From Kutzneria sp. 744 (lineage in GTDB: Bacteria > Actinomycetota > Actinomycetes > Mycobacteriales > Pseudonocardiaceae): a stretch of DNA of 64,000 nt. The first letter of the stretch is position 1, and each line of letters starts with the position of its first letter. The notes below the pieces were generated by a model, which did not search any database, was not told the DNA's origin, and worked only from the letters and a program-made list of their open reading frames with translations. Where the stretch lies: the NCBI RefSeq assembly GCF_000568255.1, contig NZ_KK037166.1, positions 7,822,810-7,886,809 of the forward strand, read 5' to 3'. Both the position numbers and the translations under genes were made by a program. Shown piece after piece: positions 1 through 64,000 of this stretch.

Positions 1-1
1 C

Positions 2-1084
2 GAGCCCGGGCGGTTCATGCCGCACGACCTCGTGCGCGCGTACTGCGTGACCTTGGCCGGCGAGGAGTTGAGCGAGGACGAGCGGCGGGCCGTGGCCGGT
101 CGCATGCTCGACTACTACCTGTACTGCGCCGACCTGGCCGACGGGCTGCTGCCGATCACGCGCGGCAACGTCAAGATCTCGCCCTCGCACGTGCCGGCCG
201 AGATTCCCGTGATCGACTCGTCGGCGACGGCCATGGCGTGGTTGGAGGCGGAGCGGGTCAACCTGCTGGCCGCCGCCGCGTACGCCGTCACGCACGGCTG
301 GTCCGTGCACGCGTGGCAGCTGCCGTACACGCTGAGCCGGCTGTTCTGGCTGCTGGCCGACCGTGACTCGTGGCTGACCACGCACGAGGCCGCGACGCCC
401 GTGGTGCGCCGGTTGAAGGATCCGTTGGCGCAGTTCGTCACGCTGCACAACCTCGGCGTGGTGCTGACGCTGCACGAGCGATTCGACGAGGCGCTGGAGG
501 CGGAACGGGAAGCGCTTTCCGTGAGCCGGCGTCAGGGCCACGGGGAATGGCAGGCGCGGGCGTACACCTCGATCGCCAACATCCTCACCTCCACCGGCCG
601 CACGGCCGAGGCCGAGGTGCAGTACCTGCGGGCGGCCGAGATCAGCAAGCGCACCGGCTCCCAGTTCGCCGAGGCCAACAACCTGCACAACCTGGCCTGC
701 CTGTACGCCGGGGAGCAGCGGCACACCGAGGCCGTGCAGCAGCTGCGAGCCGCGATGGAGATCTACCGGGCGCTCGGGGACACCGTCGGCGAGACCGCGG
801 GCCTGAGCACCCTGGCCGAGTCGCTGATCGCGCTGGGGGAGGGCGCCGAGGCGTTGACCGCCGCCAAGCGGGCGCTGGAGGTCGCCGTCGAGGCCAGCAG
901 CGTCTACCACCAGGGCATCGCCCACGACCGCATCGCCCAGGCCCTCGACAACCTCGGCGACCAGCAGGCCCTACCCCACTGGCAGCGCTCCCTGTCGGTC
1001 CTGACCGACCTCGGCGCCCCCGAAGCCGACGGCGTCCGCGCGAGGCTCGCCAGAGCCCGGGTCTCTGTGAGAACCCCCGCCTGA
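2..1084 (+). CDS. C-terminal part of a STAND (NB-ARC/TPR) transcriptional regulator, 5' truncated by window edge
   Basis: The reading frame is open from the first bases of the window, so the start and the N-terminal DNA-binding and NTPase domains lie outside it; about 360 residues are visible. The first residues (EPGRFMPHDLVRAYC) match the 'FHDLLRxY' helix that follows the NB-ARC domain in AfsR-like proteins. The remainder is alpha-helical TPR-type sequence, with NLGVVL, ALEAERE, EAEVQYLRAAEI and NNLHNLACLY repeats at about 40-residue spacing. It is probably a pathway-specific or global regulator. Whether it is a SARP or another STAND type cannot be told without the N-terminus. A second, complete protein of this architecture lies at 8052. 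Confidence 0.8.
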   Translation, partial: EPGRFMPHDLVRAYCVTLAGEELSEDERRAVAGRMLDYYLYCADLADGLLPITRGNVKISPSHVPAEIPVIDSSATAMAWLEAERVNLLAAAAYAVTHGWSVHAWQLPYTLSRLFWLLADRDSWLTTHEAATPVVRRLKDPLAQFVTLHNLGVVLTLHERFDEALEAEREALSVSRRQGHGEWQARAYTSIANILTSTGRTAEAEVQYLRAAEISKRTGSQFAEANNLHNLACLYAGEQRHTEAVQQLRAAMEIYRALGDTVGETAGLSTLAESLIALGEGAEALTAAKRALEVAVEASSVYHQGIAHDRIAQALDNLGDQQALPHWQRSLSVLTDLGAPEADGVRARLARARVSVRTPA

Positions 1085-1207
1085 ACCCCCGCGAGTCACG
1101 CTTCTCCGGCACACCGAAATACGGTTTCGAGCAGAACTGAGCCTGCGGTGTCAGGTCTGCTCGAAACCGACATTCGCACTGCCTGAGAGCGTGACTCGCC
1201 GGGGTGT
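1082..1207. repeat. Nested imperfect palindrome after the first gene
   Basis: The outer arms (1085-1102 and 1190-1207) match at 17 of 18 positions around GCGAGTCACGCT and AGCGTGACTCGC. Inside them a second inverted pair, TTTCGAGCAGA and TCTGCTCGAAA, lies near 1125-1135 and 1158-1168. It begins at the stop codon, so it could act as a terminator. It also shares the string TGAACCCCCGCGAGTC with 17959 and CACACCGAA with 21732, which suggests a dispersed intergenic repeat family. Confidence 0.6.
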
Positions 1208-1337
1208 AAGGGCCTTACCTCGGGCTTAGGCGGGGTCACGGGGTGCGGGTAAGGGATCGGGTAGGCGTTCGTCCGATGCCCGGGGCCCGGCCTCAGGGCA
1301 ACTCTCCACCTTGTCGGAAACCGATGAGGAGGAAGCG

Positions 1338-1514
1338 ATGTTGGAGTACAGCGCCCCGGAGTCGATCCGGGCCGAGGTCGAGTACCGGCAGGCGCGGGCC
1401 AGGGAGCTGGCGCGGCCGATCGCCGAGCACGCGCCGATCCGGTTGCCCAAGCTGTTCCGGCGGCACCGCGCGAGTGACGACCATGACCCGAAAGCGGCCC
1501 GCCACGCGGCCTGA
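1338..1514 (+). CDS. Small basic protein of unknown function upstream of the LAL regulator
   Basis: This ORF encodes 58 residues (MLEYSAPESIRAEVEYRQ...). An in-frame ATG exists 27 bases upstream, but I chose 1338 because a GAGGAGG ribosome binding site sits seven bases before it. The protein is rich in Arg and Ala, with a helical N-terminal half (IRAEVEYRQARARELAR) and a basic LPKLFRRHRAS stretch. There is no signal peptide or membrane segment. It ends 11 bases before the next start codon, so it is probably co-transcribed with the large regulator. I recognise no domain and assign no function. Confidence 0.6.
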   Translation: MLEYSAPESIRAEVEYRQARARELARPIAEHAPIRLPKLFRRHRASDDHDPKAARHAA

Positions 1515-1525
1515 GGTGTGCGACC

Positions 1526-4450
1526 ATGCCCACCGTGCCGCGCCTGGGATCCGGAATTCCGCTGGTGGCACGCAGCGCGGAGATCACCCGCCTGCGTGCC
1601 GCCCTCGCGCGGGCCGATCAGGGCCAGGCCGGGGCCGTGCTGGTGTCGGGGGACGCCGGCGTCGGCAAGACCCGGCTGCTGACCGACCTGGCGGCGACGG
1701 CCGAGCAGGCCGGCGCCCTGGTCCTCATCGGACGGTGCGTCGGATCCGGGGCCGGCCTGCCGTACCTGCCGTTCGCCGACGTGCTCGCGCAGCTGCGGGG
1801 CGACCGCCCGGAGGCCCTGCACAGCCGCCCGGCGTTGGCCCGGCTGCTGCCGGACCTGGCGGTCAAGCCGCTCAGCCGTGAGGACGACGCGGAGCTGGGG
1901 CAGCTCCAGCTCTTCGACGCCGTGCACAGCCTGCTGGCCGAGCTTTCCGCCGAGCGCACGGTGTTGCTCACGGTCGAGGACGTGCACTGGGCCGACTCGT
2001 CCTCCCGGAACCTGTTGACCTTCCTGCTGTCCCGGTTGAGCTCGCAGCGCCTGCTCGTCGCCGTCACCTATCGTGCCGACGAACTGCACCGACGCCACCC
2101 GCTGCGCCCTGTGCTGGCGGAGCTGGTCCGGCTGTCCGCGGTGGAACGCCTTGACCTGACGCCGTTCAACGCCTCCGACGCCACCGCCTTCGTACGGGCG
2201 CTGGCCGACGACGACCTCACCGACGTGCAGGTGCAGCGCATCGCGGAACGCTCCGAGGGCAACGCCTTCTTCGCCGAGGAGTTGTTGGCCAGCAGCGTCG
2301 ACTGCGGCTGCGACGATCCCGGCGTGCCCACGGCGTTGGCCGATGTGCTGCTGGCCCGGATCGAACGCCTCAGCCCGGCGGCGCAGCAGGTGCTGCGGGC
2401 CGCTTCCGCCGGCGGCCGGCGGGTTCAGTACGCGCGGCTGCACGAGGTCGCCGGCATGGCCCCGCCGGAGCTGGAGGATGCGCTGCGGGAAGCCGTGCAG
2501 CACAACGTGTTGGTCGATGTGAACGAGCACTACGCGTTCCGGCACGCTCTGCTGCGCGAGGCCATCTACACCGATCTCCTTCCGGGGGAACGGGTTCGGC
2601 TGCACGCCGCGTACGCCCAGCTGATCAAGACCGAGCCGGGAATGCGTGGCAACGCGGCGAAACTGGCGTACCACAGCATGGAGAGCCACGACCTTCCGCA
2701 GGCATTGGCCGCTTCCGTGCAGGCCGCCAGCGAGGCCGACGACGCGGGCGCGCCCTCCGAGGCGTTGCACTACACCGAGCAGGCCCTGAAGATCTGGCCC
2801 GCCGTCGCCGATCCCGAGTCCCATGCCGGCGTCACCGAGGTGAAGCTGACCAAGATGGCCAGCATGTTCGCCATCAGCGCCGGCGAGCTGGAGCGGGGCA
2901 TCGCGTTCGCCCGTCAGGCCGTGCGCATCTCCACCGATGACGCCAAGATCGAATCCCTGCGGCGCCTGGCCCTGGCAGTGGCCAATTTGGACGGTCGCGA
3001 GCAGGAGGCCGCCGGCGTCATCGACGAGGCGTGGGAGCTCGTGCACGATCAGCCCGAGTCCGTCAACCGGGCCTGGGTCATGGCCGTTCGGGCCCGCATG
3101 ATGCGCGCCGTCTGCCGGCCCGGCGCCCGCGCCGCCGCCGAGGACGCCCTCAACTCCGCCGTGCAGACCGGTTCCCGCAGCGCCGAGGCCGACGTTCTGA
3201 TCACCGTCGCCGTCATGGACGAGAAGGACGGCCTCGTCGACGACGCCTGCTCCCGTCTGATCATCGCCCGGGACCGGGCCATCGAGGCCGGCGCCCTGAA
3301 CGTCGAGCTGCGGGCCTGGTTCAACCTGGGCGTCAACCGCTACGAGCAAGGGCTCATCGGCGAGGCCGTCAAGGTCTTCTCCGAGGGCCTGCGCCGCTCC
3401 GAGAAGAATGGATTGTCCTGGAGCCCTTCGGGTTTCCAGCTTCGTGCGCTGCTGGCCGTCGCTCGCTACGTCGCCGGCGACTGGGCCGGCAGCGCCGAGG
3501 CCGCCCGGCTGCCCGGGGACCCCGTCGCCAACCTCGGCACCGCCATCGTCGCCGCCTCCGGCCTGCCCACCGAGGTCGGCGCCGGCCGCCTCGACCAGGC
3601 CGAGCTCCTGCTCCAGCGGCTCCGCCCCGAGTGGCGCCGCGACTTCCAGCTGCCCCTGTTCTGCACCGCCGCCGCCGTCGAGCTGCACGGCTGGCGGGGC
3701 CGCCCCGACCTGGCCCTCGCCGCCGCCGAGGACGGCATCGACACCCTGGAGTCCATCGAGCCGGGCCTCACCGGCGTGATCCACCTTGCCGCCCTTGGTG
3801 TCTCCGCCGCCGCCGACCTCGCCCGCCGCGACCGCCGCCGTCGTGATCCGGAGACCTCCGTGCTCGACTCCGCGGCCCGCTTCGCCGACCTCGGCTCCCT
3901 CGCCGCCAAGTCCCGCCCCCGCAGCGGAAAGCTCGGTCCCGAGGGCCTTGCCTGGCAGCTCCGGCTCGCCGCCGAGATCACCCGTCTCGACGACGGCACC
4001 GGCGATCCCCAGGCCTGGCGCCGTGTCGTCGACGCCTTCGGCTACGGCCACAGCTACGAGCGCGCCCTCGCCCGGTGGCGCCTCGCCGCCGCTCTCCTCG
4101 CCGACGACGCCCGTGACGAGGCCGCCCAGCAGCTCCGCCTCGCCGCCGAGTCCGCCGACCGCCTCGGCGCCATCCCGCTGTCCGCCGCCCTCTCCGACCT
4201 CGCCCGCCGCTCCCGCATCCAGCTCGGCGACGCCGTCCCCCGCGACACCGTCGACCTCCTCACCCCTCGCGAGCGCTCCGTTCTCTCCCTCGTCGCCCTG
4301 GGCCGCACCAACCGCGAGGTCGGCGAGGAGCTCTACATCAGCGAGAAGACCGTCAGCGTCCACCTCTCCCGCATCATGGCCAAACTCGGCGCCAGCCGCC
4401 GCGCCGAAGCCGTCGCCACCGCCTACGACCGCGGCCTCCTCGAATCCTGA
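1526..4450 (+). CDS. LAL-family (large ATP-binding) LuxR-type transcriptional regulator
   Basis: The 974-residue protein starts with an AAA/STAND ATPase domain: Walker A SGDAGVGKTR at residues 41-50 and a Walker B-like LLTVEDVHWAD near 150-160. A long TPR-like helical region follows. It ends in a LuxR/FixJ helix-turn-helix (LTPRERSVLSLVALGRTNREV... KTVSVHLSRIMAKLGA), the last about 65 residues. Size and domain order match LAL regulators such as MalT and the activators of actinomycete secondary-metabolite clusters. The small protein ends 11 bp upstream. An ABC exporter begins 210 bp downstream on the same strand and is a candidate target by position only. Confidence 0.9.
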   Translation: MPTVPRLGSGIPLVARSAEITRLRAALARADQGQAGAVLVSGDAGVGKTRLLTDLAATAEQAGALVLIGRCVGSGAGLPYLPFADVLAQLRGDRPEALHSRPALARLLPDLAVKPLSREDDAELGQLQLFDAVHSLLAELSAERTVLLTVEDVHWADSSSRNLLTFLLSRLSSQRLLVAVTYRADELHRRHPLRPVLAELVRLSAVERLDLTPFNASDATAFVRALADDDLTDVQVQRIAERSEGNAFFAEELLASSVDCGCDDPGVPTALADVLLARIERLSPAAQQVLRAASAGGRRVQYARLHEVAGMAPPELEDALREAVQHNVLVDVNEHYAFRHALLREAIYTDLLPGERVRLHAAYAQLIKTEPGMRGNAAKLAYHSMESHDLPQALAASVQAASEADDAGAPSEALHYTEQALKIWPAVADPESHAGVTEVKLTKMASMFAISAGELERGIAFARQAVRISTDDAKIESLRRLALAVANLDGREQEAAGVIDEAWELVHDQPESVNRAWVMAVRARMMRAVCRPGARAAAEDALNSAVQTGSRSAEADVLITVAVMDEKDGLVDDACSRLIIARDRAIEAGALNVELRAWFNLGVNRYEQGLIGEAVKVFSEGLRRSEKNGLSWSPSGFQLRALLAVARYVAGDWAGSAEAARLPGDPVANLGTAIVAASGLPTEVGAGRLDQAELLLQRLRPEWRRDFQLPLFCTAAAVELHGWRGRPDLALAAAEDGIDTLESIEPGLTGVIHLAALGVSAAADLARRDRRRRDPETSVLDSAARFADLGSLAAKSRPRSGKLGPEGLAWQLRLAAEITRLDDGTGDPQAWRRVVDAFGYGHSYERALARWRLAAALLADDARDEAAQQLRLAAESADRLGAIPLSAALSDLARRSRIQLGDAVPRDTVDLLTPRERSVLSLVALGRTNREVGEELYISEKTVSVHLSRIMAKLGASRRAEAVATAYDRGLLES

Positions 4451-4660
4451 CAAGCCAGACCGCGGGGCAGAGGCGTTTCCTCTTCGTTCACGAGGGGCCG
4501 AAAGACCGGGACGCGCCACCGGCGCCCGGGTTGTACTCCTTCGGGATGACGGGGGTCAGCCCTGAGGACGACGGCGTTTCCCGCCCGCGAGTGGATGTTG
4601 GGCGACGGGAGGGGGCCATAGGTTCTGCCTCATCGACTTCCAGGTGAAGGAGCAAGGCAC

Positions 4661-5413
4661 ATGTCTGCTGTGGCGTCCGACGTCGGACTCCGGACCGCGG
4701 TCCAGGCACGGGAGCTGGTCAAGGTGTACGGCCGGGGCGACACGGCGGTGCGGGCCCTGGACGGCGTGAGCGTGGCGTTCGCGGCCGGGAGGTTCACGGC
4801 GATCATGGGGCCGTCGGGCTCGGGCAAGTCGACGCTGATGCACTGCCTGGCCGGACTGGACTCGGTGAACAACGGCCAGGTCTACATCGGACAGACGGAC
4901 ATCACGACGCTGTCGGACCGGGACCTGACGAGGCTGCGCCGGGACCGGGTGGGCTTCGTGTTCCAGTCGTTCAACCTGCTGCCGACGCTGACGGCGGAGC
5001 AGAACATCCTGCTGGGCCTGGAGTTGGCCGGCCGGAAGCCGGACAAGGCCTGGTACGACACGATTGTCGACACGATCGGCCTGCGGCAGCGGCTGGGGCA
5101 CAAGCCGAGCGAGCTGTCGGGCGGCCAGCAGCAGCGGGTGGCGTGCGCGCGGGCCCTGGTGGCGCGGCCGGAGGTGGTGTTCGCGGACGAGCCGACGGGC
5201 AACCTGGACTCCCGCTCGGGCGCGGAGGTGCTGGACTTCCTGCGCATGTCGGTCCGCAAGCTGGGCCAGACGGTGATCATGGTGACGCACGACCCGGTGG
5301 CCGCCTCGTACGCGGACCGCGTGGTGCTGCTGGCCGACGGCCGGCTCGCGGGTGAGATCAACCAGCCGACCGCCGACTCGGTCCTGTCGGCCCTCAAGCA
5401 CCTGGGAGCGTGA
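4661..5413 (+). CDS. ABC transporter ATP-binding subunit, MacB/LolD-like
   Basis: This 250-residue ATPase has Walker A GPSGSGKST (residues 50-58), the Q-loop FQSFNLLPTL, signature LSGGQQQR near 152, Walker B VVFADEPTG and a TVIMVTHD switch histidine. These are diagnostic of the MacB/LolD/FtsE branch that pairs with FtsX-type permeases. A GAAGGAG ribosome binding site precedes the ATG. Its TGA overlaps the ATG of the permease (TGATG, 5411-5415), so the two are translationally coupled. It should power export or release of a lipid, peptide or antibiotic at the membrane; the substrate is not deducible. Confidence 0.95.
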   Translation: MSAVASDVGLRTAVQARELVKVYGRGDTAVRALDGVSVAFAAGRFTAIMGPSGSGKSTLMHCLAGLDSVNNGQVYIGQTDITTLSDRDLTRLRRDRVGFVFQSFNLLPTLTAEQNILLGLELAGRKPDKAWYDTIVDTIGLRQRLGHKPSELSGGQQQRVACARALVARPEVVFADEPTGNLDSRSGAEVLDFLRMSVRKLGQTVIMVTHDPVAASYADRVVLLADGRLAGEINQPTADSVLSALKHLGA

Positions 5414-7942
5414 TGTTCCGGGCCACGCTCGCGGGTCTGCGCGCCCGCACGGCGCGGATGGTGCTGTCGTCGATAGCGATCATCCTCGGCGTCGCCTTCG
5501 TCAGCGGCACGCTGATCCTGGGCAACGCCCTCAACGCACAGGTGCACGACAACCTGGCCCGCCAGACGCGGGGGAGTGGACGCGTCGGTCACGGTCAACC
5601 AGGACAGCGCGGCGATCCGCTCCAACAACCCGCCGAAGCTGACCCAGGACGCGGTGGACACGATCCGCAGGATTCCGGGCGTCGCGGGGGCGGACGGCCG
5701 GGGCGGCGGCACGCTGCCGCTGATCAAGTCCAACGGCAAGGCGGTGCAGGCGTTCGCCTCGACCATCGAGACGACGCCGCAGCTGCAGGAGTTCGACCTC
5801 GTCGAGGGCGCGTACCCCAAGGCGGACAACGAGATCGCCCTGGACGTCCGCACGGCCAAGTCGACCGGCATCGGCGTCGGCCAGAAGGTGTCGGTGCTGG
5901 GCCAGACCGACCAGCCGGTGCCGCTGACGGTGGTGGGCACCTACAGCCAGGGCAGCAACGCTCTGTCGCTGTCGGACCAGCAGGTGCTGCTGACCCCGAG
6001 CGGGATCTCCAAGCTGGACAAGCAGTCCGGTGTCTACCAGGTCGTGGCGGCGGCGGCTCCGGGCGTGAGCCAGCAGCAGCTGGTAGACCGGATCTCGGCC
6101 CAGCTGGGCGCCGACTACAAGGTGCAGACCGGCGACGCCATCACCCAGGAGACGCTGCAGCACGCCGGCCGCGGCACGGGCGGCCTGACCAACTTCATGC
6201 TGATCTTCGCGCTGATCTCGCTCGTGGTCGCGGCGATGGTCATCTACAACACGTTCACGATCCTGGTCGCCCAGCGCACCCGTGAGCTGGCGCTGCTGCG
6301 CTGCATCGGCGCGGAACGCCACCAGGTGTTCGGCAGCGTGCTGCTGGAGGCGTTCGTGATGGGCCTGATCGCCTCGGTGCTCGGCCTGGGCGTGGGCATC
6401 GGGCTGGCCGCGGTGCTGCAGAAGGCGGTCGCCTGGTTCGACGGCTCGACGGCCGCGGTGAGCCTGCCGATGTCCGGCACGGTGGTGATCGCGGCCTTCG
6501 CGATCGGCGTTGTCGTCACGGTGGCGTCGGCGGGCCTGCCGGCCCTGCGCGCGACCAAGGTGGCCCCGCTGGCGGCGCTGCGCAGCCAGCCGGACAGCCA
6601 CGACGAGGTCCGCCGCACCGGCGTGCTCAGGACGGTCAGCGCGGTGCTGCTGCTGCTCGCCGGCGCCGGCCTGATCGGCCTGGGCATGAACCTGAAGGAC
6701 CCGGACTCGGCGCTGTTCCCGGTCGGCGGCGGCACGATGGTGATGCTGCTGGGCGTGATCGTGCTCGGCCCGCTCATCGTCGGCCCGATCAACAAGGTGC
6801 TCGGGGCGGTTCCCTCGCTGCTGTTCGGCGTGCCGGCCAAGCTGGCCACGGCCAACGCCGGCCGCAACCCGCGCCGCACCGCGGCCACCACGGCGGCGCT
6901 GGTCATCGGCGTCACCATCGTCACGATGGTCACGGTGGTCGCCACCAGCGGCAAGCAGGCCGCCGGCGCCGAGGTGGACAAGCGGTTCCCGGCCGACTTC
7001 ACGGTCGCCTCCTCGGTCTACGACCACCCGCTGCCGGCCACGCTGCCCGGCCAGCTCAAGTCGGTGCCGCAGATCGCGCAGGTCGCCGCGACCACCCAGA
7101 CCGTCATGACGGTCGCGCAGTCCGGCGACCAGGGCATTCAGGGCATCGACAAGTCGGCGATCGGCACCATGGTCAACCCGAAGCTGGTCAGCGGCGACCT
7201 GAGCCAGGTCGGCCCGGGCACGATCGCGCTGAACAAGTCGGCCGTGGGCACGGCCAAGCTGGGCGACCAGCTGCTGGTCAGCACGCCCGACGCCAACAAG
7301 ATGCTCAAGCTCGTGGCCATCTACGACGCCAACGAGCTGGGCGACGGCCTGGTCACGCTGGACACGTTCGCGGCCATCGCGCCCAAGGTCATCGGCTACA
7401 CCCAGGTCCTGGTCAAGATGAAGCCGGGCGTCTCGGTCGGCGACGGCCAGAACGCCATGGACAAGGCCACGGCCAACGTCGCGGTGGCCGAGGTGAACAG
7501 CGCGGCGGCGACCAAGGAGCAGCTCAACGCGCAGATCGACAGCCTGCTGGCGCTGATGTGGGCGCTGATCGGGCTGGCGGTGGTGATCGCCCTGTTCGGC
7601 ATCGCCAACACGCTGGGCCTGTCGGTGCTGGAGCGGACGCGGGAGTCGGCGCTGCTGCGGGCGCTGGGCCTGACCAAGGGCCAGCTGCGGTTCATGCTGG
7701 TGATCGAGTCGGTGCTGATGGGCGTGATGGGCGCGCTGATGGGCGTGGTCCTGGGCGGCGCGTTCGCCTGGGTGCTGATCCAGGCCATCTCCAGCCCGGA
7801 TCTCCAGCTCGGCCTGGCGATCCCCGGCGGTCAGCTGGGCGTGCTGCTGCTGGCGGCGATCCTCGCCGCGGTGGTGGCGGCCCTGATGCCGGCCCGCCGG
7901 GCGGCCCGCACGTCGATCGTGGCGGGCATGGCAGAAGCCTGA
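5413..7942 (+). CDS. FtsX/MacB-like ABC permease, interrupted by a frameshift near 5570
   Basis: The protein would be about 842 residues. It has an N-terminal transmembrane helix, an extracellular domain, and two FtsX-type permease domains (FMLIFALISLVVAAMVIYNTFTILVAQRTRELALLR and, near the C-terminus, LMWALIGLAVVIALFGIANTLGLSVLERTRESALLR; each quoted in parts: FMLIFALISL, VYNTFTI-type cores and RTRE[SL]ALLR). The first 55 residues lie in one frame and the rest in the next. The switch falls in ACGCGGGGGAGTGGAC (5566-5581). Removing one base there restores RQTRGVDASVTV, the expected join, so an extra G in the G5 run is the simplest cause. It is coupled to the upstream ATPase. It could be a sequencing error or a true null allele. 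Confidence 0.85.
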
Positions 7943-7957
7943 TTCTCGCTGGCCGGG

Positions 7958-7986
7958 TGGCGCTCGTCCCTGGGGGACGAGCGCCA
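7958..7986 (+). terminator. Hairpin terminator after the ABC exporter
   Basis: A perfect 12-bp stem (TGGCGCTCGTCC at 7958-7969 and GGACGAGCGCCA at 7975-7986) with a five-base loop lies 15 bases after the permease stop. It is followed by TTCGTGT rather than a clean T-run, as is usual in high-GC actinobacteria. Confidence 0.7.
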
Positions 7987-8051
7987 TTCGTGTATCCACG
8001 ACCGGCTGGCGTGCTCCTGAACACCCAGGTGGCGAATGTCCTGGGGGACGT

Positions 8052-11000
8052 ATGGAACTTCGGTTGCTCGGGCCGGTGCAGGCGCGGATCGGGGCGACGG
8101 TGGTCGACCTCGGGCCGCGTCAGCGCCGGCTCGTGCTCGCGGTGCTGGCGATGGAGGTCAACCGGCTGGTGTCGGTGGACCGGCTGGTCGAGCTGGTGTG
8201 GCCGGTGCGGCCGCCCCGCACGGCCTCGCACGCGGTGCGGGTGTCGGTGTCGAGCATCCGTTCCCTGCTCTCGGAGGCCAAGGCCGACCTGGCGGTGGTG
8301 ACCCGCGGCTCCGGCTACCAGCTGCGGGCCGATCCGATGCTGATCGACGTGCACCGGTTCCAGGCCCTGGTCGCGCAGGCCCGTGCGGCGGCCGACGATC
8401 CGACCCGCCTGGGCCTGCTGGACGAGGCGTTGGCGCTGTGGCGGGGGCCGGCGCTGGTCGACACGGCCGACCCGGAGGTGATCGACCAGCTGGTCGGCGG
8501 CGTCACCGAGGCCCGGCTGGTGGCGCTGGAGGACCGGTTCGACGTGCTGCTGCGGCTGGCCCGGCACCAGGATGCGCTGGGCGAGCTGACCACGCTCGTG
8601 GACCACCATCCGACCCGCGAACGCCTGGTCGGGCAGCTGATGCTGGCGCTGCACCGCGGCGGCCAGAGCAGCCGGGCGCTGGCGGTGTCGCGGCGGACTC
8701 GGACGCTGCTGGCCGGGAGCTGGGCATCGACCCGGGCGAGGAGCTGGCCCGGCTGGAGCTGTCGATCCTGCGCAACGACCAGGCGCTGACGACCAGGTCG
8801 AACCAGCCGTCGGTGGCGATGACCGCGCCGGCGCTGCTGCCGCCGGCCATCGGCGACTTCACCGGCCGCGAGGCCCAGTTCGCCACCCTGGACGCCGGCG
8901 GCCCGGTGAAGGTCGTCGTCGGCACGGCCGGCGTCGGCAAGACCGCGCTGGCGGTCCAGTGGGGGCACCGGGTCCGGGCGCAGTTCCCGGACGGCCAGCT
9001 CTACGTCAACCTCAACGGCTACTCGGTCGGGCCGCCGGTGCAGCCGCTGCACGCGCTGTCCCAGTTCCTGCGGGCCGTCGGCGTGCCGCCGGATCAGGTT
9101 CCGGTCGACCTGGCCGAGGCGACGGGCATGTACCGCACGCTGCTGGCCGACCGGAAAGTGTTGGTGCTGCTGGACAATGCGGTCAGCGCGGAGCAGGTGC
9201 GGCCGCTGCTGCCGGCCGGCGCCGGCTGCCGGGTGCTGATCACCAGCCGCGATCGCCTCGACGGACTGGTCGCCCTGGAAGGGGCGCAGCGGCTGGCACT
9301 GGAGGTGATGTCCCCGGAGGAAGCGCTTTCCCTGCTGCGCCGGATGATCGGCGCGGAGCGGATCGACACCGACCTGGAGGCGGCGGCGGTGCTCGCCAGC
9401 ACCTGCGCGCATCTGCCGCTGGCGCTGCGGATCACCGCGGCGCAGCTGGCCAATCATCCGTGGCGGCCGATCGCCGATCACGTCGCCGCGCTGACCCAGG
9501 GCGACCTGTTGGCGTCGCTGCGAATCGACGGCGACGAGCAGAACGCCGTGCATGCCGCGTTCGACCTGTCGTACTCGGGACTGAAGCCGGAGGCGCAGGA
9601 GCTGTTCCGCCGCCTGGGATTGGTGCCCGGACCGGACGTCAGCGCCGAGTCCGCGGCGGCGCTGATCGAGCAAACCCCTTGCAAGACGGCAAGATTGCTG
9701 GATCAGCTGGCCGCCGCGCACCTCGTCGACCAACCCGTGCCCGGCCGCTACACCTGCCACGATCTGTTGCGGCACTACGCCCGTGAGCGCTCATACGACG
9801 AGGACAGCCCCGAAAAGCGAGCGAATGTGTTGCGGTGGCTGCTCGACGACTACCTGCGGCACACCCGCGCGGCGGTCGGTGTGCTGTACCCGCACATGCT
9901 CCAGCTCGTGCCCGCACCGACGTCCAAGGACCTGTTCGTCAACCTGTCGTCGGCACTGGCCTGGCTGGACGCGGAGCGGCCCAGCCTCGTGGCGGCCATT
10001 CACCACGCGGCCCGGGCCGGGCTGACGGAACACGCCTTGCATCTGGCCGACGCCATCCGGGCTTACCTTTACCAGCGCGGGGAAATCGCCGACTGGTTCG
10101 CGGTGGCTCGCCTGGCCCTCGCACTGTCCACCGAGGACGGCCGGGCCCGGGCGGCGGCCCTGTTCAGCCTCGGCACCGCCAACTACGCCGTGAACCAGTA
10201 CGCCGAGGCGACCGAGCTCTGGACGTCCGCGCTGACGTTGTTCCGTTCGACCGACTGGGTCCACGGGCAGGCGGCCGTGCTCAACAACCTAGGGCTGGTC
10301 AGCGAATCCACCGGCGAGCTGGCGCAGGCCGCCACGCACTACGAGCAGGCGCTGCGGGCCGGGCTGCGGATGGGCAGCCGGTACATCGAGGGCATGACGC
10401 TGATCAACCTCGGTGTGCTGTGCCAGCAACGGGGCGAGGTCGACCGGTCCATCGACTTCTGCCGCCGGGCCCTGACCGTGCAGCGGGAGATCAATCCCCG
10501 GGCGGAGGGCACCATGCTGACCTTCCTCGGCGGGGCGCTGTACCAGCGGGGCGATCTCGACGAGGCACTGGACAGCTGCACCGCCGGGCTGGCGTGCAGC
10601 CGTGAACTCGGCGCGCGCATCGACGAAGCCCAGTCGCAGGCGTACGTCGCGCTGGTTCAGCACGCCGCCGGACGGTCCGAGGAGGCGTTGGCCGCCGCCC
10701 GCACGGCGGTGGAGATCGCCGGCGACATCGCCTCCGTGCGCACCGAGGCGTACGTGCTGATCGTGCTGGGAGTGGTCACCGGCGACACCGAGCCGTGCGA
10801 GCGGGCGGTGACCCTGGCCCGGGCGATCGGCGCCCGCTACGACGAGTGCTACGGCCTGATCACCATGGCCGCCAACCTGATTCCCACCGGCAGCCTCGCG
10901 CACGCCACCGACTACGCCCAGCACGCCCTGAGCCTTGCTCGCGACGTCGGCTACCGGGCGTTGGAGGGGCAGGCCCTGTCCGTGCTGGCCGACGTCGCCC

Positions 11001-11227
11001 TGTTCGGCCCGCAGCCGGGGCGGGCCGTGGAGTTGGCGGCCGAAGCCCTGTCCGTGCAACGGGAATGCGGGGAGAAGCTGGGCGTGGCCAAGACGTTGTG
11101 CGTGCTGGGCATCGCCCTGATGGCCACGGTCGGGTCGGAGGCGGCGCTGCCGCACTGGCGCGAGGCCCGGGACCTCTACGCCCGAAGCCACGCCCCCGAA
11201 CCCCCCCGCCTCGCCGCCCTGCTCTGA
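8052..11227 (+). CDS. AfsR/SARP-family regulator with NB-ARC and TPR domains, frameshifted near 8715
   Basis: The corrected product is about 1058 residues. An OmpR-type winged helix (MELRLLGPVQARIG... VSVDRLVELVWP) is followed by a bacterial transcriptional activation domain to about residue 240. An NB-ARC NTPase follows (Walker A VGTAGVGKTAL, LVLLDNAVSAEQVRPLLP, GCRVLITSRDRL), then the RYTCHDLLRHYA helix and TPR repeats to the end. The frame changes at CTGGCCGGGAGCTGG (8709-8723); adding one G gives LLAGELGIDPGEEL, the family consensus at the end of the BTAD. This architecture is that of AfsR, usually an activator of secondary metabolism. No obvious target cluster lies next to it. Confidence 0.85.
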
Positions 11228-11230
11228 CGT

Positions 11231-11278
11231 GTGGAAAGGACCATTCCTCTCGCTGAACGTGAGGAATGGTCCTTTCAC
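11231..11278 (+). terminator. Strong hairpin between convergent genes
   Basis: A perfect 15-bp stem (GAAAGGACCATTCCT, 11234-11248, against 11262-11276) has a 13-base loop containing CTGAACGTGAG. It lies between the SARP stop and the end of the minus-strand zinc-ribbon gene, so it can terminate both. Its stem-GTTCAACG-type loop design resembles the hairpins at 44999 and 55097. Confidence 0.75.
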
Positions 11279-11289
11279 AGCATCAGCAG

Positions 11290-12432
11290 CTATCGATGGT
11301 GGGTTGTGGTGGGGTGGGTCGAGGTTGTGGTGCTGTGGCCGTGCAGCCAGAGGTAGAGGACCACGACCAGCACCGCCAGGCAGGCCAGGGCGAACAGGAA
11401 GATCTTCAGCCTGCTGTACGGGCGTTCCCCGTGCACCTCGCCGGTGCGGCCGTTGACCAGGATCTGCCAGGTCTTGCCGCCGTAGAGGTAGCAGGCGATC
11501 CAGATGGGCAGCAGCATGAGCTTGAAGGTCAGGGCGGTGTAGTTGGTGTTGACGCCGTCGACCCGCTGCTCGTCACCGCCGATGTCGCGCCGGCAGTCGT
11601 CGTGGATGACCGAGGACATCCGCCGCTTGGCTTCGTCGAGGCCGGTCTCGGGCTCGACGTCGTAACGAAGCGAGGTGAAGCCGGCCATGTACTGCGGGGC
11701 GAACGGGGCGGCCTCGGGCAGCGGCCACGGGGCGAGCGCGTCGACCTTGGCCGGCGGCACGTTGGTGGTGTTGCCGGGCACCAGCACGTCGTCGAAGAAC
11801 CGGCTGACCTGACCGGAAACCGGGTACCAGCGGGTCTTCTGCACCTGCCGGGTCTCGGTCCGGCCCTCGCTGTTGGTGAAGGTCTCGGTGACGTAGTAGT
11901 GCTCGCCACGCGCCCCGGAGTAGCTGGAGTAGGTCTGCGAGTCGTAGGTCCAGTGCGGCACGTAGGTGCCCTTGGTCGACTCGGCCTCGCTGACCTTCTT
12001 CAGCGCGTTGGGCGCGAACCAGCGGGACTTGATCCACTTGCGCAGCGACTCGCGAACCCCGTTGCGGTCCAGCATGAACGGCAGCACGGCCTCGGGCATG
12101 ATCTGCCCGCTGGCCTGGGGATCGAGCACCAGCGGACTGCCGCAGAACTGGCACAGGGTCGCGGTGTCGTTGCTCTGGGTCTGCGCGGCGCAGCGCTGGC
12201 ACACGTAGACGTACGCGGCCAGTTGCGCGACGGGCTTGCGCGGCAGGCTCCCGAGCTCGGCTAACGCGTGCTCCTGGATCTGCCGGTCGCCGTGGCTGAT
12301 CTGCTGCTCGTACCCGCAGTACGGGCAGCGCATGGCGGTCGTGCCGGGCGCGAACTCGACGCGCGCGCCACAGCCGCCACACGGGAAGGCGTTGGGGGAC
12401 ACGGTCCCGCCCGGCGTGAAAGGTCCGGTCAT
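11290..12432 (-). CDS. Zinc-ribbon membrane protein, YdjG-like partner of the SPFH protein
   Basis: The 380-residue protein opens with one zinc ribbon (CGGCGARVEF... CPYCGYEQQ) and has a second CxxC pair set about residues 78-98 (CQRCAAQ... CQFCG). A long middle region contains aromatic stretches (YVPHWTYDSQTYSSYSG). Near the C-terminus are two hydrophobic segments (LMLLPIWIACYLYGG and IFLFALACLAVLVVVLYLWL), followed by a Thr/His-rich tail. It starts four bases after the SPFH gene. In Bacillus subtilis the SPFH protein YdjI and the zinc-finger protein YdjG act together in recruiting PspA to stressed membrane. I infer a similar membrane-stress role here; no pspA is visible in the window. Confidence 0.75.
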   Translation of the reverse strand: MTGPFTPGGTVSPNAFPCGGCGARVEFAPGTTAMRCPYCGYEQQISHGDRQIQEHALAELGSLPRKPVAQLAAYVYVCQRCAAQTQSNDTATLCQFCGSPLVLDPQASGQIMPEAVLPFMLDRNGVRESLRKWIKSRWFAPNALKKVSEAESTKGTYVPHWTYDSQTYSSYSGARGEHYYVTETFTNSEGRTETRQVQKTRWYPVSGQVSRFFDDVLVPGNTTNVPPAKVDALAPWPLPEAAPFAPQYMAGFTSLRYDVEPETGLDEAKRRMSSVIHDDCRRDIGGDEQRVDGVNTNYTALTFKLMLLPIWIACYLYGGKTWQILVNGRTGEVHGERPYSRLKIFLFALACLAVLVVVLYLWLHGHSTTTSTHPTTTHHR

Positions 12433-12436
12433 CGGC

Positions 12437-13600
12437 TCAGCCCTGCGGGGGCAGCGGCGGCGGGGTGGCGCCGAACAGCGTCCCCAGCTCCGGCACCTGC
12501 GCGGCCGGCGTCCACTGCGCCATGCCCTGGTGCCACACCAGGGACTGCGGCGTCAGCGTGCCGGAAGCCACCTGCTGGTGCAGGCCGTTCTGGTCGAACG
12601 GGCCGAGCTGCTGGCCGTTGGCGCCGACGTACCACTGGGTCTGCTGCGGCAGCGGCGGCGGGCCGGCCGGCGGGGGAGCCTGCTGGTAGCCCTGCTGCTG
12701 GTAACCCTGGGGCGGGGTGGCGTAGCCGGGCTGCTGCTGCGGATAAGGCTGCTGGTACTGCTGCCCGACGCGCTGCCCCAGCGCCATGCCGAGGCCGACG
12801 CCGAGGCCCTCGCCCGCGCCGCCGGGGTTGTTGGCGGCGTCGCCGATCGCGTTGGCCGTCTGGAACTGGGTGTACTGGTTCAGGTCGCCGACGATGCCCA
12901 TCTGGGTGCGCTTGTCCAGCGCGGCCTCGACCTCGGGCGGCAGCGAGATGTTCTCGATGACGAACTTGGGGATGGACAGGCCGACCGAGGCCAGCTCCTG
13001 GCTCAGCGCCGGAGCCAGCCGGTCGCCGATGGTGCCCTGCTGAGTGGCCAGGTCGAGCATCGGCACGCCGGCCGTGGCCAGGGCGGTGCCCAGCCGGCTG
13101 ACGATGATGCTCTTGATGTACTCGCCGACCTCTTCGGTGCGGAACTGCGGGTCGGTGCCGGCCAGCTCGCGCAGCAGGGCCGGCGGGTCGACCACCCGCA
13201 CCGAGAACCCGCCGAAGGCCCGCAGCCGGACCATGCCGAACTCGGGGTCGCGCAGGATGATCGGGTTCTGCGTGCCCCACTTGAAGTCGGTGAACTGCCG
13301 CGTGCTGACGAAGTAGACCTCCGCCTTGAACGGCGAGCTGAAGCCGTACTTCCAGCCCTTCAGCGTCGACAGGATCGGCATGTTCTGCGTCTGCAGCGTG
13401 TACATGCCGGGCGGGAACGCGTCGGCGATCTGCCCCTCGTTGACGAAGACCGCCGCCTGCGACTCGCGCACGGTCAGCTTGGCGTTCATCTTGATCTCGT
13501 TGTCGTGGCGGGGGAACCGCCAGACGATCGTGTCCCGACTGTCGTCGGTCCACTCGATGATGTCGATGAACTCGCCACGAATCTTGTCCATCAGGCCCAT
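12437..13600 (-). CDS. SPFH/flotillin-like protein with C-terminal GYF_2-type domain
   Basis: The 387-residue protein begins with an SPFH domain of the YdjI/virion-core type (MGLMDKIRGEFIDIIEWTDD... TIVWRFPRHDNEIKMNAKLTV... ) spanning roughly residues 1-250. A glycine/glutamine/proline linker (YQQPYPQQQPGYATPPQGYQ) follows. The last about 55 residues (WYVGANGQQLGPFDQNGLHQQ... LTPQSLVWHQGMAQW) form a GYF_2-like domain, a fold used for proline-rich peptide binding or bacterial protein-protein contacts. It lies in a minus-strand run with MgtA and MgtC upstream (56-bp gap) and the zinc-ribbon protein four bp downstream. It probably scaffolds at the membrane. Confidence 0.85.
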   Translation of the reverse strand: MGLMDKIRGEFIDIIEWTDDSRDTIVWRFPRHDNEIKMNAKLTVRESQAAVFVNEGQIADAFPPGMYTLQTQNMPILSTLKGWKYGFSSPFKAEVYFVSTRQFTDFKWGTQNPIILRDPEFGMVRLRAFGGFSVRVVDPPALLRELAGTDPQFRTEEVGEYIKSIIVSRLGTALATAGVPMLDLATQQGTIGDRLAPALSQELASVGLSIPKFVIENISLPPEVEAALDKRTQMGIVGDLNQYTQFQTANAIGDAANNPGGAGEGLGVGLGMALGQRVGQQYQQPYPQQQPGYATPPQGYQQQGYQQAPPPAGPPPLPQQTQWYVGANGQQLGPFDQNGLHQQVASGTLTPQSLVWHQGMAQWTPAAQVPELGTLFGATPPPLPPQG

Positions 13601-13655
13601 GGGTACCCCCGTCTCGAAGCCGGCCCCCGCCGACGCGTGACCCTACCAATGCCGA

Positions 13656-14390
13656 TCAGTCGTCGTCCCGGGAAGCACCGTTCCGGGTGGCCCGCGCCGT
13701 CCATCGGACGCTGGTCACCTGCGGCTCCATGCTCAGCCGCGACACCGCGGACTCCATCTGCTTGTCGTCACGGCTGTCGGTGAGCAGGTCGGCGCGCACT
13801 TCGACGTAGCCGTCCACGGAGCTGTTACGACTGGACACGGACTGAAGTTGGAACGAAGTGCCGGTCATCGACTGCACCAGGAGCGCCCTGATGTGCGCCT
13901 CTGCGTCATCCTTGGTGACGGCCATGAAGGTGTATGAGGTGGTCGTCTCCTCGCCGGAGGCCGGGGTGCGGTCGACCACCCGGCCGACCCAGCGCAGCAC
14001 CACGTTGGCCACCAGCACCACGACCGTGCCGGCGATCGCCGGCTCGTACAGCCCGGCCCCGGCCAGCGCGCCGACGGCGGCCGAGCACCACAGGGTGGCG
14101 GCGGTGTTGAGGCCGCGCACGTTCAGGCCGTCACGCATAATCACGCCGGCGCCGAGGAAGCCGATGCCGGACACGATCTGCGCGGCGACCCGGGTCGGGT
14201 CGGCGCTGGCGTGCCCGGGCACGGAGTCGAAGCCGTACCCGGACAGCAGCACGAACAGCGTGGCGCCGGCGGCCACCAGGGCATTGGTCCGCAGGCCGGC
14301 CATGCGGGCCCGGTACTGGCGCTCGAAGCCGATCGCCGAGCCCAGGCCGACGCCCGCGAGAAGGCGCAGCGACATCTCCAGGGTGTTCAT
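13656..14390 (-). CDS. mgtC: MgtC/SapB family inner-membrane protein
   Basis: The 244-residue protein has the MgtC membrane domain in the first about 140 residues. Visible features are RLLAGVGLGSAIGFERQYRARMAGLRTNALVAAGA, read here as separate motifs GLGSAIGFERQ and GLRTNALV, then GIGFLGAGVIMR and GLNTAATLWCSAAVGALAG. A soluble ACT-like C-terminal domain of about 100 residues follows. It starts ten bases after the MgtA stop with a GAGGAAT ribosome site, so the two form an operon. MgtC proteins modulate membrane potential and ATP synthase under low Mg2+ or acid. The pairing with the Mg2+ ATPase is the classical mgtCB arrangement in reversed order. Confidence 0.9.
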   Translation of the reverse strand: MNTLEMSLRLLAGVGLGSAIGFERQYRARMAGLRTNALVAAGATLFVLLSGYGFDSVPGHASADPTRVAAQIVSGIGFLGAGVIMRDGLNVRGLNTAATLWCSAAVGALAGAGLYEPAIAGTVVVLVANVVLRWVGRVVDRTPASGEETTTSYTFMAVTKDDAEAHIRALLVQSMTGTSFQLQSVSSRNSSVDGYVEVRADLLTDSRDDKQMESAVSRLSMEPQVTSVRWTARATRNGASRDDD

Positions 14391-14399
14391 GAGAATTCC

Positions 14400-16790
14400 T
14401 CAGAGCCAGGTGGCGAACTTGCGGACGTAGCGGGTCTTCACGGCCTGCACGAGCGCGCAGTAGCCCAGGATCACGGCGGCCAGCCACCCGAAGTAGACGG
14501 CCGGCAGCTGAACCAGTCCGAACAGTCCCGTGAACGGCAGGGCCAGGCCGACCGCGGCGGTGATCACGGTCGCGACGATCACCGGGCGGCTGGCCATGGA
14601 GCGTCGCTGCGTGCGTATGACGTGCACGATCAGCAGCTGGGACAGCAATCCCTCGATGAACCAGCCGCTGTGGAAGGCCGCCGGGCCGTAGTCGCGCATG
14701 ACGGCGAACAGGACGATGTCGAACAGGGAGCTGAGCGGGCCGACCAGGAGCATGAACCGGGCGAGGTCGCCGCCGGCCCACTTGCGAGGGGAGCTCACCT
14801 GCTCACGATCCACGCCATCCCACGGGATCGCCAGTTGAGCAATGTCATAGGCCAGGTTCTGGACGAGCAGTTGCACGGGCAGCATGGGCAGGAACGGCAG
14901 GAAGACGGCGGCCGCCAGCACGCTGAGCACGTTGCCGAAGTTGGAGCTGGCGGTCAGCTTCACGTACTTCATGGTGTTGGCGAAGGTCCGCCGGCCGGCC
15001 AGCACGCCCCGGGTGAGCACGGTGAGGTCCTTGCGCAGCAGGATGACCTCGGCGGTGTCGCGGGCGACCGGCAGCGCGGCGCCGACGGAGATCGCCAGGT
15101 CGGCCTCGCGCAGGGCGGCGGCGTCGTTCACGCCGTCGCCGAGGAAACCCACGGTGTGGCCGGCTTTCTGCAACTCGCGGACGATCTCGGCCTTGCGGGC
15201 GGGCGTGGCGCGGGCGTGCACGGTGGCCTCGGGGATGCCGATGTCCCGGCACACCTTGCGGGCCACCGCCTCGTTGTCGCCCGTGACGACGACGATCTCG
15301 ACGCCCAGCGCCTGGAGCTGCCGGACGGCCTGGCCCGCGGACTCCTTCGGCGGGTCCTGGAAGAAGAGGTGGCCGACGAGCTCGGCGCCGTCCTCGTCGG
15401 ACAGCTGGTAGATCTCGCGGGCCTCGATCTCCTTGCACCACAAGCCGAGCACGCGGGTTCCACCGGCGGCGGCGTCGTGCTCGACGGCGCCCTTGGTGAC
15501 CAGCAGGTGCCGGCCCTCGGTGTCGCGGACGATCACCGACATACGGCGGCGGTCGTGGTCGAACGGCAGCTCGTCGACCAGCCGCCAGCCGGCTTCGAGG
15601 ATCAGCGGGTGCTCCACGGCGGCGATGACGGCCTGGTCGAACGGGTTGCGCAGGCCGGTCTGCAGCGCCGAGTTGAGGTAGGCCAGCTCCAACGTGCGCT
15701 CGTCGGTGCGATCGGCCAGCACGATGCGGTCGTCGGTCAGCGTGCCCGTCTTGTCCACGCACAGCACGTCCATCTGCCCGAACTCGTGCACGGCCCGCAG
15801 CCGCTTCACGATGACCTGCTGGCGGGACAGCTCGACGGCGCCCCGGGCCAGGTTGGCGGCGACGATCACCGGCAGCATCTCCGGCGTCAGGCCGACCGCC
15901 ACCGACACCGCGAACAGCGCCGCCTCGGACCAGTCGCCGTGCGTGAGGCCGCTGACCACCAGCACGATCGGGGCCAACACCAGCGTGAACCGGATCAGCG
16001 TCCAGCCGACCGAGCGCATCCCGGCGTCGGGGTCGCGGTCGGCGCGGGAAGGCCGCTGCGCCAGCGAGCCGAGGTAGGTGGCCGGGCCGGTGCCGACGAC
16101 CACCGCCGTGGCCGAGCCACCGACCACAGTGGAGCCGAGGAAGCAGAAAACCGGCGAGTCCAGCACGTTGCCGGCGATCCGGCCGGTCGTCACGGTCTTG
16201 CGCACCGGCAACGACTCGCCGGACAGCGTCGCCTGCTCGACGACGAGGTCGGTGGCGACAAGCAGCCGGCAGTCGGCCGGCACCAGGTCGCCGGCCTTGA
16301 GGTGCACGATGTCGCCCGGCACCAGCAGCTCCACCGGCAGCTCGGTGGTGACCGAGCCCAGCGGGTCGGCGAACCGCCGCGGCGAGCGGCTGCCCCGCTT
16401 CGCGACGGTGGCCGTGGTGGCGACGAGGGCGCGCAAACGCTTGGCGGCCAGGTCGGAGCGGTATTCCTGGGCGAACCGCAGCAGCACGCTGACCAGCACC
16501 ATCACGCCGACGGTGATGGCCCCGGCGGTGTTGGCGGTCAACGCCAGCACCAGGTCGAGGCCCAGCAGCAGGCCGACGAACGGGCCGCGCAGGCAGCGCA
16601 GCAGCCGCACCGTCCAATGGGGACCGTCGGCGCCGGCCACGCGGTTGCGGCCGTGCCGGGCCAGGCGGGCGTTGCGTTCGAGGGTGGTGAGGCCGGCCGG
16701 ACTGACGCCGAGGTGGCGGACCAGCGTGTCGGCGTCCATGGCGGACAGTTCGGTGAGCGTCGCGGCGACCGCGTGCGTCATCCTGGACAT
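14400..16790 (-). CDS. mgtA: Mg2+-importing P-type ATPase (P3B), MgtA-like
   Basis: The 796-residue protein has an N-terminal actuator region with LSGESLP, the phosphorylation motif CVDKTGTLTDDR, the hinge GDGVNDAAAL, and C-terminal helices ending in VQAVKTRYVRKFATWL. It is shorter than typical MgtA (about 900). The shortfall lies partly in the nucleotide-binding domain, where VTKGAVEHD runs almost directly into GTRVLGLW and DPPKESA, about 40 residues fewer than I would expect. The reading frame stays open across this join, so it is an in-frame contraction. It should import Mg2+ at low external concentration. It is first in the run mgtA-mgtC-SPFH-zinc ribbon. Confidence 0.85.
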   Translation of the reverse strand: MSRMTHAVAATLTELSAMDADTLVRHLGVSPAGLTTLERNARLARHGRNRVAGADGPHWTVRLLRCLRGPFVGLLLGLDLVLALTANTAGAITVGVMVLVSVLLRFAQEYRSDLAAKRLRALVATTATVAKRGSRSPRRFADPLGSVTTELPVELLVPGDIVHLKAGDLVPADCRLLVATDLVVEQATLSGESLPVRKTVTTGRIAGNVLDSPVFCFLGSTVVGGSATAVVVGTGPATYLGSLAQRPSRADRDPDAGMRSVGWTLIRFTLVLAPIVLVVSGLTHGDWSEAALFAVSVAVGLTPEMLPVIVAANLARGAVELSRQQVIVKRLRAVHEFGQMDVLCVDKTGTLTDDRIVLADRTDERTLELAYLNSALQTGLRNPFDQAVIAAVEHPLILEAGWRLVDELPFDHDRRRMSVIVRDTEGRHLLVTKGAVEHDAAAGGTRVLGLWCKEIEAREIYQLSDEDGAELVGHLFFQDPPKESAGQAVRQLQALGVEIVVVTGDNEAVARKVCRDIGIPEATVHARATPARKAEIVRELQKAGHTVGFLGDGVNDAAALREADLAISVGAALPVARDTAEVILLRKDLTVLTRGVLAGRRTFANTMKYVKLTASSNFGNVLSVLAAAVFLPFLPMLPVQLLVQNLAYDIAQLAIPWDGVDREQVSSPRKWAGGDLARFMLLVGPLSSLFDIVLFAVMRDYGPAAFHSGWFIEGLLSQLLIVHVIRTQRRSMASRPVIVATVITAAVGLALPFTGLFGLVQLPAVYFGWLAAVILGYCALVQAVKTRYVRKFATWL

Positions 16791-16834
16791 GACGGAACTC
16801 CCGGAGCGCGTGGGCGAGGGCCACGCGGCACTGG

Positions 16835-16888
16835 TCAGACCATGCGCCGGGCGGCCGTGGAACTGCGACTACTTCCGTCGGTACTCAC
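16835..16888 (-). CDS. Possible 17-codon leader peptide upstream of mgtA
   Basis: On the minus strand a GGAGGTGG ribosome site is followed seven or so bases later by GTG and the short frame MSTDGSSRSSTAARRMV, then TGA, 45 bases before the mgtA ATG. Leader ORFs control mgtA/mgtC in enteric bacteria, but those are proline-rich and this one is Ser/Arg-rich. The good ribosome site is the main support; it could be chance. Confidence 0.3.
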   Translation of the reverse strand: MSTDGSSRSSTAARRMV

Positions 16889-16964
16889 CACGACCACCTC
16901 CTCTCGTCACCGTCGGTCATGGTACCGGCTCGGTTGCGACTACCAGCGCTTTCTTGTCAACGCC

Positions 16965-17008
16965 TTGACAGTGAGCGCAGTCACGGTCATGGTGAGAGCG
17001 CTCTCACC
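16965..17008 (+). promoter_or_regulatory. Promoter with LacI/CebR-type operator upstream of the GH1 gene
   Basis: TTGACA (16965-16970) and CATGGT (16988-16993) are 17 bases apart. The second box overlaps a perfect 18-bp palindrome GGTGAGAGCGCTCTCACC (16991-17008). The core TGAGAGCGCTCTCA differs at two positions from the cellobiose repressor CebR operator TGGGAGCGCTCCCA. This placement would give steric repression of the downstream glucosidase gene. Confidence 0.75.
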
Positions 17009-17034
17009 CAGTTGGCTGTCGAGGAGGACGGACG

Positions 17035-17961
17035 ATGGGCAGAAGCCGGACGGTCGCCGCCACCGCCGACGGCTGCTGGGACACCTTCGCCGGCTTCGGC
17101 CGGCCGGCCTACCGCTTCCCGGTGGCCTGGGCGGGTGTGCAGCCCGAAGGACGTGGCCCCGCGCCTCGCGCGTGCCTGGCGTACTACGACCGCCTTGTCG
17201 ACAGCCTGCTCGACAAGGGCGTCACCCCGATCGCCACGCTGTACCAGTGGGATCTGCCGCAGTCGCTGGACGAGGCCGGCGGCTGGACGAACCGTGAGAC
17301 GGCCCTCCGGTTCGCCGACTACACCACGGCCGTGCACGCAGCGCTGGGCGACCGTGTGCGGCTGTGGACCACTCTCGACGAGCCGTCGCGCGCCGCGTTC
17401 CTCGGCCACGCGCACGACGCCGTCGACGCTTTGCGCGCCGCGCACCACCTCCTGCTCGCCCACGGCCTCGCCGTCTCCGTCGTCCGCGAGCGCGCCCCCG
17501 AGCACGAGGTGTCGATCGTCCTCAACCTCACCACCGTCGTCGTCGACCGCGACGATCACGTGCACACCGCCGCCTTCCGCCGGGTCGACGGCCTGCGCAA
17601 CCGCTTCTTCCTGGATCCGTTGTTCGGCCGTGGCTACCCCGTCGACGTCCTCGCCGACACCGCCTGGCTCGGGACGTGGGACGACGTGGTGCTGCCCGGC
17701 GACCTGGACGTCATCGCCGAGCCGGTCGACTGGTACGGCGTCGCCTACTACGGGCCCGCCCGCGTCATCCCCACCGAGGACCCCCTCGCCGTCACCGGCG
17801 GCGGCCACCCCGGCCTGCGTGGCGCGCGGCTGCTGGCCCCGCCGTTCGGCGAGCCCCTCGGCGAGGCCTTCGCCGAGCTCATGCTCCGCCTGAGCATCGA
17901 CTACCCCGAGCTCCCGCTGATGGTCACCGAGAACACCCACCCGGCGGCCGTCGCCGTCTGA
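17035..17961 (+). CDS. Contracted GH1 beta-glucosidase-like protein, probably degenerate
   Basis: The protein has 308 residues; GH1 enzymes have about 450-480. Recognisable pieces are CWDTF, AYRFPVAWAGVQPEGRG, TLYQWDLPQSLDEAGGW, the acid/base region TTLDEPSRAAF (usual TLNEP), RAAHHLLLAHG, YGVAYYGP and the nucleophile region LMVTENTHP (usual YVTENG). About 45 residues between WDTF and AYRF are absent, the substrate loop after FLG is shortened, and the protein stops shortly after the nucleophile, losing the last barrel strand and its WSLMDNFEW motif. The ATG has a strong GAGGAGG site and a CebR-like operator. It is either a decaying bglC-type gene or a non-catalytic derivative. Confidence 0.75.
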   Translation: MGRSRTVAATADGCWDTFAGFGRPAYRFPVAWAGVQPEGRGPAPRACLAYYDRLVDSLLDKGVTPIATLYQWDLPQSLDEAGGWTNRETALRFADYTTAVHAALGDRVRLWTTLDEPSRAAFLGHAHDAVDALRAAHHLLLAHGLAVSVVRERAPEHEVSIVLNLTTVVVDRDDHVHTAAFRRVDGLRNRFFLDPLFGRGYPVDVLADTAWLGTWDDVVLPGDLDVIAEPVDWYGVAYYGPARVIPTEDPLAVTGGGHPGLRGARLLAPPFGEPLGEAFAELMLRLSIDYPELPLMVTENTHPAAVAV

Positions 17962-18004
17962 ACCCCCGCGAGTCCCGCCCACAGTCACACCGAATGTTGT
18001 GAAG
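17959..18004. repeat. Copy of the TGAACCCCCGCGAGTC / CACACCGAA intergenic element
   Basis: TGAACCCCCGCGAGTCCCGC begins at the GH1 stop codon, exactly as a near-identical string begins at the stop codon at 1082. TCACACCGAATGT follows at 17982-17996 and matches 21734. No long palindrome forms here, so this is a degenerate or partial copy. Confidence 0.45.
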
Positions 18005-18077
18005 GGGAGCCGACCTGGGGTTTTCCGTTTGTGAGCCTCTGCGAGCGTGTGCGAGTCTCGATGAACATCGTGCCTGC

Positions 18078-18479
18078 TCACCCGGCCTGCGGAAGATCAT
18101 GTATTGCAGTCTCTGCGAGTGTGGGCGAGTTCAGGTCTGTCCCAGGTGGTGTCCCAGCTTCGGGGCCACCTGGGACCACCCACTGCTCGCGCGTAACGCC
18201 CATCGCCACAAGGAGCTTCTCGCGGACGTCGGGCTGGACGTAGGACCAGGCGATTTGGATGTCACTCCAGCCGAACATCCGGGAGAAGTTGAAGATGCTC
18301 ATGCCCCCTCGGCCGATGCGTGTCGCGGCGCCGCGCCGGACCGGGTAGCCGCTCGCACGCGGCACGCAAGCACGCTGGGAGGCCTTCGCCAGGTGGTAGT
18401 TGAAGTTCCATACGCTGATCGGCTTTCCACTGGCCGACCGAAACAGAAGGTCGGAGGCGCACGTCGACCCTCGGGCCAC
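18078..18479 (-). pseudogene. Remnant of a tyrosine recombinase (phage/ICE integrase), C-terminal part
   Basis: The frame contains GKPISVWNFNYHLAKA, then VRRGAATRIGRGGMSIFNFS, then RMFGWSDIQIAWSYVQPD. This order matches the 'G.PLS..NF', 'HDLRRTAATR...AGVS' and 'LGHSSIQITERYAH' segments of tyrosine recombinases. The conserved GH is GW here, and the first catalytic arginine region is missing, as is the whole N-terminal half, so it is not functional. It marks an old integration event next to the small unknown ORFs at 18.3-19.8 kb. Confidence 0.5.
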
Positions 18480-18681
18480 CCGTGAGGAACGGGAGAACGG
18501 CGTCGTCGGGAACCTCGACGACCACCAGTCCGGCCTTCAGTATGCCGGGCGTGGAGAGCGTCTCAGCGAGGTTGCTCCTGACCAGCTCGGGATCGTTGAA
18601 CGCCGCCTGGTCCAGCGTGCAGTCCACGTGCAGCACGGTGGGGGTGTCGCCGTAGGCGTAGACGATGACGGGGAGTCTCAC
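18262..18681 (-). CDS. Hypothetical protein, 3' half overlaps the integrase remnant
   Basis: A GTG with a GAGAGGA ribosome site opens a 139-residue frame. The first about 75 residues (MRLPVIVYAYGDTPTVLHVDCTLDQA...) look like a normal alpha/beta protein with low-complexity-free composition. The last about 65 lie over the integrase remnant in another frame and are Arg/Pro-rich (GPARRRDTHRPRGHEHLQ), typical of out-of-frame high-GC sequence. The original C-terminus was therefore probably lost in the rearrangement that left the integrase fragment. I recognise no family. Confidence 0.4.
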   Translation of the reverse strand: MRLPVIVYAYGDTPTVLHVDCTLDQAAFNDPELVRSNLAETLSTPGILKAGLVVVEVPDDAVLPFLTGGPRVDVRLRPSVSVGQWKADQRMELQLPPGEGLPACLRAACERLPGPARRRDTHRPRGHEHLQLLPDVRLE

Positions 18682-18706
18682 TGTCGATCCTCTCGGTGAT
18701 GTGCGC

Positions 18707-18955
18707 TCACAGCAGCGCCGCGTAGAGGCTGAGGCGGGACTGTGCCTCGCGCATCGTGTCCTCGGCCTTCGTCATGGCCTCGCCGACCGTGTTCGCGACG
18801 AAGTGCCGGATCTCCTCGAGGTCGGCGCTGCCGTCGCCAGCCATCGCGAGGTCCAGGATGCATTCGTTGAACACGTTCCCGACCAGCAGCAGCTGTTCCA
18901 TAGGCAGGCGATCGACGATGCCGATCAGCCGGGCCCGGAGGTCCTCGATGCTCAC
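18707..18955 (-). CDS. Small helical hypothetical protein
   Basis: The 82-residue protein (MSIEDLRARLIGIVDRLPMEQLLLVGNVFN...) starts at GTG. It is acidic and predicted by eye to be all-helical, with two amphipathic helices and no cysteine, signal or membrane segment. It ends 25 bases before the GTG of the next minus-strand ORF, so the two are likely co-transcribed. I know no family for it. Its place among integrase debris suggests element cargo. Confidence 0.5.
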   Translation of the reverse strand: MSIEDLRARLIGIVDRLPMEQLLLVGNVFNECILDLAMAGDGSADLEEIRHFVANTVGEAMTKAEDTMREAQSRLSLYAALL

Positions 18956-19104
18956 GTGCGGTCCAACCTCAGTTCAGGGCAGGGAGATCCGCCAGGCCGC
19001 AGGTGCAGCAGGCGCGGTCCCCACCGCGTCTGAGCGCTGCACCTGGCCTCAGCCCCAGGGTGAAAGGGTCACGGGGTGAGAGGCATTGACGACCCGGCGG
19101 AAGA

Positions 19105-19428
19105 TCATTTGTCGGGACTGTCTTCGTCGCCGGCGGGCACCGGGCGCAGTGGGCAACTGCCACAGTCGCAGCGGGCGTCGTGCGACAGCGGCAGCGACCG
19201 CAGCGCGTCGAGATCGGGCCGCGGGCGGATGGCCTCGGTGGTGACGGCGGCCATGCGGCCGGCCGCCTCGTAGTCCATAACCAGTCGCACGGCGACCCCT
19301 CCATGCTTGGGGGCAAACTCCACCGTCACGTGGAAGTCGCTGACGTCCACAACGGCGATCGACGTCCCGGGCGACGCGACCTCGATGACGTAAGGCTCGC
19401 CGGTCTCCCGGTCGCACAGGATCAGCAC
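19105..19428 (-). CDS. Hypothetical protein with C-terminal cysteine pair
   Basis: The 107-residue protein (MLILCDRETGEPYVIEVASPG...) starts at GTG 19428, seven bases after a GGGAGG ribosome site. A longer open frame exists upstream but is Arg/Pro-rich shadow. The N-terminal half looks like beta strands (IAVVDVSDFHVTVEFA). The tail carries CDCGSCPL, four residues from a possible metal site. It overlaps the end of the upstream membrane ORF (GTGCTGA), so they are coupled. Function unknown. Confidence 0.5.
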   Translation of the reverse strand: MLILCDRETGEPYVIEVASPGTSIAVVDVSDFHVTVEFAPKHGGVAVRLVMDYEAAGRMAAVTTEAIRPRPDLDALRSLPLSHDARCDCGSCPLRPVPAGDEDSPDK

Positions 19429-19826
19429 GACGCACCTCCCGGTTGGTACACGGCGACGGCGCGGTGTCGGGGTCCCTGCGCCACCGCCGCGAGTGGGGGG
19501 CCGCCCTGCCCCACCGCGGCACCAGGCAGGGCGGCATCGGCCCGCGTGGCGCCATCTCCGGGGAGGGAGGGCGCCGCCGGTGCTGAGATACCGGTGCGGT
19601 GGCCGCCGGCCAGGGCTCCCCTGGTGCAACGCACCCGGGGCCTGCGGGGGGCAATCGACGGCCCCCAGGCCGTCATAACGAGGCGTGATTCGCCCGTCCA
19701 GCGCATTACGAATTCCTGCACCCAGTCGGACCAGTAAAGCCGCCGCAGAACGGACATGAGGGGAAGCAGCGAGGCGAGGCCGACCAGGCAGCAGCACGTG
19801 ATCACAGCGGGCAGCGGGTCGTCCAC
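19422..19826 (-). CDS. Small membrane-anchored hypothetical protein
   Basis: A GAGGGA ribosome site precedes GTG 19826, giving 134 residues. The first about 30 (MDDPLPAVITCCCLVGLASLLPLMSVLRRL, quoted by parts: AVITCCCLVGLASLLPLMSV) form one hydrophobic segment. A basic, Trp-containing stretch follows, then a Gly/Pro/Ala-rich low-complexity tail. It is the first gene of a two-gene minus-strand unit with 19105-19428. No family recognised. The tail composition makes the exact 3' half uncertain. Confidence 0.4.
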   Translation of the reverse strand: MDDPLPAVITCCCLVGLASLLPLMSVLRRLYWSDWVQEFVMRWTGESRLVMTAWGPSIAPRRPRVRCTRGALAGGHRTGISAPAAPSLPGDGATRADAALPGAAVGQGGPPLAAVAQGPRHRAVAVYQPGGASC

Positions 19827-20010
19827 GATGTCTCCCTCGGCGTCCAGCGGCGGAGACGTAACCCTGCGCCATGTCGAGCAATCAGACAAGCAATTCAAGC
19901 AATCAACCCTGCATGTCCACTCGATTGGAGGACACGTGCGCATGCGCGTCGCCTAGTTGAATGGCCAGGACCCGCAGCGGCACCGCCGTATCGACGAAGG
20001 AGCCACACAC

Positions 20011-20217
20011 GTGAAGCTGACACACCTGGCCACCGAGTCCGGCAAGAGCGGTTGTCCGTCGTTCTTCACCACGGACCGCGGTACGTACGTGGTGCAAGGC
20101 TGGCGAATCGACGACGCCGAAGCTCTGGCCGCGCTCTCCGAGCGAGGCCTGCCGGACCATGAGACGGCCATTGAAATCCCAGCCGCGTTGGTCGCGCGGA
20201 TCCGCGACCTGGGCTGA
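20011..20217 (+). CDS. Small protein of the DUF6879-associated type
   Basis: The 68-residue protein (MKLTHLATESGKSGCPSFFT...) starts at GTG 20011 after GAAGGAG. The string GCPSFFTTDRGTYVVQGWRI followed by LPDHETAIEIPAAL is typical of short proteins encoded directly before DUF6879 genes in Streptomyces and relatives. Its TGA overlaps the next ATG (TGATG, 20215-20219), so it is coupled to the DUF6879 gene. Function is not established; the recurring trio with an XRE regulator suggests a small regulatory module. Confidence 0.7.
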   Translation: MKLTHLATESGKSGCPSFFTTDRGTYVVQGWRIDDAEALAALSERGLPDHETAIEIPAALVARIRDLG

Positions 20218-20747
20218 TGGCGCAGCAGCTTGACCGTTTGGGCTTCCAGGCCCTGCTCGCTCGTTTCGAGCGGTCGGCATGGCGGCTGGAGCTGCGGGGC
20301 TGGTACGACGAGCCGGACGAAGGCGAGTTGCTGGCGCAGTGGCTGGCAGACGGTGACCCGCTGCCCACGCTCGACTGGTTCGCGGACTGGCCTGAGTGGA
20401 TCGCCAAGCAAGTCGCAGCCGGCAAGCGATTCGAGCGCGTGCGGGTGTTGACGGATCCGCTCACCGACTACCTGCGGTGGCAGCTCGACGTGATCACCGA
20501 GCCGGCCCTCGCCGCCGGCGAAGACATCCGACTGCTACCTGCGGCGGTCGCCGCGGAACTTGAGCTCGGCGCCGCCGACTTCTACATCCTCGACGATCGC
20601 CAGGTCGTCCTGCTCGACTTCGACCAGGGCCGGGTCATCGGTGCTCGGTTGCTCGACGCGGCCGCCGAGCTGGATACCTTCTGCGCAATCCGAGCAACGG
20701 CATGGGATCATGCCGTGGAATTCGGGGAGTACGACACCAGAGCGTGA
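20217..20747 (+). CDS. DUF6879 family protein
   Basis: The 176-residue protein carries the family pattern: a helical N-terminus (FQALLARFERSAWRLELRGWYDEP), then GKRFERVRVLTDPLTDYLRWQL, AGEDIRLL and DFYILDDRQVVLLDFD near the C-terminus. It is soluble and acidic. It is translationally coupled to the small protein upstream and lies 11 bp before the DUF5753 regulator. In actinomycetes DUF6879 genes almost always sit beside such regulators. A toxin/antitoxin-like or developmental role has been suggested for the neighbourhood, but I infer no biochemical activity. Confidence 0.8.
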   Translation: MAQQLDRLGFQALLARFERSAWRLELRGWYDEPDEGELLAQWLADGDPLPTLDWFADWPEWIAKQVAAGKRFERVRVLTDPLTDYLRWQLDVITEPALAAGEDIRLLPAAVAAELELGAADFYILDDRQVVLLDFDQGRVIGARLLDAAAELDTFCAIRATAWDHAVEFGEYDTRA

Positions 20748-20758
20748 TCGAGGGGTAC

Positions 20759-21607
20759 GTGAGCAGTTTCGAGGCCGCCCGGCTTGAGTTCGGCGACAAC
20801 CTGCGCCGTCTGCGCGAGCGGGGCGGCCTCGACGGTAAGGACCTCGCCAGCCGCCTCGGCTGGCATCCATCGAAGGTGAGCAAGATCGAGCGTGGCAAGC
20901 AGACTGCCACCGACTCGGACCTGATCGACATCCTCGGCGCGCTCGCGGTGCCCGATGCGGCGGCGGCCCAGCTCCGCCAGCAGCTGCGCGACCTACGGTT
21001 GAAGCAGCTGGCCTGGCGGCGGCAACTCCGCTCCGGCCACCGAGAGCGCCAGCGGCAAGATCTCGTCGACGAGCAGACCGCGACCACAATCCGAATTGTC
21101 GACCTCATGGCCGTGCCTGGCCCGCTCCAGACTGACCCCTACGCACGTGCCATCTTCGCCACCCAGGCTGACCTACTTGAAGTCCCTGCCGGCGACATCG
21201 ACGAGACGGTCGCCGTGCGGATGCAACGGCAGCAGATGCTGTACGACTCCTCGAAGAGGATCGACATCCTGATCGCCGAGGCTGCGCTCTTGCACCCCGT
21301 GTGCACGCCGGCGCAGATGGTCGCTCAGGTCGATCGGCTGGTGTCAGCGACCAGCCTTCCCGGTATCCGTATCGGCTTGCTGCCGGCGTACCGGCCGCTG
21401 CCACACCTGCTTCCGCACGGCTTCTGGATCGTCGATGACGTTGCCCTCGCAGAGAAGGTCACGGGCGAAGACCGGGAGACGGATCCTGAGCAGGTCGCCA
21501 TCTATGAGCGGCTCGCCGACCGGTTGTGGTCGGTGGCGATCACAGGTGACGATGCTCGGGCCCTGCTCTTGGCCGTGGGCCGCAGGTGGGCTGAGCAAGC
21601 GCGGTAG
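20759..21607 (+). CDS. XRE-family helix-turn-helix regulator with DUF5753 (Scr1-like) domain
   Basis: From GTG 20759 (GAGGGG site) the protein has 282 residues. The N-terminal HTH is LRRLRERGGLDGKDLASRLGWHPSKVSKIERGKQ, seen as KDLASRLGWHPSKVSKIE. From about residue 105 the DUF5753 domain starts: AVPGPLQTDPYARAIF (the usual 'PGLLQTxxYARA'), RMQRQQML, LPGIRIGLLP. It would bind DNA as a dimer and probably regulates its own operon with DUF6879. A terminator hairpin follows at 21611. Confidence 0.85.
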   Translation: MSSFEAARLEFGDNLRRLRERGGLDGKDLASRLGWHPSKVSKIERGKQTATDSDLIDILGALAVPDAAAAQLRQQLRDLRLKQLAWRRQLRSGHRERQRQDLVDEQTATTIRIVDLMAVPGPLQTDPYARAIFATQADLLEVPAGDIDETVAVRMQRQQMLYDSSKRIDILIAEAALLHPVCTPAQMVAQVDRLVSATSLPGIRIGLLPAYRPLPHLLPHGFWIVDDVALAEKVTGEDRETDPEQVAIYERLADRLWSVAITGDDARALLLAVGRRWAEQAR

Positions 21608-21610
21608 TTC

Positions 21611-21644
21611 CGAGGGGCCCCGGGCATATGCACCGGGGCCCTCG
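21611..21644 (+). terminator. Hairpin terminator after the XRE/DUF5753 gene
   Basis: CGAGGGGCCCCGG (21611-21623) pairs with CCGGGGCCCTCG (21633-21644), with one bulged G and a loop of about nine bases (GCATATGCA). It starts four bases after the stop codon. Confidence 0.7.
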
Positions 21645-21731
21645 CCACTGCCTATATGAGCTCGACGTCGACCACCGTCCCAGATTTGTCCCAGGCCAGG
21701 CCATTCCTGCGCTGGTCAGCGCGCTTCCCTG

Positions 21732-21778
21732 GCGTCACACCGAATGTGTGAAACGGATTCGGCATTTCGGTGTGACGC
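21732..21778. repeat. Palindromic CACACCGAA element
   Basis: GCGTCACACCGAA (21732-21744) and TTCGGTGTGACGC (21766-21778) form a perfect 13-bp stem with a 21-base loop. The arm sequence recurs in the intergenic elements at 1113 and 17982. It lies between the terminator of the XRE gene and the MerR promoter. Confidence 0.6.
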
Positions 21779-21808
21779 TGAGCGGGAGCATCTTGCGGGG
21801 GGCATGGA

Positions 21809-21832
21809 TTGACCTTGACCCTGGGGCAGGGT
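21809..21832 (+). promoter_or_regulatory. MerR-type autoregulated promoter
   Basis: Two overlapping-phase TTGACC boxes (21809-21814 and 21815-21820) precede a perfect dyad ACCCTG-GGG-CAGGGT (21818-21832). The MerR-family ATG lies 13 bases further on. A dyad lying next to the -35 box and so close to the start is typical of self-regulating MerR genes. Confidence 0.6.
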
Positions 21833-21845
21833 TCAGGATGGGGGC

Positions 21846-22610
21846 ATGCGGGGGCTGACCATCGGGCAGGCGGCGGCGTTTGCCGGCGTGACGATCAAGA
21901 CGGTGCGGCACTACCACAAGCACGGGCTGGTCGAGGAGCCGCGACGGGACAGCTCGGGCTACCGGCGCTACGGCTCGGAGGAGCTGTTGCGGCTGGTGCA
22001 GGTGCGGACGCTGGCGGCGGCCGGGGTGGCGCTGGCGGAGATCGGGGCGCTGCTGGCGGCGGACCCGGACCGCTTCGCCGAGGCGCTGGTCGACGTGGAG
22101 AAGCAGCTCACCGTGCGGATCGACGACCTGGTCGAACGCCGGGACACGCTGCGCAAGCTGGCCAGCGGGGACCGGCTGCTGCTGCCGGAGCGGGCGTGCG
22201 AGCTGCTGGACACGGCGGCCAGCCTGGGCTTCACGGCCGAGGAGGTCGACACCGCCCGCGAGGCCTTCCTACTGGTCCGGGCCCTGGTCCCGGAGAGCTT
22301 CGACGACTACATCGCCCAGGTCGAACGCGGCCTGGGCAACCCGCAGTACCTCCGGCTGACCCAGCTCAGCATGCGCACCGGCGACTGGGACCCGGAGGAT
22401 CCCCGGCTTGAGGCGATCGCCGACGAGCTGGTCGAGCTGCTCAAGACGGATCGGACCCTGCTGCCCAGCCTGCCCGGGCTCCAGGACCGGCCCGACGGCG
22501 CCGCCCGGCACCGGGTGCTCACCAGCCACCGCAAGGCGCAGCGGCCGGCCTGGACCCGGCTGACCGAGCTGATCGAACGCAAGATGCGGGCCGCCGGCCT
22601 GGAGATCTGA
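21846..22610 (+). CDS. MerR-family transcriptional regulator
   Basis: The 254-residue protein opens with the MerR DNA-binding domain: MRGLTIGQAAAFAGVTIKTV, then HYHKHGLVEEP, YRRYGSEELLRLVQVRTL, and the dimerisation helix starting near LAEIGALLAADP. After a coiled coil to about residue 110 comes a helical domain of about 140 residues with no GyrI-like or metal-binding cysteine motif. Its inducer is probably a small organic molecule. The P450 gene starts 72 bp downstream in the same direction and is the likeliest target or operon partner. Confidence 0.9.
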   Translation: MRGLTIGQAAAFAGVTIKTVRHYHKHGLVEEPRRDSSGYRRYGSEELLRLVQVRTLAAAGVALAEIGALLAADPDRFAEALVDVEKQLTVRIDDLVERRDTLRKLASGDRLLLPERACELLDTAASLGFTAEEVDTAREAFLLVRALVPESFDDYIAQVERGLGNPQYLRLTQLSMRTGDWDPEDPRLEAIADELVELLKTDRTLLPSLPGLQDRPDGAARHRVLTSHRKAQRPAWTRLTELIERKMRAAGLEI

Positions 22611-22682
22611 GCAACCCCAGGGACACCAGTGGTTCCCGGGCTGGACGCTGCCCGAAAAACCCCACCACGTAAGGAAAATCCG

Positions 22683-23888
22683 ATGAGCCAGACGATTCCG
22701 CAGGGCCTGCCGACCGCGCGTGACGCCGGCCCCTTCAACCCGCCCAGCGACATCACCCGCCTGCGCGAGACCCGGCCCGTGAGCCCGATGGCCTTTCCCG
22801 ACGGGCACCAGGGCTGGCTCGTCACGGGCTACGAGGAGGTCCGACAACTCATGGCGGACACCAGGTTCAGCTCCCGCGGCGACATCGGCGTGCTGCACGA
22901 GCCGTACGAGAACTCGGGCATGCCGATGCCGACCGAGCCCTCGCCGACCCCGCCGGGGCTGTTCATCGCGATGGACCCGCCGGACCACACCCGCCTGCGG
23001 CGCAAGCTGATCGGCGCCTTCACCGTGAAGCGGATGAAGATGCTGGAGGAGCGCATCGCCGAGATCGTGCAACGGCAGCTGGACGAGATGGCCCGCCTGA
23101 CGCCGCCGGTCGACCTGGTCAAGGAGTTCGCGCTGCCGGTGCCGTCGCTCGTGATCTGCGAGCTGCTGGGCGTGCCCTACGCCGACCGGGAGACCTTCCA
23201 GGGCAGCTCGGCCCAGTTCCTGGTCCGGGACCAGACGCTGGAGGAGAAGATGGCGGCCTACGGCGCGATGACCGGCTACCTGGCCCAGCTGGTCGTCGGC
23301 AAGCGGGCCGAGCCGGGCGAGGACATCCTGTCCGACCTGGCCCGCGACGAGGACCTGTCCATCGAGGAACTGGTCGGCATCGGCTTCCTGCTGCTGCTCG
23401 CCGGCCACGAGACCACCGCGAACATGTTGGCACTGGGCACTTTCGCGCTCCTGGAGCACCCCGACCAGCTGGCGGCGTTGCGTGAAGACCCGGAGCTGAT
23501 GCCCGACGCGGTGGAGGAGCTCCTGCGCTACCTGTCCGTCGGCGACATCTTCTACCGCTACGCCAGTGAGGACCTCGAACTCGGCGGCGAGACCATCCCG
23601 CAGGGCTCGACCGTCGTCGTCTCACTGCTGGCCGCCAACCGCGACCCCCGGCACTTCGACAACCCCGACGCCCTCGACCTCCGCCGCCAGGGCCGCGGCC
23701 ACCTGCCCTTCGGCCACGGCATTCACCAGTGCCTCGGCCAGCAGCTCGCCCGCATCGAGATGCGCGCCGGCTTCAAGGGCCTGCTGCAACGCTTCCCGGG
23801 CCTCAAGCTGGCCGTCCCCGCCGACGAGGTGAAGCTGCGGACCAACATGCAGATCTACGGCGTGCACGGCCTGCCGGTCGGCTGGTAG
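22683..23888 (+). CDS. Cytochrome P450, soluble bacterial class I type
   Basis: Translation from ATG 22683 (AAGGAAAA site) gives 401 residues. The I-helix has AGHETT at 240-245, the K-helix EELLR, and the heme loop FGHGIHQCLG has the thiolate at Cys350. The N-terminus has no membrane anchor. Overall wording (MDPPDHTRLRRKL, VCELLGVPYADR-like ICELLGVPYADR) fits the CYP105/107 group of actinomycetes, which hydroxylate natural products or xenobiotics. It would need an external ferredoxin and reductase; none is encoded nearby. The MerR gene just upstream probably controls it. Confidence 0.92.
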   Translation: MSQTIPQGLPTARDAGPFNPPSDITRLRETRPVSPMAFPDGHQGWLVTGYEEVRQLMADTRFSSRGDIGVLHEPYENSGMPMPTEPSPTPPGLFIAMDPPDHTRLRRKLIGAFTVKRMKMLEERIAEIVQRQLDEMARLTPPVDLVKEFALPVPSLVICELLGVPYADRETFQGSSAQFLVRDQTLEEKMAAYGAMTGYLAQLVVGKRAEPGEDILSDLARDEDLSIEELVGIGFLLLLAGHETTANMLALGTFALLEHPDQLAALREDPELMPDAVEELLRYLSVGDIFYRYASEDLELGGETIPQGSTVVVSLLAANRDPRHFDNPDALDLRRQGRGHLPFGHGIHQCLGQQLARIEMRAGFKGLLQRFPGLKLAVPADEVKLRTNMQIYGVHGLPVGW

Positions 23889-23973
23889 CCCTCCACTGTG
23901 GATGTTCCCGCGCCGGCCGGCCAGCGTATTCCCGTGCTCGTCGAGAGGATGGTCGACCACTGCTGAGGCGTGG

Positions 23974-25002
23974 TCAGGCGGAGTTGCGGTGCACCAGCTC
24001 CACGGGCAGGAGCTGGTGCCGCTGCCGGGGTTCCTCGCCGCGGATGAGGGAGAACAGCCGGTCCACCATGGCCTGCACCTGACGGCCTATGTCCTGGCGC
24101 ACGGAGGTCAGCGGCGGCTCGGTGTGCGGGGCGACGGACTCGTCGTCGTCGAAGCCGACCACGGCGACATCCTGTGGAACGCGCTTTCCCGCCGCCCGCA
24201 GGGCGGCCATGGCACCGGCGGCCATGAGGTCGTTGGCCGCGAACACACCGTCGAGATCGGGCACCCGCGCCAGCAGGGCGGTCATAGCCCGCTCGCCGCC
24301 CTCACGGCTGAAGGAACCGCCCTCGGTGATCTCGGCCAGCCGGCGGTCGTCGGCCCCGGTGGCGGCGCGGAAGCCGGCCAGGCGGTCGGTGGCGGCGAGC
24401 TCGTCGTTGGGGCCGGTGATGCTGACGACCTGGCGGCAGCCCCGCTCGCCGAGGTACCGGGTGGCCATCGCGGCGCCGTTCTCGTTGTCGTTGTCCACGG
24501 TGTGCAGGCCGCGCAGGGAGCCCCACGGCCGGCCGCCGAACACCACGGGCAGCGCCAGCTTGCGGACCAGGATCGGCAGCGGGTCGTCCTGGTGCGGGGT
24601 GAACAGCAGCGCGCCGTCCACGTGCCCGCCGGCCAGGAAGCGCTGGGCCCGCAGCTGGTCCTCGGGCGTGTGCACGAGCACCAGCACCATCTGCGAGTCG
24701 CGGGCCCCCAGCGCCACCGCCGAGTACTTGACCAGCCCGGCGAAGTGGGGGTCGTTGAAGATCTTGGGCTGGGGCTCGGAGATCAACACGGCCACCGCCC
24801 CGGTGCGCCGCGTGACGAGCGTGCGGGCCGCCTGGTTGGGCTGGTAGCCCAGCTCCAGCACGGCCGAGTTGACCGACTCCAGCGCAGCCGGGCTCACCTT
24901 GGGCGAGCCGTTGAGCACCCGGGACGCGGTCGCCCTGGACACACCGGCCCTGGCCGCCACGTCCTCGAGAGTGGGACGGGCGTTCGGACGCTGCACGACC
25001 AC
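23974..25002 (-). CDS. LacI-family transcriptional repressor
   Basis: The 342-residue protein has the LacI HTH (PTLEDVAARAGVSRATASRV) with hinge helix (YQPNQAARTLV), then a periplasmic-binding-protein-like sensor domain (DGVFAANDLMAAGAMAAL, VAVVGFDDDESVAPHTEPPLTSVRQD). It ends LLPVELVHRNSA, a common LacI C-terminus. It is expected to sense a sugar. A near-match to the CebR operator lies 71 bases upstream of its start (25073), and a perfect operator of this type precedes the GH1 gene, so it may control both and itself. Confidence 0.9.
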   Translation of the reverse strand: MVVQRPNARPTLEDVAARAGVSRATASRVLNGSPKVSPAALESVNSAVLELGYQPNQAARTLVTRRTGAVAVLISEPQPKIFNDPHFAGLVKYSAVALGARDSQMVLVLVHTPEDQLRAQRFLAGGHVDGALLFTPHQDDPLPILVRKLALPVVFGGRPWGSLRGLHTVDNDNENGAAMATRYLGERGCRQVVSITGPNDELAATDRLAGFRAATGADDRRLAEITEGGSFSREGGERAMTALLARVPDLDGVFAANDLMAAGAMAALRAAGKRVPQDVAVVGFDDDESVAPHTEPPLTSVRQDIGRQVQAMVDRLFSLIRGEEPRQRHQLLPVELVHRNSA

Positions 25003-25052
25003 GTCTGCTCCTCACGGGCCGCCACGACAGGCGGCGGCTTTCGTCAAGAAGC

Positions 25053-26138
25053 TTAACGCCGCAGTTGCTCCGTGGAAGCGCTCACACGCCGAACTGAACC
25101 GGTTTTGCTGACCGGCATCGCGACTCTGAGCAAACCGTCCTCCACAGACTGTCGCACGTCCAGACCGGCCCGCGCGGCCGTTCGGGGCAGCGCGGCCTCC
25201 GTCGGCAGGCACCAGCTGACGAGCTCCTCGTACCCCTCGCCTCGCGCCATGAAAGCCAGCTGCGACAGCAGTGCGGCGCCCACTCCCCGCCGCTGCCAGC
25301 CGTCCTCGACGAGCAGCGACACCTCGGCCCGCCGTGGATCGGCCATCCCGATCAGCTGTCCGACGGCGACGACGTCCGAGCCGGCCATCGCCAGCAGGGT
25401 GGCGCCACGCGGCGGGCTGAGCAGTCGGTGCAGCCAGCGCCTGGGCACGGTCCTCATGCCGGCGTGGTAGCGGGCGAACAGCGTCCGCATCGAGCACCGC
25501 CGGTGCAGGGCGGCGAGGTCGTCGGCATCGGACGGCCGCCCGATCCGCAACACGAGGCCGGCTCCGTCGGACGTGACGACGGCCCGTGGTTCGGCGACAA
25601 ATCGCCCGGCCGCCTCCAGCGTCTCCAGCAACGAGAAGGCCCGCGCCAACTCGGTGTCGGTGAAAGCTGCCCACGCTCGGCGCACGAGCAGGGCTCCGCC
25701 ACCCGGAAGGGCGACCACGAACTGGTGATCGTCGATCGCGGACACACCCCAGCCGGTCATTTCCGGGCCGGGCGTCACCGGTTGGACGGAATCCGCGCCC
25801 AGTAGCGAACGGAGCGACGCCGCCAACTCCATCGGCTCGGCCAGCACCCGGCCGACCGCGCGCAGGGTGGCGGCCCGCTCATCGACCAGGTCGTGCACGG
25901 ACGCGGCGGTGATCGACACCTGTCGGCCGCCCTCGGCACGCAGCAGGTCGACGAGATCGGCCGGGCGCAACGCGTCCGGCGCGGTGACGACCAGCTCGTC
26001 GACCACGCCGTCGGGCACGGGCAGGACGGTCAGCGCCAGCACGTTGCAGTCCTGCGCGGCCAGCCGGACCGTCAGCCGGGCCAGCACACCCGGGCTGTCG
26101 GTCAGCCGCACCCGCAGCCGCCAAGTCGAAGTGGCCAT
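25053..26138 (-). CDS. ACT-domain/GNAT acetyltransferase fusion
   Basis: The 361-residue protein starts with an ACT-like regulatory domain (WRLRVRLTDSPGVLARLTVRLA, parts: LTDSPGVLARLTVRLAAQDC) in the first about 80 residues. A linker domain to about 190 follows. Then comes a GNAT domain (RIGRPSDADDLAALHRRCS, SLLVEDGWQRRGVGAALLSQLAF with the RRGVG acetyl-CoA loop). Such proteins in actinobacteria are thought to be amino-acid-sensing protein acetyltransferases. It ends 50 bp before the LacI start and on the same strand. The regulated substrate is unknown. Confidence 0.8.
   Translation of the reverse strand: MATSTWRLRVRLTDSPGVLARLTVRLAAQDCNVLALTVLPVPDGVVDELVVTAPDALRPADLVDLLRAEGGRQVSITAASVHDLVDERAATLRAVGRVLAEPMELAASLRSLLGADSVQPVTPGPEMTGWGVSAIDDHQFVVALPGGGALLVRRAWAAFTDTELARAFSLLETLEAAGRFVAEPRAVVTSDGAGLVLRIGRPSDADDLAALHRRCSMRTLFARYHAGMRTVPRRWLHRLLSPPRGATLLAMAGSDVVAVGQLIGMADPRRAEVSLLVEDGWQRRGVGAALLSQLAFMARGEGYEELVSWCLPTEAALPRTAARAGLDVRQSVEDGLLRVAMPVSKTGSVRRVSASTEQLRR
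25073..25086. promoter_or_regulatory. CebR-like operator upstream of the LacI gene
   Basis: TGGAAGCGCTCACA matches the CebR consensus TGGGAGCGCTCCCA at 12 of 14 positions. It sits 71 bases upstream of the LacI-family start codon, inside the last codons of the ACT-GNAT gene. Position and similarity suggest autoregulation by this repressor. Confidence 0.5.
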
Positions 26139-26195
26139 GCGGCCCAGCCTGCCTGCCGGCTGTTTCCGATCGGTTTCCGTCGCGTGAGTGCGAGA

Positions 26196-26558
26196 TCAGC
26201 ACCAGAGCCAGTGACAGCTCGTGGTGGTCGGGATGGGCAGCCCCGGCGCGGTGGTGGTCGTGGGCGGCGGCTGGGTCGTCCGGGTCGTGGGCGGCGGGCC
26301 GGTGTGGGGGGTGGTCTTCGGATGCGACTCGGTCTCGCCGGCCGACGTCGTCGTGGTGGACGACGCGGTCGTCGACGCCGTCACCGTGACGACCAGGGTG
26401 GACACTTTCGTGCTCACCGTGGCCGGCACGGACGACACCGTCGACGGCGGCGTCGCCGCGTTCGCGTCCAGCTCGTGAAGGTAGGCGCCGAGTAACACAC
26501 CGACGATGGCCGAGGCGCCGACCGCGCAGGCCGATGAAGCCACCAACGCGCGTACCAC
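26196..26558 (-). CDS. Membrane-anchored Thr/Ser/Pro-rich protein
   Basis: From GTG 26558, four bases after AAGGAGG, the protein has 120 residues; an upstream GTG at 26573 overlaps that site and is less likely. One N-terminal hydrophobic segment (ALVASSACAVGASAIVGVLL) is followed by an extracellular Thr/Ser/Pro-rich region (STTTTSAGE, PPPTTRTTQPPPTTTTAP) of the kind that is often O-mannosylated in actinobacteria. It ends in CHWLWC. No enzyme motif is visible. It is monocistronic on the minus strand. Confidence 0.55.
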   Translation of the reverse strand: MVRALVASSACAVGASAIVGVLLGAYLHELDANAATPPSTVSSVPATVSTKVSTLVVTVTASTTASSTTTTSAGETESHPKTTPHTGPPPTTRTTQPPPTTTTAPGLPIPTTTSCHWLWC

Positions 26559-26672
26559 CGATCCTCCTTGCACCCCAGGATTGAGCCGACAGTGCGCCGA
26601 GCGGAGTTACCGCTTGGTACGTCACGACTCTCCATAAGCTAGTCGGCCGGTCAAGTCCTGGGCTGAAGGGGC

Positions 26673-27716
26673 TCAGGCCGAAGCCTGGTCCACGAATTCG
26701 GTGGTGTAGGTCTCAGTGAGACGGACGCTGTCCTTCTTGCCCTTGACGTTCGGGGAGAACTGGCTGAGCACGGTGAGCACGTTCTCCGCCCCGGCCGAGG
26801 GCATCTTGCCATCGCTGTTGAACATGGACTTGGTGTCGCCGACGGCCTTCTCGTACAGGGCCTTGTCGCTGCCCGCGTAGTCGGCCGGCATCTTGGCGGC
26901 GATCTCGGCCCCGGAGTGCGAGGAGATGAACTTCAGGGTCTTGACCAGGGCGTTGGCCAGCTTCTGCACCACCGGCTTGTGCGCCTTGACGTAGTCGCAG
27001 CTCATGTACAGCGAGCTGGCCGGATACAGCCCGCCCAGCGCCGCCTTCGTGCCCTCCTCGGTGCGCATGTCCAGCAGCACCTTGCCCTTGCCGGTGGACA
27101 CCAGCTGGGCCACCGTGGGGTCCGTTGTCATGCCGGCGTCAATTTGGCCGTTTTCCAGCGAGGCGACAAAAGTGCTGCCGGCCCCGGCCTTCACCTCCGT
27201 GTAGTCGGTGCCGGCCTTGAGTCCGTGTTGCTGGCCCAGGTACTGGGTGAGGAAGTCGGTGGACGAGCCCAGATCGGTCACGCCCAGCCTGCGCCCCTTG
27301 AAGTCGGCCGCCGACCTGATCTCCGCGGCCTTGGTCGGCGAGACCATTTCCACCTCGCCCGGGATGTTGGCCAGCTGCACCACGCTCTCCAGGCACTTGC
27401 CCTTGGTCTGCAGGTCGATCGTGTGGTCGTAGAAGCCCACCACCGCCTGCACGTCGCCGGAGATCAGCGAGTTCTCCGCGTTCACTCCGGCCTGCTGGGT
27501 GGCCAGGTCGACGGTGATGCCCTGCTCCTTGAAGTAGCCCAGCTGGTCGGCCAGCTTGGCCGGCAGGTAGATGACCTTGTCGATGCCGCCGACCATGATC
27601 CGGACATGGTCCGTGCCGCCGGCCGTGGCCGAGTCCGTGCGGGAGTCACGGCACGCCGCCAGGCCGAGCACGGTCGCCGCGGCCAGCACCAGCGTGACAG
27701 GGGTACGCAGGTTCAC
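26673..27716 (-). CDS. NMT1/SsuA-type ABC transporter substrate-binding lipoprotein
   Basis: The protein starts at GTG 27716 and has 347 residues. A lipoprotein signal ends in LGLAACRDS (Cys of the lipobox). The mature part has SsuA/ThiY features: VRIMVGGIDKVIYLPAKLADQLGYFKEQGI (parts: LPAKLADQLGYFKEQGITV), AVVGFYDHT, FKGRRLGVTDLGSSTDF, GQIDAGMTTDPT. This family binds sulfonates, nitrate, taurine, thiamine precursors or aromatic acids. It is the third gene of the operon, overlapping the permease by four bases (GTGA). Confidence 0.88.
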   Translation of the reverse strand: MNLRTPVTLVLAAATVLGLAACRDSRTDSATAGGTDHVRIMVGGIDKVIYLPAKLADQLGYFKEQGITVDLATQQAGVNAENSLISGDVQAVVGFYDHTIDLQTKGKCLESVVQLANIPGEVEMVSPTKAAEIRSAADFKGRRLGVTDLGSSTDFLTQYLGQQHGLKAGTDYTEVKAGAGSTFVASLENGQIDAGMTTDPTVAQLVSTGKGKVLLDMRTEEGTKAALGGLYPASSLYMSCDYVKAHKPVVQKLANALVKTLKFISSHSGAEIAAKMPADYAGSDKALYEKAVGDTKSMFNSDGKMPSAGAENVLTVLSQFSPNVKGKKDSVRLTETYTTEFVDQASA

Positions 27717-28582
27717 AGTTGGGCTCCTTGCTCGTGGGCCGCGGTCGGCCGCCACTTGAGCAGCCGCTTCTCGAGTGCGGTGAGGATCGCCTCGGCCAGC
27801 AGGGCCAGCACGGTGATGACGATCATGCCGGCGTAGATGCCGGGGGTGTCGAAGTTGCCCTGGGAGCGGGAGATCAGCAGGCCGAGGCCGGTCTCGGCGC
27901 CGACGACCTCGCCGACGACGGCGCCGATGAGGGCGAAGCCGAAGGCGGAGTGCAGGGAGGCCAGGATCCAGGAGGTGGCGCTGGGCAGCACGATGGTCAT
28001 GAGCACCTGGAACCGGCTGGCGCCCAGCACCCGGGCGTTGTTGATGAGGTTGCGGTCCACCTCGCGGGCGCCCTGGAAGGCGTTGAAGAACACGGCGAAG
28101 AACACCAGGATGAACGCCGTCGCGATCTTGGACTGCATACCGAGGCCGAACCAGATCACGAACAGCGCGGCCAGCACGATGCGGGGCACGGCGTTGAGGG
28201 CCTTGATGAACGGCGCGCAGATGTCCGACAGCAGCGGGCTGCGGCCCAGCAGCACACCGAGCACGATGCCGGCCAGCGCGCCGATCAGGAAGCCGATCAC
28301 GGCCTCCTGCATGGTGGCGGCGATGTTCGTCCAGATCGAGCCCTGGCTGGTGCCGACGGTGAACCAGTCGACCAGCTTGGCCCACACCTCGCTGGGCTTG
28401 GAGTAGAAGAACGGGTCGATCCAGTAGGTGGCGGCCAGCTCCCAGCTGCCCAGCCACACGGCCACCAGCACGACCCGGATCGACCACACCTTGAGCCGCC
28501 GGTTGCGAGCCGCCCGGGCCGCGCCGGTCAGCTCCCGCGCCGGGATCGCCTCCGTCTCAGCTGGCAACGACACTGCGCTCAC
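27713..28582 (-). CDS. NitT/TauT-family ABC transporter permease
   Basis: The 289-residue membrane protein has six hydrophobic segments and the family loop GASRFQVLMTIVLPSATSWILASL with the EAA-type pattern; also PRIVLAALFVIWFGLG and GLGLLISRSQG. It overlaps the ATPase gene by 26 bases and the binding-protein gene by four, so the three form one operon. It would form the homodimeric channel for the importer. Confidence 0.92.
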   Translation of the reverse strand: MSAVSLPAETEAIPARELTGAARAARNRRLKVWSIRVVLVAVWLGSWELAATYWIDPFFYSKPSEVWAKLVDWFTVGTSQGSIWTNIAATMQEAVIGFLIGALAGIVLGVLLGRSPLLSDICAPFIKALNAVPRIVLAALFVIWFGLGMQSKIATAFILVFFAVFFNAFQGAREVDRNLINNARVLGASRFQVLMTIVLPSATSWILASLHSAFGFALIGAVVGEVVGAETGLGLLISRSQGNFDTPGIYAGMIVITVLALLAEAILTALEKRLLKWRPTAAHEQGAQL

Positions 28583-29363
28583 GGGCCTTGTCCACCTCTT
28601 CCCGCAACGATTCCCAGATCTCCCGGTACACGGACTGGAACTCCGGCGTCATCCGGATCTCCTCCACCAGCCGCGGCCGCGGCAGGTGCACGTCGAACGT
28701 GGACTTCACGGTGGCCGGGCTGGCCGTCATGACGATCACCTTGTCCGCCAACGCGATCGCCTCGTCCAGGTCGTGCGTGACGAAGACGACGGCGGCGTTG
28801 GTGCCCGACCACAGGCGGAGCAGCTCGTCCTGCATCAGGGCCCGGGTCTGCACGTCCAGGGCGCTGAACGGCTCGTCCATGAGCAGGATCGACGGCTCGT
28901 TGACCAGGGTCGCGGCCAGGGCCACGCGCTTGCGCATGCCGCCGGACAGCTGGTGCGGGTAGTAGCCGGCGAACTTGGCCAGCCCGACCTTCTCCACCCA
29001 GACCCGGGCCTTCTCCCGGGCCTTGGCCTTGGACGCGCCGCGGTAGCGCGGTCCGGCGGCCACGTTGTCCAGCACCGAGCGCCACGGCTGCACGGCGTCG
29101 TTCTGGAACATGTAGCCGATGCCCTCGGGGATGCCCAGCACCGGCTCGCCGCGCACGAGGGCGATGCCGCTGGACGGCGGTTCGAGCCCGGAGACCAGCG
29201 ACAGGGTCGTGGACTTGCCGCAGCCGGTGGGACCGACCACCGCCACGAACTCGCCGGGCTGCACGGACAGGGTCAGTTCTCGGACGGCGGTGTGCACGCC
29301 GCCGGTCGCGCCGCGGAAGCGTTTGGTCGCCGCCCGCAGCTCGATGACGGGTCCGGTCGTCAT
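28557..29363 (-). CDS. NitT/TauT-family ABC transporter ATP-binding protein
   Basis: From ATG 29363, preceded by AAGGAGC, the protein has 268 residues. It shows Walker A GPTGCGKST, Q-loop YMFQNDAVQPWRSVLDNV, signature LSGGMRKRV, Walker B SILLMDEPFSALD and switch VFVTHDLDEA. These wordings are those of SsuB/TauB/NrtD ATPases. It is the first gene of the importer operon. It faces the two-component system genes across a 143-bp divergent region with a perfect palindrome. Confidence 0.93.
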   Translation of the reverse strand: MTTGPVIELRAATKRFRGATGGVHTAVRELTLSVQPGEFVAVVGPTGCGKSTTLSLVSGLEPPSSGIALVRGEPVLGIPEGIGYMFQNDAVQPWRSVLDNVAAGPRYRGASKAKAREKARVWVEKVGLAKFAGYYPHQLSGGMRKRVALAATLVNEPSILLMDEPFSALDVQTRALMQDELLRLWSGTNAAVVFVTHDLDEAIALADKVIVMTASPATVKSTFDVHLPRPRLVEEIRMTPEFQSVYREIWESLREEVDKARERSVVAS

Positions 29364-29399
29364 TGGCCAGCTCCTTATGTCTGCTGGCGCAGGACCGTA

Positions 29400-29415
29400 G
29401 GTGGCCGCGGCCACC
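29400..29415. promoter_or_regulatory. Perfect palindrome in the divergent importer/two-component region
   Basis: GGTGGCCGCGGCCACC is a perfect 16-bp palindrome, 37 bases upstream of the ATPase start and 92 bases upstream of the kinase start. It may bind the response regulator. The sequence is GC-rich and could be chance. Confidence 0.3.
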
Positions 29416-29506
29416 GTGCGAAGCCTTGTCGCGCTTGTCCGCCCATCGCGCGTTAACCGTGTTTCGCACGTTCTGCTCACGGGGGTTCGCGGCGTAGGGT
29501 CCGGCC

Positions 29507-31084
29507 ATGGCGCCGCCCCGGATGCGGTTCGCCCGGCAGGTGCTGCTGCTTCAGATCGGCGTGGTCGTGCTGGTCGTCGGAGTGGGGTTCGCCCTGGTCG
29601 GGTGGCTGCTGTACGACAACCTGACCGGCCAGTACAAAGCACGGGCGCTGGCCGTGGCCCAATCGGTCGCGGCCAACCCCGACGTCGGCGACGCCGTCGC
29701 CGCGGCCGACTCCAGCGGCCTGGTGGAGATCCGCGCCGAGGCGGTGCGCATCCGCACCGGGGCGCTGTTCGTGGTGGTCACCGACCGTAAAGGGATCCGC
29801 TACGCGCACCCCAACCCGGACGAGGTGGGCGAGCTGGTCAGCACCGACTTCACCGAGGTCGTGGCCGGCAAGGAGGTGGCCAACATGGACACCGGCACGC
29901 TCGGCTACTCGGCCCGGGGCAAGGTGCCGCTGCGCGACCACACCGGGGCCATCGTCGGCGAGGTCAGCGTCGGCTTCGACGCCAGCACCATCTGGGACTC
30001 CCTGCTGCTCGCGCTGGCGTGGTGCGCGCTCGGGCTGGTCGGCGCCCTGGCCGTGGGCGTGGCGGGGTCGGCGCTCTTGAACCGCCTGCTGAAGCGGCGA
30101 ACCTTGGGCCTGGAGCCGTCCGAGTTGTCGGAGTTGGTGCAGCAGCGGGAGGCCGTGCTGCACGGGATCGGCGAAGGCGTGCTGGCGGTGGATCCGGCCG
30201 GCCGCGTGTCCGTCTGCAACGACGAGGCGGCCCGACTTCTCGGCAGTGCACCGTCTCCGGGCACACCGCTGTCCACTTTGGAGCTGCCGGCCCGCATCGT
30301 CGAGGCGGTCTCCGACGGCACACCGGTGGACAATCTCATTGCCGTGGCCGGAGATCGGGTGCTCGTGGCGACCTCACGCCCGGTGCGGCGGGATGACATC
30401 AACCTCGGCACGGTGTTGACGCTGCGGGACCGGACCGACCTGGAAACCCTGACCCGGGAACTGGATTCCGTGCACCGGCTGACCGATGCGTTGCGGGCGC
30501 AGCAACACGAGTTCGCCAACCGGCTGCACACCCTGTCCGGGCTGCTCCAGACCGGTCACCACAACGAGGCCGTCGACTACCTCCAGGCGTTGTCGACCAC
30601 GCCGGTGATCCCGCTGGGTCCCGCGGCGGTGCCGGATCCCTATCTTCAGGCCTTCGTGTCGGCGAAAAGCGTTGCGGCGGCCGAGAAGGGTGTGACCTTG
30701 GAGGTCGGCGAGGCCAGCTGGGTGCCGACGAAGGTGATCGCCCCGGTCGAGGTCACGACCGTGCTGGGCAACCTCGTCGACAATGCCGTGGAGGCCGCGC
30801 GTCTGGGCGCTCGCCGCCCGGCGCGGGTGGAGCTGGACCTCGTCGCCGACGGGTCGACCCTGCACGTGTCGGTGGTCGACAGCGGCGACGGCGTCCCGGA
30901 ACGCCTGCGGGACACAGCGTTCCTCGAAGGCGTGTCCACTAAGGACACTCCGGGTCACGGCCTCGGGCTGGCGCTGACCCGGCAGGCGGCGCGGGCGCTG
31001 GGCGGCGACGTGCGGCTGGCCGATCCCGGCGGCCCCGACCATGGCGCGGTGTTCGCCGCCAACTTGCCGGAGGTGCTGGCGTGA
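29507..31084 (+). CDS. CitA/DcuS-like sensor histidine kinase
   Basis: The 525-residue protein has a first transmembrane helix (LLLQIGVVVLVVGVGFALVG), an extracellular PAS/sCache-type sensor (about 40-165; VVVTDRKGIRYAHPNPDEVG), a second helix, a cytoplasmic PAS (about 210-310), the phosphoacceptor QQHEFANRLHTLSGLL with His334, and an HATPase (NLVDNAVEAA, GDGVPE, TKDTPGHGLGLALTR). The H-box 'HEFxNRLHT' is specific to the DcuS/CitA family, which normally senses di- or tricarboxylates. It is followed after 22 bases by its response regulator. It diverges from a NitT/TauT importer. Confidence 0.92.
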   Translation: MAPPRMRFARQVLLLQIGVVVLVVGVGFALVGWLLYDNLTGQYKARALAVAQSVAANPDVGDAVAAADSSGLVEIRAEAVRIRTGALFVVVTDRKGIRYAHPNPDEVGELVSTDFTEVVAGKEVANMDTGTLGYSARGKVPLRDHTGAIVGEVSVGFDASTIWDSLLLALAWCALGLVGALAVGVAGSALLNRLLKRRTLGLEPSELSELVQQREAVLHGIGEGVLAVDPAGRVSVCNDEAARLLGSAPSPGTPLSTLELPARIVEAVSDGTPVDNLIAVAGDRVLVATSRPVRRDDINLGTVLTLRDRTDLETLTRELDSVHRLTDALRAQQHEFANRLHTLSGLLQTGHHNEAVDYLQALSTTPVIPLGPAAVPDPYLQAFVSAKSVAAAEKGVTLEVGEASWVPTKVIAPVEVTTVLGNLVDNAVEAARLGARRPARVELDLVADGSTLHVSVVDSGDGVPERLRDTAFLEGVSTKDTPGHGLGLALTRQAARALGGDVRLADPGGPDHGAVFAANLPEVLA

Positions 31085-31106
31085 ACGGTGTTGTGGAGGT
31101 GTCCGG

Positions 31107-31766
31107 GTGATCCGCGTTCTGGTCGTGGAGGACGATTTCCGCGTCGCCCAGGTGCATTCGGCGTTCACCGACCGGGTGCCCGGCTTCGTGGTGGTCGGCT
31201 CCGCCCGCACCGCCGCCGAGGCGTCGGCCATGATCGCCGAGCTGGGGCCGGATCTCGTGCTGCTGGACACCTATCTGCCCGACCGGTCGGGGCTGGAGCT
31301 GCTGGTCGAGATCTCCGTCGACACGATCATGCTCACGGCCGCCTCCGACGCCGCCGCGGTGCGGGCCGCGATCACCGCCGGGGCGCTGAACTACCTGGTC
31401 AAGCCGTTCACTGCCGAGCAGTTGGGGGAGCGGCTGCTGGCCTACGCCCGCTTCCACAACCAGCTGTCGCCGGCCGGCCGGGCCCTGACCCAGGAGGAGA
31501 TCGACCGCGCGATCAGGACCCTGCACGACGGCGACCACCCGCACGCCCCCAAAGGCCAGTCACCGGTGACCGCCAAGCTCGTGTCGGACGCTTTGCGGGC
31601 CGCCGACGGGCCGTGTTCCGCGGCCGAGATCGCCACCACGCTGGGCATCGCCCGCGCGACCGCCCAGCGCTACTTGGCCGCCTTGGCCCAGGAAGGCACC
31701 GCCACGATGAGCCTGCGCTACGGCCTCACCGGACGCCCCGAGCATCAATACGGGTGGAAGGGCTAA
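31107..31766 (+). CDS. CitB/DcuR-like response regulator
   Basis: Starting at GTG 31107 (GGAGGT site) the protein has 219 residues. The receiver domain has the acidic pair EDD (9-10), phospho-acceptor Asp54 (LVLLDTYLPD), Thr near 77 and Lys in LVKPF. The C-terminal domain (GPCSAAEIATTLGIARATAQRYLAAL) is the HTH typical of CitB/DcuR regulators. It pairs with the kinase just upstream. Its stop overlaps the convergent SMI1/KNR4 gene by four bases. Likely targets are the divergent importer operon and itself. Confidence 0.92.
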   Translation: MIRVLVVEDDFRVAQVHSAFTDRVPGFVVVGSARTAAEASAMIAELGPDLVLLDTYLPDRSGLELLVEISVDTIMLTAASDAAAVRAAITAGALNYLVKPFTAEQLGERLLAYARFHNQLSPAGRALTQEEIDRAIRTLHDGDHPHAPKGQSPVTAKLVSDALRAADGPCSAAEIATTLGIARATAQRYLAALAQEGTATMSLRYGLTGRPEHQYGWKG

Positions 31767-32230
31767 CGCTCGCCCTCCCACAACTCCACGGCCATGGCGG
31801 CGAAGTTCTCGTGCGGGCTGGGGTCCTCGCCGTCGCCCGGCCACCATTCGTACGCGGTCCACTCGCCGTCCCCGGGATGCAGGAACAGGTAGTGCCCGGC
31901 GCCGCCGTCGTCGAGGGAGATGAGCAGGCACTGCGCCAGGACTGCCGCGTGGTCGGCGAAGAAGTCCATGTCCGGCGTGGACCAGGCGGCCAGCAGCTCG
32001 GGCTCGGTCTCCCGCAGCCAGCCGATCTGTTTGGCCGGCAGCAGGTCGACGGCGAAGACGTCCGCGCTCAAGCCGTTGCTGGCCAACAGGAAGTTCCGGT
32101 AACCGGGCGGCAGTCGCACTCCGAGCCGTTGCTCGGCGGCGAGCACGTCCTCCTCGGCGGCCGGCGGGTGTCCGGCGCCGCCCAGGAATTCCGACCACTC
32201 GGCGGTGGTCGACGGGTGAGCGAGGTCCAT
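31763..32230 (-). CDS. SMI1/KNR4 (SUKH) domain protein
   Basis: The 155-residue protein has the SUKH pattern: VLAAEQRLGVRLPPGYRNFLLASNG near residues 28-52, with ITWL-like QIGWLRETEPE, CLLISLDDGGAGHYLFLHPGDGE and EWWPGDGEDPSPHENFAAMA. SUKH proteins are often immunity proteins of polymorphic toxin systems. No toxin gene is adjacent, so an orphan immunity or housekeeping role is possible. It is convergent with the response regulator. Confidence 0.85.
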   Translation of the reverse strand: MDLAHPSTTAEWSEFLGGAGHPPAAEEDVLAAEQRLGVRLPPGYRNFLLASNGLSADVFAVDLLPAKQIGWLRETEPELLAAWSTPDMDFFADHAAVLAQCLLISLDDGGAGHYLFLHPGDGEWTAYEWWPGDGEDPSPHENFAAMAVELWEGER

Positions 32231-32263
32231 GGCCGGCCACCCTAGTCAACTACGCTGGCCGCC

Positions 32264-33085
32264 ATGAATTCGCTGTCGATGATCGACACCTGGTCGGCCG
32301 AGCACGCGGCGGTGGCCGTGGTCGACGCCGACGGCACGGTCCTTGGCTCCTACGGCCCGCTCGACCACGTCTTCCCGCTGGCCTCGGTGACCAAGCCGCT
32401 GGTGGCCTACGCGGCGCTGATCGCCGTCGAGGAGGGGGCCGTCGAGCTGGACCAGCCGGCCGGCCCCGAGGGCGCGACGATCCGGCACCTGCTCGCCCAC
32501 GCCTCCGGCCTGGCCTTCGACGACCACCAGACCGTCGCCGCCCCGGGCACCCGCCGGGTCTACTCCAGCGCCGGCTTCGAGGTGCTGGCTGCCGCCATCC
32601 AGGACGCCACCGGCATCGCGTTCCCGCAGTACCTGGCCGAAGCCGTCTTCGAGCCGCTGAAGATGAGCACCGCCAGGCTGGTCGGCCCGGCCGGCTCGGG
32701 CGCGGAGGCCAGCTGCGCCGACCTGATCCACTTCGCCACCGAGCTGCAAGCGCCGACGCTCGTCGCGGCGGAGACGCTGGCCGAGGCGACCAGCGTCGTC
32801 TTCCCCGGCCTCGACGGCGTGCTGCCCGGCTTCGGCAATCAGCGGCCCAACGACTGGGGGCTCGGCTTCGAGATCCGCTCGGCCAAGTGCCCGCACTGGA
32901 CCGGCGGCCACAACTCGCCCCGCACCTACGGCCACTTCGGCGCGGCCGGCACCTTCCTCTGGGTCGACCCGGAGGCGCGGCTGGCGGCCGTCGCGCTCAC
33001 CGACCGGCCCTTCGACCAGTGGGCCACCGAGGTCTGGCCGCCGTTCAACGACGCGATCCTGGCGGAAACCTCCGATCGACGGTAG
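32264..33085 (+). CDS. Serine beta-lactamase-like hydrolase
   Basis: The 273-residue protein has the class C/EstB-type catalytic motif SVTK (Ser41, Lys44), LLAHASGLAF, YSSAGFEVLA in place of YxN, and HFGAAG in place of KTG/HxG. There is no signal peptide, so it acts in the cytoplasm, which favours an esterase or D-amino peptide hydrolase role over antibiotic resistance. It is monocistronic, diverging from the SUKH gene across 33 bp. Confidence 0.85.
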   Translation: MNSLSMIDTWSAEHAAVAVVDADGTVLGSYGPLDHVFPLASVTKPLVAYAALIAVEEGAVELDQPAGPEGATIRHLLAHASGLAFDDHQTVAAPGTRRVYSSAGFEVLAAAIQDATGIAFPQYLAEAVFEPLKMSTARLVGPAGSGAEASCADLIHFATELQAPTLVAAETLAEATSVVFPGLDGVLPGFGNQRPNDWGLGFEIRSAKCPHWTGGHNSPRTYGHFGAAGTFLWVDPEARLAAVALTDRPFDQWATEVWPPFNDAILAETSDRR

Positions 33086-33139
33086 CGAGCCATGCTCAGC
33101 ACACGCTGAAGTGGAGTTCCCTGCGAGAGAGGAACTTCC

Positions 33140-33955
33140 ATGCTCAAGTACCTCGCCGCCGTCGCGCTCCTGGCGGCCGCACTGGCCCCGACCGCGCAGG
33201 CCGCGCCTGTTGCCGCGGCCGTCGACTTCACCGGCACGGTGAAGCTCAGCAACTGCTCCGGCTCGGTGGTGAAGCCGCCGTCGGCCAGCGTGAACGACAA
33301 GGCGCTGGTGCTGTCCAACGGCCACTGCTACGAGGGCGGCTTCCTCGACCCGGGCGAGGTGCTGGTCAACCGGGCCTCCTCGCGGACGTTCAGCCTGCTC
33401 TCGGCCAACGGCCAGAGCACGGTGGCGACCCTGCGGGCCAGCAAGCTGGCCTACGCCACCATGACCGACACCGACGTCACGATCTACCAGCTCACCAGCA
33501 CGTACGCCCAGATCCAGTCCCAGTACGGGATCAAGCCGCTCACCCTGTCGGCCGCGCACCCCACCGCCGGCGCGTCGATCCGGGTCGTCTCCGGCTACTG
33601 GAAGAAGATCTACTCCTGCCGGGTCGACGGCTTCGTCACCCAGCTGCACGAGGACAACTGGGTGTGGAAGGACTCCGTGCGCTACAGCACGCCCGGCTGC
33701 GAGGTCATCGGCGGCACCTCGGGCTCGCCCGTGGTCGACGCCTCCACCGGCGCGGTCGTGGCCGTGAACAACACGATCAACGAGAGCGGCGAGCGCTGCA
33801 CCCTGGACAACCCGTGCGAGGTTGACGCCGCCGGCAACGTCACCGTGCACAAGGGTGTCGGCTACGCCGAGGAGACGTACCTGATCAACACCTGCGTCGA
33901 CACCGGCAACACCATCAACCTCAACAAGGCCGGCTGCGCCCTGCCCAAGCCCTAG
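33140..33955 (+). CDS. Secreted trypsin-like serine protease (S1/PA clan)
   Basis: A 22-residue signal peptide (MLKYLAAVALLAAALAPTAQ) ends at AQA. In the 271-residue precursor the catalytic triad reads His62 (LSNGHCYE), Asp112 (TDTDVTIY) and Ser194 (GGTSGSPVVD). Cysteine pairs (Cys39/Cys63, Cys160/Cys187 and a C-terminal pair) suit extracellular folding. There is no long propeptide, unlike streptogrisins, so it resembles glutamyl endopeptidase/V8-like or trypsin-domain proteins of actinomycetes. The start has GAGAGGAA inside a weak hairpin. Confidence 0.85.
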   Translation: MLKYLAAVALLAAALAPTAQAAPVAAAVDFTGTVKLSNCSGSVVKPPSASVNDKALVLSNGHCYEGGFLDPGEVLVNRASSRTFSLLSANGQSTVATLRASKLAYATMTDTDVTIYQLTSTYAQIQSQYGIKPLTLSAAHPTAGASIRVVSGYWKKIYSCRVDGFVTQLHEDNWVWKDSVRYSTPGCEVIGGTSGSPVVDASTGAVVAVNNTINESGERCTLDNPCEVDAAGNVTVHKGVGYAEETYLINTCVDTGNTINLNKAGCALPKP

Positions 33956-34397
33956 TCGTGTTCGGCGGCCAGCAGGCGCTCGCACAACAGCCTGCTGGCC
34001 GTCACCACGTCGTCCCGTCGCCGCTCCCACTCGGGGCGTGCCCTCGGCCGCCAGCAGCGCCTTGTGCGCCCTCCACCAGCGAGCCCGTCGCGTCCACCAG
34101 CTCCGGACCCTGCCCGGCGCCGACGAGCGTGGCGGCGCGGCGGGGGCCCAGCTCCGTGGCCAGGTCCACCACCTGCCGGGCCAGCGTGTGCAACTTGACG
34201 TTGTACTGCTGGGAAAGCTCGACCAGCAGCTGGAAACCCTGCTGCGGCGCGTGCTCCCCGACGGCCGCGAGCAGCCCGGTCGCCTGGGCGATCACGGTCC
34301 TGGTGCGCAGCGCGCGCCGCAGGCCGTCGATCTCGCTCTCCAGCTCGGCGACCCGCGCGCGCAGCCGGTCCGAATCCGATGGCGGTGCGACGGTCAC
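33952..34397 (-). CDS. ANTAR-domain RNA-binding antiterminator protein, twice frameshifted at the 3' end
   Basis: From GTG 34397 a coiled coil (RLRARVAELESEIDGLRRAL) leads into an ANTAR domain (RTRTVIAQATGLLAAVGEHA, LLVELSQQYNVKLHTLARQVV). After LVDATGSLVE the frame is lost. Removing one base in the C3 run at 34069-34071 gives VEAHKALLAAEGTP, and removing one in the G4 run at 34033-34036 gives PEWERRRDDVVTASRLLCERLL, ending at 33952 as a coherent 147-residue protein. ANTAR proteins bind paired RNA hairpins to allow transcription through terminators. Its start is not supported by a clear ribosome site. Two indels in one short gene suggest sequencing error. Confidence 0.75.
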
Positions 34398-34588
34398 GCC
34401 CGCCCCACTGTCGATCTCGCCATGTCTGGGTCCCGCACCTCTCGCCGTCGTCAGCACAGCGCGAGGCCGGGAAACGGCCGCCAGCGAGCGCAAGCCCGGG
34501 CGCGTTTCCGCGCCTCGCGTGGAGCTTGCGGCTGGTTTCTCAACCGCGATGACGATCACGGTAGTGACATCGGCGGCCCGAACACAAC

Positions 34589-35845
34589 TCAGGGCACGGG
34601 GACGGGGGTGCGGCGGGTGAACCAGCTCAGCCGCCGGATCCGCGGCAGCTTCGGCGGCACGGCGGCCACCGGCTCCGGGAACGCCCGCGGCGCGGCGGTC
34701 GTGCCGCGTAGCCGCGCGTCCTCGTCGAGCACGTACTCGGGGCGCAGCTGCTCGGTGTCGTAGTAGCGGTGGAACACCGGCGTCAGCGCGCCGGACATCG
34801 GCGGCACGATCCAGCTCCAGTCGGCCGGGCACTTGCGGCCGGCGTCCTCCTCCTTGCTCAGGTGGGTCAGGAAGCGGGCGGACTCGGTGTGGTGGTCGGT
34901 GATCGTCACCTCGGCCCGGGTGAACGAGTGCAGCACCGCCCGGTTCAGCTCCACCAGCGCCCGGTCCCGCCACAGCGTCTGGTCGTTGGAGGTGTCCAGG
35001 CCGAGCCGCTCGGCCACCTCCCCGATCAGGTCGTACCGGTCCTGGTCGGCCAGGTTGCGGGCCCCGATCTCGGTGCCCATGTACCAGCCGTTGAACGGCG
35101 CGGCCGGGTACGAGACGCCGCCGATGGCCAGGCGCATGTTGCTGATCGCCGGCACCGAGTGCCAGCGCAGCCCCAGCCCCGCGAACCAGTTGTGCTCGGG
35201 ATGGCTGAGCTCCACCTCGTGCACAGCGGCCCGCGGCAGCTCGTGCAGCGTGATGCCGTCCTCGGGCGTCTCCACCACCAGCGGCAGCACGTCGAAGCGG
35301 GTGCGCTGGGCCGGCTGCTGCCAGCCGAGCCGGGTCACCTCCTCGGTGAACTCCAGGTACCGCGGGTCGCCGATCACCGCGCCGGTCTCGGCGTCCCAGT
35401 AGCCGGCGTACCGGATGAGCTGCTCGTTCCAGATCCGCGGGGCCGGCTGCGTCGGCGTGTCCGGCGCGAAGACCGTGACGGTCGGCCGGATCCGGCCGCC
35501 GTTGGTGGCCGAGCGCAGGTGCTCCGCGCACTGCGCCGCCACCGTCGCCGCGTCCCGGACCTTGCGCATGTCCCGGACCCGCAGGCTCTGCCAGTACAGC
35601 CGCCCGATGCAACGCGCGTTGTTGCGCCACGCCACCCGGGCGCCGAACGCCAGCTCGCCCTCGGTGTGCCGGTACGTGCCGGTCTCGTCGATCTCGGCCA
35701 GCACCTGCTGCAGCCGTGGCGCGACGGGACCGGTCTTGGGGTGCTCGCCGTGGAACAGCCGGAGGAACTCCTCGGCCTCGGCCCTGATGTCACCCGGTTC
35801 GGAGGCGTGTCCGTCGGCGACCGGGCATCCAGTGGGGGCGGTCAT
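34589..35845 (-). CDS. nos: Bacterial nitric oxide synthase oxygenase
   Basis: Translation from ATG 35845 gives 418 residues, somewhat longer than bacterial NOS from Bacillus. The heme-thiolate motif WRNNARCIGR has Cys79. Also visible are the substrate loop FNGWYMGTEIGARN, NRAVLHSFTRAEVTITDHH, and the pterin/dimer region GRKCPADWSWIVPPMSGALTPVFHRYYD (parts: KCPADWSWIVPP). There is no reductase domain, as in other bacterial NOS. It oxidises arginine to citrulline and NO using external reductants. In Streptomyces, NO from NOS feeds nitration by a P450; the P450 here is 12 kb away. An ANTAR gene follows on the same strand after 191 bp. Confidence 0.95.
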   Translation of the reverse strand: MTAPTGCPVADGHASEPGDIRAEAEEFLRLFHGEHPKTGPVAPRLQQVLAEIDETGTYRHTEGELAFGARVAWRNNARCIGRLYWQSLRVRDMRKVRDAATVAAQCAEHLRSATNGGRIRPTVTVFAPDTPTQPAPRIWNEQLIRYAGYWDAETGAVIGDPRYLEFTEEVTRLGWQQPAQRTRFDVLPLVVETPEDGITLHELPRAAVHEVELSHPEHNWFAGLGLRWHSVPAISNMRLAIGGVSYPAAPFNGWYMGTEIGARNLADQDRYDLIGEVAERLGLDTSNDQTLWRDRALVELNRAVLHSFTRAEVTITDHHTESARFLTHLSKEEDAGRKCPADWSWIVPPMSGALTPVFHRYYDTEQLRPEYVLDEDARLRGTTAAPRAFPEPVAAVPPKLPRIRRLSWFTRRTPVPVP

Positions 35846-36049
35846 GGCGAGTGAACCTACGGCCCGGTCACGGTCGCGAAGCACCGCCAGAACGGTTACC
35901 GATTCGATGCCGGAACATCATTCGATCGGGGGTTCAGTAACACCGCGTACAGCCTCTCGGTCCCTCCCCCGAGCAACTAAATTCCCCCATCGTGCAATTG
36001 ACAAAACCCCCTGATCACACACGGTTCCGCTGGCCACCCACTCCGTTTC

Positions 36050-36132
36050 GCCACATGTGCGCCACATTCGGCATCTGGGACCACATGTGGCGCACATGTG
36101 GCATCGAAGACGACATGTGGCGCACATGTGGC
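36050..36132. repeat. Cluster of GCCACATGTG palindromic repeats
   Basis: The string ACATGTGGCGCACATGTGGC occurs twice (36083-36102 and 36113-36132) and an inverted partner GCCACATGTGCGCCACAT lies at 36050-36067. The units can pair in several ways. They fall after the end of the minus-strand primase-like gene. The core GCCACATG is shared with the repeat at 43405. Confidence 0.65.
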
Positions 36133-36149
36133 GTTGGGTGGGGAGAGGG

Positions 36150-36758
36150 TTAATTCAGAGCGTCGAGGGCCGCTGTCAGGTCGGCGTGGGACAGGATGGC
36201 CCACTCGGACTGCTCGGGCGGGAGCGACCAGTGCATGGGGCCGCGTCTGGTCGGGGTCGGCGGGGCGGGAACCCAGGCGCCCTCGCCGCGGATGCGGGCG
36301 TTCAGCGCGCCGAGTCGATTGTCGGGCTGTAGTCCGGGGGTCACCCAGAACAGGCGCACGCCGCGCTCCCGCCACACCGCGATCGGGGTGGGTGTGCGGT
36401 GCTCGACGAGTGCGTCCTGCACGCGAACCGCGGCCGGCTCGGGAATCTCCACGACATCGAAGATCACGCCGGTCGGCAGCGCGACGGCGAACGAGAAAAG
36501 CCGGTACCAGCTGGCCACGACGTCGGCATCGGTGCTGGCGCGCCCCTGCCACAGGCGCCACACGGGATGCGGACCGTCCTGCACGCAGTCCGCCTGCACG
36601 CAGGCGTACCGTGTGCCGTCGAAGAAAGCGGCCGGCACAACCGGCCATCCGTGCGCCGCGTAGCACAGCGCGGCCTGCCTGAGAGTCCGCTGCTGCCCGG
36701 GATCGGCCGGACGCAGCCGGGACCCGCTCACGACCCGGTCTCGGCGGGACCGGTGCAC
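36150..36758 (-). CDS. Stand-alone bifunctional DNA primase/polymerase-like domain protein
   Basis: The 202-residue protein shows the start of prim-pol domains, RQAALCYAAHGWPVVPAAFF, with a cysteine pair (CVQADCVQ), then WRLWQGRASTDADVVASWY and FDVVEIP, where the family usually has a D-x-D metal site; here only Asp and Glu remain. No helicase or primase C-terminal domain is fused. Such short versions are common in actinomycete chromosomes and may be regulators or relics of plasmid replication proteins. The start (GTG 36758) is uncertain. It diverges from the MocR gene. Confidence 0.7.
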   Translation of the reverse strand: MHRSRRDRVVSGSRLRPADPGQQRTLRQAALCYAAHGWPVVPAAFFDGTRYACVQADCVQDGPHPVWRLWQGRASTDADVVASWYRLFSFAVALPTGVIFDVVEIPEPAAVRVQDALVEHRTPTPIAVWRERGVRLFWVTPGLQPDNRLGALNARIRGEGAWVPAPPTPTRRGPMHWSLPPEQSEWAILSHADLTAALDALN

Positions 36759-36859
36759 TCCATGATCATCTCCTGGGGCTGGGCGATACCGTCATGGTCA
36801 AGACTCGCCTGATTCCGGCCGCCTGGGTGAGTCCAATTCGGTGAAAGTGGACGACGTTC

Positions 36860-38284
36860 GTGGACAACCCCAGAATCGACGAGGCCGCGCTGGCCCGGCT
36901 GTTGGACGGCTGGTGCACCGACGCGCGCGAGTCGCTGCACCGGCAGCTCGCCGCCGCGCTGACCGCGTTGATCTCCTCCGGCGAACTGCCGCCGGGCACC
37001 CTGCTGCCGTCCGAACGGGCACTGGCAAGCACACTCGCGGTCAGTCGCGGCACATTGGTCACCGCGTACACAACGCTGCGTTCCCTCGGTTTACTGGATT
37101 CGCGGCAGGGCAGCGGAACCCGTGTGCGCGGCGTGTCCCAGCCGCGCCTGCCCGGCTCGGCCACCCGGCTCAATCCGTTGAGCGGCACGGCCGACCGCTC
37201 CATCGCGGACCTGTCGAGCGCGGCGCTGCCCGGGCAGGACTGGGTGGCCGAGGTGGTGGGCTCGGTCAGTCCGGACGATCTGCGCCGCTGGGTTCGTGGC
37301 CACGGCTACCATCCCGCCGGCCTGCCGGCGCTGCGCGCGGCGATTGCCCGGCACTGCACCGAGGACGGCCTGGTCTCCGCGCCGGACCAGGTGCTCGTGA
37401 CGAGCGGTTCGCAGCAGGCGCTGCAACTGATCGCCACCGCGATGCTCGCGCCCGGCGACGAGGTGCTGGTGGAGGATCCGACCAACTGGGGCGCGCTGGA
37501 CGCGTTCCGGGACCGGGGCGCGCGCCTGCGCACCATCCCGTTGCGCGACGACGGTGTGGATGCCGACGTTCTGGTCCGGCTGCTGCGCAGTCGCCGGCCG
37601 CGGCTGCTGTACCTGGCGCCGACCGTGCACAATCCGGTCGGGGTGAACCTGCGTCCCGCGCTGGCCAAGGTGATCGCCGGCGCGGTGGCCGAGACCGGCA
37701 CCGCGCTGATCGAGGATCTGTCCTCCGTGGACACGCTGTTCACCGGTCCGCCGCCGCCGTCGATGGCCACGCTGGCCCCGGACGCCGCCGTGCTGTCCAT
37801 CGGCTCGCTGTCCAAGCTGTTCTGGGGCGGCCTCAGGGTCGGCTGGATACGGTCCACAGTGGACTTCGTCAAGCAGCTGGTGACCTACCGTTCCTCGGCC
37901 GACATGGGAAGCTCGGTGCCCAGCCAGTTGGCGGCGTTGCGGCTGCTGGAATACGTGCCCCGCGCGCGGCGGACCCGGGCCAGCCAGCTGCGCGCCGGCT
38001 ACGAGTGGACCGCGGAGCTGCTGTCCACCCATCTGCCCGACTGGGAATGGGTGGAGCCGGACGGCGGCGCGTCGCTGTGGGTGCGGCTGCCCGAGGGCAA
38101 TGCCCTCGCCGTGGCCGAGGCCGCCCGTCGCGGTGGCGTGCTCATTACGCCGGGGTCGGTGTTCTCCGCGACGGACGGCCAGCTCGACCGGGTGCGGGTG
38201 TCCTTCGCCGCCGGCCCGGACACCGTGCTGGAAGGCGTGCAGCGGCTGGCCGGCGTGTGGCGGACCCGGCGCCGCCTGCGCTGA
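36860..38284 (+). CDS. MocR-type regulator (GntR HTH plus aminotransferase domain)
   Basis: The 474-residue protein begins at GTG 36860. Residues 1-105 carry a GntR winged helix (LHRQLAAALTALISSGELPPGTLLPSERALASTLAVSRGTLVTAY, parts: LPPGTLLPSERALASTLAVS). A fold-type I PLP domain follows (VTSGSQQALQLIATAML, EDPTNWGALDAFRD, LYLAPTVHNPVGV, SIGSLSKLFWGGLRVGW with the PLP lysine). MocR proteins sense PLP or amino compounds such as GABA or taurine. It diverges from the prim-pol gene across 100 bp; no obvious target gene is beside it. Confidence 0.92.
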   Translation: MDNPRIDEAALARLLDGWCTDARESLHRQLAAALTALISSGELPPGTLLPSERALASTLAVSRGTLVTAYTTLRSLGLLDSRQGSGTRVRGVSQPRLPGSATRLNPLSGTADRSIADLSSAALPGQDWVAEVVGSVSPDDLRRWVRGHGYHPAGLPALRAAIARHCTEDGLVSAPDQVLVTSGSQQALQLIATAMLAPGDEVLVEDPTNWGALDAFRDRGARLRTIPLRDDGVDADVLVRLLRSRRPRLLYLAPTVHNPVGVNLRPALAKVIAGAVAETGTALIEDLSSVDTLFTGPPPPSMATLAPDAAVLSIGSLSKLFWGGLRVGWIRSTVDFVKQLVTYRSSADMGSSVPSQLAALRLLEYVPRARRTRASQLRAGYEWTAELLSTHLPDWEWVEPDGGASLWVRLPEGNALAVAEAARRGGVLITPGSVFSATDGQLDRVRVSFAAGPDTVLEGVQRLAGVWRTRRRLR

Positions 38285-38412
38285 CGCTCAGCGAATTCCC
38301 TTGCCGCCCAAGGAAATCTCGGAAATTGTTGAGCGCGGATTCGGGCAACGATCGGCCCGTGCCGGCGTCATAGTGGTGTCCGCGACACACCGGGAATTCG
38401 GGGGAGTCCGTC

Positions 38413-39120
38413 ATGTCCAAGCGCGCACTGGTGGCTCTGCCCGTGGCCGGCCTCGGCCTGCTCGCCCTGGTGGCGTGCTCGCCGTCGACGCCGGTCTCGG
38501 CGCCCAGCACGCCGCCCACCACCGTGTTGATCACCACCGCCTCCCGGGCCACGGCCACCAGCCCGCCGACCACGACGAGTTCCAAGGCCGCCGCCACGCC
38601 CGTGACGGACAACGGCTGCAAGGTGAACCCGGTGACCGAGCTGATGCCCACCGCGCCGGACTTCGAGCAGGTGCCGATCCCGGACCAGATGCAGGTGACC
38701 CTGAGCGGCGTGCCGTCGGGCACGGTCAAGGTCACCGGAGCCCCGGTCGAGGTGGCCATGACCGTGTGCAACAACTCGCCGGTCAACTATCCGAGCATCG
38801 GCTTCGTGCTCGCGCTGGCGCACTGCAGCTGCGCCCCGGGCCCGCAGGGCATGGCCAAGGGCACCGTGCAGCGGTTCGACGCGGCCAGCGGCAGTTGGGT
38901 CACCCTGCCCCACCCGGCGATCGGCGGCGGTATGGACTATCTCGGCGGCTACTCCGCCCAGCAGCCGCTGCCCAAGGGCAAGTCGGTGACCGTGCGCTAC
39001 CGGTTCAGCTACGACCCGAGCATGACCGCCGGCAAGGGCGGACTGGAGGCGGACGTCGTGGTGCCGGAAGGCAACCACCTGGCCGGCGGAACCCGACTGT
39101 CCTTCGCCGTCACCCACTGA
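38413..39120 (+). CDS. Secreted lipoprotein of unknown function
   Basis: The 235-residue precursor has a lipobox LALVACSPS (lipid-modified Cys22). A Thr/Ser/Pro linker of about 45 residues follows, then a globular beta-rich domain with four cysteines (NGCKVNP, TVCNNSP, AHCSCAP). VKVTGAPVEVAMTVCNNSPVNYPSIGF, quoted by parts, resembles an immunoglobulin-like strand pattern. It ends RLSFAVTH. No enzymatic motif is seen. It is likely anchored outside the membrane and monocistronic. Confidence 0.7.
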   Translation: MSKRALVALPVAGLGLLALVACSPSTPVSAPSTPPTTVLITTASRATATSPPTTTSSKAAATPVTDNGCKVNPVTELMPTAPDFEQVPIPDQMQVTLSGVPSGTVKVTGAPVEVAMTVCNNSPVNYPSIGFVLALAHCSCAPGPQGMAKGTVQRFDAASGSWVTLPHPAIGGGMDYLGGYSAQQPLPKGKSVTVRYRFSYDPSMTAGKGGLEADVVVPEGNHLAGGTRLSFAVTH

Positions 39121-39192
39121 CGGACCTGTGCCTTGCGGCGCACCGTGGATGCCGACCTGCCCTGCTGAGTATCGCTCGCTATGTTGGCCGGT

Positions 39193-40431
39193 ATGAACCT
39201 TCTCCGCGCGGTGGTGGCCGCCATTGTCGCGCTCGCTGTGCTGCCGGGCACGGCCGGGGCATCGTCGCCCGGCCGGACGCCCGTGGTGCTGTTTCCGGCG
39301 TTCCACCTCACCAAACTCCAGGTGACGGTGCACAACCAGCGCACCGACCCGAAGTGCCCGCGGTCGGGCCGCTTCCAGGACTGGTTCCGCAACGACCAGC
39401 CCAGCGCGTTCGGCCAGGTGTGTCAGGACGAGCTGGAAACCCTGCGGTACGACACAAATCCCGCCAAACCGATGCCGCTGCGGTTCTCCGAGCAGGCCGG
39501 CGTCACGGTCGAGGTCGTCGACTACGGCCGCACCGACAGCGCCCCGTTCTACGAGCCGCTGTACAAGAAGCTGGAGTCGGCCGGCTACCGGCGGGACAAG
39601 GACATCCGGGTGGCCGGCTACGACGCTCGGCTCACGCCCGACCAGGGCGGCTTCTTCGCCCGGGCCAAGCGGCTGGTCGAGCAGACCTACCACGAGAACG
39701 GCAACCGGCCGGTGCAGCTGGTCGGGCACTCCAACGGGCCGATCTACATCCAGTACCTGCTCACCCACACCGGCCAGGCCTGGCGGGACACCTACGTCCA
39801 CGGCTTCACCCCGCTGGCCGGCAACTTCCCCGGTCAGGGCCTGCTCTACTCCGTGCTGTTCACCGGACTGAACGTGACGGACTTCGGCTATCCCAAGACG
39901 GTCGAGAACGCCGCGAGCAGCGCTCGGATGTATCTCACCGCACCGTCGACCTACCTGAGCGCGTCGGATCCGAAGATCTTCGGCGACCGGGAAACCGTCA
40001 TCAAGGACAATTCCACCGGTCGTAGCTACACGCCACGGGACTGGCCCCGGCTGCTGTCCGACGCCGGCCTGTCCGTGGAGGCGCAGATCGCCGAGCACTA
40101 CATCGGATCCGTCCCGTTCAGCACGCCCCGGTATTTCCCGAATGTGGACGTGACCGCGGAAAAGGGCTCCGGCCTGCCGACCGTTGTCGGCGCCACGCTG
40201 CCCGACCTGAAGGTGGGGCAGCTGATCGACCCGGGCCAGTTCATCCTGGCCGGCGGCGACAGCAATCAGGAGGACATCACCAACAACGCCAACCGGGTGT
40301 GGGCGGCGATGAAGTGCCACAGCTACGTGCTCAACGACAATCCGGGCGTCGACCACTTCTCATTGCCGAGCACCACGGCCGTGCTCGACCGGTTGATCGA
40401 CACGCTGAAGGCCCCGCGGCGCCACTGCTAG
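39193..40431 (+). CDS. Secreted LCAT-like lipase/acyltransferase
   Basis: Translation from ATG 39193 gives a signal peptide (MNLLRAVVAAIVALAVLPGT) and a 412-residue precursor. The alpha/beta-hydrolase core shows VVLFPAFHLTKL, the nucleophile elbow LVGHSNGP (Ser180), LAGGDSNQ (candidate Asp) and NPGVDHFSLPST (candidate His). The order and the 'FPAFHLTKLQVTV' opening resemble lecithin:cholesterol acyltransferase and lysosomal phospholipase A2. It probably acts on extracellular phospholipids or esters. Its end overlaps the convergent TetR gene by four bases. Confidence 0.85.
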   Translation: MNLLRAVVAAIVALAVLPGTAGASSPGRTPVVLFPAFHLTKLQVTVHNQRTDPKCPRSGRFQDWFRNDQPSAFGQVCQDELETLRYDTNPAKPMPLRFSEQAGVTVEVVDYGRTDSAPFYEPLYKKLESAGYRRDKDIRVAGYDARLTPDQGGFFARAKRLVEQTYHENGNRPVQLVGHSNGPIYIQYLLTHTGQAWRDTYVHGFTPLAGNFPGQGLLYSVLFTGLNVTDFGYPKTVENAASSARMYLTAPSTYLSASDPKIFGDRETVIKDNSTGRSYTPRDWPRLLSDAGLSVEAQIAEHYIGSVPFSTPRYFPNVDVTAEKGSGLPTVVGATLPDLKVGQLIDPGQFILAGGDSNQEDITNNANRVWAAMKCHSYVLNDNPGVDHFSLPSTTAVLDRLIDTLKAPRRHC

Positions 40432-41042
40432 GCGCCGTAGGTCTTCACCGCGATCGTCTTCCATTCCTGGAGCAGTTGATCGCGGCGGACCGGATCGCCG
40501 CCGAGCATGGCGTCCAGGGCCAGGCCCCGGATCAGGTTCACGGTCAGCCACAGCGGCATGTCCTTCTGCGGCTGTTCGGGCTGGTCCGGGGCCACCTGGT
40601 CGCCCAGCATCTCGCGGAAGAGCTCCGATGTCCTGCGGGCCAGACCCTTGTCGATCGGGTGCATTGCGGCCCGCAGCTCCGGGTCCGTGCGGGCGGCCAC
40701 CCACAGCTCCATCACGGCCGTGGACAGCGAGCCCGAGTAGCCCTGCCAGAGCATGTCGATGCCCATGGCCACCCGGTCCGGGCCGGGCAGCGACGACGGC
40801 GGGTGCTCGCTCATGCTGGCCAGCAGCTTGGTCACCAGGTGCTCGATGGCGTTGGCCATCAGCTCGGCCTTGGTGGCGAAGTGGTGTTGCTGCGCGCCCC
40901 GCGACACGCCGGCCCGGCGGCAGATCTCGTTGGTGGAGGTCCGGGCGTAGCCGAGCTCGACCAGGCAGTCGACGGTGGCGTCCAGCAGTAGCTCACGGGT
41001 GCGTTCGGTGCGCTCCTGCTGAGTCAGTCTCGGCCTGGTCAC
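40428..41042 (-). CDS. TetR-family repressor of the adjacent acyl-CoA operon
   Basis: From GTG 41042 the protein has 204 residues. The TetR HTH is ERTRELLLDATVDCLVELGYARTSTNEICRRAGVSRGAQQHHFATKAELMA, seen here as TSTNEICRRAGVSRGAQQHHF. The C-terminal helical domain presumably binds an acyl-CoA. It diverges from the acyl-CoA dehydrogenase gene across 90 bp that contain a perfect operator-like palindrome (41081-41102). Confidence 0.92.
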   Translation of the reverse strand: MTRPRLTQQERTERTRELLLDATVDCLVELGYARTSTNEICRRAGVSRGAQQHHFATKAELMANAIEHLVTKLLASMSEHPPSSLPGPDRVAMGIDMLWQGYSGSLSTAVMELWVAARTDPELRAAMHPIDKGLARRTSELFREMLGDQVAPDQPEQPQKDMPLWLTVNLIRGLALDAMLGGDPVRRDQLLQEWKTIAVKTYGA

Positions 41043-41080
41043 AGGCCCGATGCTAGCGAGGTCTTCACAAACAATCCAGG

Positions 41081-41102
41081 CTGCCGGTAAGTTTACCGGC
41101 AG
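41081..41102. promoter_or_regulatory. TetR-type operator between the TetR and acyl-CoA dehydrogenase genes
   Basis: CTGCCGGTAA and TTACCGGCAG form a perfect 20-bp palindrome around a two-base GT centre. Weaker symmetry (ACAATC...GATTGT) continues outside it. It lies 39 bases from the TetR start and 31 bases from the dehydrogenase start, ideal for repressing both. Confidence 0.8.
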
Positions 41103-41132
41103 ACCTGATTGTTTCTTCGGGGAGGTCGGCCC

Positions 41133-42281
41133 GTGGCCAAGCACCGCTCGTCCTGGATGACCGAGGACCTCGACCAGCTGCGCCGGCTGGCCAGGGACGT
41201 GTTCGCCAAGGAGCTGACCCCGCACCAGGAGCGCTTCGCCGCGCAACACGCCGTCGACCGGGACCTGTGGCGGCGGCTGGGCGAGCTGGGGCTGATGTGC
41301 ATCAGCATTCCCGAGGAGTACGGCGGCGGGGGCGGCACCTTCGCGCACGAGGCCGTGCTGCTGGAGGAGCAGGCCCGCGCGCTGGACAGCTCGTGGGGCA
41401 ACAGCGTGCACAGCGGCATCGTGGCCCACTACGTGCTGAACTACGGCTCCGAGGAGCAGAAACACCGCTGGCTGCCCCGGCTGGCCAGCGGTGACCTGGT
41501 CGGGGCCGTGGCCATGAGCGAGCCCGGCGCCGGCTCCGACCTCCAGGCCGTGCGGACCCGGGCCGTGCGCCAGGGCGACGAGTACGTGATCAACGGGGCC
41601 AAGACGTTCATCACCAACGGCTCCCAGGCCGACCTGATCATCGTCGTCGCCAAGACCGACGCCGACCAGGGCGCCCACGGCATCTCCCTCGTCGTCGTCG
41701 AGACGGCCGAGGTCGAGGGCTTCCGCCGGGGACGCGTGCTGGACAAGCTGGGGCTGGAGGGGCAGGACACCTCCGAGCTCTTCTTCGACGACGTCCGGGT
41801 GCCGGCCGGGAACCTGCTGGGGGAGCAGGAGGGGCAGGGCTTCGTCCAGCTCATGCAGCAGCTTCCCCAGGAACGCCTGCTCATCGCCGTCGCCGCGGTC
41901 GCCGGCATGGAGGTGGCGCTGGACCTGACCCTGGACTACGTCAAGCAGCGGCAGGCCTTCGGCCGTGAGCTGATCAAGTTCCAGAACACCAAGTTCGAGC
42001 TGGCCGAGTGCGCCACCGAGGTCGCGGTGGCCCGGGCCTTCATCGACCAGTGCGTGGACCAGCACCTCGTCGGCGCCCTGGACGTGCCGACCGCCGCCAT
42101 GGCCAAGATGTGGGGCAGCGAACGGCTGTGCCGCGTCGCCGACCGGTGCCTGCAGCTGTTCGGCGGCTACGGCTACATGAAGGAGTACCCCATCGCCCGC
42201 ATCTGGGCCGACGCCCGCGTGCAGAAGATCTACGGTGGCACCAACGAGATCATGAAGGAAATCATCGGGCGGTCCCTGTGA
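41133..42281 (+). CDS. Acyl-CoA dehydrogenase
   Basis: Translation from GTG 41133 (GGGGAGG site) gives 382 residues. Diagnostic stretches are GLMCISIPEEYGGGG, AVAMSEPGAGSDLQAVRT, INGAKTFITNGSQADLI, QRQAFGRELIKFQ, QLFGGYGYMKEYP and KIYGGTNEIMKEIIG. It oxidises acyl-CoA to the 2,3-enoyl thioester with FAD, passing electrons to ETF. The next gene, an alpha-methylacyl-CoA racemase, overlaps by four bases (GTGA), so the pair may process 2-methyl-branched acyl-CoAs. Confidence 0.93.
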   Translation: MAKHRSSWMTEDLDQLRRLARDVFAKELTPHQERFAAQHAVDRDLWRRLGELGLMCISIPEEYGGGGGTFAHEAVLLEEQARALDSSWGNSVHSGIVAHYVLNYGSEEQKHRWLPRLASGDLVGAVAMSEPGAGSDLQAVRTRAVRQGDEYVINGAKTFITNGSQADLIIVVAKTDADQGAHGISLVVVETAEVEGFRRGRVLDKLGLEGQDTSELFFDDVRVPAGNLLGEQEGQGFVQLMQQLPQERLLIAVAAVAGMEVALDLTLDYVKQRQAFGRELIKFQNTKFELAECATEVAVARAFIDQCVDQHLVGALDVPTAAMAKMWGSERLCRVADRCLQLFGGYGYMKEYPIARIWADARVQKIYGGTNEIMKEIIGRSL

Positions 42282-43393
42282 CCGGGCCTCTCGCCGGCCT
42301 TCGGGTGATCGAACTCGCCGGGCTGGCGCCGGGTCCGTTCGGCTGCATGGTGTTGGCCGACATGGGCGCCGAGGTCATCCGCATCGACCGCCCCGGCGCG
42401 CCGCCGGCCATGCCCCATGACCCCCTGACCCGGGGCCGTCGCTCCGTCTCACTCGACCTCAAGAAGCCCGCGGCGGTCGAGGCGCTGCTCCGCCTGGTCG
42501 AGCGCGGCGACGTCCTGGTGGAGGGATTTCGGCCCGGTGTAACGGAAAGACTGGGCATCGGGCCCAGTGACTGCCAGGCCCGCAACCCCCGTTTGATCTA
42601 CGCGCGGATGACCGGATGGGGCCAGTCCGGGCCGCTGGCCGACGCCGCCGGGCACGACATCGACTACATCGCCATCGCCGGCGCGCTCGAACCCGTCGGG
42701 CAGAACGGGGGTCGGCCCGTTCCGCCGTCGAACCTCATCGGCGACTTCGCCGGCGGCGGGCTGCTCATGGCCACGGGAATCCTTGCCGCACTGTACGAAC
42801 GCGAGCGCTCCGGCCTCGGTCAGGTGATCGACGCCGCCATGGTCGACGGCGCCGCGCTCGTGGCGACCTTCCTCTACGGGCTCAAGGGCAACGGGGCTCT
42901 TTCCCAGCCACGCGGCCACAATCTCCTCGACGGCGGCGCGCCCTACTACGACACCTACGTCACCGCCGACGACAAGTTCGTGGCGATCGGCGCCCTGGAG
43001 GAGAAGTTCTACGCCGAACTGGTGACCCTGCTGGACCTCGATCCCGCTGAGTTGCCGTCCAACCGCCACGATCCCGCGAACTGGCCCGAGCTCCGCTCAC
43101 AGATCGCCGCCGCCGTGCGCCGTCGCACCCGTGACGAATGGGCCGCGCTGTCCGTCGGCAGCGACGCCTGCCTGGCCCCGATCCTGGCCCCCGACGAGGC
43201 TCCGCAGCACCCGCACAACAAGGCACGGGAGAACTTCGTCGAGCTGGACGGCATCGTGCAGCCCGCCCCGGCCCCCCGCTTCGACCGCACCCCCTCGGGA
43301 ACCCCCGGCCCGCCGGCGTTCTCCGGCGAGCACACGGCGGAAGTGTTGGCGGAGCTCGGTTTCTCCGAGGAGGCTATCAAGGCACTCCGCTGA
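42278..43393 (+). CDS. Alpha-methylacyl-CoA racemase (CaiB/BaiF family III)
   Basis: Translation from GTG 42278 gives 371 residues. LRVIELAGLAPGPFGCMVLADMGAEVIRID opens the protein, seen as LAPGPFGCMVLADMGAEVI. The catalytic residues of Mycobacterium tuberculosis MCR, His126 and Asp156, fall here at the same numbers (AGHDIDY and IGDFAGGG), and a Glu near 242 fits the third. This supports racemase rather than CoA transferase. It would interconvert (R)- and (S)-2-methylacyl-CoAs so that the upstream dehydrogenase can act. Confidence 0.9.
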   Translation: MTGPLAGLRVIELAGLAPGPFGCMVLADMGAEVIRIDRPGAPPAMPHDPLTRGRRSVSLDLKKPAAVEALLRLVERGDVLVEGFRPGVTERLGIGPSDCQARNPRLIYARMTGWGQSGPLADAAGHDIDYIAIAGALEPVGQNGGRPVPPSNLIGDFAGGGLLMATGILAALYERERSGLGQVIDAAMVDGAALVATFLYGLKGNGALSQPRGHNLLDGGAPYYDTYVTADDKFVAIGALEEKFYAELVTLLDLDPAELPSNRHDPANWPELRSQIAAAVRRRTRDEWAALSVGSDACLAPILAPDEAPQHPHNKARENFVELDGIVQPAPAPRFDRTPSGTPGPPAFSGEHTAEVLAELGFSEEAIKALR

Positions 43394-43404
43394 CCCCCCG
43401 CCTG

Positions 43405-43558
43405 TTTTGCCACATGCGCTTCCCATTTGCGTTCTAGTGCCACATAGGAAGCGCATGTGGCACTGGACGGGGCGGGCGGGGCTCCGCTGCGCCGCGGTTT
43501 CGCCACATGCGCTTCCTATGTGGCGCCTGGGCGCAAGTAGGAAGCGCATGTGGCAAAA
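43405..43558. repeat. Array of four inverted GCCACATGCGCTTCC units
   Basis: Core copies lie at 43409-43423 (+), 43447-43461 (-), 43502-43516 (+) and 43540-43554 (-). The outermost pair extends to 19 perfect bases (TTTTGCCACATGCGCTTCC and its complement at 43540-43558). Each + and - neighbour pair forms a hairpin, and the outer pair can form a large cruciform. It lies between the convergent racemase and LLM genes and could terminate both, but its two-fold repetition suggests a mobile palindromic element. Confidence 0.75.
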
Positions 43559-43595
43559 AGCGGGGGGCCGGTGGCTGGGCTCGGTTACGCTCTGC

Positions 43596-44510
43596 TCAGG
43601 TGAGCTGGGGGAGGACGTCCTTGACGAGGCGCTCCATCTGCTCGTGCTCGTCGAACAGCGGGTTGAGCAGGATCATCTCGGCGCCGGCGTCCTTGACCTC
43701 CTGGAGACCACGGGCCACGTCGTCGGGGGTGCCGTAGACGGCCACCGAGGTCAGGTCGCCGAGGGGGAAGCCGGCGTAGAGGGCGCCGAGGGCCTCGCCG
43801 ACACGGGTGCGGGCGCGCTCGGCGTCGTCGTCGACGGCCAGGTACACGCGCTTGGCGATCATGAAGTCGGGGCGGTCGAACTCCTCCATGGCGGCCCGGG
43901 CGACGGGCACCAACGAGGTGAACGCGGCGGTGGTGGAGGATCCCGCGCCGATGAAGCCGTTGCCGAGCTTGACGGCGCGGCGGACGGCGTTGGGGTGGTT
44001 GGCCCCGAACCACACCGGCGGGTGCGGGCGCTGCACCGGCTTGGGCTCCATGGGGGCGTCCTTGAGCTGCCAGAACCGGCCGTCGAAGGTGACCGAGGGC
44101 TCGGTCCAGAGCCGCTTCATCAGGTCGAGGCCCTCGGTGAAGCGGGTGACCAGGTGCTCGGGGCTGGAGTCGAACGCGGCGAACGGCCGGAACTTGCCGC
44201 CGGTGCCGACGCCGACGTCGATGCGGCCGCCGCTGAGCTGGTCCAGCGAGGTGATGCTCTTGGCCAGGTGCACGGGGTTGCGCAGCGGCGTGACGAACAC
44301 GGCGCAGCCCAGCCGGATGCGTTCGGTGCACGCGGCGGCGTAGGCCAGCAGCTCCAGCGGGCTGATCACGGGTTTGCTGCCGATGATCTGCTCCTGCGTC
44401 CACGCCCCGTCGAAGCCGAGCTCCTCGGCTCGGGCCAGGAACCGGCGCACCTCGCGGGGGTCGACGGCGAACTGCGGGATGGCGACGGAGAAGCGCATTG
44501 GCCTACTCAT
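43596..44510 (-). CDS. LLM-class (F420-dependent type) oxidoreductase
   Basis: The 304-residue protein has luciferase-like barrel markers: FLARAEELGFDGAWTQEQ, RIRLGCAVFVTPLRNPVHLAKSITSLDQLSGGR (parts: TPLRNPVHLAKSI, LDQLSGGRIDVGVGTG) and PHPPVWFGANHPNAVRRAVKLGNGFIGAG. These are typical of actinobacterial F420- or FMN-dependent enzymes. The substrate is unknown. It overlaps the HxlR regulator by eight bases and is its likely target and operon partner. Confidence 0.88.
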   Translation of the reverse strand: MSRPMRFSVAIPQFAVDPREVRRFLARAEELGFDGAWTQEQIIGSKPVISPLELLAYAAACTERIRLGCAVFVTPLRNPVHLAKSITSLDQLSGGRIDVGVGTGGKFRPFAAFDSSPEHLVTRFTEGLDLMKRLWTEPSVTFDGRFWQLKDAPMEPKPVQRPHPPVWFGANHPNAVRRAVKLGNGFIGAGSSTTAAFTSLVPVARAAMEEFDRPDFMIAKRVYLAVDDDAERARTRVGEALGALYAGFPLGDLTSVAVYGTPDDVARGLQEVKDAGAEMILLNPLFDEHEQMERLVKDVLPQLT

Positions 44511-44955
44511 CGGACACCGTCCTCTCGACTGGTTGTCCGCCGAGCCGCACCGCCCGGCTTTCCCCCAGTTCTACCGGCTGGTGGCAGTGCTCGCACACGA
44601 CTTGGGCGTGCAGGACCTCGCCGCAGCTGTGTTCCCAGACGGTGGGCGGCGGCCCCGGATTGATGTGCCGGTCGCCCCACTCCATCAACGTCAGCAGCAC
44701 CGTGTGCAGGCTCTTCGCCGCCTCCGTCGGGTGGTACTCGTAGCGCGGCGGGTGCTGCTCGTACTGCCGCCGCTCCAGCAGGCCCGCGTCCACCAGCTTG
44801 CGCAGCCGCGTGGCCAGGATGTCCCGGCTCGCCCCGGTCTGCTGCACGATCTGGTCGAACCGCCGGCAGCCCAGCAGCACCTCCCGCAGCGCCAGCAGCG
44901 TCCACCGCTCGCCGATCACCTCCAGTGCGTCGGCGATCGAACACGTTCTGGCCAT
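44503..44955 (-). CDS. HxlR-family transcriptional regulator
   Basis: I start it at ATG 44955: the longer open frame to 45027 runs through a hairpin repeat and lacks a ribosome site. The 150-residue protein has CSIADALEVIGERWTLLALREVL, the HxlR wing helix RFDQIVQQTGASRDILATRLRKL, and a C-terminal CEHCHQPVEL metal-like motif plus a Cys near WEHSCGE. HxlR proteins sense electrophiles or oxidants through cysteines. It is transcribed with the LLM oxidoreductase. Confidence 0.88.
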   Translation of the reverse strand: MARTCSIADALEVIGERWTLLALREVLLGCRRFDQIVQQTGASRDILATRLRKLVDAGLLERRQYEQHPPRYEYHPTEAAKSLHTVLLTLMEWGDRHINPGPPPTVWEHSCGEVLHAQVVCEHCHQPVELGESRAVRLGGQPVERTVSDE

Positions 44956-44998
44956 GCCCCACCCTACCCGGTGAGTCCAGTTTTCCAACCCGGTGCAT

Positions 44999-45051
44999 GC
45001 AGGGAAGGACGCCTTACCCGCGTTCAACGAGGGTAAGGCGTCCTTCCCTGC
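44999..45051. repeat. Perfect 21-bp-stem hairpin, copy 1
   Basis: Arms at 44999-45019 and 45031-45051 pair perfectly; the arm core is AAGGACGCCTTACCC and the loop is GCGTTCAACGA. It lies upstream of the HxlR gene, in a divergent region, where a terminator is not expected. A copy with the same stem is at 55097. The equal stem and related loop suggest a dispersed repeat family. Confidence 0.8.
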
Positions 45052-45182
45052 GTCAGGCCGTGCCTGAAGATCCCCTGGTTCGCCGGGCTTCCGGTCACCA
45101 AATCCGAGATCTGGTTCTGCGCCAGCGGGGCGGGGCTAGCGTCGGGGCTGCGGGCCGGACCACGACACGGGGGCGGTGCGGG

Positions 45183-46466
45183 ATGGGTGACGGCGGCTGG
45201 TGGCGGCGGACCCGGTCTTGGCCGTTGTGGCAGCTGCCGGCACCGGCGGTGGCGTACGTGCTGACGGTGGAGACGGCGGCGGTGGCGGCGGGTGCGGCCA
45301 TCGCGACGGCGGCCCCGGTCGGCGCCGACGACCTGCTGTCCTTCGCGGTGCTGGCGGCGTGTTCGGTGGTGCATCTCCAGGCGTCCCGGCGCATCGAACG
45401 GGTCCGGCGGGTCACGGTCGGCGGCCCCCAGGTCGACCTGACGTCCATCTGGCTGGTGGCCGCGGTGTGTTGCTTGCCGCCGCTTCTGGTGCTGGGCATG
45501 GTGGTGTTGACGCGAGGTCAACGTTGGCTGGCGTTCGACCGCCCCGCGCACCGGAACTGGTTCTCCGCGGCGGCAATCACGCTGTCGGCCTGCGCGGCCA
45601 GCGGGGTGCTGCTGGTGGCCGGGCATCGGCCGCCGCGGCTGACCGATGTGCCGGGTTCGTTGGCGCAGCTGATGGTGCTGGCGGCGGCGACGATCGTGTA
45701 CTGGGTGGCGCAGGTGTTGTTGGTGGGCGGCGCGATCGCCTTGACGACAACGCGTCCCCGGATCGTCGACCTGGTCGGGGATCTGGAGCTGAACGCCATC
45801 GACGTGGCCACGGTGTGCCTGGGCGTCCTCGTTTCCATCGCGTTGACCCACGCGCCGCTGGTGATCCTCTTCGGCGTGCCGGTGGCGGTGGTGCTGCACC
45901 GGGCGATCCTGGTGCGCCAGTTCGAGAACGACGCCCGACAGGACGCCAAGACGGGGCTGGCCAACACCGTGCACTGGCGTCAGATCGCCCGCAAGGAGCT
46001 GGCGGTGGCCGGGCGTCGCAACGAGGGCGTCGGCCTGCTGATCATCGACCTGGACCACTTCAAGAACCTGAACGACCGCTACGGCCATCTCGCCGGCGAC
46101 GACGTGCTGCGCGCGGTGGCCGACGCGTTGCGGGCGGAGGTGCCCGACTTCGACTTCGTGGCCCGCTTCGGCGGCGAGGAGTTCAGCATCCTGGTTCCGG
46201 GCGTGCACAGCCAGACCTCGTTGCTGCACACCGGTGATCGAATTCGTCGAACGCTGGAACGACTCACCGTGGCGATCACGGGCGACGCCGGCGATCCGGC
46301 GGTTGTCGGAGTCACGGCGTCGGTGGGCGCGGCCCTGTTTCCCGATCACGCGCTGAACCTGGACGATCTTCTCCGCACCGCCGACACCGCGTTGTACGCG
46401 GCCAAACGAAGTGGGCGGAATCGGACATGTCTGGCGGCGGGGCACCTGGGCGCGCGGCCGGCCTGA
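45183..46466 (+). CDS. Membrane-bound diguanylate cyclase (GGDEF)
   Basis: From ATG 45183 the protein has 427 residues. About seven hydrophobic segments fill residues 20-245 (VAYVLTVETAAVAAGAAIAT, IWLVAAVCCLPPLLVLGMVV, and others). The GGDEF domain has DAKTGLAN, LLIIDLDHFKNLNDRYGH, and the active site ARFGGEEFSIL, so it should make cyclic di-GMP. No RxxD inhibitory site precedes GGEEF: the residues there are PDFDFVARF. C-di-GMP controls development through BldD in actinomycetes. Monocistronic. Confidence 0.92.
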   Translation: MGDGGWWRRTRSWPLWQLPAPAVAYVLTVETAAVAAGAAIATAAPVGADDLLSFAVLAACSVVHLQASRRIERVRRVTVGGPQVDLTSIWLVAAVCCLPPLLVLGMVVLTRGQRWLAFDRPAHRNWFSAAAITLSACAASGVLLVAGHRPPRLTDVPGSLAQLMVLAAATIVYWVAQVLLVGGAIALTTTRPRIVDLVGDLELNAIDVATVCLGVLVSIALTHAPLVILFGVPVAVVLHRAILVRQFENDARQDAKTGLANTVHWRQIARKELAVAGRRNEGVGLLIIDLDHFKNLNDRYGHLAGDDVLRAVADALRAEVPDFDFVARFGGEEFSILVPGVHSQTSLLHTGDRIRRTLERLTVAITGDAGDPAVVGVTASVGAALFPDHALNLDDLLRTADTALYAAKRSGRNRTCLAAGHLGARPA

Positions 46467-46485
46467 CGAACGGAAGATCGTTACG

Positions 46486-46597
46486 GAGAAAGGGCGAGAC
46501 CCCCGTCCCAGAGGGGGGAGGTGGACGGGGGTCTCGCTAAACCCGCTACCGGGGGGAGGAGTAGCGGGGTGTCTGTGGTTGTCGGCGCCGCGTTCCG
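46486..46597 (-). ncRNA. 6C small RNA
   Basis: On the minus strand two successive hairpins each present a loop with six cytosines. Hairpin 1 has stem CCCGCTAC/GTAGCGGG (46561-46568 with 46542-46549) and loop TCCTCCCCCCG. Hairpin 2 has a perfect 14-bp stem CGAGACCCCCGTCC (46523-46536 with 46495-46508) and loop ACCTCCCCCCTCTG, followed by CCCTTTCT, a terminator-like tail. This is the hallmark of the actinobacterial 6C RNA (B11 in Mycobacterium), whose C-rich loops pair with G-rich ribosome binding sites. A possible -10 box TAACCT lies at 46604-46609. The 5' end is estimated. Confidence 0.9.
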
Positions 46598-46797
46598 GTG
46601 ACAAGGTTAGAGCAAGATCGTTGTTACTAGAACCGCACCGATTACGACTCTACGTTACTTCGCCGCCGGCTGAAACCCCAACCGCCGAAAGTGTAACGAC
46701 TTGTTGCCCACGCCCACGTTCTGACCAGGCGATTCCGTCGGCGCATGAGTCACGTTTCGCTCGGATGGCTGTTGAAAGTGAACGTCCGTCGCGCCCC

Positions 46798-49284
46798 TCA
46801 CACCGCCACCTTGTCGCCCGTGTTGTCACGCTGACGGGGGAGTGCCCGTTCCTGCTCGGCCGCCACGACCCCGTTCCACGCCAGCATCGCCCGTGCCGCC
46901 AGGCGTCCCGGCGTCGCGTCCACCGGCAGCCGGGCCAGCAGCTGGCCGGCGACCGGCGCGCCGTCGGCGTCGCGCAGCGGGAGATGGTGCGGGTCGGGCA
47001 GCATCTCCTCGAACACCAGGCCGGATTCCGGGTCGTCGGCAAGGAGTTTGTCCAGTGCCCGCACCGCGGACAGGCTGTCGAGGTCCACCGGCCGGGGCTG
47101 GTGTCCACCCTGCGAGCGGGCGAACACCCAGCGGGGGATGCCGGTGCCGATGCGCAGCGCGGCGACGGCTCGGATCCGTTCGCCGGGGGGAAGGTCGGCC
47201 GCGGGCAGTTGGTCGCGGGCGATGCGCCACTGGGCCCCGGACAGCACCAGTCCGCCGGCGAGAACCAAGCGTGGCAATCGATTGCGACCGGGCAACGCGG
47301 CCAGCGGGTTGCCCAGCGCCACCGGCCCGGCCAGGCGCCGCACGGGCGACGCGGCGGTCAGCAGGGTCACGAGTAAGCCCCAGGGCGCGAGCGGTGCTCG
47401 GGCCGAGTGGTACATCGGCCACAGCGCAAGGCCGTCCGGCCCGTCGGCGTCCTCGGCCACGATCCGGTCGCCGACGCGGCGCACGGTGATCCGGTCCAGC
47501 GCCAGATAACGCCCGCCGGCCGGCTGGTAGGCCGACGAATCGGCGTCGCCGGTCCACATCGGACAATATCGGGGCCGCCGCACCGCGCCCGCGGCCTGGG
47601 AGTCCTGCGGTGGCACCAGGATCTCCACCGTCTCGGCCCCACAACGCCGGCCGAGCTCGTCCAGAAACGTGCGATACGCCGTCACGTGGGGAAGTTCGCC
47701 GTGCAGATGTCGAAGCGCTTCGACGAACCGGGCGTCCACCACGCCGGCCGGCGCGGCGCCTTCCAGCACCGCCCCGTGACCGCCGCCGACGCCGATCGGC
47801 CGCACCAGGCAGTCGACCGGCCACGCCGGGGTGACGGCCGGCGGCGCGCCGATCTCGTCCAACTGCTGGGGCGTCACGGTGACCTGGTCCGCGTCGGTGT
47901 CGAGCAGACCCAACAGCCGCCCGTACGGAGTGTCCACATCGGACGGTGCCGCCGGCCAGCCGGGCCGCTGTCGGGGCAGGCCGCTGTCCCAGGCGTGCAG
48001 CGCCGGATCGCGGGAGTCCTCGTGCCGGCCGAGGAACTCGGCCAATACCTCGGTCACCGGCCGCGGCTGCGGGCCGACGAGCCGGAGGATCGGGTGCTCC
48101 GGCGTGGGAGGGGCGGCGTCGGCCAGCATCGCGCCGACCCGGCCGGCCTGGGCCAGCAGGCTTTGCAACCGCGAGGCGGCCTCGGTCGGCATGGTGCCGC
48201 CCGCCCGGCGGTACACGTCGACGAAGCCGGGCTTCGGCGGCGCGGCGGCGGTCGGCCCCCAGCCCGTCAGCTCGCTCGACGGCGGCGCGGACACGACCAG
48301 CACACCGAGCCCGGCCAGGTGCCGCAGGTAACCGCGCATCACGTCCGGGGCGTCGGCCGACAGCCGCATCACGAGCTCGTCGGCCTCGGACGAACCAGCC
48401 GACAGCGTGCGCCGGATCGCGTCCAGCGCGGGCGTGCGGCGGATCTTCACCCGCCGCATGGTGCCGCCGTCGACGGCGTCCACCACCCAGCAGCACAGGT
48501 GATCGCCGTCGATCCAGTTGAGTCCCGTGAGACTCACGGTCGCGCCGACGAGGTCCGGCAGCGCTCGGTCGCCCCGCGTTGCGGCGACGCGGTTGGCCGC
48601 GGACGCACCGAGGCTCGTCCATGCGCCGGCCCGCTGTCCGACGCCCAGCAGCGCCACGTGCCCGAGCCAGTCGCGGGGCGTGGGCTTCGCCGCACCGCGG
48701 GCCAGCACCCGCAGCAGGTAGTCGGACCGGTGCCGCAAACGCTTGCTGTCCCACGTCTCGCCGAACGACAGGCGGCGTCGGATGTCGTCCACCATGCCCG
48801 GGGCGGCCTCGGTGACCGCGCGCATCGCGAACTCCGACGAGTTCACCAGCCGCCACGGCAGATCGGACAGACGCTCACGTTCCGCCGCCAGGGCCTGCTC
48901 GGCCTCCGCCTGCCGGGCCACCATGGCGGTCGACCAGTCGCCGGCGTGGGTGAGGTCGTCGGCCAGCTCCGGCGACAGGCCCACGACGGCGCCGGCCACC
49001 CGGTAGCAGTCCTCCTCCGGCACCGGCTCACCGCGGTGCAGCAGCCGTCGCAGGGCCAGTAGCTCGGCCCGCTCCTCGGCTTCGAGGTACGGATGCGGCA
49101 CCAGCTCCGCGCCCAGCCGCTCGGCCAGGGTGTCGGCAAACCGTGCATACGAGGACTGCTCACACTGTCGTTCCCGTAGCTGGGTGAACAGCTCCGGGTT
49201 GCCGACCGCGGTCCACAGCCGGGCCGGCAGGCCGGCGACGCGCAGCAGGCCGCCCGCCCCGACGGTCAAGGCCTCATCCGCCAC
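46798..49284 (-). CDS. LanB-type dehydratase, glutamylation domain protein
   Basis: The protein starts at GTG 49284 and has 828 residues. It shows lantibiotic dehydratase N-terminal features: YLLRVLARGAAKPTPRDWLGHVALLGVG (parts: AKPTPRDWLGHVALLG), a central region with GEPVPEED-type helical stretches, YQPAGGRYLALDRITV, and the end block GTGIPRWVFARSQGGHQPRPVDLDSL, where LanB proteins have 'lPRwv..'. There is no SpaB_C elimination domain; that domain is encoded separately just upstream, overlapping by 11 bases. Such split enzymes occur in thiopeptide pathways; proteins with only this domain can also be peptide aminoacyl-tRNA ligases. No precursor peptide is visible. Confidence 0.85.
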   Translation of the reverse strand: MADEALTVGAGGLLRVAGLPARLWTAVGNPELFTQLRERQCEQSSYARFADTLAERLGAELVPHPYLEAEERAELLALRRLLHRGEPVPEEDCYRVAGAVVGLSPELADDLTHAGDWSTAMVARQAEAEQALAAERERLSDLPWRLVNSSEFAMRAVTEAAPGMVDDIRRRLSFGETWDSKRLRHRSDYLLRVLARGAAKPTPRDWLGHVALLGVGQRAGAWTSLGASAANRVAATRGDRALPDLVGATVSLTGLNWIDGDHLCCWVVDAVDGGTMRRVKIRRTPALDAIRRTLSAGSSEADELVMRLSADAPDVMRGYLRHLAGLGVLVVSAPPSSELTGWGPTAAAPPKPGFVDVYRRAGGTMPTEAASRLQSLLAQAGRVGAMLADAAPPTPEHPILRLVGPQPRPVTEVLAEFLGRHEDSRDPALHAWDSGLPRQRPGWPAAPSDVDTPYGRLLGLLDTDADQVTVTPQQLDEIGAPPAVTPAWPVDCLVRPIGVGGGHGAVLEGAAPAGVVDARFVEALRHLHGELPHVTAYRTFLDELGRRCGAETVEILVPPQDSQAAGAVRRPRYCPMWTGDADSSAYQPAGGRYLALDRITVRRVGDRIVAEDADGPDGLALWPMYHSARAPLAPWGLLVTLLTAASPVRRLAGPVALGNPLAALPGRNRLPRLVLAGGLVLSGAQWRIARDQLPAADLPPGERIRAVAALRIGTGIPRWVFARSQGGHQPRPVDLDSLSAVRALDKLLADDPESGLVFEEMLPDPHHLPLRDADGAPVAGQLLARLPVDATPGRLAARAMLAWNGVVAAEQERALPRQRDNTGDKVAV

Positions 49285-49903
49285 GGTGACCGACCAGGGA
49301 GTCCAGGATCCGCGCCTGCCGCGCCGACCCGAGCTTGGCTCGGTTCCAGTGCTGCACCACGTGGTACGCCACCGCCTCGCGCGGCCCGACCCGGGCCTGG
49401 TCGGTGTCGAAGTACTCGGCCCGCCACCGCTCCAGCACCGGCACGACCCGCTGGGCGTGCTGCTCCAGCAGCTCGCGGGTCGGCTCGGGCAGCCGTGACA
49501 GCAGCTCGTCCTCGCCCGTCCACCAGCCGGCCGGCTCGTCCGCGCCCGGTCCCGGCTCGCCGCCGACGATGTCCCGCACCCGTGCCCACACGTCGCGGTC
49601 CTCCCAGCCGGTGATCTGCAGGCCGTCGAACACGGCGCGCAGCATGCGCAGCGACACCACCCAGGAGGGCGTGTTGTCGCCGATGTCGCTGTGGTGGCGC
49701 AGCCAGAACACCGAGTCCACGGTGAACAGCTGATAGGCGTGCCGCATCGAGTCGGGCCCGCCGAACAGGTGCGCCTCCGGCTCGTACACGCCGGGCACCG
49801 CCTCGACCACCAGCCCGCGCCGCCGCCAGCGCGCGGCCAGCCGGCGCACCTCGGCCCGCACCGGGACGGCCCGGCCCGGCGCGGCCGGAACCGCACCCTC
49901 CTT
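49274..49903 (-). CDS. SpaB_C (thiopeptide-type bacteriocin biosynthesis) domain protein, 5' end lost
   Basis: The visible part (about 195-209 residues) carries VPGVYEPEAHLFGGPDSMRHAYQLFTVDS, seen as YEPEAHLFGG, the region where SpaB_C proteins have 'YxPExxRYGG...FhxDS', and ends LDSLVGHRGG. Family members have about 280-320 residues with an N-terminal part absent here. The frame stays open up to 49903, where the low-GC segment starts; GTG 49861 is only the first internal candidate. The domain performs glutamate elimination in lanthipeptide and thiopeptide dehydration, or [4+2] cyclisation in thiopeptides. It overlaps the LanB start. Confidence 0.75.
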   Translation of the reverse strand, partial: KEGAVPAAPGRAVPVRAEVRRLAARWRRRGLVVEAVPGVYEPEAHLFGGPDSMRHAYQLFTVDSVFWLRHHSDIGDNTPSWVVSLRMLRAVFDGLQITGWEDRDVWARVRDIVGGEPGPGADEPAGWWTGEDELLSRLPEPTRELLEQHAQRVVPVLERWRAEYFDTDQARVGPREAVAYHVVQHWNRAKLGSARQARILDSLVGHRGG

Positions 49904-50556
49904 TATACAATGTGTCGCAGAAGTGAATATCCGAGGGTCGCAGCTCCTATAACCGGTAGGAAGACTATCATTAATTACTTCGCGCGACTCTAGTTCCTAC
50001 TGTATCAAAACGATGAGGCGGTAACACTTCCGGCAGCTGCAGTTATGTACGCCTTGATCATTGTAATTGACACACAGACGTGCTGTAATCCTTCTACTCG
50101 GCGCCAGTAGAATCGGTTGTCAAGTTTTATTATCGCATGTTGCACGTTCCTTAAGTGTTTTCGGCGGAATCGAGACCCACAGAACTTGTGCCTTTACGGC
50201 GGCGCGCTACCTCAAGTCCCGCCGCCGTTTATCGCCCTCATAGGATACGTATTTACCGTTCCGTACTATCCATTCGAACTAAGCCCGGACAGCATTCGGG
50301 CGGAGACAAAAGGCGTAACGTTGCTAAGAATCTCGCAAACGGTGACCCACTCACCAATGGACGCCGCGCCCTCCAGAAGGACATCCGCGAATATTGATCG
50401 TTGGAAACTAGCTGATGCATTATCTTACACTAGCGGATTCATATAGGGCATCATACTGCTTCCTAGTGGTCAGCACAGGTTAATTCTTTTCTAGTCATCC
50501 ATTCAGGAGGGTAGTAGTCTGGTGGAAGGCCTTCGTTTCGCTTTAAGGAGTTATGG
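49904..50556. other. Anomalous approximately 50%-GC, non-coding segment
   Basis: Between CCGCACCCTCC and ATGGCCCGGTGG the composition falls abruptly from above 70% to about 50% GC, with all four bases near equal and no codon bias. Stops are dense in all frames; the only longer ORF (50117-50446, 109 codons) has no ribosome site or recognisable sequence. I see no repeats, terminal inverted repeats, target duplication or RNA-like hairpin. Both flanking genes are truncated at its borders. It looks like random filler for an assembly gap; true foreign DNA is less likely. Confidence 0.7.
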
Positions 50557-51217
50557 CCCGGTGGCCGGCCGCCTCGTCCGGCCCCAGCCCCGCGCCCAGC
50601 CAGTCGGCGACCTCCTCGAACGGGATGCCGACCCGCCACCACTCGCGCAGCTCCGCCACCGGGCGGCGGCCCGACCGGGCCAGCTCGCCGCCCTCGGCCG
50701 CGGTCAGGCCCAGCTCGCGCCAGCCCATCGCGTCCGCCGCGTCCACGCCCTGCCGGGCCCACTCCAGGGCCGCGTCGTCCAGCCACTGCCGCAGCAGGTA
50801 CGAGCTGAGCACCGGCCCCGCCACGCCCGCCTCGCGCCAGCGGTGCACCACCTCGATGTCCGCCGGGTCGTCGGTGCCGTGCGTGCGCTGCGACCACGCC
50901 TGCTCCGGCGTGATCCCGCGCGCCCGGAACTCCGCCGCCGCCCGCAGGCCGACACCGAACTCGTGCCAGCGCACCGCGTCCGCCGGGCTGATGCCCGCGT
51001 CCCGCCAGCCCGCCACCGTGCTCGGCGTGACGCCCGCGATCGCCCACTGCGCCGCCGTCAGCCCCGTCGTCACGCCGGCCGAGATCCAGGCCCGCGCGGT
51101 GGACACCGTGAACCCCCAACGGCGCCAGACAGCGGCTTCCCCCCGGGCGAACCCCGCGTTCACCCAGGCGTTGAGGTCTTCCGGTCGAGGCTCCACAGCA
51201 GTCCCATCATCCCCCAC
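50543..51217 (-). CDS. Tryptophan-glycine helical-repeat protein, 3' end probably lost
   Basis: The frame from GTG 51217 has 224 codons. The protein is built of about a dozen units of roughly 13 residues with the pattern W-x3-G-[VIF]-x-x-x-x-A: WAIAGVTPSTVAG, WRDAGISPADAVR, WHEFGVGLRAAAE. Each unit probably forms a short helix pair in a solenoid. There is no signal peptide or catalytic motif. The last normal residues (GLGPDEAAGHRA) are followed by three codons and a stop inside the low-GC segment, so the real C-terminus is missing. Function unknown; a binding scaffold is likely. Confidence 0.6.
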   Translation of the reverse strand: MGDDGTAVEPRPEDLNAWVNAGFARGEAAVWRRWGFTVSTARAWISAGVTTGLTAAQWAIAGVTPSTVAGWRDAGISPADAVRWHEFGVGLRAAAEFRARGITPEQAWSQRTHGTDDPADIEVVHRWREAGVAGPVLSSYLLRQWLDDAALEWARQGVDAADAMGWRELGLTAAEGGELARSGRRPVAELREWWRVGIPFEEVADWLGAGLGPDEAAGHRAITP

Positions 51218-51223
51218 ACGCGG

Positions 51224-51345
51224 TCACGGGTTCTGCCGTTTGATCGAGTCGATCGCCCACAGCGCAACCATTTCCGCCGAACGGCCTTGATCAGCGGGCG
51301 CTATCCGCTGATCGTTGCGAGGAGACCACCCGAACGGTGCAACAC
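51224..51345 (-). pseudogene. Decayed 3' copy of a DUF3558 lipoprotein gene
   Basis: The final codons read AEMVALWAIDSIKRQNP and stop, closely matching AETVATSAIDAIKQQNS at the end of the intact DUF3558 gene directly upstream. DNA similarity continues to about 51340 (TGCACCGTTCGGGTGGT versus TGCACCGTTTGGGTGGT) with an altered frame. It is the tail of a tandem duplicate that lost its 5' part. Confidence 0.7.
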
Positions 51346-51353
51346 TCCAGTGG

Positions 51354-51803
51354 TCAGGAGTTCTGCTGCTTGATCGCGTCGATCGCCGACGTGGCGACGG
51401 TCTCCGCCGAAGCGCAGGCGCCGTCTCCCTTCGTGTTGGCCATGATTCGCTGCTTGTCCCCGACAACCACCCAAACGGTGCAGCTGCCCTGGCCGCCGAC
51501 CTCGTAGCCCGGATAGCCGTCGACCGTCTTCTGGTCGCCGCCCTTGGGCGCCGGCGCGTCGAGCTCCACATGGAACAGGATGTTCGAGCCGTTCGAATCC
51601 TTCGGATACAGCTGGCAGACGCCCACGTTCGGCGGCGTGGGACGGGGGAACGTCCGGCCGACGCCCAGGCTCGACAGCTGGTCCGCGCCGAACATCGAGC
51701 ACGGCTTGTCCACATAGGGCTTCAGGTTCAGGTCGGCCGCCTGGGCCGACGAGCAGCCGGCCAGGGCAAGGGTCGCTAGCCCGAACAGCAGGACTCGGCT
51801 CAC
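51354..51803 (-). CDS. DUF3558-type lipoprotein
   Basis: From GTG 51803 the 149-residue precursor has lipobox LALAGCSSA. The mature domain has two cysteines (KPCSMFGADQLSSLGVG and VGVCQLYP, then GSCTVWVVVGD), VDGYPGYEV, and the ending AETVATSAIDAIKQQNS. These match DUF3558 domains, which are abundant in Pseudonocardiaceae and found in mycobacterial lipoproteins. Its start overlaps the stop of the PPOX-fold gene (GTGA). Role unknown, extracellular. Confidence 0.85.
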   Translation of the reverse strand: MSRVLLFGLATLALAGCSSAQAADLNLKPYVDKPCSMFGADQLSSLGVGRTFPRPTPPNVGVCQLYPKDSNGSNILFHVELDAPAPKGGDQKTVDGYPGYEVGGQGSCTVWVVVGDKQRIMANTKGDGACASAETVATSAIDAIKQQNS

Positions 51804-52282
51804 GCGCGCCACGCCGCCGCCTTCTTGCCGGTGGCCAGCTGCTCGCCGGTCAGCACGCGGACCCGCCACGGATCCAGCCGGAGCACGGAGAACGCAGGTG
51901 AGGAGGGCCCGTCCCAGCCCGGCACGCCGATGCCGCCGGGGTCGTAGCCCAGCGGCTCGGGGGCGTCGGCGAACAGGTGCCAGACCCGCTCCTTGACCGC
52001 CGGGTCCTGCTCCCAGGTGGCCCGGCATTCCGCCAGACAGGTGTCGTGGTTCTGCGCCCAGTAGTTGCACGCCGTGAACGCGCTGTGCTCGAGTTGAGCC
52101 TTCTTCGGTCCCGCCTGCATGGTGGCGATCCAGCCGGTCAGGCGGGCGCCGTCCCACTCCCAGAACGGGTGCAGCACGCGGGAGCGGGGCCGGTTGGCGA
52201 CGTCCACGGTCGACACCGTGCACCACACGATCCGGTGAGCCATCTCCACGAATGCGGGTGCGATCTCACTGAGCGCAAGCAT
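51800..52282 (-). CDS. Pyridoxamine 5'-phosphate oxidase-fold protein
   Basis: The 160-residue protein has the split-barrel opening MAHRIVWCTVSTVDVANRPRSRVLHPFWEWDG, seen as VWCTVSTVDVANRPRSRVLHP, where the family has 'atvdpdGrPrsrpv'. Then come GWIATMQAGPKKAQLEHS and RLDPWRVRVLTGEQL. It probably binds FMN, F420 or heme and reduces small molecules. First gene of a unit with the DUF3558 lipoprotein. It diverges from bfaA across 127 bp. Confidence 0.85.
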   Translation of the reverse strand: MLALSEIAPAFVEMAHRIVWCTVSTVDVANRPRSRVLHPFWEWDGARLTGWIATMQAGPKKAQLEHSAFTACNYWAQNHDTCLAECRATWEQDPAVKERVWHLFADAPEPLGYDPGGIGVPGWDGPSSPAFSVLRLDPWRVRVLTGEQLATGKKAAAWRA

Positions 52283-52409
52283 GCCGGCCAGTATCGCAGC
52301 TCATTTCCCGCCCGGTGGCCGTCCGCGGGGGCAGCGTGTGTCGAGGATGACAATGGATCGGGTTATTCCGACGTGACGCGGGGCACCTGGGCCAATAGAG
52401 TCGGTTGCC

Positions 52410-53795
52410 GTGGGCAACCAAGCAGGTGGGACGGCGATTTCCGACCGACACGACGCGGACGTGGCGGCGCTGCGGGCGCAGTACGACGCGCTGCCGCCCG
52501 GAACGCCGGTGCGGCTGCGCAAGCCGACCTCGAACCTGTTCCGGTTCCGCGACGCCAACGCGCACCCCGGCCTGGACGTGAGCCCGTTCAACCGGGTGCT
52601 CAGCGTCGATCCGGCCACGCGCACCGCCCAGGTCGGCGGCATGACGACGTACGAGAACCTGGCCGACGCCACGCTCCGGCACGGCCTGATGCCGCACGTC
52701 GTGCCGCAGCTGAAGACGATCACGCTCGGTGGCGCCGTCTCCGGCCTCGGCATCGAGTCCTCCTCCTTCCGCAACGGCCTGCCGCACGAGTCCGTGCGCG
52801 AGATGGAGATCCTCACCGGCGACGGCCGGGTCGTCGTCGCCCGCGCCGACAACGAGCACGCGGAGCTGTTCTCCGGCTTCCCCAACTCCTACGGCACGCT
52901 CGGCTACTCGCTGCGCCTGGAGATCGACCTCCAGCCGGTCAAGCCGTACGTGCGGCTGCGTCACGTGCGCTTCGACAACGCCCACGACTGCGCCGCCGCG
53001 ATCGCCCGCATCTGCGCCGAGCGCTCGTACGACGGCGAGGCCGTCGAGTTCATCGACGGCACGGTGTTCAGCCGCGGCGCCATGTTCCTGACGCTGGGCG
53101 ACTTCGTCGACTCCGCCCCGCACACGAGCGACTACACCGGCCAGCAGATCTACTACAAGTCCATCCCGTTCAAGCAGGTCGACTACCTGACCGTGCGGGA
53201 CTACCTGTGGCGCTGGGACACCGACTGGTTCTGGTGCTCCAAGGCGCTGGGCGTGCAGGACCCGTGGATCCGCCGGCTGGTGCCGCGCAAGTACCTGCGC
53301 TCCGACGTCTACCGCCGGATCGTCGCCATGGACCGGCACTACGGCCTGAGCCGCCGCGTGGAGACGCTGCTGCACGGCTATCCCAGCGAGCCGGTGATCC
53401 AGGACATCGAGGTGCCGGTCGACCGGCTGCCCGAGTTCCTGGAGTTCTTCGACTCCGAGATCGGCATCAGCCCGGTGTGGCTGTGCCCGCTCCAGGTCAC
53501 CGACGGCCGTCCCTGGCCGCTGTACCCGCTCGACCCGAAGACGTTGTACGTCAACGTGGGGTTCTGGTCGGGCGTGCGGCTCGGGTTCGGCGAGGAGGAG
53601 GGCGTCTACAACCGGCGCATCGAGCGGGTGGTCGCCGAGCTCGGCGGCCACAAGTCGCTCTACTCCGACTCGTACTACCCGCCGGAGGAGTTCTGGCGGT
53701 TCTACAACGGGGACGCGTATCGGCAGCTCAAGCGGGACTACGATCCCGCCAGCCGCCTGCCCGACCTGTACGACAAGTGTGTCCGAGGGCGCTAG
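52410..53795 (+). CDS. bfaA: FAD-dependent oxidoreductase for 10-methyl fatty acid synthesis
   Basis: The 461-residue protein starts at GTG 52410. The N-terminal FAD-binding (DprE/GlcD-like PCMH) domain has VDPATRTAQVGGMTTYENLADATL and TITLGGAVSGLGIESSSFRNGLPHESV, seen as ITLGGAVSGLGIESSSF; the C-terminal half has DWFWCSKALGVQDPWIRR and YPLDPKTLYVNVGFW. It matches the mycobacterial BfaA/TmsA enzyme, which reduces the 10-methylene intermediate made from oleoyl phospholipids to 10-methylstearate. The methyltransferase gene follows at 53827. This supports tuberculostearic-type lipids in the organism. Confidence 0.85.
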   Translation: MGNQAGGTAISDRHDADVAALRAQYDALPPGTPVRLRKPTSNLFRFRDANAHPGLDVSPFNRVLSVDPATRTAQVGGMTTYENLADATLRHGLMPHVVPQLKTITLGGAVSGLGIESSSFRNGLPHESVREMEILTGDGRVVVARADNEHAELFSGFPNSYGTLGYSLRLEIDLQPVKPYVRLRHVRFDNAHDCAAAIARICAERSYDGEAVEFIDGTVFSRGAMFLTLGDFVDSAPHTSDYTGQQIYYKSIPFKQVDYLTVRDYLWRWDTDWFWCSKALGVQDPWIRRLVPRKYLRSDVYRRIVAMDRHYGLSRRVETLLHGYPSEPVIQDIEVPVDRLPEFLEFFDSEIGISPVWLCPLQVTDGRPWPLYPLDPKTLYVNVGFWSGVRLGFGEEEGVYNRRIERVVAELGGHKSLYSDSYYPPEEFWRFYNGDAYRQLKRDYDPASRLPDLYDKCVRGR

Positions 53796-53826
53796 CACCC
53801 GGGGGCGTGGAAGAGAGGGGTCGCTG

Positions 53827-55065
53827 ATGCGGCTAGCGGAGCTGTTCAGCCGGACGCTCAAGGCGGACAAGATCGAGTTCGTCGGCTACGACGGCAGCCG
53901 GTCGGGCCCGGCCGACGCCGAGGTCCGCATCGAGATCAGGTCCCCGTTCGCGCTGTCCTACCTGTCGCGCTATCGCACCGCTTAGGCTGGCGAGGGGTAC
54001 GTCACCGGGCACCTCGAGGTGGTCGGCGACCTGTACAAGACGTTCCACATGCTCGGCGACATCGAGCTGGGCAAGCTGGACCCCAAGACCACCGTGGAAC
54101 TGGTCGCGCTGCTGGCCAAGCACCGGTTCTGGTGGCCGGTCAGCCCGCCGCCGCACGAGGCGCGGCCCAAGGGCTGGCGGCACTCCAAGAGCCGCGACGC
54201 GCAGGCCATCTCCCACCACTACGACGTGTCCAACCGGTTCTACGAGTGGGTGCTCGGGCCGTCCATGGCCTACACCTGCGCCGTCTACCCGACCGACGAC
54301 GCCTCGCTGGAGACCGCCCAGTTCACCAAGCACGACCTGGTCGCCCGCAAGCTCGGCCTGACCGAGGGCATGCGGCTGCTCGACGTCGGCTGCGGCTGGG
54401 GCGGCATGGTCATGCACGCCGCCGAGCACTACGGTGTCAAGGCCCTGGGCGTCACCCTGTCCCGGTCGCAGGCCGAGTGGGCGCAGAAGGCCATCGTCGA
54501 GCGGGGCCTGCAGGACCTGGCCGAGGTCCGGTTCATGGACTACCGCGACGTGCCCGAGAGCGGCTTCGACGCGATCAGCTCCATCGGCCTGACCGAGCAC
54601 ATCGGCGCGGCCAACCTGCCCTCGTACTTCACCAGCCTGTACGAGAAGCTCCGCCCGGGCGGCCGCCTGCTCAACCACTGCATCACCCGGCCCAGCGACG
54701 ACTTCCCGTTCAAGGCCGGCGGTTTCATCACCCGCTACATCTTCCCGGACGGCGAGCTCGAAGGCCCCGGCTACCTGATGTCGCGGATGAACGACGCCGG
54801 CTTCGAGGTGCGGCACTCCGAGAACATCCGCGAGCACTACGCCAAGACCCTCGGCGGCTGGTGCGACAACCTCACCGAGCACTGGGACGAGGCCGTCGAG
54901 GAGGTCGGGCTGCCCAAGGCCCGCATCTGGCGCCTCTACCTGGCCGCCTGCCAGTGGGGCTTCGACATCAACAACATCCAGCTGCACCAGATCCTCGGCG
55001 TGAAGCTGGACGGCACCGCCTCGCACATGCCCCTCCGCCCCAACTGGGAACCGCCCCAGTCCTGA
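53827..55065 (+). CDS. bfaB: SAM-dependent fatty acid methyltransferase, interrupted near 53983
   Basis: From ATG 53827 the frame is 413 codons with TAG at 53983-53985. After it the cyclopropane-synthase-type enzyme is intact: SRDAQAISHHYDVSNRFYEWVLGPSMAYTCA (parts: HHYDVSNRFYEWVLG), the SAM site LLDVGCGWGGMVMHAAEHYGV, SIGLTEHIG. Near the stop a neighbouring frame reads APLRLARG and rejoins YVTGHLEVVGDLY, matching the family's 'LGLARAYVxGDLEV'. One base too many near 53961-53968 and one G too few at 53994-53997 would restore everything. So paired indels explain it better than a nonsense mutation. It methylates C10 of oleoyl chains. Confidence 0.8.
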
Positions 55066-55096
55066 GGCCTGAGGCCTGAGGACTGAGGCCGCCGTT

Positions 55097-55153
55097 ATGC
55101 AGGGAAGGACGCCTTACCCTCGTTCAACGCGGGTAAGGCGTCCTTCCCTGCAT
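55097..55153. repeat. Perfect hairpin, copy 2 of the 44999 element
   Basis: The arms (55097-55119 and 55131-55153) pair over 23 bases; the inner 21 are identical to the stem at 44999. The loop is TCGTTCAACGC. It lies between bfaB and the convergent nitrilase gene, where it can end both transcripts. The nitrilase frame runs into it and takes its last codons (MQGRTPYPR) from the repeat. Confidence 0.8.
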
Positions 55154-56059
55154 GTCCAGGCCCGTCACCGCCTGCCGCTCCGACTGGTCGACGTGGAGGC
55201 TGAAGACGTCCGGGCGGGCGTAGTGGCCGACGGCGTCGAAGTCGAAGCGGGCGCGGGGCAGGTCGTCGAGGTCGAGCTCGGCGGTGAGGATGCCCTCGCA
55301 GTCCCGCAGCGGGCCGGCCAGCACCTCGCCCAGCGGGGACACGATCACGGAGCCGCCGTTGATCAGCACCGGCCCCATGGCCTCGGTGTGCAGCTCGGCC
55401 GGCACCCCGTCCCGGCGCAGGAACTGGTTGGCGCTCAACACGAAGCACCGCCCCTCCAGCGCGATGTGCCGCATGCTGGCCTGCCACTGGTCGCGATCGT
55501 CCACGGTGGGCGCGCACCACAGGTCGACGCCCTTGGCGTACATGGTGGTGCGGAACAGCGGCATGTAGTTCTCCCAGCAGATCGCCGACCCCAGGCGCGC
55601 GGCGCCGGTGTCGATCACCGGGAGGGTGGAGCCGTCGCCCTGGCCCCACAGGTAGCGCTCGGCGGCCGTCGGCAGCAGCTTGCGGTGCAGGCCGAGGTAG
55701 CCGGTCGGCCCGAAGAACAGGGCCACGCAGTACAGCGTCGCGCCCCGGCGCTCGACCGCCCCGACCACGGCGTGGCAGCGCAGGTCGCGGGTGAGAGCGG
55801 CCAGGGCGTCGACCTCGGGACCGGGGATCTCGATCGCCGCGGCGTGGTAGCGGCGGAACAGCTCGCGGCCGGCGTCGGTGCGGCGGCCGACCGTGATGTC
55901 GAAGTCGAGGCCCTTCGGGTAGCCGCCGAGGAACGCCTCCGGCAGCACCACGACGTCGGCGCGGGCCTCCCGGATGAGCCCCTCGGCGCGGGATAACGCC
56001 GCCGGCGTGTCGAACAGCGGTGCGGCGGACTGCACGACGGCGGCGGTCAGCTTGGCCAT
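55124..56059 (-). CDS. Nitrilase-family carbon-nitrogen hydrolase
   Basis: The 311-residue protein has the catalytic triad Glu41 (VVLPEAFLGGYPKG), Lys127 (GLHRKLLPT) and Cys161 (SAICWENYMP), with VAGAVERRG-like spacing of true nitrilases rather than amidases; CWENYMPL is characteristic of aliphatic and aryl nitrilases. It would hydrolyse nitriles to acids and ammonia. The last about nine residues are encoded by the hairpin repeat, so the ancestral end was probably altered by its insertion. It diverges from the APH-like kinase across 35 bp. Confidence 0.9.
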   Translation of the reverse strand: MAKLTAAVVQSAAPLFDTPAALSRAEGLIREARADVVVLPEAFLGGYPKGLDFDITVGRRTDAGRELFRRYHAAAIEIPGPEVDALAALTRDLRCHAVVGAVERRGATLYCVALFFGPTGYLGLHRKLLPTAAERYLWGQGDGSTLPVIDTGAARLGSAICWENYMPLFRTTMYAKGVDLWCAPTVDDRDQWQASMRHIALEGRCFVLSANQFLRRDGVPAELHTEAMGPVLINGGSVIVSPLGEVLAGPLRDCEGILTAELDLDDLPRARFDFDAVGHYARPDVFSLHVDQSERQAVTGLDMQGRTPYPR

Positions 56060-56094
56060 GACGCGACGCTACCCGTCGATCTACAGTCGAGGCC

Positions 56095-56952
56095 ATGATC
56101 GATGTGCCGGACGCTTTCGCCCAGGCCACGGCGCTGCGTGAGGGCGAGGCCGGCCGGTCGTGGCTGCGTTCGCTGCCGGCCATCGTCGACGAGCTGCTGC
56201 AACGCTGGTCATGCGTGCCGGCCGGATCGATCAAGCACGGCGCCGTCGGGATCGTGCTGCCGGTGCGCCGCGGCGACCTGGCCGCCGTGATCAAGGTGTC
56301 CTTTCCGCATCCCGGCAACGTCGACCAGCCCGCCGCGTTCGCCGCCTGGCGCGGCCGTGGCGCCGTCCGCCTGCACGAGCGTGACGACGCGCGGTTCGCG
56401 ATGCTGCTGGAGCGGGCCGGGCCCGGCACCCTGGCCGAGGTGGCCGACGACGACCGGGCCGTCGGCATTCTGGGCGAATTGTCCCGGCGATTGGCCGTCC
56501 CCGCGCCGCCCGGGCTGCCGCGGATCCGGGACGAGGTCGCCGGCTGGGAGGCGGAGATACTCGCGGCCGGGTCGCTGCCGCCACGCGTCGTGGACGCCGC
56601 CGTCGCCGCCCTGCGTGAACTCGACCACCCCGAAACCGTTGTGCACGGGGATCTGCACGATACCAACGTGCTGGCCGCCGAGCGTGAACCGTGGCTGGCC
56701 ATCGATCCCAAGGGCCTGGTCGGCGATCCCGCCTACGACGCCTTCACGGTGATCCACAGCCCGCGCCTACTGCTCACATCCGGCCACCTGCGCGCGTTGG
56801 ACATCTTCTGCGAGGCCGCCGGGATCGATCGGGAGCGGGCGCGGCGCTGGGCGCTGGTCCGCACTGTCCGATCGGTGCTGTGGGATCGGCGGCACGGACC
56901 ATCCTGGCTGGTCGAGGCCGGTCACCGTCTCATCGCAACACTGCTCGACTGA
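56095..56952 (+). CDS. Aminoglycoside/hydroxyurea phosphotransferase-family kinase
   Basis: The 285-residue protein has the phosphotransferase catalytic loop TVVHGDLHDTNVLAA (Asp in HGDLH, Asn in TN) and the metal site LAIDPKGLVGDPAYDAFTV, which is the wording of the APH(6)/hydroxyurea kinase family. The N-lobe has GIVLPV... AAVIKVSFPHPGN with the ATP lysine. It could inactivate streptomycin-like compounds or act on another hydroxyl substrate. Monocistronic. Confidence 0.85.
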   Translation: MIDVPDAFAQATALREGEAGRSWLRSLPAIVDELLQRWSCVPAGSIKHGAVGIVLPVRRGDLAAVIKVSFPHPGNVDQPAAFAAWRGRGAVRLHERDDARFAMLLERAGPGTLAEVADDDRAVGILGELSRRLAVPAPPGLPRIRDEVAGWEAEILAAGSLPPRVVDAAVAALRELDHPETVVHGDLHDTNVLAAEREPWLAIDPKGLVGDPAYDAFTVIHSPRLLLTSGHLRALDIFCEAAGIDRERARRWALVRTVRSVLWDRRHGPSWLVEAGHRLIATLLD

Positions 56953-57109
56953 GCACGCGGCGCGCACCCTACTACTGGTGAGCAGTTCTCGCGCGACTTG
57001 TACGAAGCCCCTTGCCTCCGTGGTCTAGACCTCGGATACTCGCTGATACCGCCGCCACGGGACCGATCATGAGGGAGCATCGTAAAAGCGATCTGAGAGG
57101 TGATCGACT

Positions 57110-57946
57110 GTGACGCCTTCCCTGCGGCGCTCACGACCACTGCCCGTGCTGGCCGCGCTGTTCGCCATCGCGCTCGCGATGTCGGGAAACGCTGCCGCGG
57201 CAACGTTATCCCAGGCCGGGCCGTCCTTCACGGACGACTTCACCGGTCCCGCCGGCTCCGGCGTCGACACCGGCAAGTGGCACTTCGAGACCGGCGACAA
57301 CGTCAACAACCACGAGCGCGAGTGGTACACGTCCGGCACCGACAACGCGGCCCTTGACGGCAACGGAAACCTCGTCATCACCGCCAAAAAGGAAAATCCC
57401 GGCAACTACCAGTGCTGGTACGGGTCGTGTGAGTACACCTCGGCCCGGCTGTCCACGGCCGGCCAGTTCACCCAGGCCTACGGCCACGTCGAGGCGCGCA
57501 TGAAAATCCCGCGCGGCCAGGGCATGTGGCCCGCCTTCTGGATGCTCGGCGACAACATCGGCAGCGCCGGCTGGCCGCAGTGCGGCGAGATCGACATCAT
57601 GGAGAACGTCGGCAACGAGCCCAACACCGTGCACGGCACCATCCACGGCCCCGGCTACTCCGGCTCCGCCGGAGTCGGCGCGGCCTACAACGGCCCCGTG
57701 TTCGCCGACGACTTCCACACCTACGCCATCGACTGGTCGCCCAACCAGATCAAATGGTCGGTCGACGGCAACGTGTACGAAACCCGCACGCCGGCCGACG
57801 TCAACGGCAACCAGTGGGTGTTCGACCACCCCTTCTACATCATTCTCAACCTCGCCGTCGGCGGCTACTGGCCCGGCGACCCGGACGGCAGCACGTCCTT
57901 CCCGCAGCAGCTCGTCGTCGACTACGTGCACGTGACGACCGGCTGA
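57110..57946 (+). CDS. Secreted GH16 endo-beta-glucanase
   Basis: Translation from GTG 57110 (GAGAGGTGA site) gives 278 residues with a signal peptide cut near ANAAA-type GNAAAA (residues 26-31). The GH16 active site CGEIDIMENVG has Glu160, Asp162 and Glu165. Also seen are FWMLGDNIG, and WSPNQIKWSVDGNVYET near the C-terminus. It resembles laminarinase/beta-1,3-glucanases. There is no carbohydrate-binding module. It is the first of three secreted glycanase genes on the plus strand. Confidence 0.92.
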   Translation: MTPSLRRSRPLPVLAALFAIALAMSGNAAAATLSQAGPSFTDDFTGPAGSGVDTGKWHFETGDNVNNHEREWYTSGTDNAALDGNGNLVITAKKENPGNYQCWYGSCEYTSARLSTAGQFTQAYGHVEARMKIPRGQGMWPAFWMLGDNIGSAGWPQCGEIDIMENVGNEPNTVHGTIHGPGYSGSAGVGAAYNGPVFADDFHTYAIDWSPNQIKWSVDGNVYETRTPADVNGNQWVFDHPFYIILNLAVGGYWPGDPDGSTSFPQQLVVDYVHVTTG

Positions 57947-57989
57947 CCTGTCTCGGCTCCTGTTGATCCCTGCCTACTGGAGAACATTC

Positions 57990-58925
57990 ATGCCCTGCAA
58001 GCGTTCCCTGCTCACCGGCGCGCTGGCGCTGGGCCTGGTCGGCCTCGCCGTGCCGGCCGCCCATGCCTCGCCCCACGCCCTGCCCGCCCATTTCGCCGCG
58101 CCGTACCTGGAACTCAGCGACTCCAGCGCCGGTCTGCTGGCCGAGGACATGCAGGCCAGCGGCGTCAGCCACTACACGCTGGCGTTCCTCATCCCGCAGA
58201 ACGGCTGCACCCCGCAGTGGGAGGCCGGCGGTACTCCCGTCGGCGCCTACGCCTCGGAGATCAAGGCGTTGCAGGACAAGGGCGGCGACGTGATCATCTC
58301 CTTCGGCGGCGCCCAGGGCGGTGAGCTGGCCCAGACCTGCACCTCCGTGTCCGACCTGACCGCCGCCTACGCCAACGTCGTCAAGACCTACGGTGTCAAC
58401 CGCCTCGACTTCGACATCGAGGGCGACGTGCTCGGCGACTCCGCTGCCAACGAGCGTCGCAACCAGGCCCTGGCCGCCCTGCAGCAGCAGAATCCCGGCG
58501 TCCAGGTCGACTACACCCTCGCCGTCGCGCCCGACGGCCTGCCCGGACAGGAGATGGGCGTGTTGCAGGACGCCAAGGCCAAGGGCGTCGACGTCAGCGC
58601 CGTCGACATCATGGCCATGGACTTCGGCGACGGCGAGAACGCCTTGAACGACGCCCTTTCCGCGTCCAAGGCCGCCAGCGGTCAACTCGCCGGGCTGTAC
58701 GGCATTTCCGGCTCCGAGGCGTACGGGCGGCTCGGTGTCACGCCCATTGCCGGCAAGAACGACGACAACGAGACCTTCAGCCAGGACGACGCCGGTCAGC
58801 TGGAGGATTTCGCTTCGTCCAACGGCGTGCAGCTGTTGGCCTTCTGGGAGGTCGCCAGCTACGACAAGGCCGCCGGCTACGCCTACTCGAAGATCTTCAA
58901 CAAGATCGGCGGCGGTGCGTCGTGA
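57990..58925 (+). CDS. Secreted GH18 chitinase-like protein, tandem copy 1
   Basis: From ATG 57990 the 311-residue precursor has a signal peptide ending in AHA. The barrel has DVIISFGGAQGGELAQTC and the catalytic motif NRLDFDIEG (Asp140, Asp142, Glu144 in DxxDxDxE form), then DIMAMDFGDG, and FWEVASYD near the end. It lacks binding modules and is small for a chitinase; it resembles the SGNH-free 'chitinase C-like' catalytic domains of actinomycetes. Its stop overlaps the next GTG (GTGA), and that gene is a paralogue. Confidence 0.9.
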   Translation: MPCKRSLLTGALALGLVGLAVPAAHASPHALPAHFAAPYLELSDSSAGLLAEDMQASGVSHYTLAFLIPQNGCTPQWEAGGTPVGAYASEIKALQDKGGDVIISFGGAQGGELAQTCTSVSDLTAAYANVVKTYGVNRLDFDIEGDVLGDSAANERRNQALAALQQQNPGVQVDYTLAVAPDGLPGQEMGVLQDAKAKGVDVSAVDIMAMDFGDGENALNDALSASKAASGQLAGLYGISGSEAYGRLGVTPIAGKNDDNETFSQDDAGQLEDFASSNGVQLLAFWEVASYDKAAGYAYSKIFNKIGGGAS

Positions 58926-59854
58926 AGCTCTTTCCTGTGGTCGCAGCGCTTTCGGTGTTGGCTTTGACCGCCGCCCCCGCCCATGCCGTCACCGCCGCCG
59001 AGTTCGCCCCTTACGTCGACATGACGGCCAGTGATTCCCAGTTGGACACCGCCATCACCCAGCATGGCGTCCGGTCCTTCACCGCCGCCTTCGTCATCGG
59101 GTCCGGCTGTGATCAGATCTGGGGCGACACCCTGCCCGTCGGCAACGACCCCGCCACCGACGCCGCCATCAGCAAGGCCAAGTCCGAGGGCTCGTCCGTG
59201 ATCATCGCCTCCGGCGGCGCCGCCGGCGTGCCGCTCGCGTGGACCTGCACCGACCAGGGAAGGATCGAAGATGGTTACCAGAAGATCATCAGCTCCTACG
59301 GCGTGACCTCCCTCGACTTCGACATCGAGGGCGCCGCCATCGCCGACTCCGCTGCCGCCGCCCGACACATGGCCGCCGTCAAATCCCTCAAGGCCCGCAA
59401 CCCCGGCCTCACCTTCTCCCTCACCCTGCCCGTGCTGCCCTCCGGCCTCACCGCCGACGGCGTCAACCTCATCAAGGCGGCCCATTCCGCCGGCGTCAAG
59501 GTCGACAACGTCAACATCATGGCCATGGACTACTACGCCGGTTCCCAGGACATGGGCTCCGCCGCCATCCAGGCCGCCCAGCACACCCTGTCCCAGCTCC
59601 AGTCCGTCGATTCCGGCTACAGCTACGCCAACCTCGGCATCACCCCCATGGTCGGCACCAACGACGACAACTCCACCTTCTCGTTGGCCAATGCCCAGGC
59701 CGTGAAATCCTGGGCCTCCTCCAACGGCATCGGCCGCTTGGCCTTCTGGTCCATCAACCGCGACCGCTCGTGCTCTGCGTTTTCACCCCAGGCCTCCCCC
59801 TCTTGCAGCGGCGTAAGCCAGAGCCCCTTAGCCTACGCCGACGCCTTCAAGTAA
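58922..59854 (+). CDS. Secreted GH18 chitinase-like protein, tandem copy 2
   Basis: The 310-residue precursor starts at GTG 58922 and has a signal peptide (MKLFPVVAALSVLALTAAPA). The same motifs as in copy 1 appear: SVIIASGGAAGVPLAWTC, TSLDFDIEG (Asp132, Asp134, Glu136), NIMAMDYYAG, GITPMVGTNDDN, LAFWSINRD. It has an extra cysteine pair near the end (CSAFSPQASPSCSG). The two are diverged tandem duplicates made as one operon, probably with complementary substrate preferences. Confidence 0.9.
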   Translation: MKLFPVVAALSVLALTAAPAHAVTAAEFAPYVDMTASDSQLDTAITQHGVRSFTAAFVIGSGCDQIWGDTLPVGNDPATDAAISKAKSEGSSVIIASGGAAGVPLAWTCTDQGRIEDGYQKIISSYGVTSLDFDIEGAAIADSAAAARHMAAVKSLKARNPGLTFSLTLPVLPSGLTADGVNLIKAAHSAGVKVDNVNIMAMDYYAGSQDMGSAAIQAAQHTLSQLQSVDSGYSYANLGITPMVGTNDDNSTFSLANAQAVKSWASSNGIGRLAFWSINRDRSCSAFSPQASPSCSGVSQSPLAYADAFK

Positions 59855-59933
59855 CCCCTGGGTCGCCACCCGCGGCCACACCGCGGCGAGGTAGCCCGAT
59901 CGCTCAACCAAGATCGCCGAACAACGAAGCCCG

Positions 59934-60034
59934 CGAATCAATCCAAGCATACGAACCTGACAATCCCTCCGATTCGAAGATCAACCCGATCCGGACCCGA
60001 GGAACTGTCAGACCACCGTGCTTGGATTGATTCG
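59934..60034. repeat. Long inverted repeat between convergent genes
   Basis: CGAATCAATCCAAGCA (59934-59949) and TGCTTGGATTGATTCG (60019-60034) are a perfect 16-bp inverted pair around 69 bases; CTGACA/TGTCAG adds inner symmetry. A direct repeat of the string GGGGGCTGCTCA(A)TTCG(G)ATCATG follows at 60034-60056 and 60094-60116, the second inside the end of the GH51 gene. It may be a terminator or the scar of a small mobile element. Confidence 0.6.
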
Positions 60035-60067
60035 GGGGCTGCTCAATTCGATCATGCCTGCGAACCG

Positions 60068-61591
60068 TCAGCGCTGGGCGCTAGGCTGGCTTTGGGGGCT
60101 GCTCATTCGGATCATGTTCCACGACAGTGCCGGCAACTCGGCCGTCAGCTCGCCGTCCACGACGGAGGCACCGTCGATCCGTCGAGGAAGCACGCGGTCG
60201 GGCTCGGCGACGGTGTTGGTCAGGGAACGGTCGTCCGACGACAGCACGACGTGCTCCACCACCGACAATCCAGGCAGGGCGCGGACGTTCGCGGTCAACG
60301 CCAGAGAATCCTCGACCGATCGGTTCACGGCGAACAGCACGACCTCGTCCCCGTCCTGAGTGGCCACGGCCTCCAGGAGGGGCACGTCGCCGAATCGGGC
60401 GGTGTCGTAACGCGGCGAATCGGGCTCGACGCGCAGCACCCGCCCGCGAGCGTGGCGCGCGGCATGGGCGAACGGGAAGAAGATGGTCTGCCGGCACGAG
60501 CCGCCGCCGGGCTCGGTGAGAATCGGCGCGATGACGTTGGCCAGCTGCGCCTGGCAGGCCACGCCGACCCGATCGGCGTGGCGCAGCAAGGTGATCAGCA
60601 GCGAGCCGACCACCACGGCGTCGGCCACGTGGTAGTTGTCCTCGATCAGCCGCGGCACCCGCTCCGCGGCGAGGTTCTTCTCGCCGACGAAACGACTCAT
60701 GTACCAGACGTTCCACTCGTCGAACGAAAGCCGGATCTGCTTGCGGTTGCGCAGCTTCGCGCCGATGTGGTCACAGGTCGCCACCACGGCGTCGATGAAC
60801 CGGTCCATGTCCACCGCGCTGGCCAGGAAGCTGCCGAGGTCGCCATCATGCTCCTCGTAGTAGGCATGTAGCGAGATGTAGTCGACGTTCCCGTAGGTGT
60901 GTTCAAGGACGGTCGCCTCCCACGCCCCGAACGTCGGCATCCCGCTGTTCGAACTCCCGCACGCCACCAGCTCGATGCTCGGATCGACCATGCGCATCGC
61001 CTTGGCGGTCTCGTTGGCGAGCCGGCCGTACTCGTGCGCGGTCTTGTGCCCGGTCTGCCACGGCCCGTCCAGCTCGTTTCCGAGACACCACAGGGAAATC
61101 CCGTGCGGATCAGGATGCCCGTGCTTGGCCCGCAGGTCGGAAAGCGCGGTGCCGCCGGGAAAATTGCAGTACTCGACCAGATCCGCGGCCTCCCGAACGC
61201 CGCGGGTGCCCAGGTTCACGGCCATCATCGGGGCCACGCCCGTCTTGCGTGACCACGTCATGAACTCGTTCAGCCCGAACTCGTTCGTCTCGATCTGCCG
61301 CCACGCCAGGTCGAACCGGCTCGGCCGCTCGCCACGCGGCCCCACCCCGTCCTCCCAGCGATAACCGGAGACGAAGTTCCCGCCGGGGTAGCGGACCACC
61401 GTCACGCCCAGCTCCCGCACCAGGTCCAGCACGTCGGTGCGGAAGCCGTCCTCGTCGGCGGCCGGATGCCCCGGCTCGTAGACGCCGGTGTACACGCAGC
61501 GGCCCATGTGCTCCACGAACGAGCCGAACAGCCGTGGGTCCACCTCGCCGACGGCGAAGCCGGGGTCGAGCGTCAGTCGTGCCTGTCGCAC
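60068..61591 (-). CDS. GH51 alpha-L-arabinofuranosidase
   Basis: The 507-residue protein has no signal peptide, so it acts inside the cell. Markers are LFGSFVEHMGRCVYTGVYEP, VVRYPGGNFVSGYRWEDGVGP (parts: RYPGGNFVSGYRWEDGVG), the acid/base GISLWCLGNELDG (Glu173) and the nucleophile LSFDEWNVWY (Glu292). The C-terminal beta domain ends LPALSWNMIRMS. It removes arabinose from imported arabino-oligosaccharides. It lies seven bases after the sugar permease gene, so it belongs to the importer operon. Confidence 0.95.
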   Translation of the reverse strand: MRQARLTLDPGFAVGEVDPRLFGSFVEHMGRCVYTGVYEPGHPAADEDGFRTDVLDLVRELGVTVVRYPGGNFVSGYRWEDGVGPRGERPSRFDLAWRQIETNEFGLNEFMTWSRKTGVAPMMAVNLGTRGVREAADLVEYCNFPGGTALSDLRAKHGHPDPHGISLWCLGNELDGPWQTGHKTAHEYGRLANETAKAMRMVDPSIELVACGSSNSGMPTFGAWEATVLEHTYGNVDYISLHAYYEEHDGDLGSFLASAVDMDRFIDAVVATCDHIGAKLRNRKQIRLSFDEWNVWYMSRFVGEKNLAAERVPRLIEDNYHVADAVVVGSLLITLLRHADRVGVACQAQLANVIAPILTEPGGGSCRQTIFFPFAHAARHARGRVLRVEPDSPRYDTARFGDVPLLEAVATQDGDEVVLFAVNRSVEDSLALTANVRALPGLSVVEHVVLSSDDRSLTNTVAEPDRVLPRRIDGASVVDGELTAELPALSWNMIRMSSPQSQPSAQR

Positions 61592-61598
61592 CGTGTCG

Positions 61599-62378
61599 TC
61601 ATCCTTTGATCGCGGTCACCAGCTGCCGCTGGAACGCCAGGAACAGGGCCACCAGAGGCAGCCCGCCCAGCAGTGCGGCGGCCAGCACCTGGGCGTACCG
61701 GACTCCATACGAACTCTGCACGGTCGTCAGCCCCACCGGGAACGTCATCAGGTGCGGGTCGCTGACGGCCACGAACGGCCACAGGAAGTTGTTCCACGTC
61801 GTGACGAAGGTGAAGATGGCCACCGCGGCCAGCGCCGGCCGGGCCAACGGCAGCATCAGGCTCCAGTACACCCTCAGCCGCCCCGCGCCGTCGATCACCG
61901 CCGCCTCCTCCAGTTCCCTGGGCACGCCGTCGAAGAACCTCTTCAACACGTACACCATCGCGGGCAACACCACTTGCGGAAGGACCAGTGCCCAGTACGT
62001 GTCGGCGAGGCCGAGGCCGACGATTTCCGCGAACAGCGGCACGATCAGGACCTGCGGCGGCACCATGATGCCGGCGACCAGCAAGGCCAGCACGAGCGAG
62101 CGGCCGCGGAACCGGGTTCGGGACAGGCCGTAGGCGGCGAGACTGGTCACGGCCACGGTCAGCACCGTGACCGCGACGCCGACCAGCAGGCTGTTGCCCA
62201 GCCAGGCCAGCACCTGGCCGTCGGCGAAGACCCGGCCGAACGCGTCGAGGCTCATGCCCGACACGAACCAGCTCACGGGAATCCGCGTGGTTTCCGACTC
62301 CGGCTTCAACGCCGTGTCCAGCGCCCACGCCAGCGGCGCCAGCCAGATCACCGCCAGCACGGCGGCCACGACCCTCAT
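61599..62378 (-). CDS. Carbohydrate ABC transporter permease (MalG type)
   Basis: The 259-residue protein has six hydrophobic segments and the EAA loop ELEEAAVIDGAGRLRVYWSLMLPLARPAL, seen as EEAAVIDGAGRLRVYW. FVTTWNNFLWPFVAV and the C-terminal QRQLVTAIKG (usual 'Q..fv.Glt.GavKG') are typical of MalG/CUT1 permeases. It overlaps the partner permease gene by four bases (ATGA). Confidence 0.93.
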   Translation of the reverse strand: MRVVAAVLAVIWLAPLAWALDTALKPESETTRIPVSWFVSGMSLDAFGRVFADGQVLAWLGNSLLVGVAVTVLTVAVTSLAAYGLSRTRFRGRSLVLALLVAGIMVPPQVLIVPLFAEIVGLGLADTYWALVLPQVVLPAMVYVLKRFFDGVPRELEEAAVIDGAGRLRVYWSLMLPLARPALAAVAIFTFVTTWNNFLWPFVAVSDPHLMTFPVGLTTVQSSYGVRYAQVLAAALLGGLPLVALFLAFQRQLVTAIKG

Positions 62379-63232
62379 CGCTTCGACCCCCTTGCCGCCG
62401 TGAGCCGGAAGTGCACCAGGGCGATCACGGCGATCAGCGCGAAGAACACGTACGAGATGGCCGAGGCGTAGCCGACGCGGAAGCGGGTGAAGCCGCTTTC
62501 GTAGATGTACTGGACGATGCTGCGCACGCCCGGGATGCCGCCCTGGCCGCTGAGCAGGTAGACCTGGTCGAACACCTTGAGCGAGGCCAGGATCTGCAAC
62601 ACGATCACCAACTGGTGGGTGCGGGACAGCAGCGGCAGCGTGATCCGGCGCAGCTGCTGGAACGGGGTCGCGCCGTCCAGCGCCGAGGCCTCGTAGAGCT
62701 GGTGGGGGATCTCCTGCAGCGCCGCCAGGTAGAGCAGGAAACCGAAGCCGGCGGTCCACCACACCGTCGTGATCACGATCGAGGTCATCGCCATGCCGTC
62801 GGTGGACAGCCAGCCGACCTCGCCCAGCCCCAGCCGGGTCAGCAGGTCGTTGATCAGTCCGAAACCCGGCTGGTAGAGCCAGTTCCAGATCAGCACGACC
62901 ACCGACACCGGCAGCAGGTACGGCGCGAAGAACGCCAGCCGGTACAGCCAGCGCTCCGGCACGGCGCGGTCGGCCAGCAGCGCCATGACCAGCCCGACCA
63001 GCACGATCACCGGGGTGCTGGTCACCGTGAAGATCAGCGTGTGCCAGAGCGAGCTCCACACGACCGGGTCCTGGAAAAGCTCGCCGTAGTTGGCCGCGCC
63101 GACGAACGCGGCGTGCCCCGTGATGCCCTCGTCGGTGACGCTCGCGCCGAGCCCGATCGCCATCGGCACCACCAGGAACGCGACGTAGAGCACCAGGAAC
63201 GGCGCCACGAACCAGAATCCCGACCGCTTCAT
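62375..63232 (-). CDS. Carbohydrate ABC transporter permease (MalF/UgpA type)
   Basis: The 285-residue protein has six membrane segments beginning FWFVAPFLVLYVAFLVVPMA, and the EAA loop PHQLYEASALDGATPFQQLRRITLPLL, seen as YEASALDGATPFQQLRRI. IWNWLYQPGFGLIN is typical of UgpA-like CUT1 proteins. It pairs with the downstream permease. The binding-protein gene overlaps its start by four bases, so the operon order is binding protein, two permeases, GH51. Confidence 0.93.
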   Translation of the reverse strand: MKRSGFWFVAPFLVLYVAFLVVPMAIGLGASVTDEGITGHAAFVGAANYGELFQDPVVWSSLWHTLIFTVTSTPVIVLVGLVMALLADRAVPERWLYRLAFFAPYLLPVSVVVLIWNWLYQPGFGLINDLLTRLGLGEVGWLSTDGMAMTSIVITTVWWTAGFGFLLYLAALQEIPHQLYEASALDGATPFQQLRRITLPLLSRTHQLVIVLQILASLKVFDQVYLLSGQGGIPGVRSIVQYIYESGFTRFRVGYASAISYVFFALIAVIALVHFRLTAARGSKR

Positions 63233-64000
63233 GCCGGCCTCGGCGTGTTCTGGAGGCGTACCAAGGTCGCCTTGAGTTCATCCAGCGCACCATCGGGCGA
63301 TGTCGTGCCGCCCAACACGGCCCCGATCGTCGCGCCGGCCGCGCTCTGCAGATCCGAGGCCGCCCCGGCGAACCACTCCGGCGGATCCAGCTCGACCTCC
63401 GCCGCGGCGGACCGGTAGTCGGCCTGCGGCGCCAGCTTCAGATACTCCTGCGAGGTGGCGACCGGCTGGTAGGCCGGAATGTGCCCGCCGCGGGCCCAGG
63501 TCAGGCTCTGGCCGATGAGTTCCGCCACGGCCGCGACCGTCTCGGCGGTGCGCTGTGGGTCCCTGCTCCGCTGGTGCGGCAGCACGAACGAATGCGAGTC
63601 GGCGTGCACCGCCGGGCGGTCGTAGACCTGCGGGAACGGCGCCACGTCGAACGGCGTGTGCTGCGTCTGGAACGTCGGCAGCTCCCATTCCCCGTTCCAG
63701 AAGAAGCCCGCTTGACCGCTGCCGAACAATGCCACCGCCGCGTTGTTGTCGGTGAACCTCGTCGTGGCGCCGATCTTGGCCAGTAATCGCAGGGCGGTCA
63801 GCGCCTTTGCGTCGTCGAGCAGGCCCTGGCCGTTCTGCTGGCGGTACAGCGTCCAGAACAGCCGCCAGGGATTCACATCCCTCGCCGCCGCCAGCGCGAG
63901 CCCGGCCTTGTCGAACGCCGCCAGGAGCTGTTCGGGGCCGCGGATCGGCTTCAGCCGGCCGTTCTCCAGCAGGCCGGCCCTGGCGCACAGTTCCGTGTTG
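63229..64000 (-). CDS. Sugar ABC transporter substrate-binding protein, 5' end beyond window
   Basis: The frame is open to the window edge, giving the last about 256 residues. Features of extracellular solute-binding family 1 are ALRLLAKIGATTRFTDNNAAVALFGSGQAGFFWNGEWEL (parts: NNAAVALFGSGQAGFFWNGEW), the FDVAPFPQVYDRP loop, and SFVLPHQRSRDPQRTAETVAAV. The signal peptide and lipobox are outside. It delivers oligosaccharides, plausibly arabino-oligosaccharides given the GH51 gene in the same operon. Confidence 0.88.
   Translation of the reverse strand, partial: NTELCARAGLLENGRLKPIRGPEQLLAAFDKAGLALAAARDVNPWRLFWTLYRQQNGQGLLDDAKALTALRLLAKIGATTRFTDNNAAVALFGSGQAGFFWNGEWELPTFQTQHTPFDVAPFPQVYDRPAVHADSHSFVLPHQRSRDPQRTAETVAAVAELIGQSLTWARGGHIPAYQPVATSQEYLKLAPQADYRSAAAEVELDPPEWFAGAASDLQSAAGATIGAVLGGTTSPDGALDELKATLVRLQNTPRPA

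Follow-up and report, generated by a model that had tools for sequence, protein, structure and literature searches.

The window analyzed here, a stretch of 64,000 nucleotides from Kutzneria sp. 744, contains a LanB/SpaB_C gene pair that, on comparative sequence grounds, is a descendant of SapT-type class I lanthipeptide operons (split LanB, syn-lyase family) and not of thiopeptide clusters. The precursor and LanC genes are missing after the LanB gene in this species and in four sister Kutzneria (together, the five orphan genomes), and we tentatively propose that the reduced locus may have taken on a new role, as a tRNA-dependent aminoacyl transferase whose lyase partner is altered.

The sequence features reported in a preliminary description were confirmed: the LanB gene overlaps the SpaB_C gene (by 11 bases), a W-repeat gene lies upstream on the same strand, the dehydratase is split into a stand-alone glutamyl transferase of the LanB fold and a separate PF14028 lyase protein encoded beside it (N-terminus unreadable), and damaged bases separate the pair from the repeat protein (Table 1). 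Its interpretation stands as regards the split, the incomplete RiPP locus and the damage, and fails as regards a precursor in the gap and a likeness to thiopeptide clusters; the proposed link of the W-repeat protein to RiPP synthesis is weakened.

Table 1. Features of the orphan locus and its surroundings (positions in the window)
Feature	Position	Strand	Remarks
Two hairpins 3' of LanB	46494..46568	minus	Terminator-like, no T-run; z -6.8
LanB, glutamyl-transferase	46798..49284	minus	828 aa; ORF intact; orthologue of the large subunit of the spt-type split dehydratase
SpaB_C, glutamyl-lyase-like, readable part	49274..49898	minus	PF14028, TIGR03891, alignments; SpaB_C visible over 49274-49861
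Artefact stretch	49899..50553		655 bp; stands where relatives have 480-530 bp
W-repeat protein gene	50554..51217	minus	Upstream of SpaB_C; 13-residue helical repeats
DUF3558 lipoprotein	51357..51815	minus	PF12079; upstream neighbour, fast-evolving

Kinship with SapT-type operons

In the accessible part of the SapT report (PMC9011353), the spt class I lanthipeptide operon of Streptomyces is described as SptA, SptBa, SptBb and SptC, with glutamyl transferase and glutamyl lyase as separate proteins, and homologous clusters, searched with the SptA sequence as query, are reported in Streptomyces only. The window locus has the same division of the LanB into transferase and lyase, and its complete-operon relatives bear the marks of syn-lyases (Lys for the NisB Tyr and mostly Leu for NisB Arg826); it differs from SapT in that precursor and cyclase are absent and the lyases of the sister genomes have Gly instead of Lys.

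We surveyed 30 related loci, of which 28 were retained after L121 (Loktanella) and L122 were dropped for want of a LanB gene call. The ancestral-type operon comprises SpaB_C, LanB, precursor and LanC; SpaB_C and LanC accompany LanB at 22 of the 28 loci (two of the 22 being the Kutzneria locus B described below), and short precursors are also found among these kin. L106 has neither SpaB_C nor LanC in the sequence covered, its contig stopping 353 bp after LanB, and some relatives from Saccharothrix and Amycolatopsis likewise lack LanC. A Streptomyces locus in the survey (L111) presumably carries the SapT core. Complete SapT-like operons were found in genera of Pseudonocardiaceae, in contrast to the Streptomyces-only report. 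K. viridogrisea holds the orthologous pair at the same place within a complete lanthipeptide operon, an arrangement that the preliminary description had itself named as grounds for refuting its interpretation.

The fold is that of TbtB/NisB, and LanB groups with the split LanBs of lanthipeptide operons in trees that contain no PEARL. A profile search against PDB sequences gave nothing at E ≤ 0.01 with a 14-row LanB alignment, and TbtB (E = 8.5e-14) plus one chance match with a 28-row alignment. TbtB/TbtC belong to the thiopeptide thiomuracin, and a comparison with thiopeptide clusters had been drawn earlier; however, no YcaO lies within 1.4 Mb (four matches in the genome, the nearest ~1.45 Mb from the locus), and the relatives of the pair instead carry LanC and short lanthipeptide precursors. 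Class I lanthipeptide clusters have been called in Kutzneria by antiSMASH, with no mention of the window locus in the accessible part of that source (PMC10232511), and our searches of the openly licensed literature turned up neither an orphan split LanB nor a syn-lyase lacking the Lys.

Losses at the locus and changes in the lyase

No precursor with an LxDLDxLIxxLExR-like leader was seen at the window locus, whereas one was seen at locus B; apart from locus B, neither a similar precursor nor a similar LanC was found elsewhere in the five orphan genomes. Weak precursor-like matches in each of these genomes (all E > 0.3) were not counted, and LanC-like domains occur elsewhere in the window genome (seven PF05147 matches). 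A 32-aa frame lacking Cys follows LanB in the window, L036, L037 and L038 and is absent from L039; it was not taken as a gene, because the DNA there is generally conserved, with drift.

The artefact stretch looks like uniform random sequence without homology; it reflects an error in the record or bases that were withheld and has no biological meaning. By comparison with relatives, roughly the first 100-115 codons of SpaB_C lie inside it, and it has swallowed the final ~25 codons of the W-repeat gene. It had been suggested that the missing 655 bp conceal the precursor of a complete RiPP locus, a reading to which the unreadable state of the stretch in the window genome lends itself. However, the equivalent interval of the four sister Kutzneria consists of the W-repeat tail, intergenic DNA and the SpaB_C N-terminus, and in three-frame translation of the operon strand no precursor was evident in five Kutzneria relatives, which show there just the end of the W-repeat gene, a brief intergenic gap and the beginning of SpaB_C (a 17-aa frame in two of the five is not common to the other three). 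LanC is missing as well. A precursor inside the stretch was accordingly rejected, and this reading, largely refuted by the relatives, is extremely improbable.

In a register taken from alignment to MadB, the column of the lyase Lys, which is required for glutamate elimination and is Tyr in anti-lyases, contained K in each of the 23 non-orphan sequences not gapped at that position and G in all four sister orphans; these counts, in which Amycolatopsis deserti is a gap, omit L107 (coordinate filter) and L096, L106 and L118 (no SpaB_C), and the lyase of the L107 genome reads K. For the window, loss of the Lys is inferred from the four sisters, because its own position sits unreadable in the artefact stretch. 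The derived Gln of VVQHWNR is readable in the window SpaB_C. At the position of NisB Arg826, the window and the four other orphans have Leu, and 23 other sequences have Leu (20), Arg (2) or Lys (1). With CoiSA(ED)-K46A, glutamylated intermediates accumulate, according to the accessible part of the report (PMC9011353). Among conserved lyase columns, 6/42 were changed in the orphans versus 2/40 in K. viridogrisea, a small surplus; the corresponding values for LanB were 11/138 and 9/142. At locus B, 4/42 lyase columns (Lys kept) and 13/138 LanB columns were changed, and a Kutzneria metagenome-assembled genome (MAG) had 21/138 changed LanB columns.

Locus B, selection and possible present roles

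The paralogous locus B, at ~3.556 Mb of the window genome, contains SpaB_C, LanB, precursor and LanC. Since the five orphan genomes hold this locus with precursor and LanC, the orphan pair may still serve lanthipeptide synthesis by dehydrating, or helping to dehydrate, the locus B precursor in trans. This is the main rival to repurposing, although we consider it somewhat unlikely. It is consistent with the presence of locus B in all five orphan genomes and our failure to find it in K. viridogrisea or the Kutzneria MAG (93% complete), with the resemblance of the B precursor cores (APDSAICSL...) to the A-locus precursor of K. viridogrisea, with a B LanB that is ~120 aa shorter, and with the state of locus B in G002, whose B LanB is divided between two reading frames and whose B precursor is interrupted by an in-frame TAG (assembly errors are possible). 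However, locus B owns a pair whose lyase keeps the Lys, its four intact copies have dN/dS values of 0.24 (LanB) and 0.29 (SpaB_C), the A lyase of the four sisters is without Lys, and locus A is open in G002 even though the B precursor holds a stop.

We compared dN/dS values by the Nei-Gojobori method, which is crude here, the genomes being GC-rich and the pairs not independent. Within the five-genome clade, LanB gave about 0.14. SpaB_C gave 0.24 over its four full genes and 0.30 once the truncated piece of the window was added; for comparison, a neighbouring oxidoreductase had 0.18 and the lipoprotein 0.74. Against K. viridogrisea, values were 0.36-0.39 for LanB, 0.39-0.49 for SpaB_C and 0.22-0.33 for the oxidoreductase; because these are higher, some relaxation of selection is possible. 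LanB is open in 5/5 orphan genomes and SpaB_C in 4/4 readable ones; in a neutral simulation, computed per lineage, LanB stayed free of stops in 0/200 copies and SpaB_C in 10% of 200 copies. It seems that selection still keeps both enzyme genes.

That the pair has lost all function and is slowly decaying is improbable: the open frames, the low within-clade dN/dS and the stops expected under neutrality argue against it, although the loss of precursor, LanC and (in the sisters) Lys, the Kutzneria MAG with a LanB that adjoins neither SpaB_C nor LanC, the LanC-less relatives in Saccharothrix and Amycolatopsis and the dN/dS range against K. viridogrisea would fit such decay.

The apparent retention of both genes by selection despite these losses suggests that the pair now does something else. 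We infer the repurposing, and with it the steps concerning substrate and lyase role. The large subunit, LanB, would still use aminoacyl-tRNA (glutamyl-tRNA by family) and would transfer the aminoacyl group to hydroxyls on a substrate whose gene lies elsewhere; no such substrate was found. The lyase-like partner would no longer carry out Lys-dependent glutamate elimination, and might leave the glutamate in place, act by another mechanism or serve as a binding or regulatory partner. In a more specific form, the pair would have been exapted for a tRNA-dependent modification whose stable end product is an aminoacylated (glutamylated) peptide or protein from outside any RiPP cluster, and the former lyase would persist as a partner that does not eliminate; this is possible but rather unlikely. 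Having shed precursor, cyclase and (in the sisters) the lyase lysine, the pair offers a natural case for testing the loss of elimination.

Such a loss recalls the PEARLs (TglB, BhaB and AmmB), with which the pair shares a LanB-like tRNA-dependent enzyme; PEARLs, however, have no elimination domain at all, whereas a lyase-like partner is kept in the orphan pair. In the accessible part of the same source, PEARLs, split LanBs and full LanBs are proposed as evolutionary steps of one line of tRNA-dependent enzymes, and Asp542/Arg803 (TglB numbering) are given as PEARL-specific residues (PMC11117183); our LanB alignment to TbtB does not safely reach this site. That the LanB itself is of PEARL type is quite improbable. 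A LanB without precursor and LanC, together with the apparent loss of lyase function in the sisters, would agree with it, but SpaB_C is retained with its gene overlapping LanB, LanB clusters with lanthipeptide split LanBs, and no scaffold peptide was found.

The W-repeat gene and other neighbours

The W-repeat protein was found in 6/7 Kutzneria. Among 14 loci outside the genus (including L135, where the protein was not re-matched), DUF2201 adjoined the gene in 10, with MoxR too in 8, and LanB or SpaB_C lay beside it in none, within flanks of at most ~1.5 kb in 11 of the 14. As a RiPP partner or substrate it is a weak candidate, and it is probably an unrelated neighbour of the pair. Its fold model is of moderate quality (pLDDT 74, pTM 0.43, four sequences), and the best structural matches, to designed helical toroids, all fell short of E ≤ 0.001. 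The DUF3558 lipoprotein was left outside the system. The hairpin sequence downstream of LanB is conserved in all five orphan genomes.

Descent of the split dehydratase pair

On the minus strand of the window, genes for a 160-aa protein, a DUF3558 lipoprotein, a protein of 13-residue repeats (the W-repeat protein), SpaB_C and LanB follow one another; LanB starts 11 bases within the end of SpaB_C, and conserved hairpins lie 3΄ of it. A Pfam scan of 10 flanking window proteins found ordinary domains in all and a RiPP enzyme in none.

LanB was found in all seven Kutzneria genomes searched, and LanB matches, some weak or partial, in 17 of 100 genomes (Kutzneria sp. 744 included). A family survey with one genome per species yielded 30 loci, 28 with a LanB call, from Kutzneria, Actinophytocola, Actinokineospora, Saccharothrix, Amycolatopsis, Streptoalloteichus, Longimycelium and Streptomyces. 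SpaB_C lay immediately upstream and LanC downstream of LanB in 22 of these 28 (two being locus B, a paralogous Kutzneria locus), and behind LanB, 21 of the 22 had a short precursor whose leader is common to them. One Streptomyces precursor (L111) presumably ends in the SapT core. According to PMC9011353, SapT is produced by a split LanB (SptBa, SptBb) and SptC; therefore, the window pair (locus A) belongs by descent to the SapT-type class I lanthipeptide operons. The spt operon shares the split LanB with the window but contains SptC, whereas LanC is absent behind the window LanB.

Family LanB genes without LanC also occur in Amycolatopsis deserti (L104) and, lacking SpaB_C too, in a Kutzneria MAG (L096) and Saccharothrix sp. 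ALI-22-I (L118). Separately, outside the window, the Kutzneria sp. 744 genome has a single 693-aa frame that matches PF14028 twice and lies near two YcaO matches; the double match recurs in K. buriramensis, G002, K. viridogrisea (691 aa) and Kutzneria sp. CA-103260.

Positions of the features (window coordinates unless stated)
Feature	Position	Strand
Window in the 11.65-Mb genome	7822810-7886809 (contig)	
Palindromic element, copy 1	44.9-45.1 kb	
LanB	46798-49284	-
Random-like stretch	49899-50553	
Methyltransferase	53827-55065	
Palindromic element, copy 2	55.07-55.13 kb	
Aminoglycoside/hydroxyurea kinase family protein (PF04655, E=1.1e-35)	56095-56952	
PF14028/YcaO site	4461945-4469276 (genome)	

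Precursor and LanC genes at locus A

In K. viridogrisea, a complete operon stands at this chromosomal position, again with the W-repeat and oxidoreductase genes as neighbours. Neither a precursor nor LanC was found behind locus A LanB in the window or in four sister genomes (K. buriramensis, G002, G005 and Kutzneria sp. CA-103260), hereafter together the orphans. The preliminary description had considered a precursor within the missing bases. DNA identity with the sisters (85-93%) ends at 49898 and restarts at 50554; the 655 bp between behave like uniform random letters, yielded no match except a short weak one, and may be either an assembly artefact or withheld bases. The corresponding sister interval (480-530 bp) holds the last ~25 W-repeat codons, ~110-160 bp of intergenic DNA and the SpaB_C start, with no evident common precursor ORF.

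Elsewhere in each orphan genome, locus B alone gave a precursor-like match below E=0.3 or LanC matches below E=1e-20 (K. viridogrisea LanC as query); Kutzneria sp. 744 also has more distant LanC-like domains (seven PF05147 matches). In all five, locus B comprises SpaB_C, a LanB shorter than that of locus A, LanC and a precursor. Four of the five copies also have two further neighbours, one resembling an ABC-ATPase gene on inspection by eye and the other being DUF6297 in Kutzneria sp. 744. In LanB and SpaB_C trees, locus B and the A group are sisters (support 98/95, 97/93, 96/93), as would be seen after an old duplication. In G002, locus B (L051) has LanB in two frames and an in-frame TAG in the precursor; locus A is open.

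Constraint, active sites and possible role

Within the five-genome clade, dN/dS was 0.14 for LanB and W-repeat, 0.18 for the oxidoreductase, 0.74 for the lipoprotein and, from four full genes, 0.24 for SpaB_C, which becomes 0.30 when the truncated window gene is included. Against K. viridogrisea, the values were 0.36-0.39 (LanB), 0.39-0.49 (SpaB_C), 0.46-0.57 (W-repeat) and 0.22-0.33 (oxidoreductase). Under neutral simulation, LanB gained 6.8 stops per lineage with 0 of 200 copies intact, and SpaB_C gained 2.2 with 10% intact.

According to PMC9486935 and PMC9011353, syn-lyases carry a Lys, important for elimination, at the Tyr position of anti-lyases, and NisB Arg826 is replaced in them by a hydrophobic residue. 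With the register set by a match to MadB, this Lys was present in 23 of 23 non-orphan sequences that have a residue at the site, whereas all four sister genomes have Gly (4 of 4) and the window's position falls inside the random-like stretch; the Arg826 position of orphan lyases is still Leu. The window SpaB_C shares with the other orphans a derived Gln preceding the HWNR motif. Changes at conserved lyase columns showed some excess (orphans 6/42, K. viridogrisea 2/40, locus B 4/42), and those in LanB little (11/138, 9/142 and 13/138). The predicted LanB fold covers the entire glutamylation domain.

Because the enzyme genes are open and constrained without a local substrate, a cyclase or, in the sisters, the lyase Lys, the simplest account may be a changed role, in which the pair would carry out tRNA-dependent aminoacylation without a lanthipeptide outcome; judging from the family, the donor would be glutamyl-tRNA. 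The main rival is action of the locus A pair in trans on locus B.

Neighbouring genes

The W-repeat protein is predicted, with moderate confidence, to be a chain of helical repeats. Its gene remains beside the pair in six of seven Kutzneria, and therefore a link is possible, though not needed. Of 14 non-Kutzneria loci, 10 have it behind DUF2201, eight of these with MoxR as well, and no LanB was found next to it within the DNA examined. The trio of MoxR ATPase, DUF2201 metallopeptidase/VWA and W-repeat recurs in other actinobacteria (L091-L093, L125, L126, L128, L132, L133).

The palindromic intergenic element reads MQGRTPYPR or NEGKASFPA in several frames, and parts of it match relatives' loci on both strands. 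The cyclopropane-synthase-like methyltransferase gene, which together with the upstream FAD oxidoreductase resembles a methyl-branched fatty acid pair, is interrupted at ~53985 by a stop codon in frame; four sister genomes carry it as a single open 414-aa frame.
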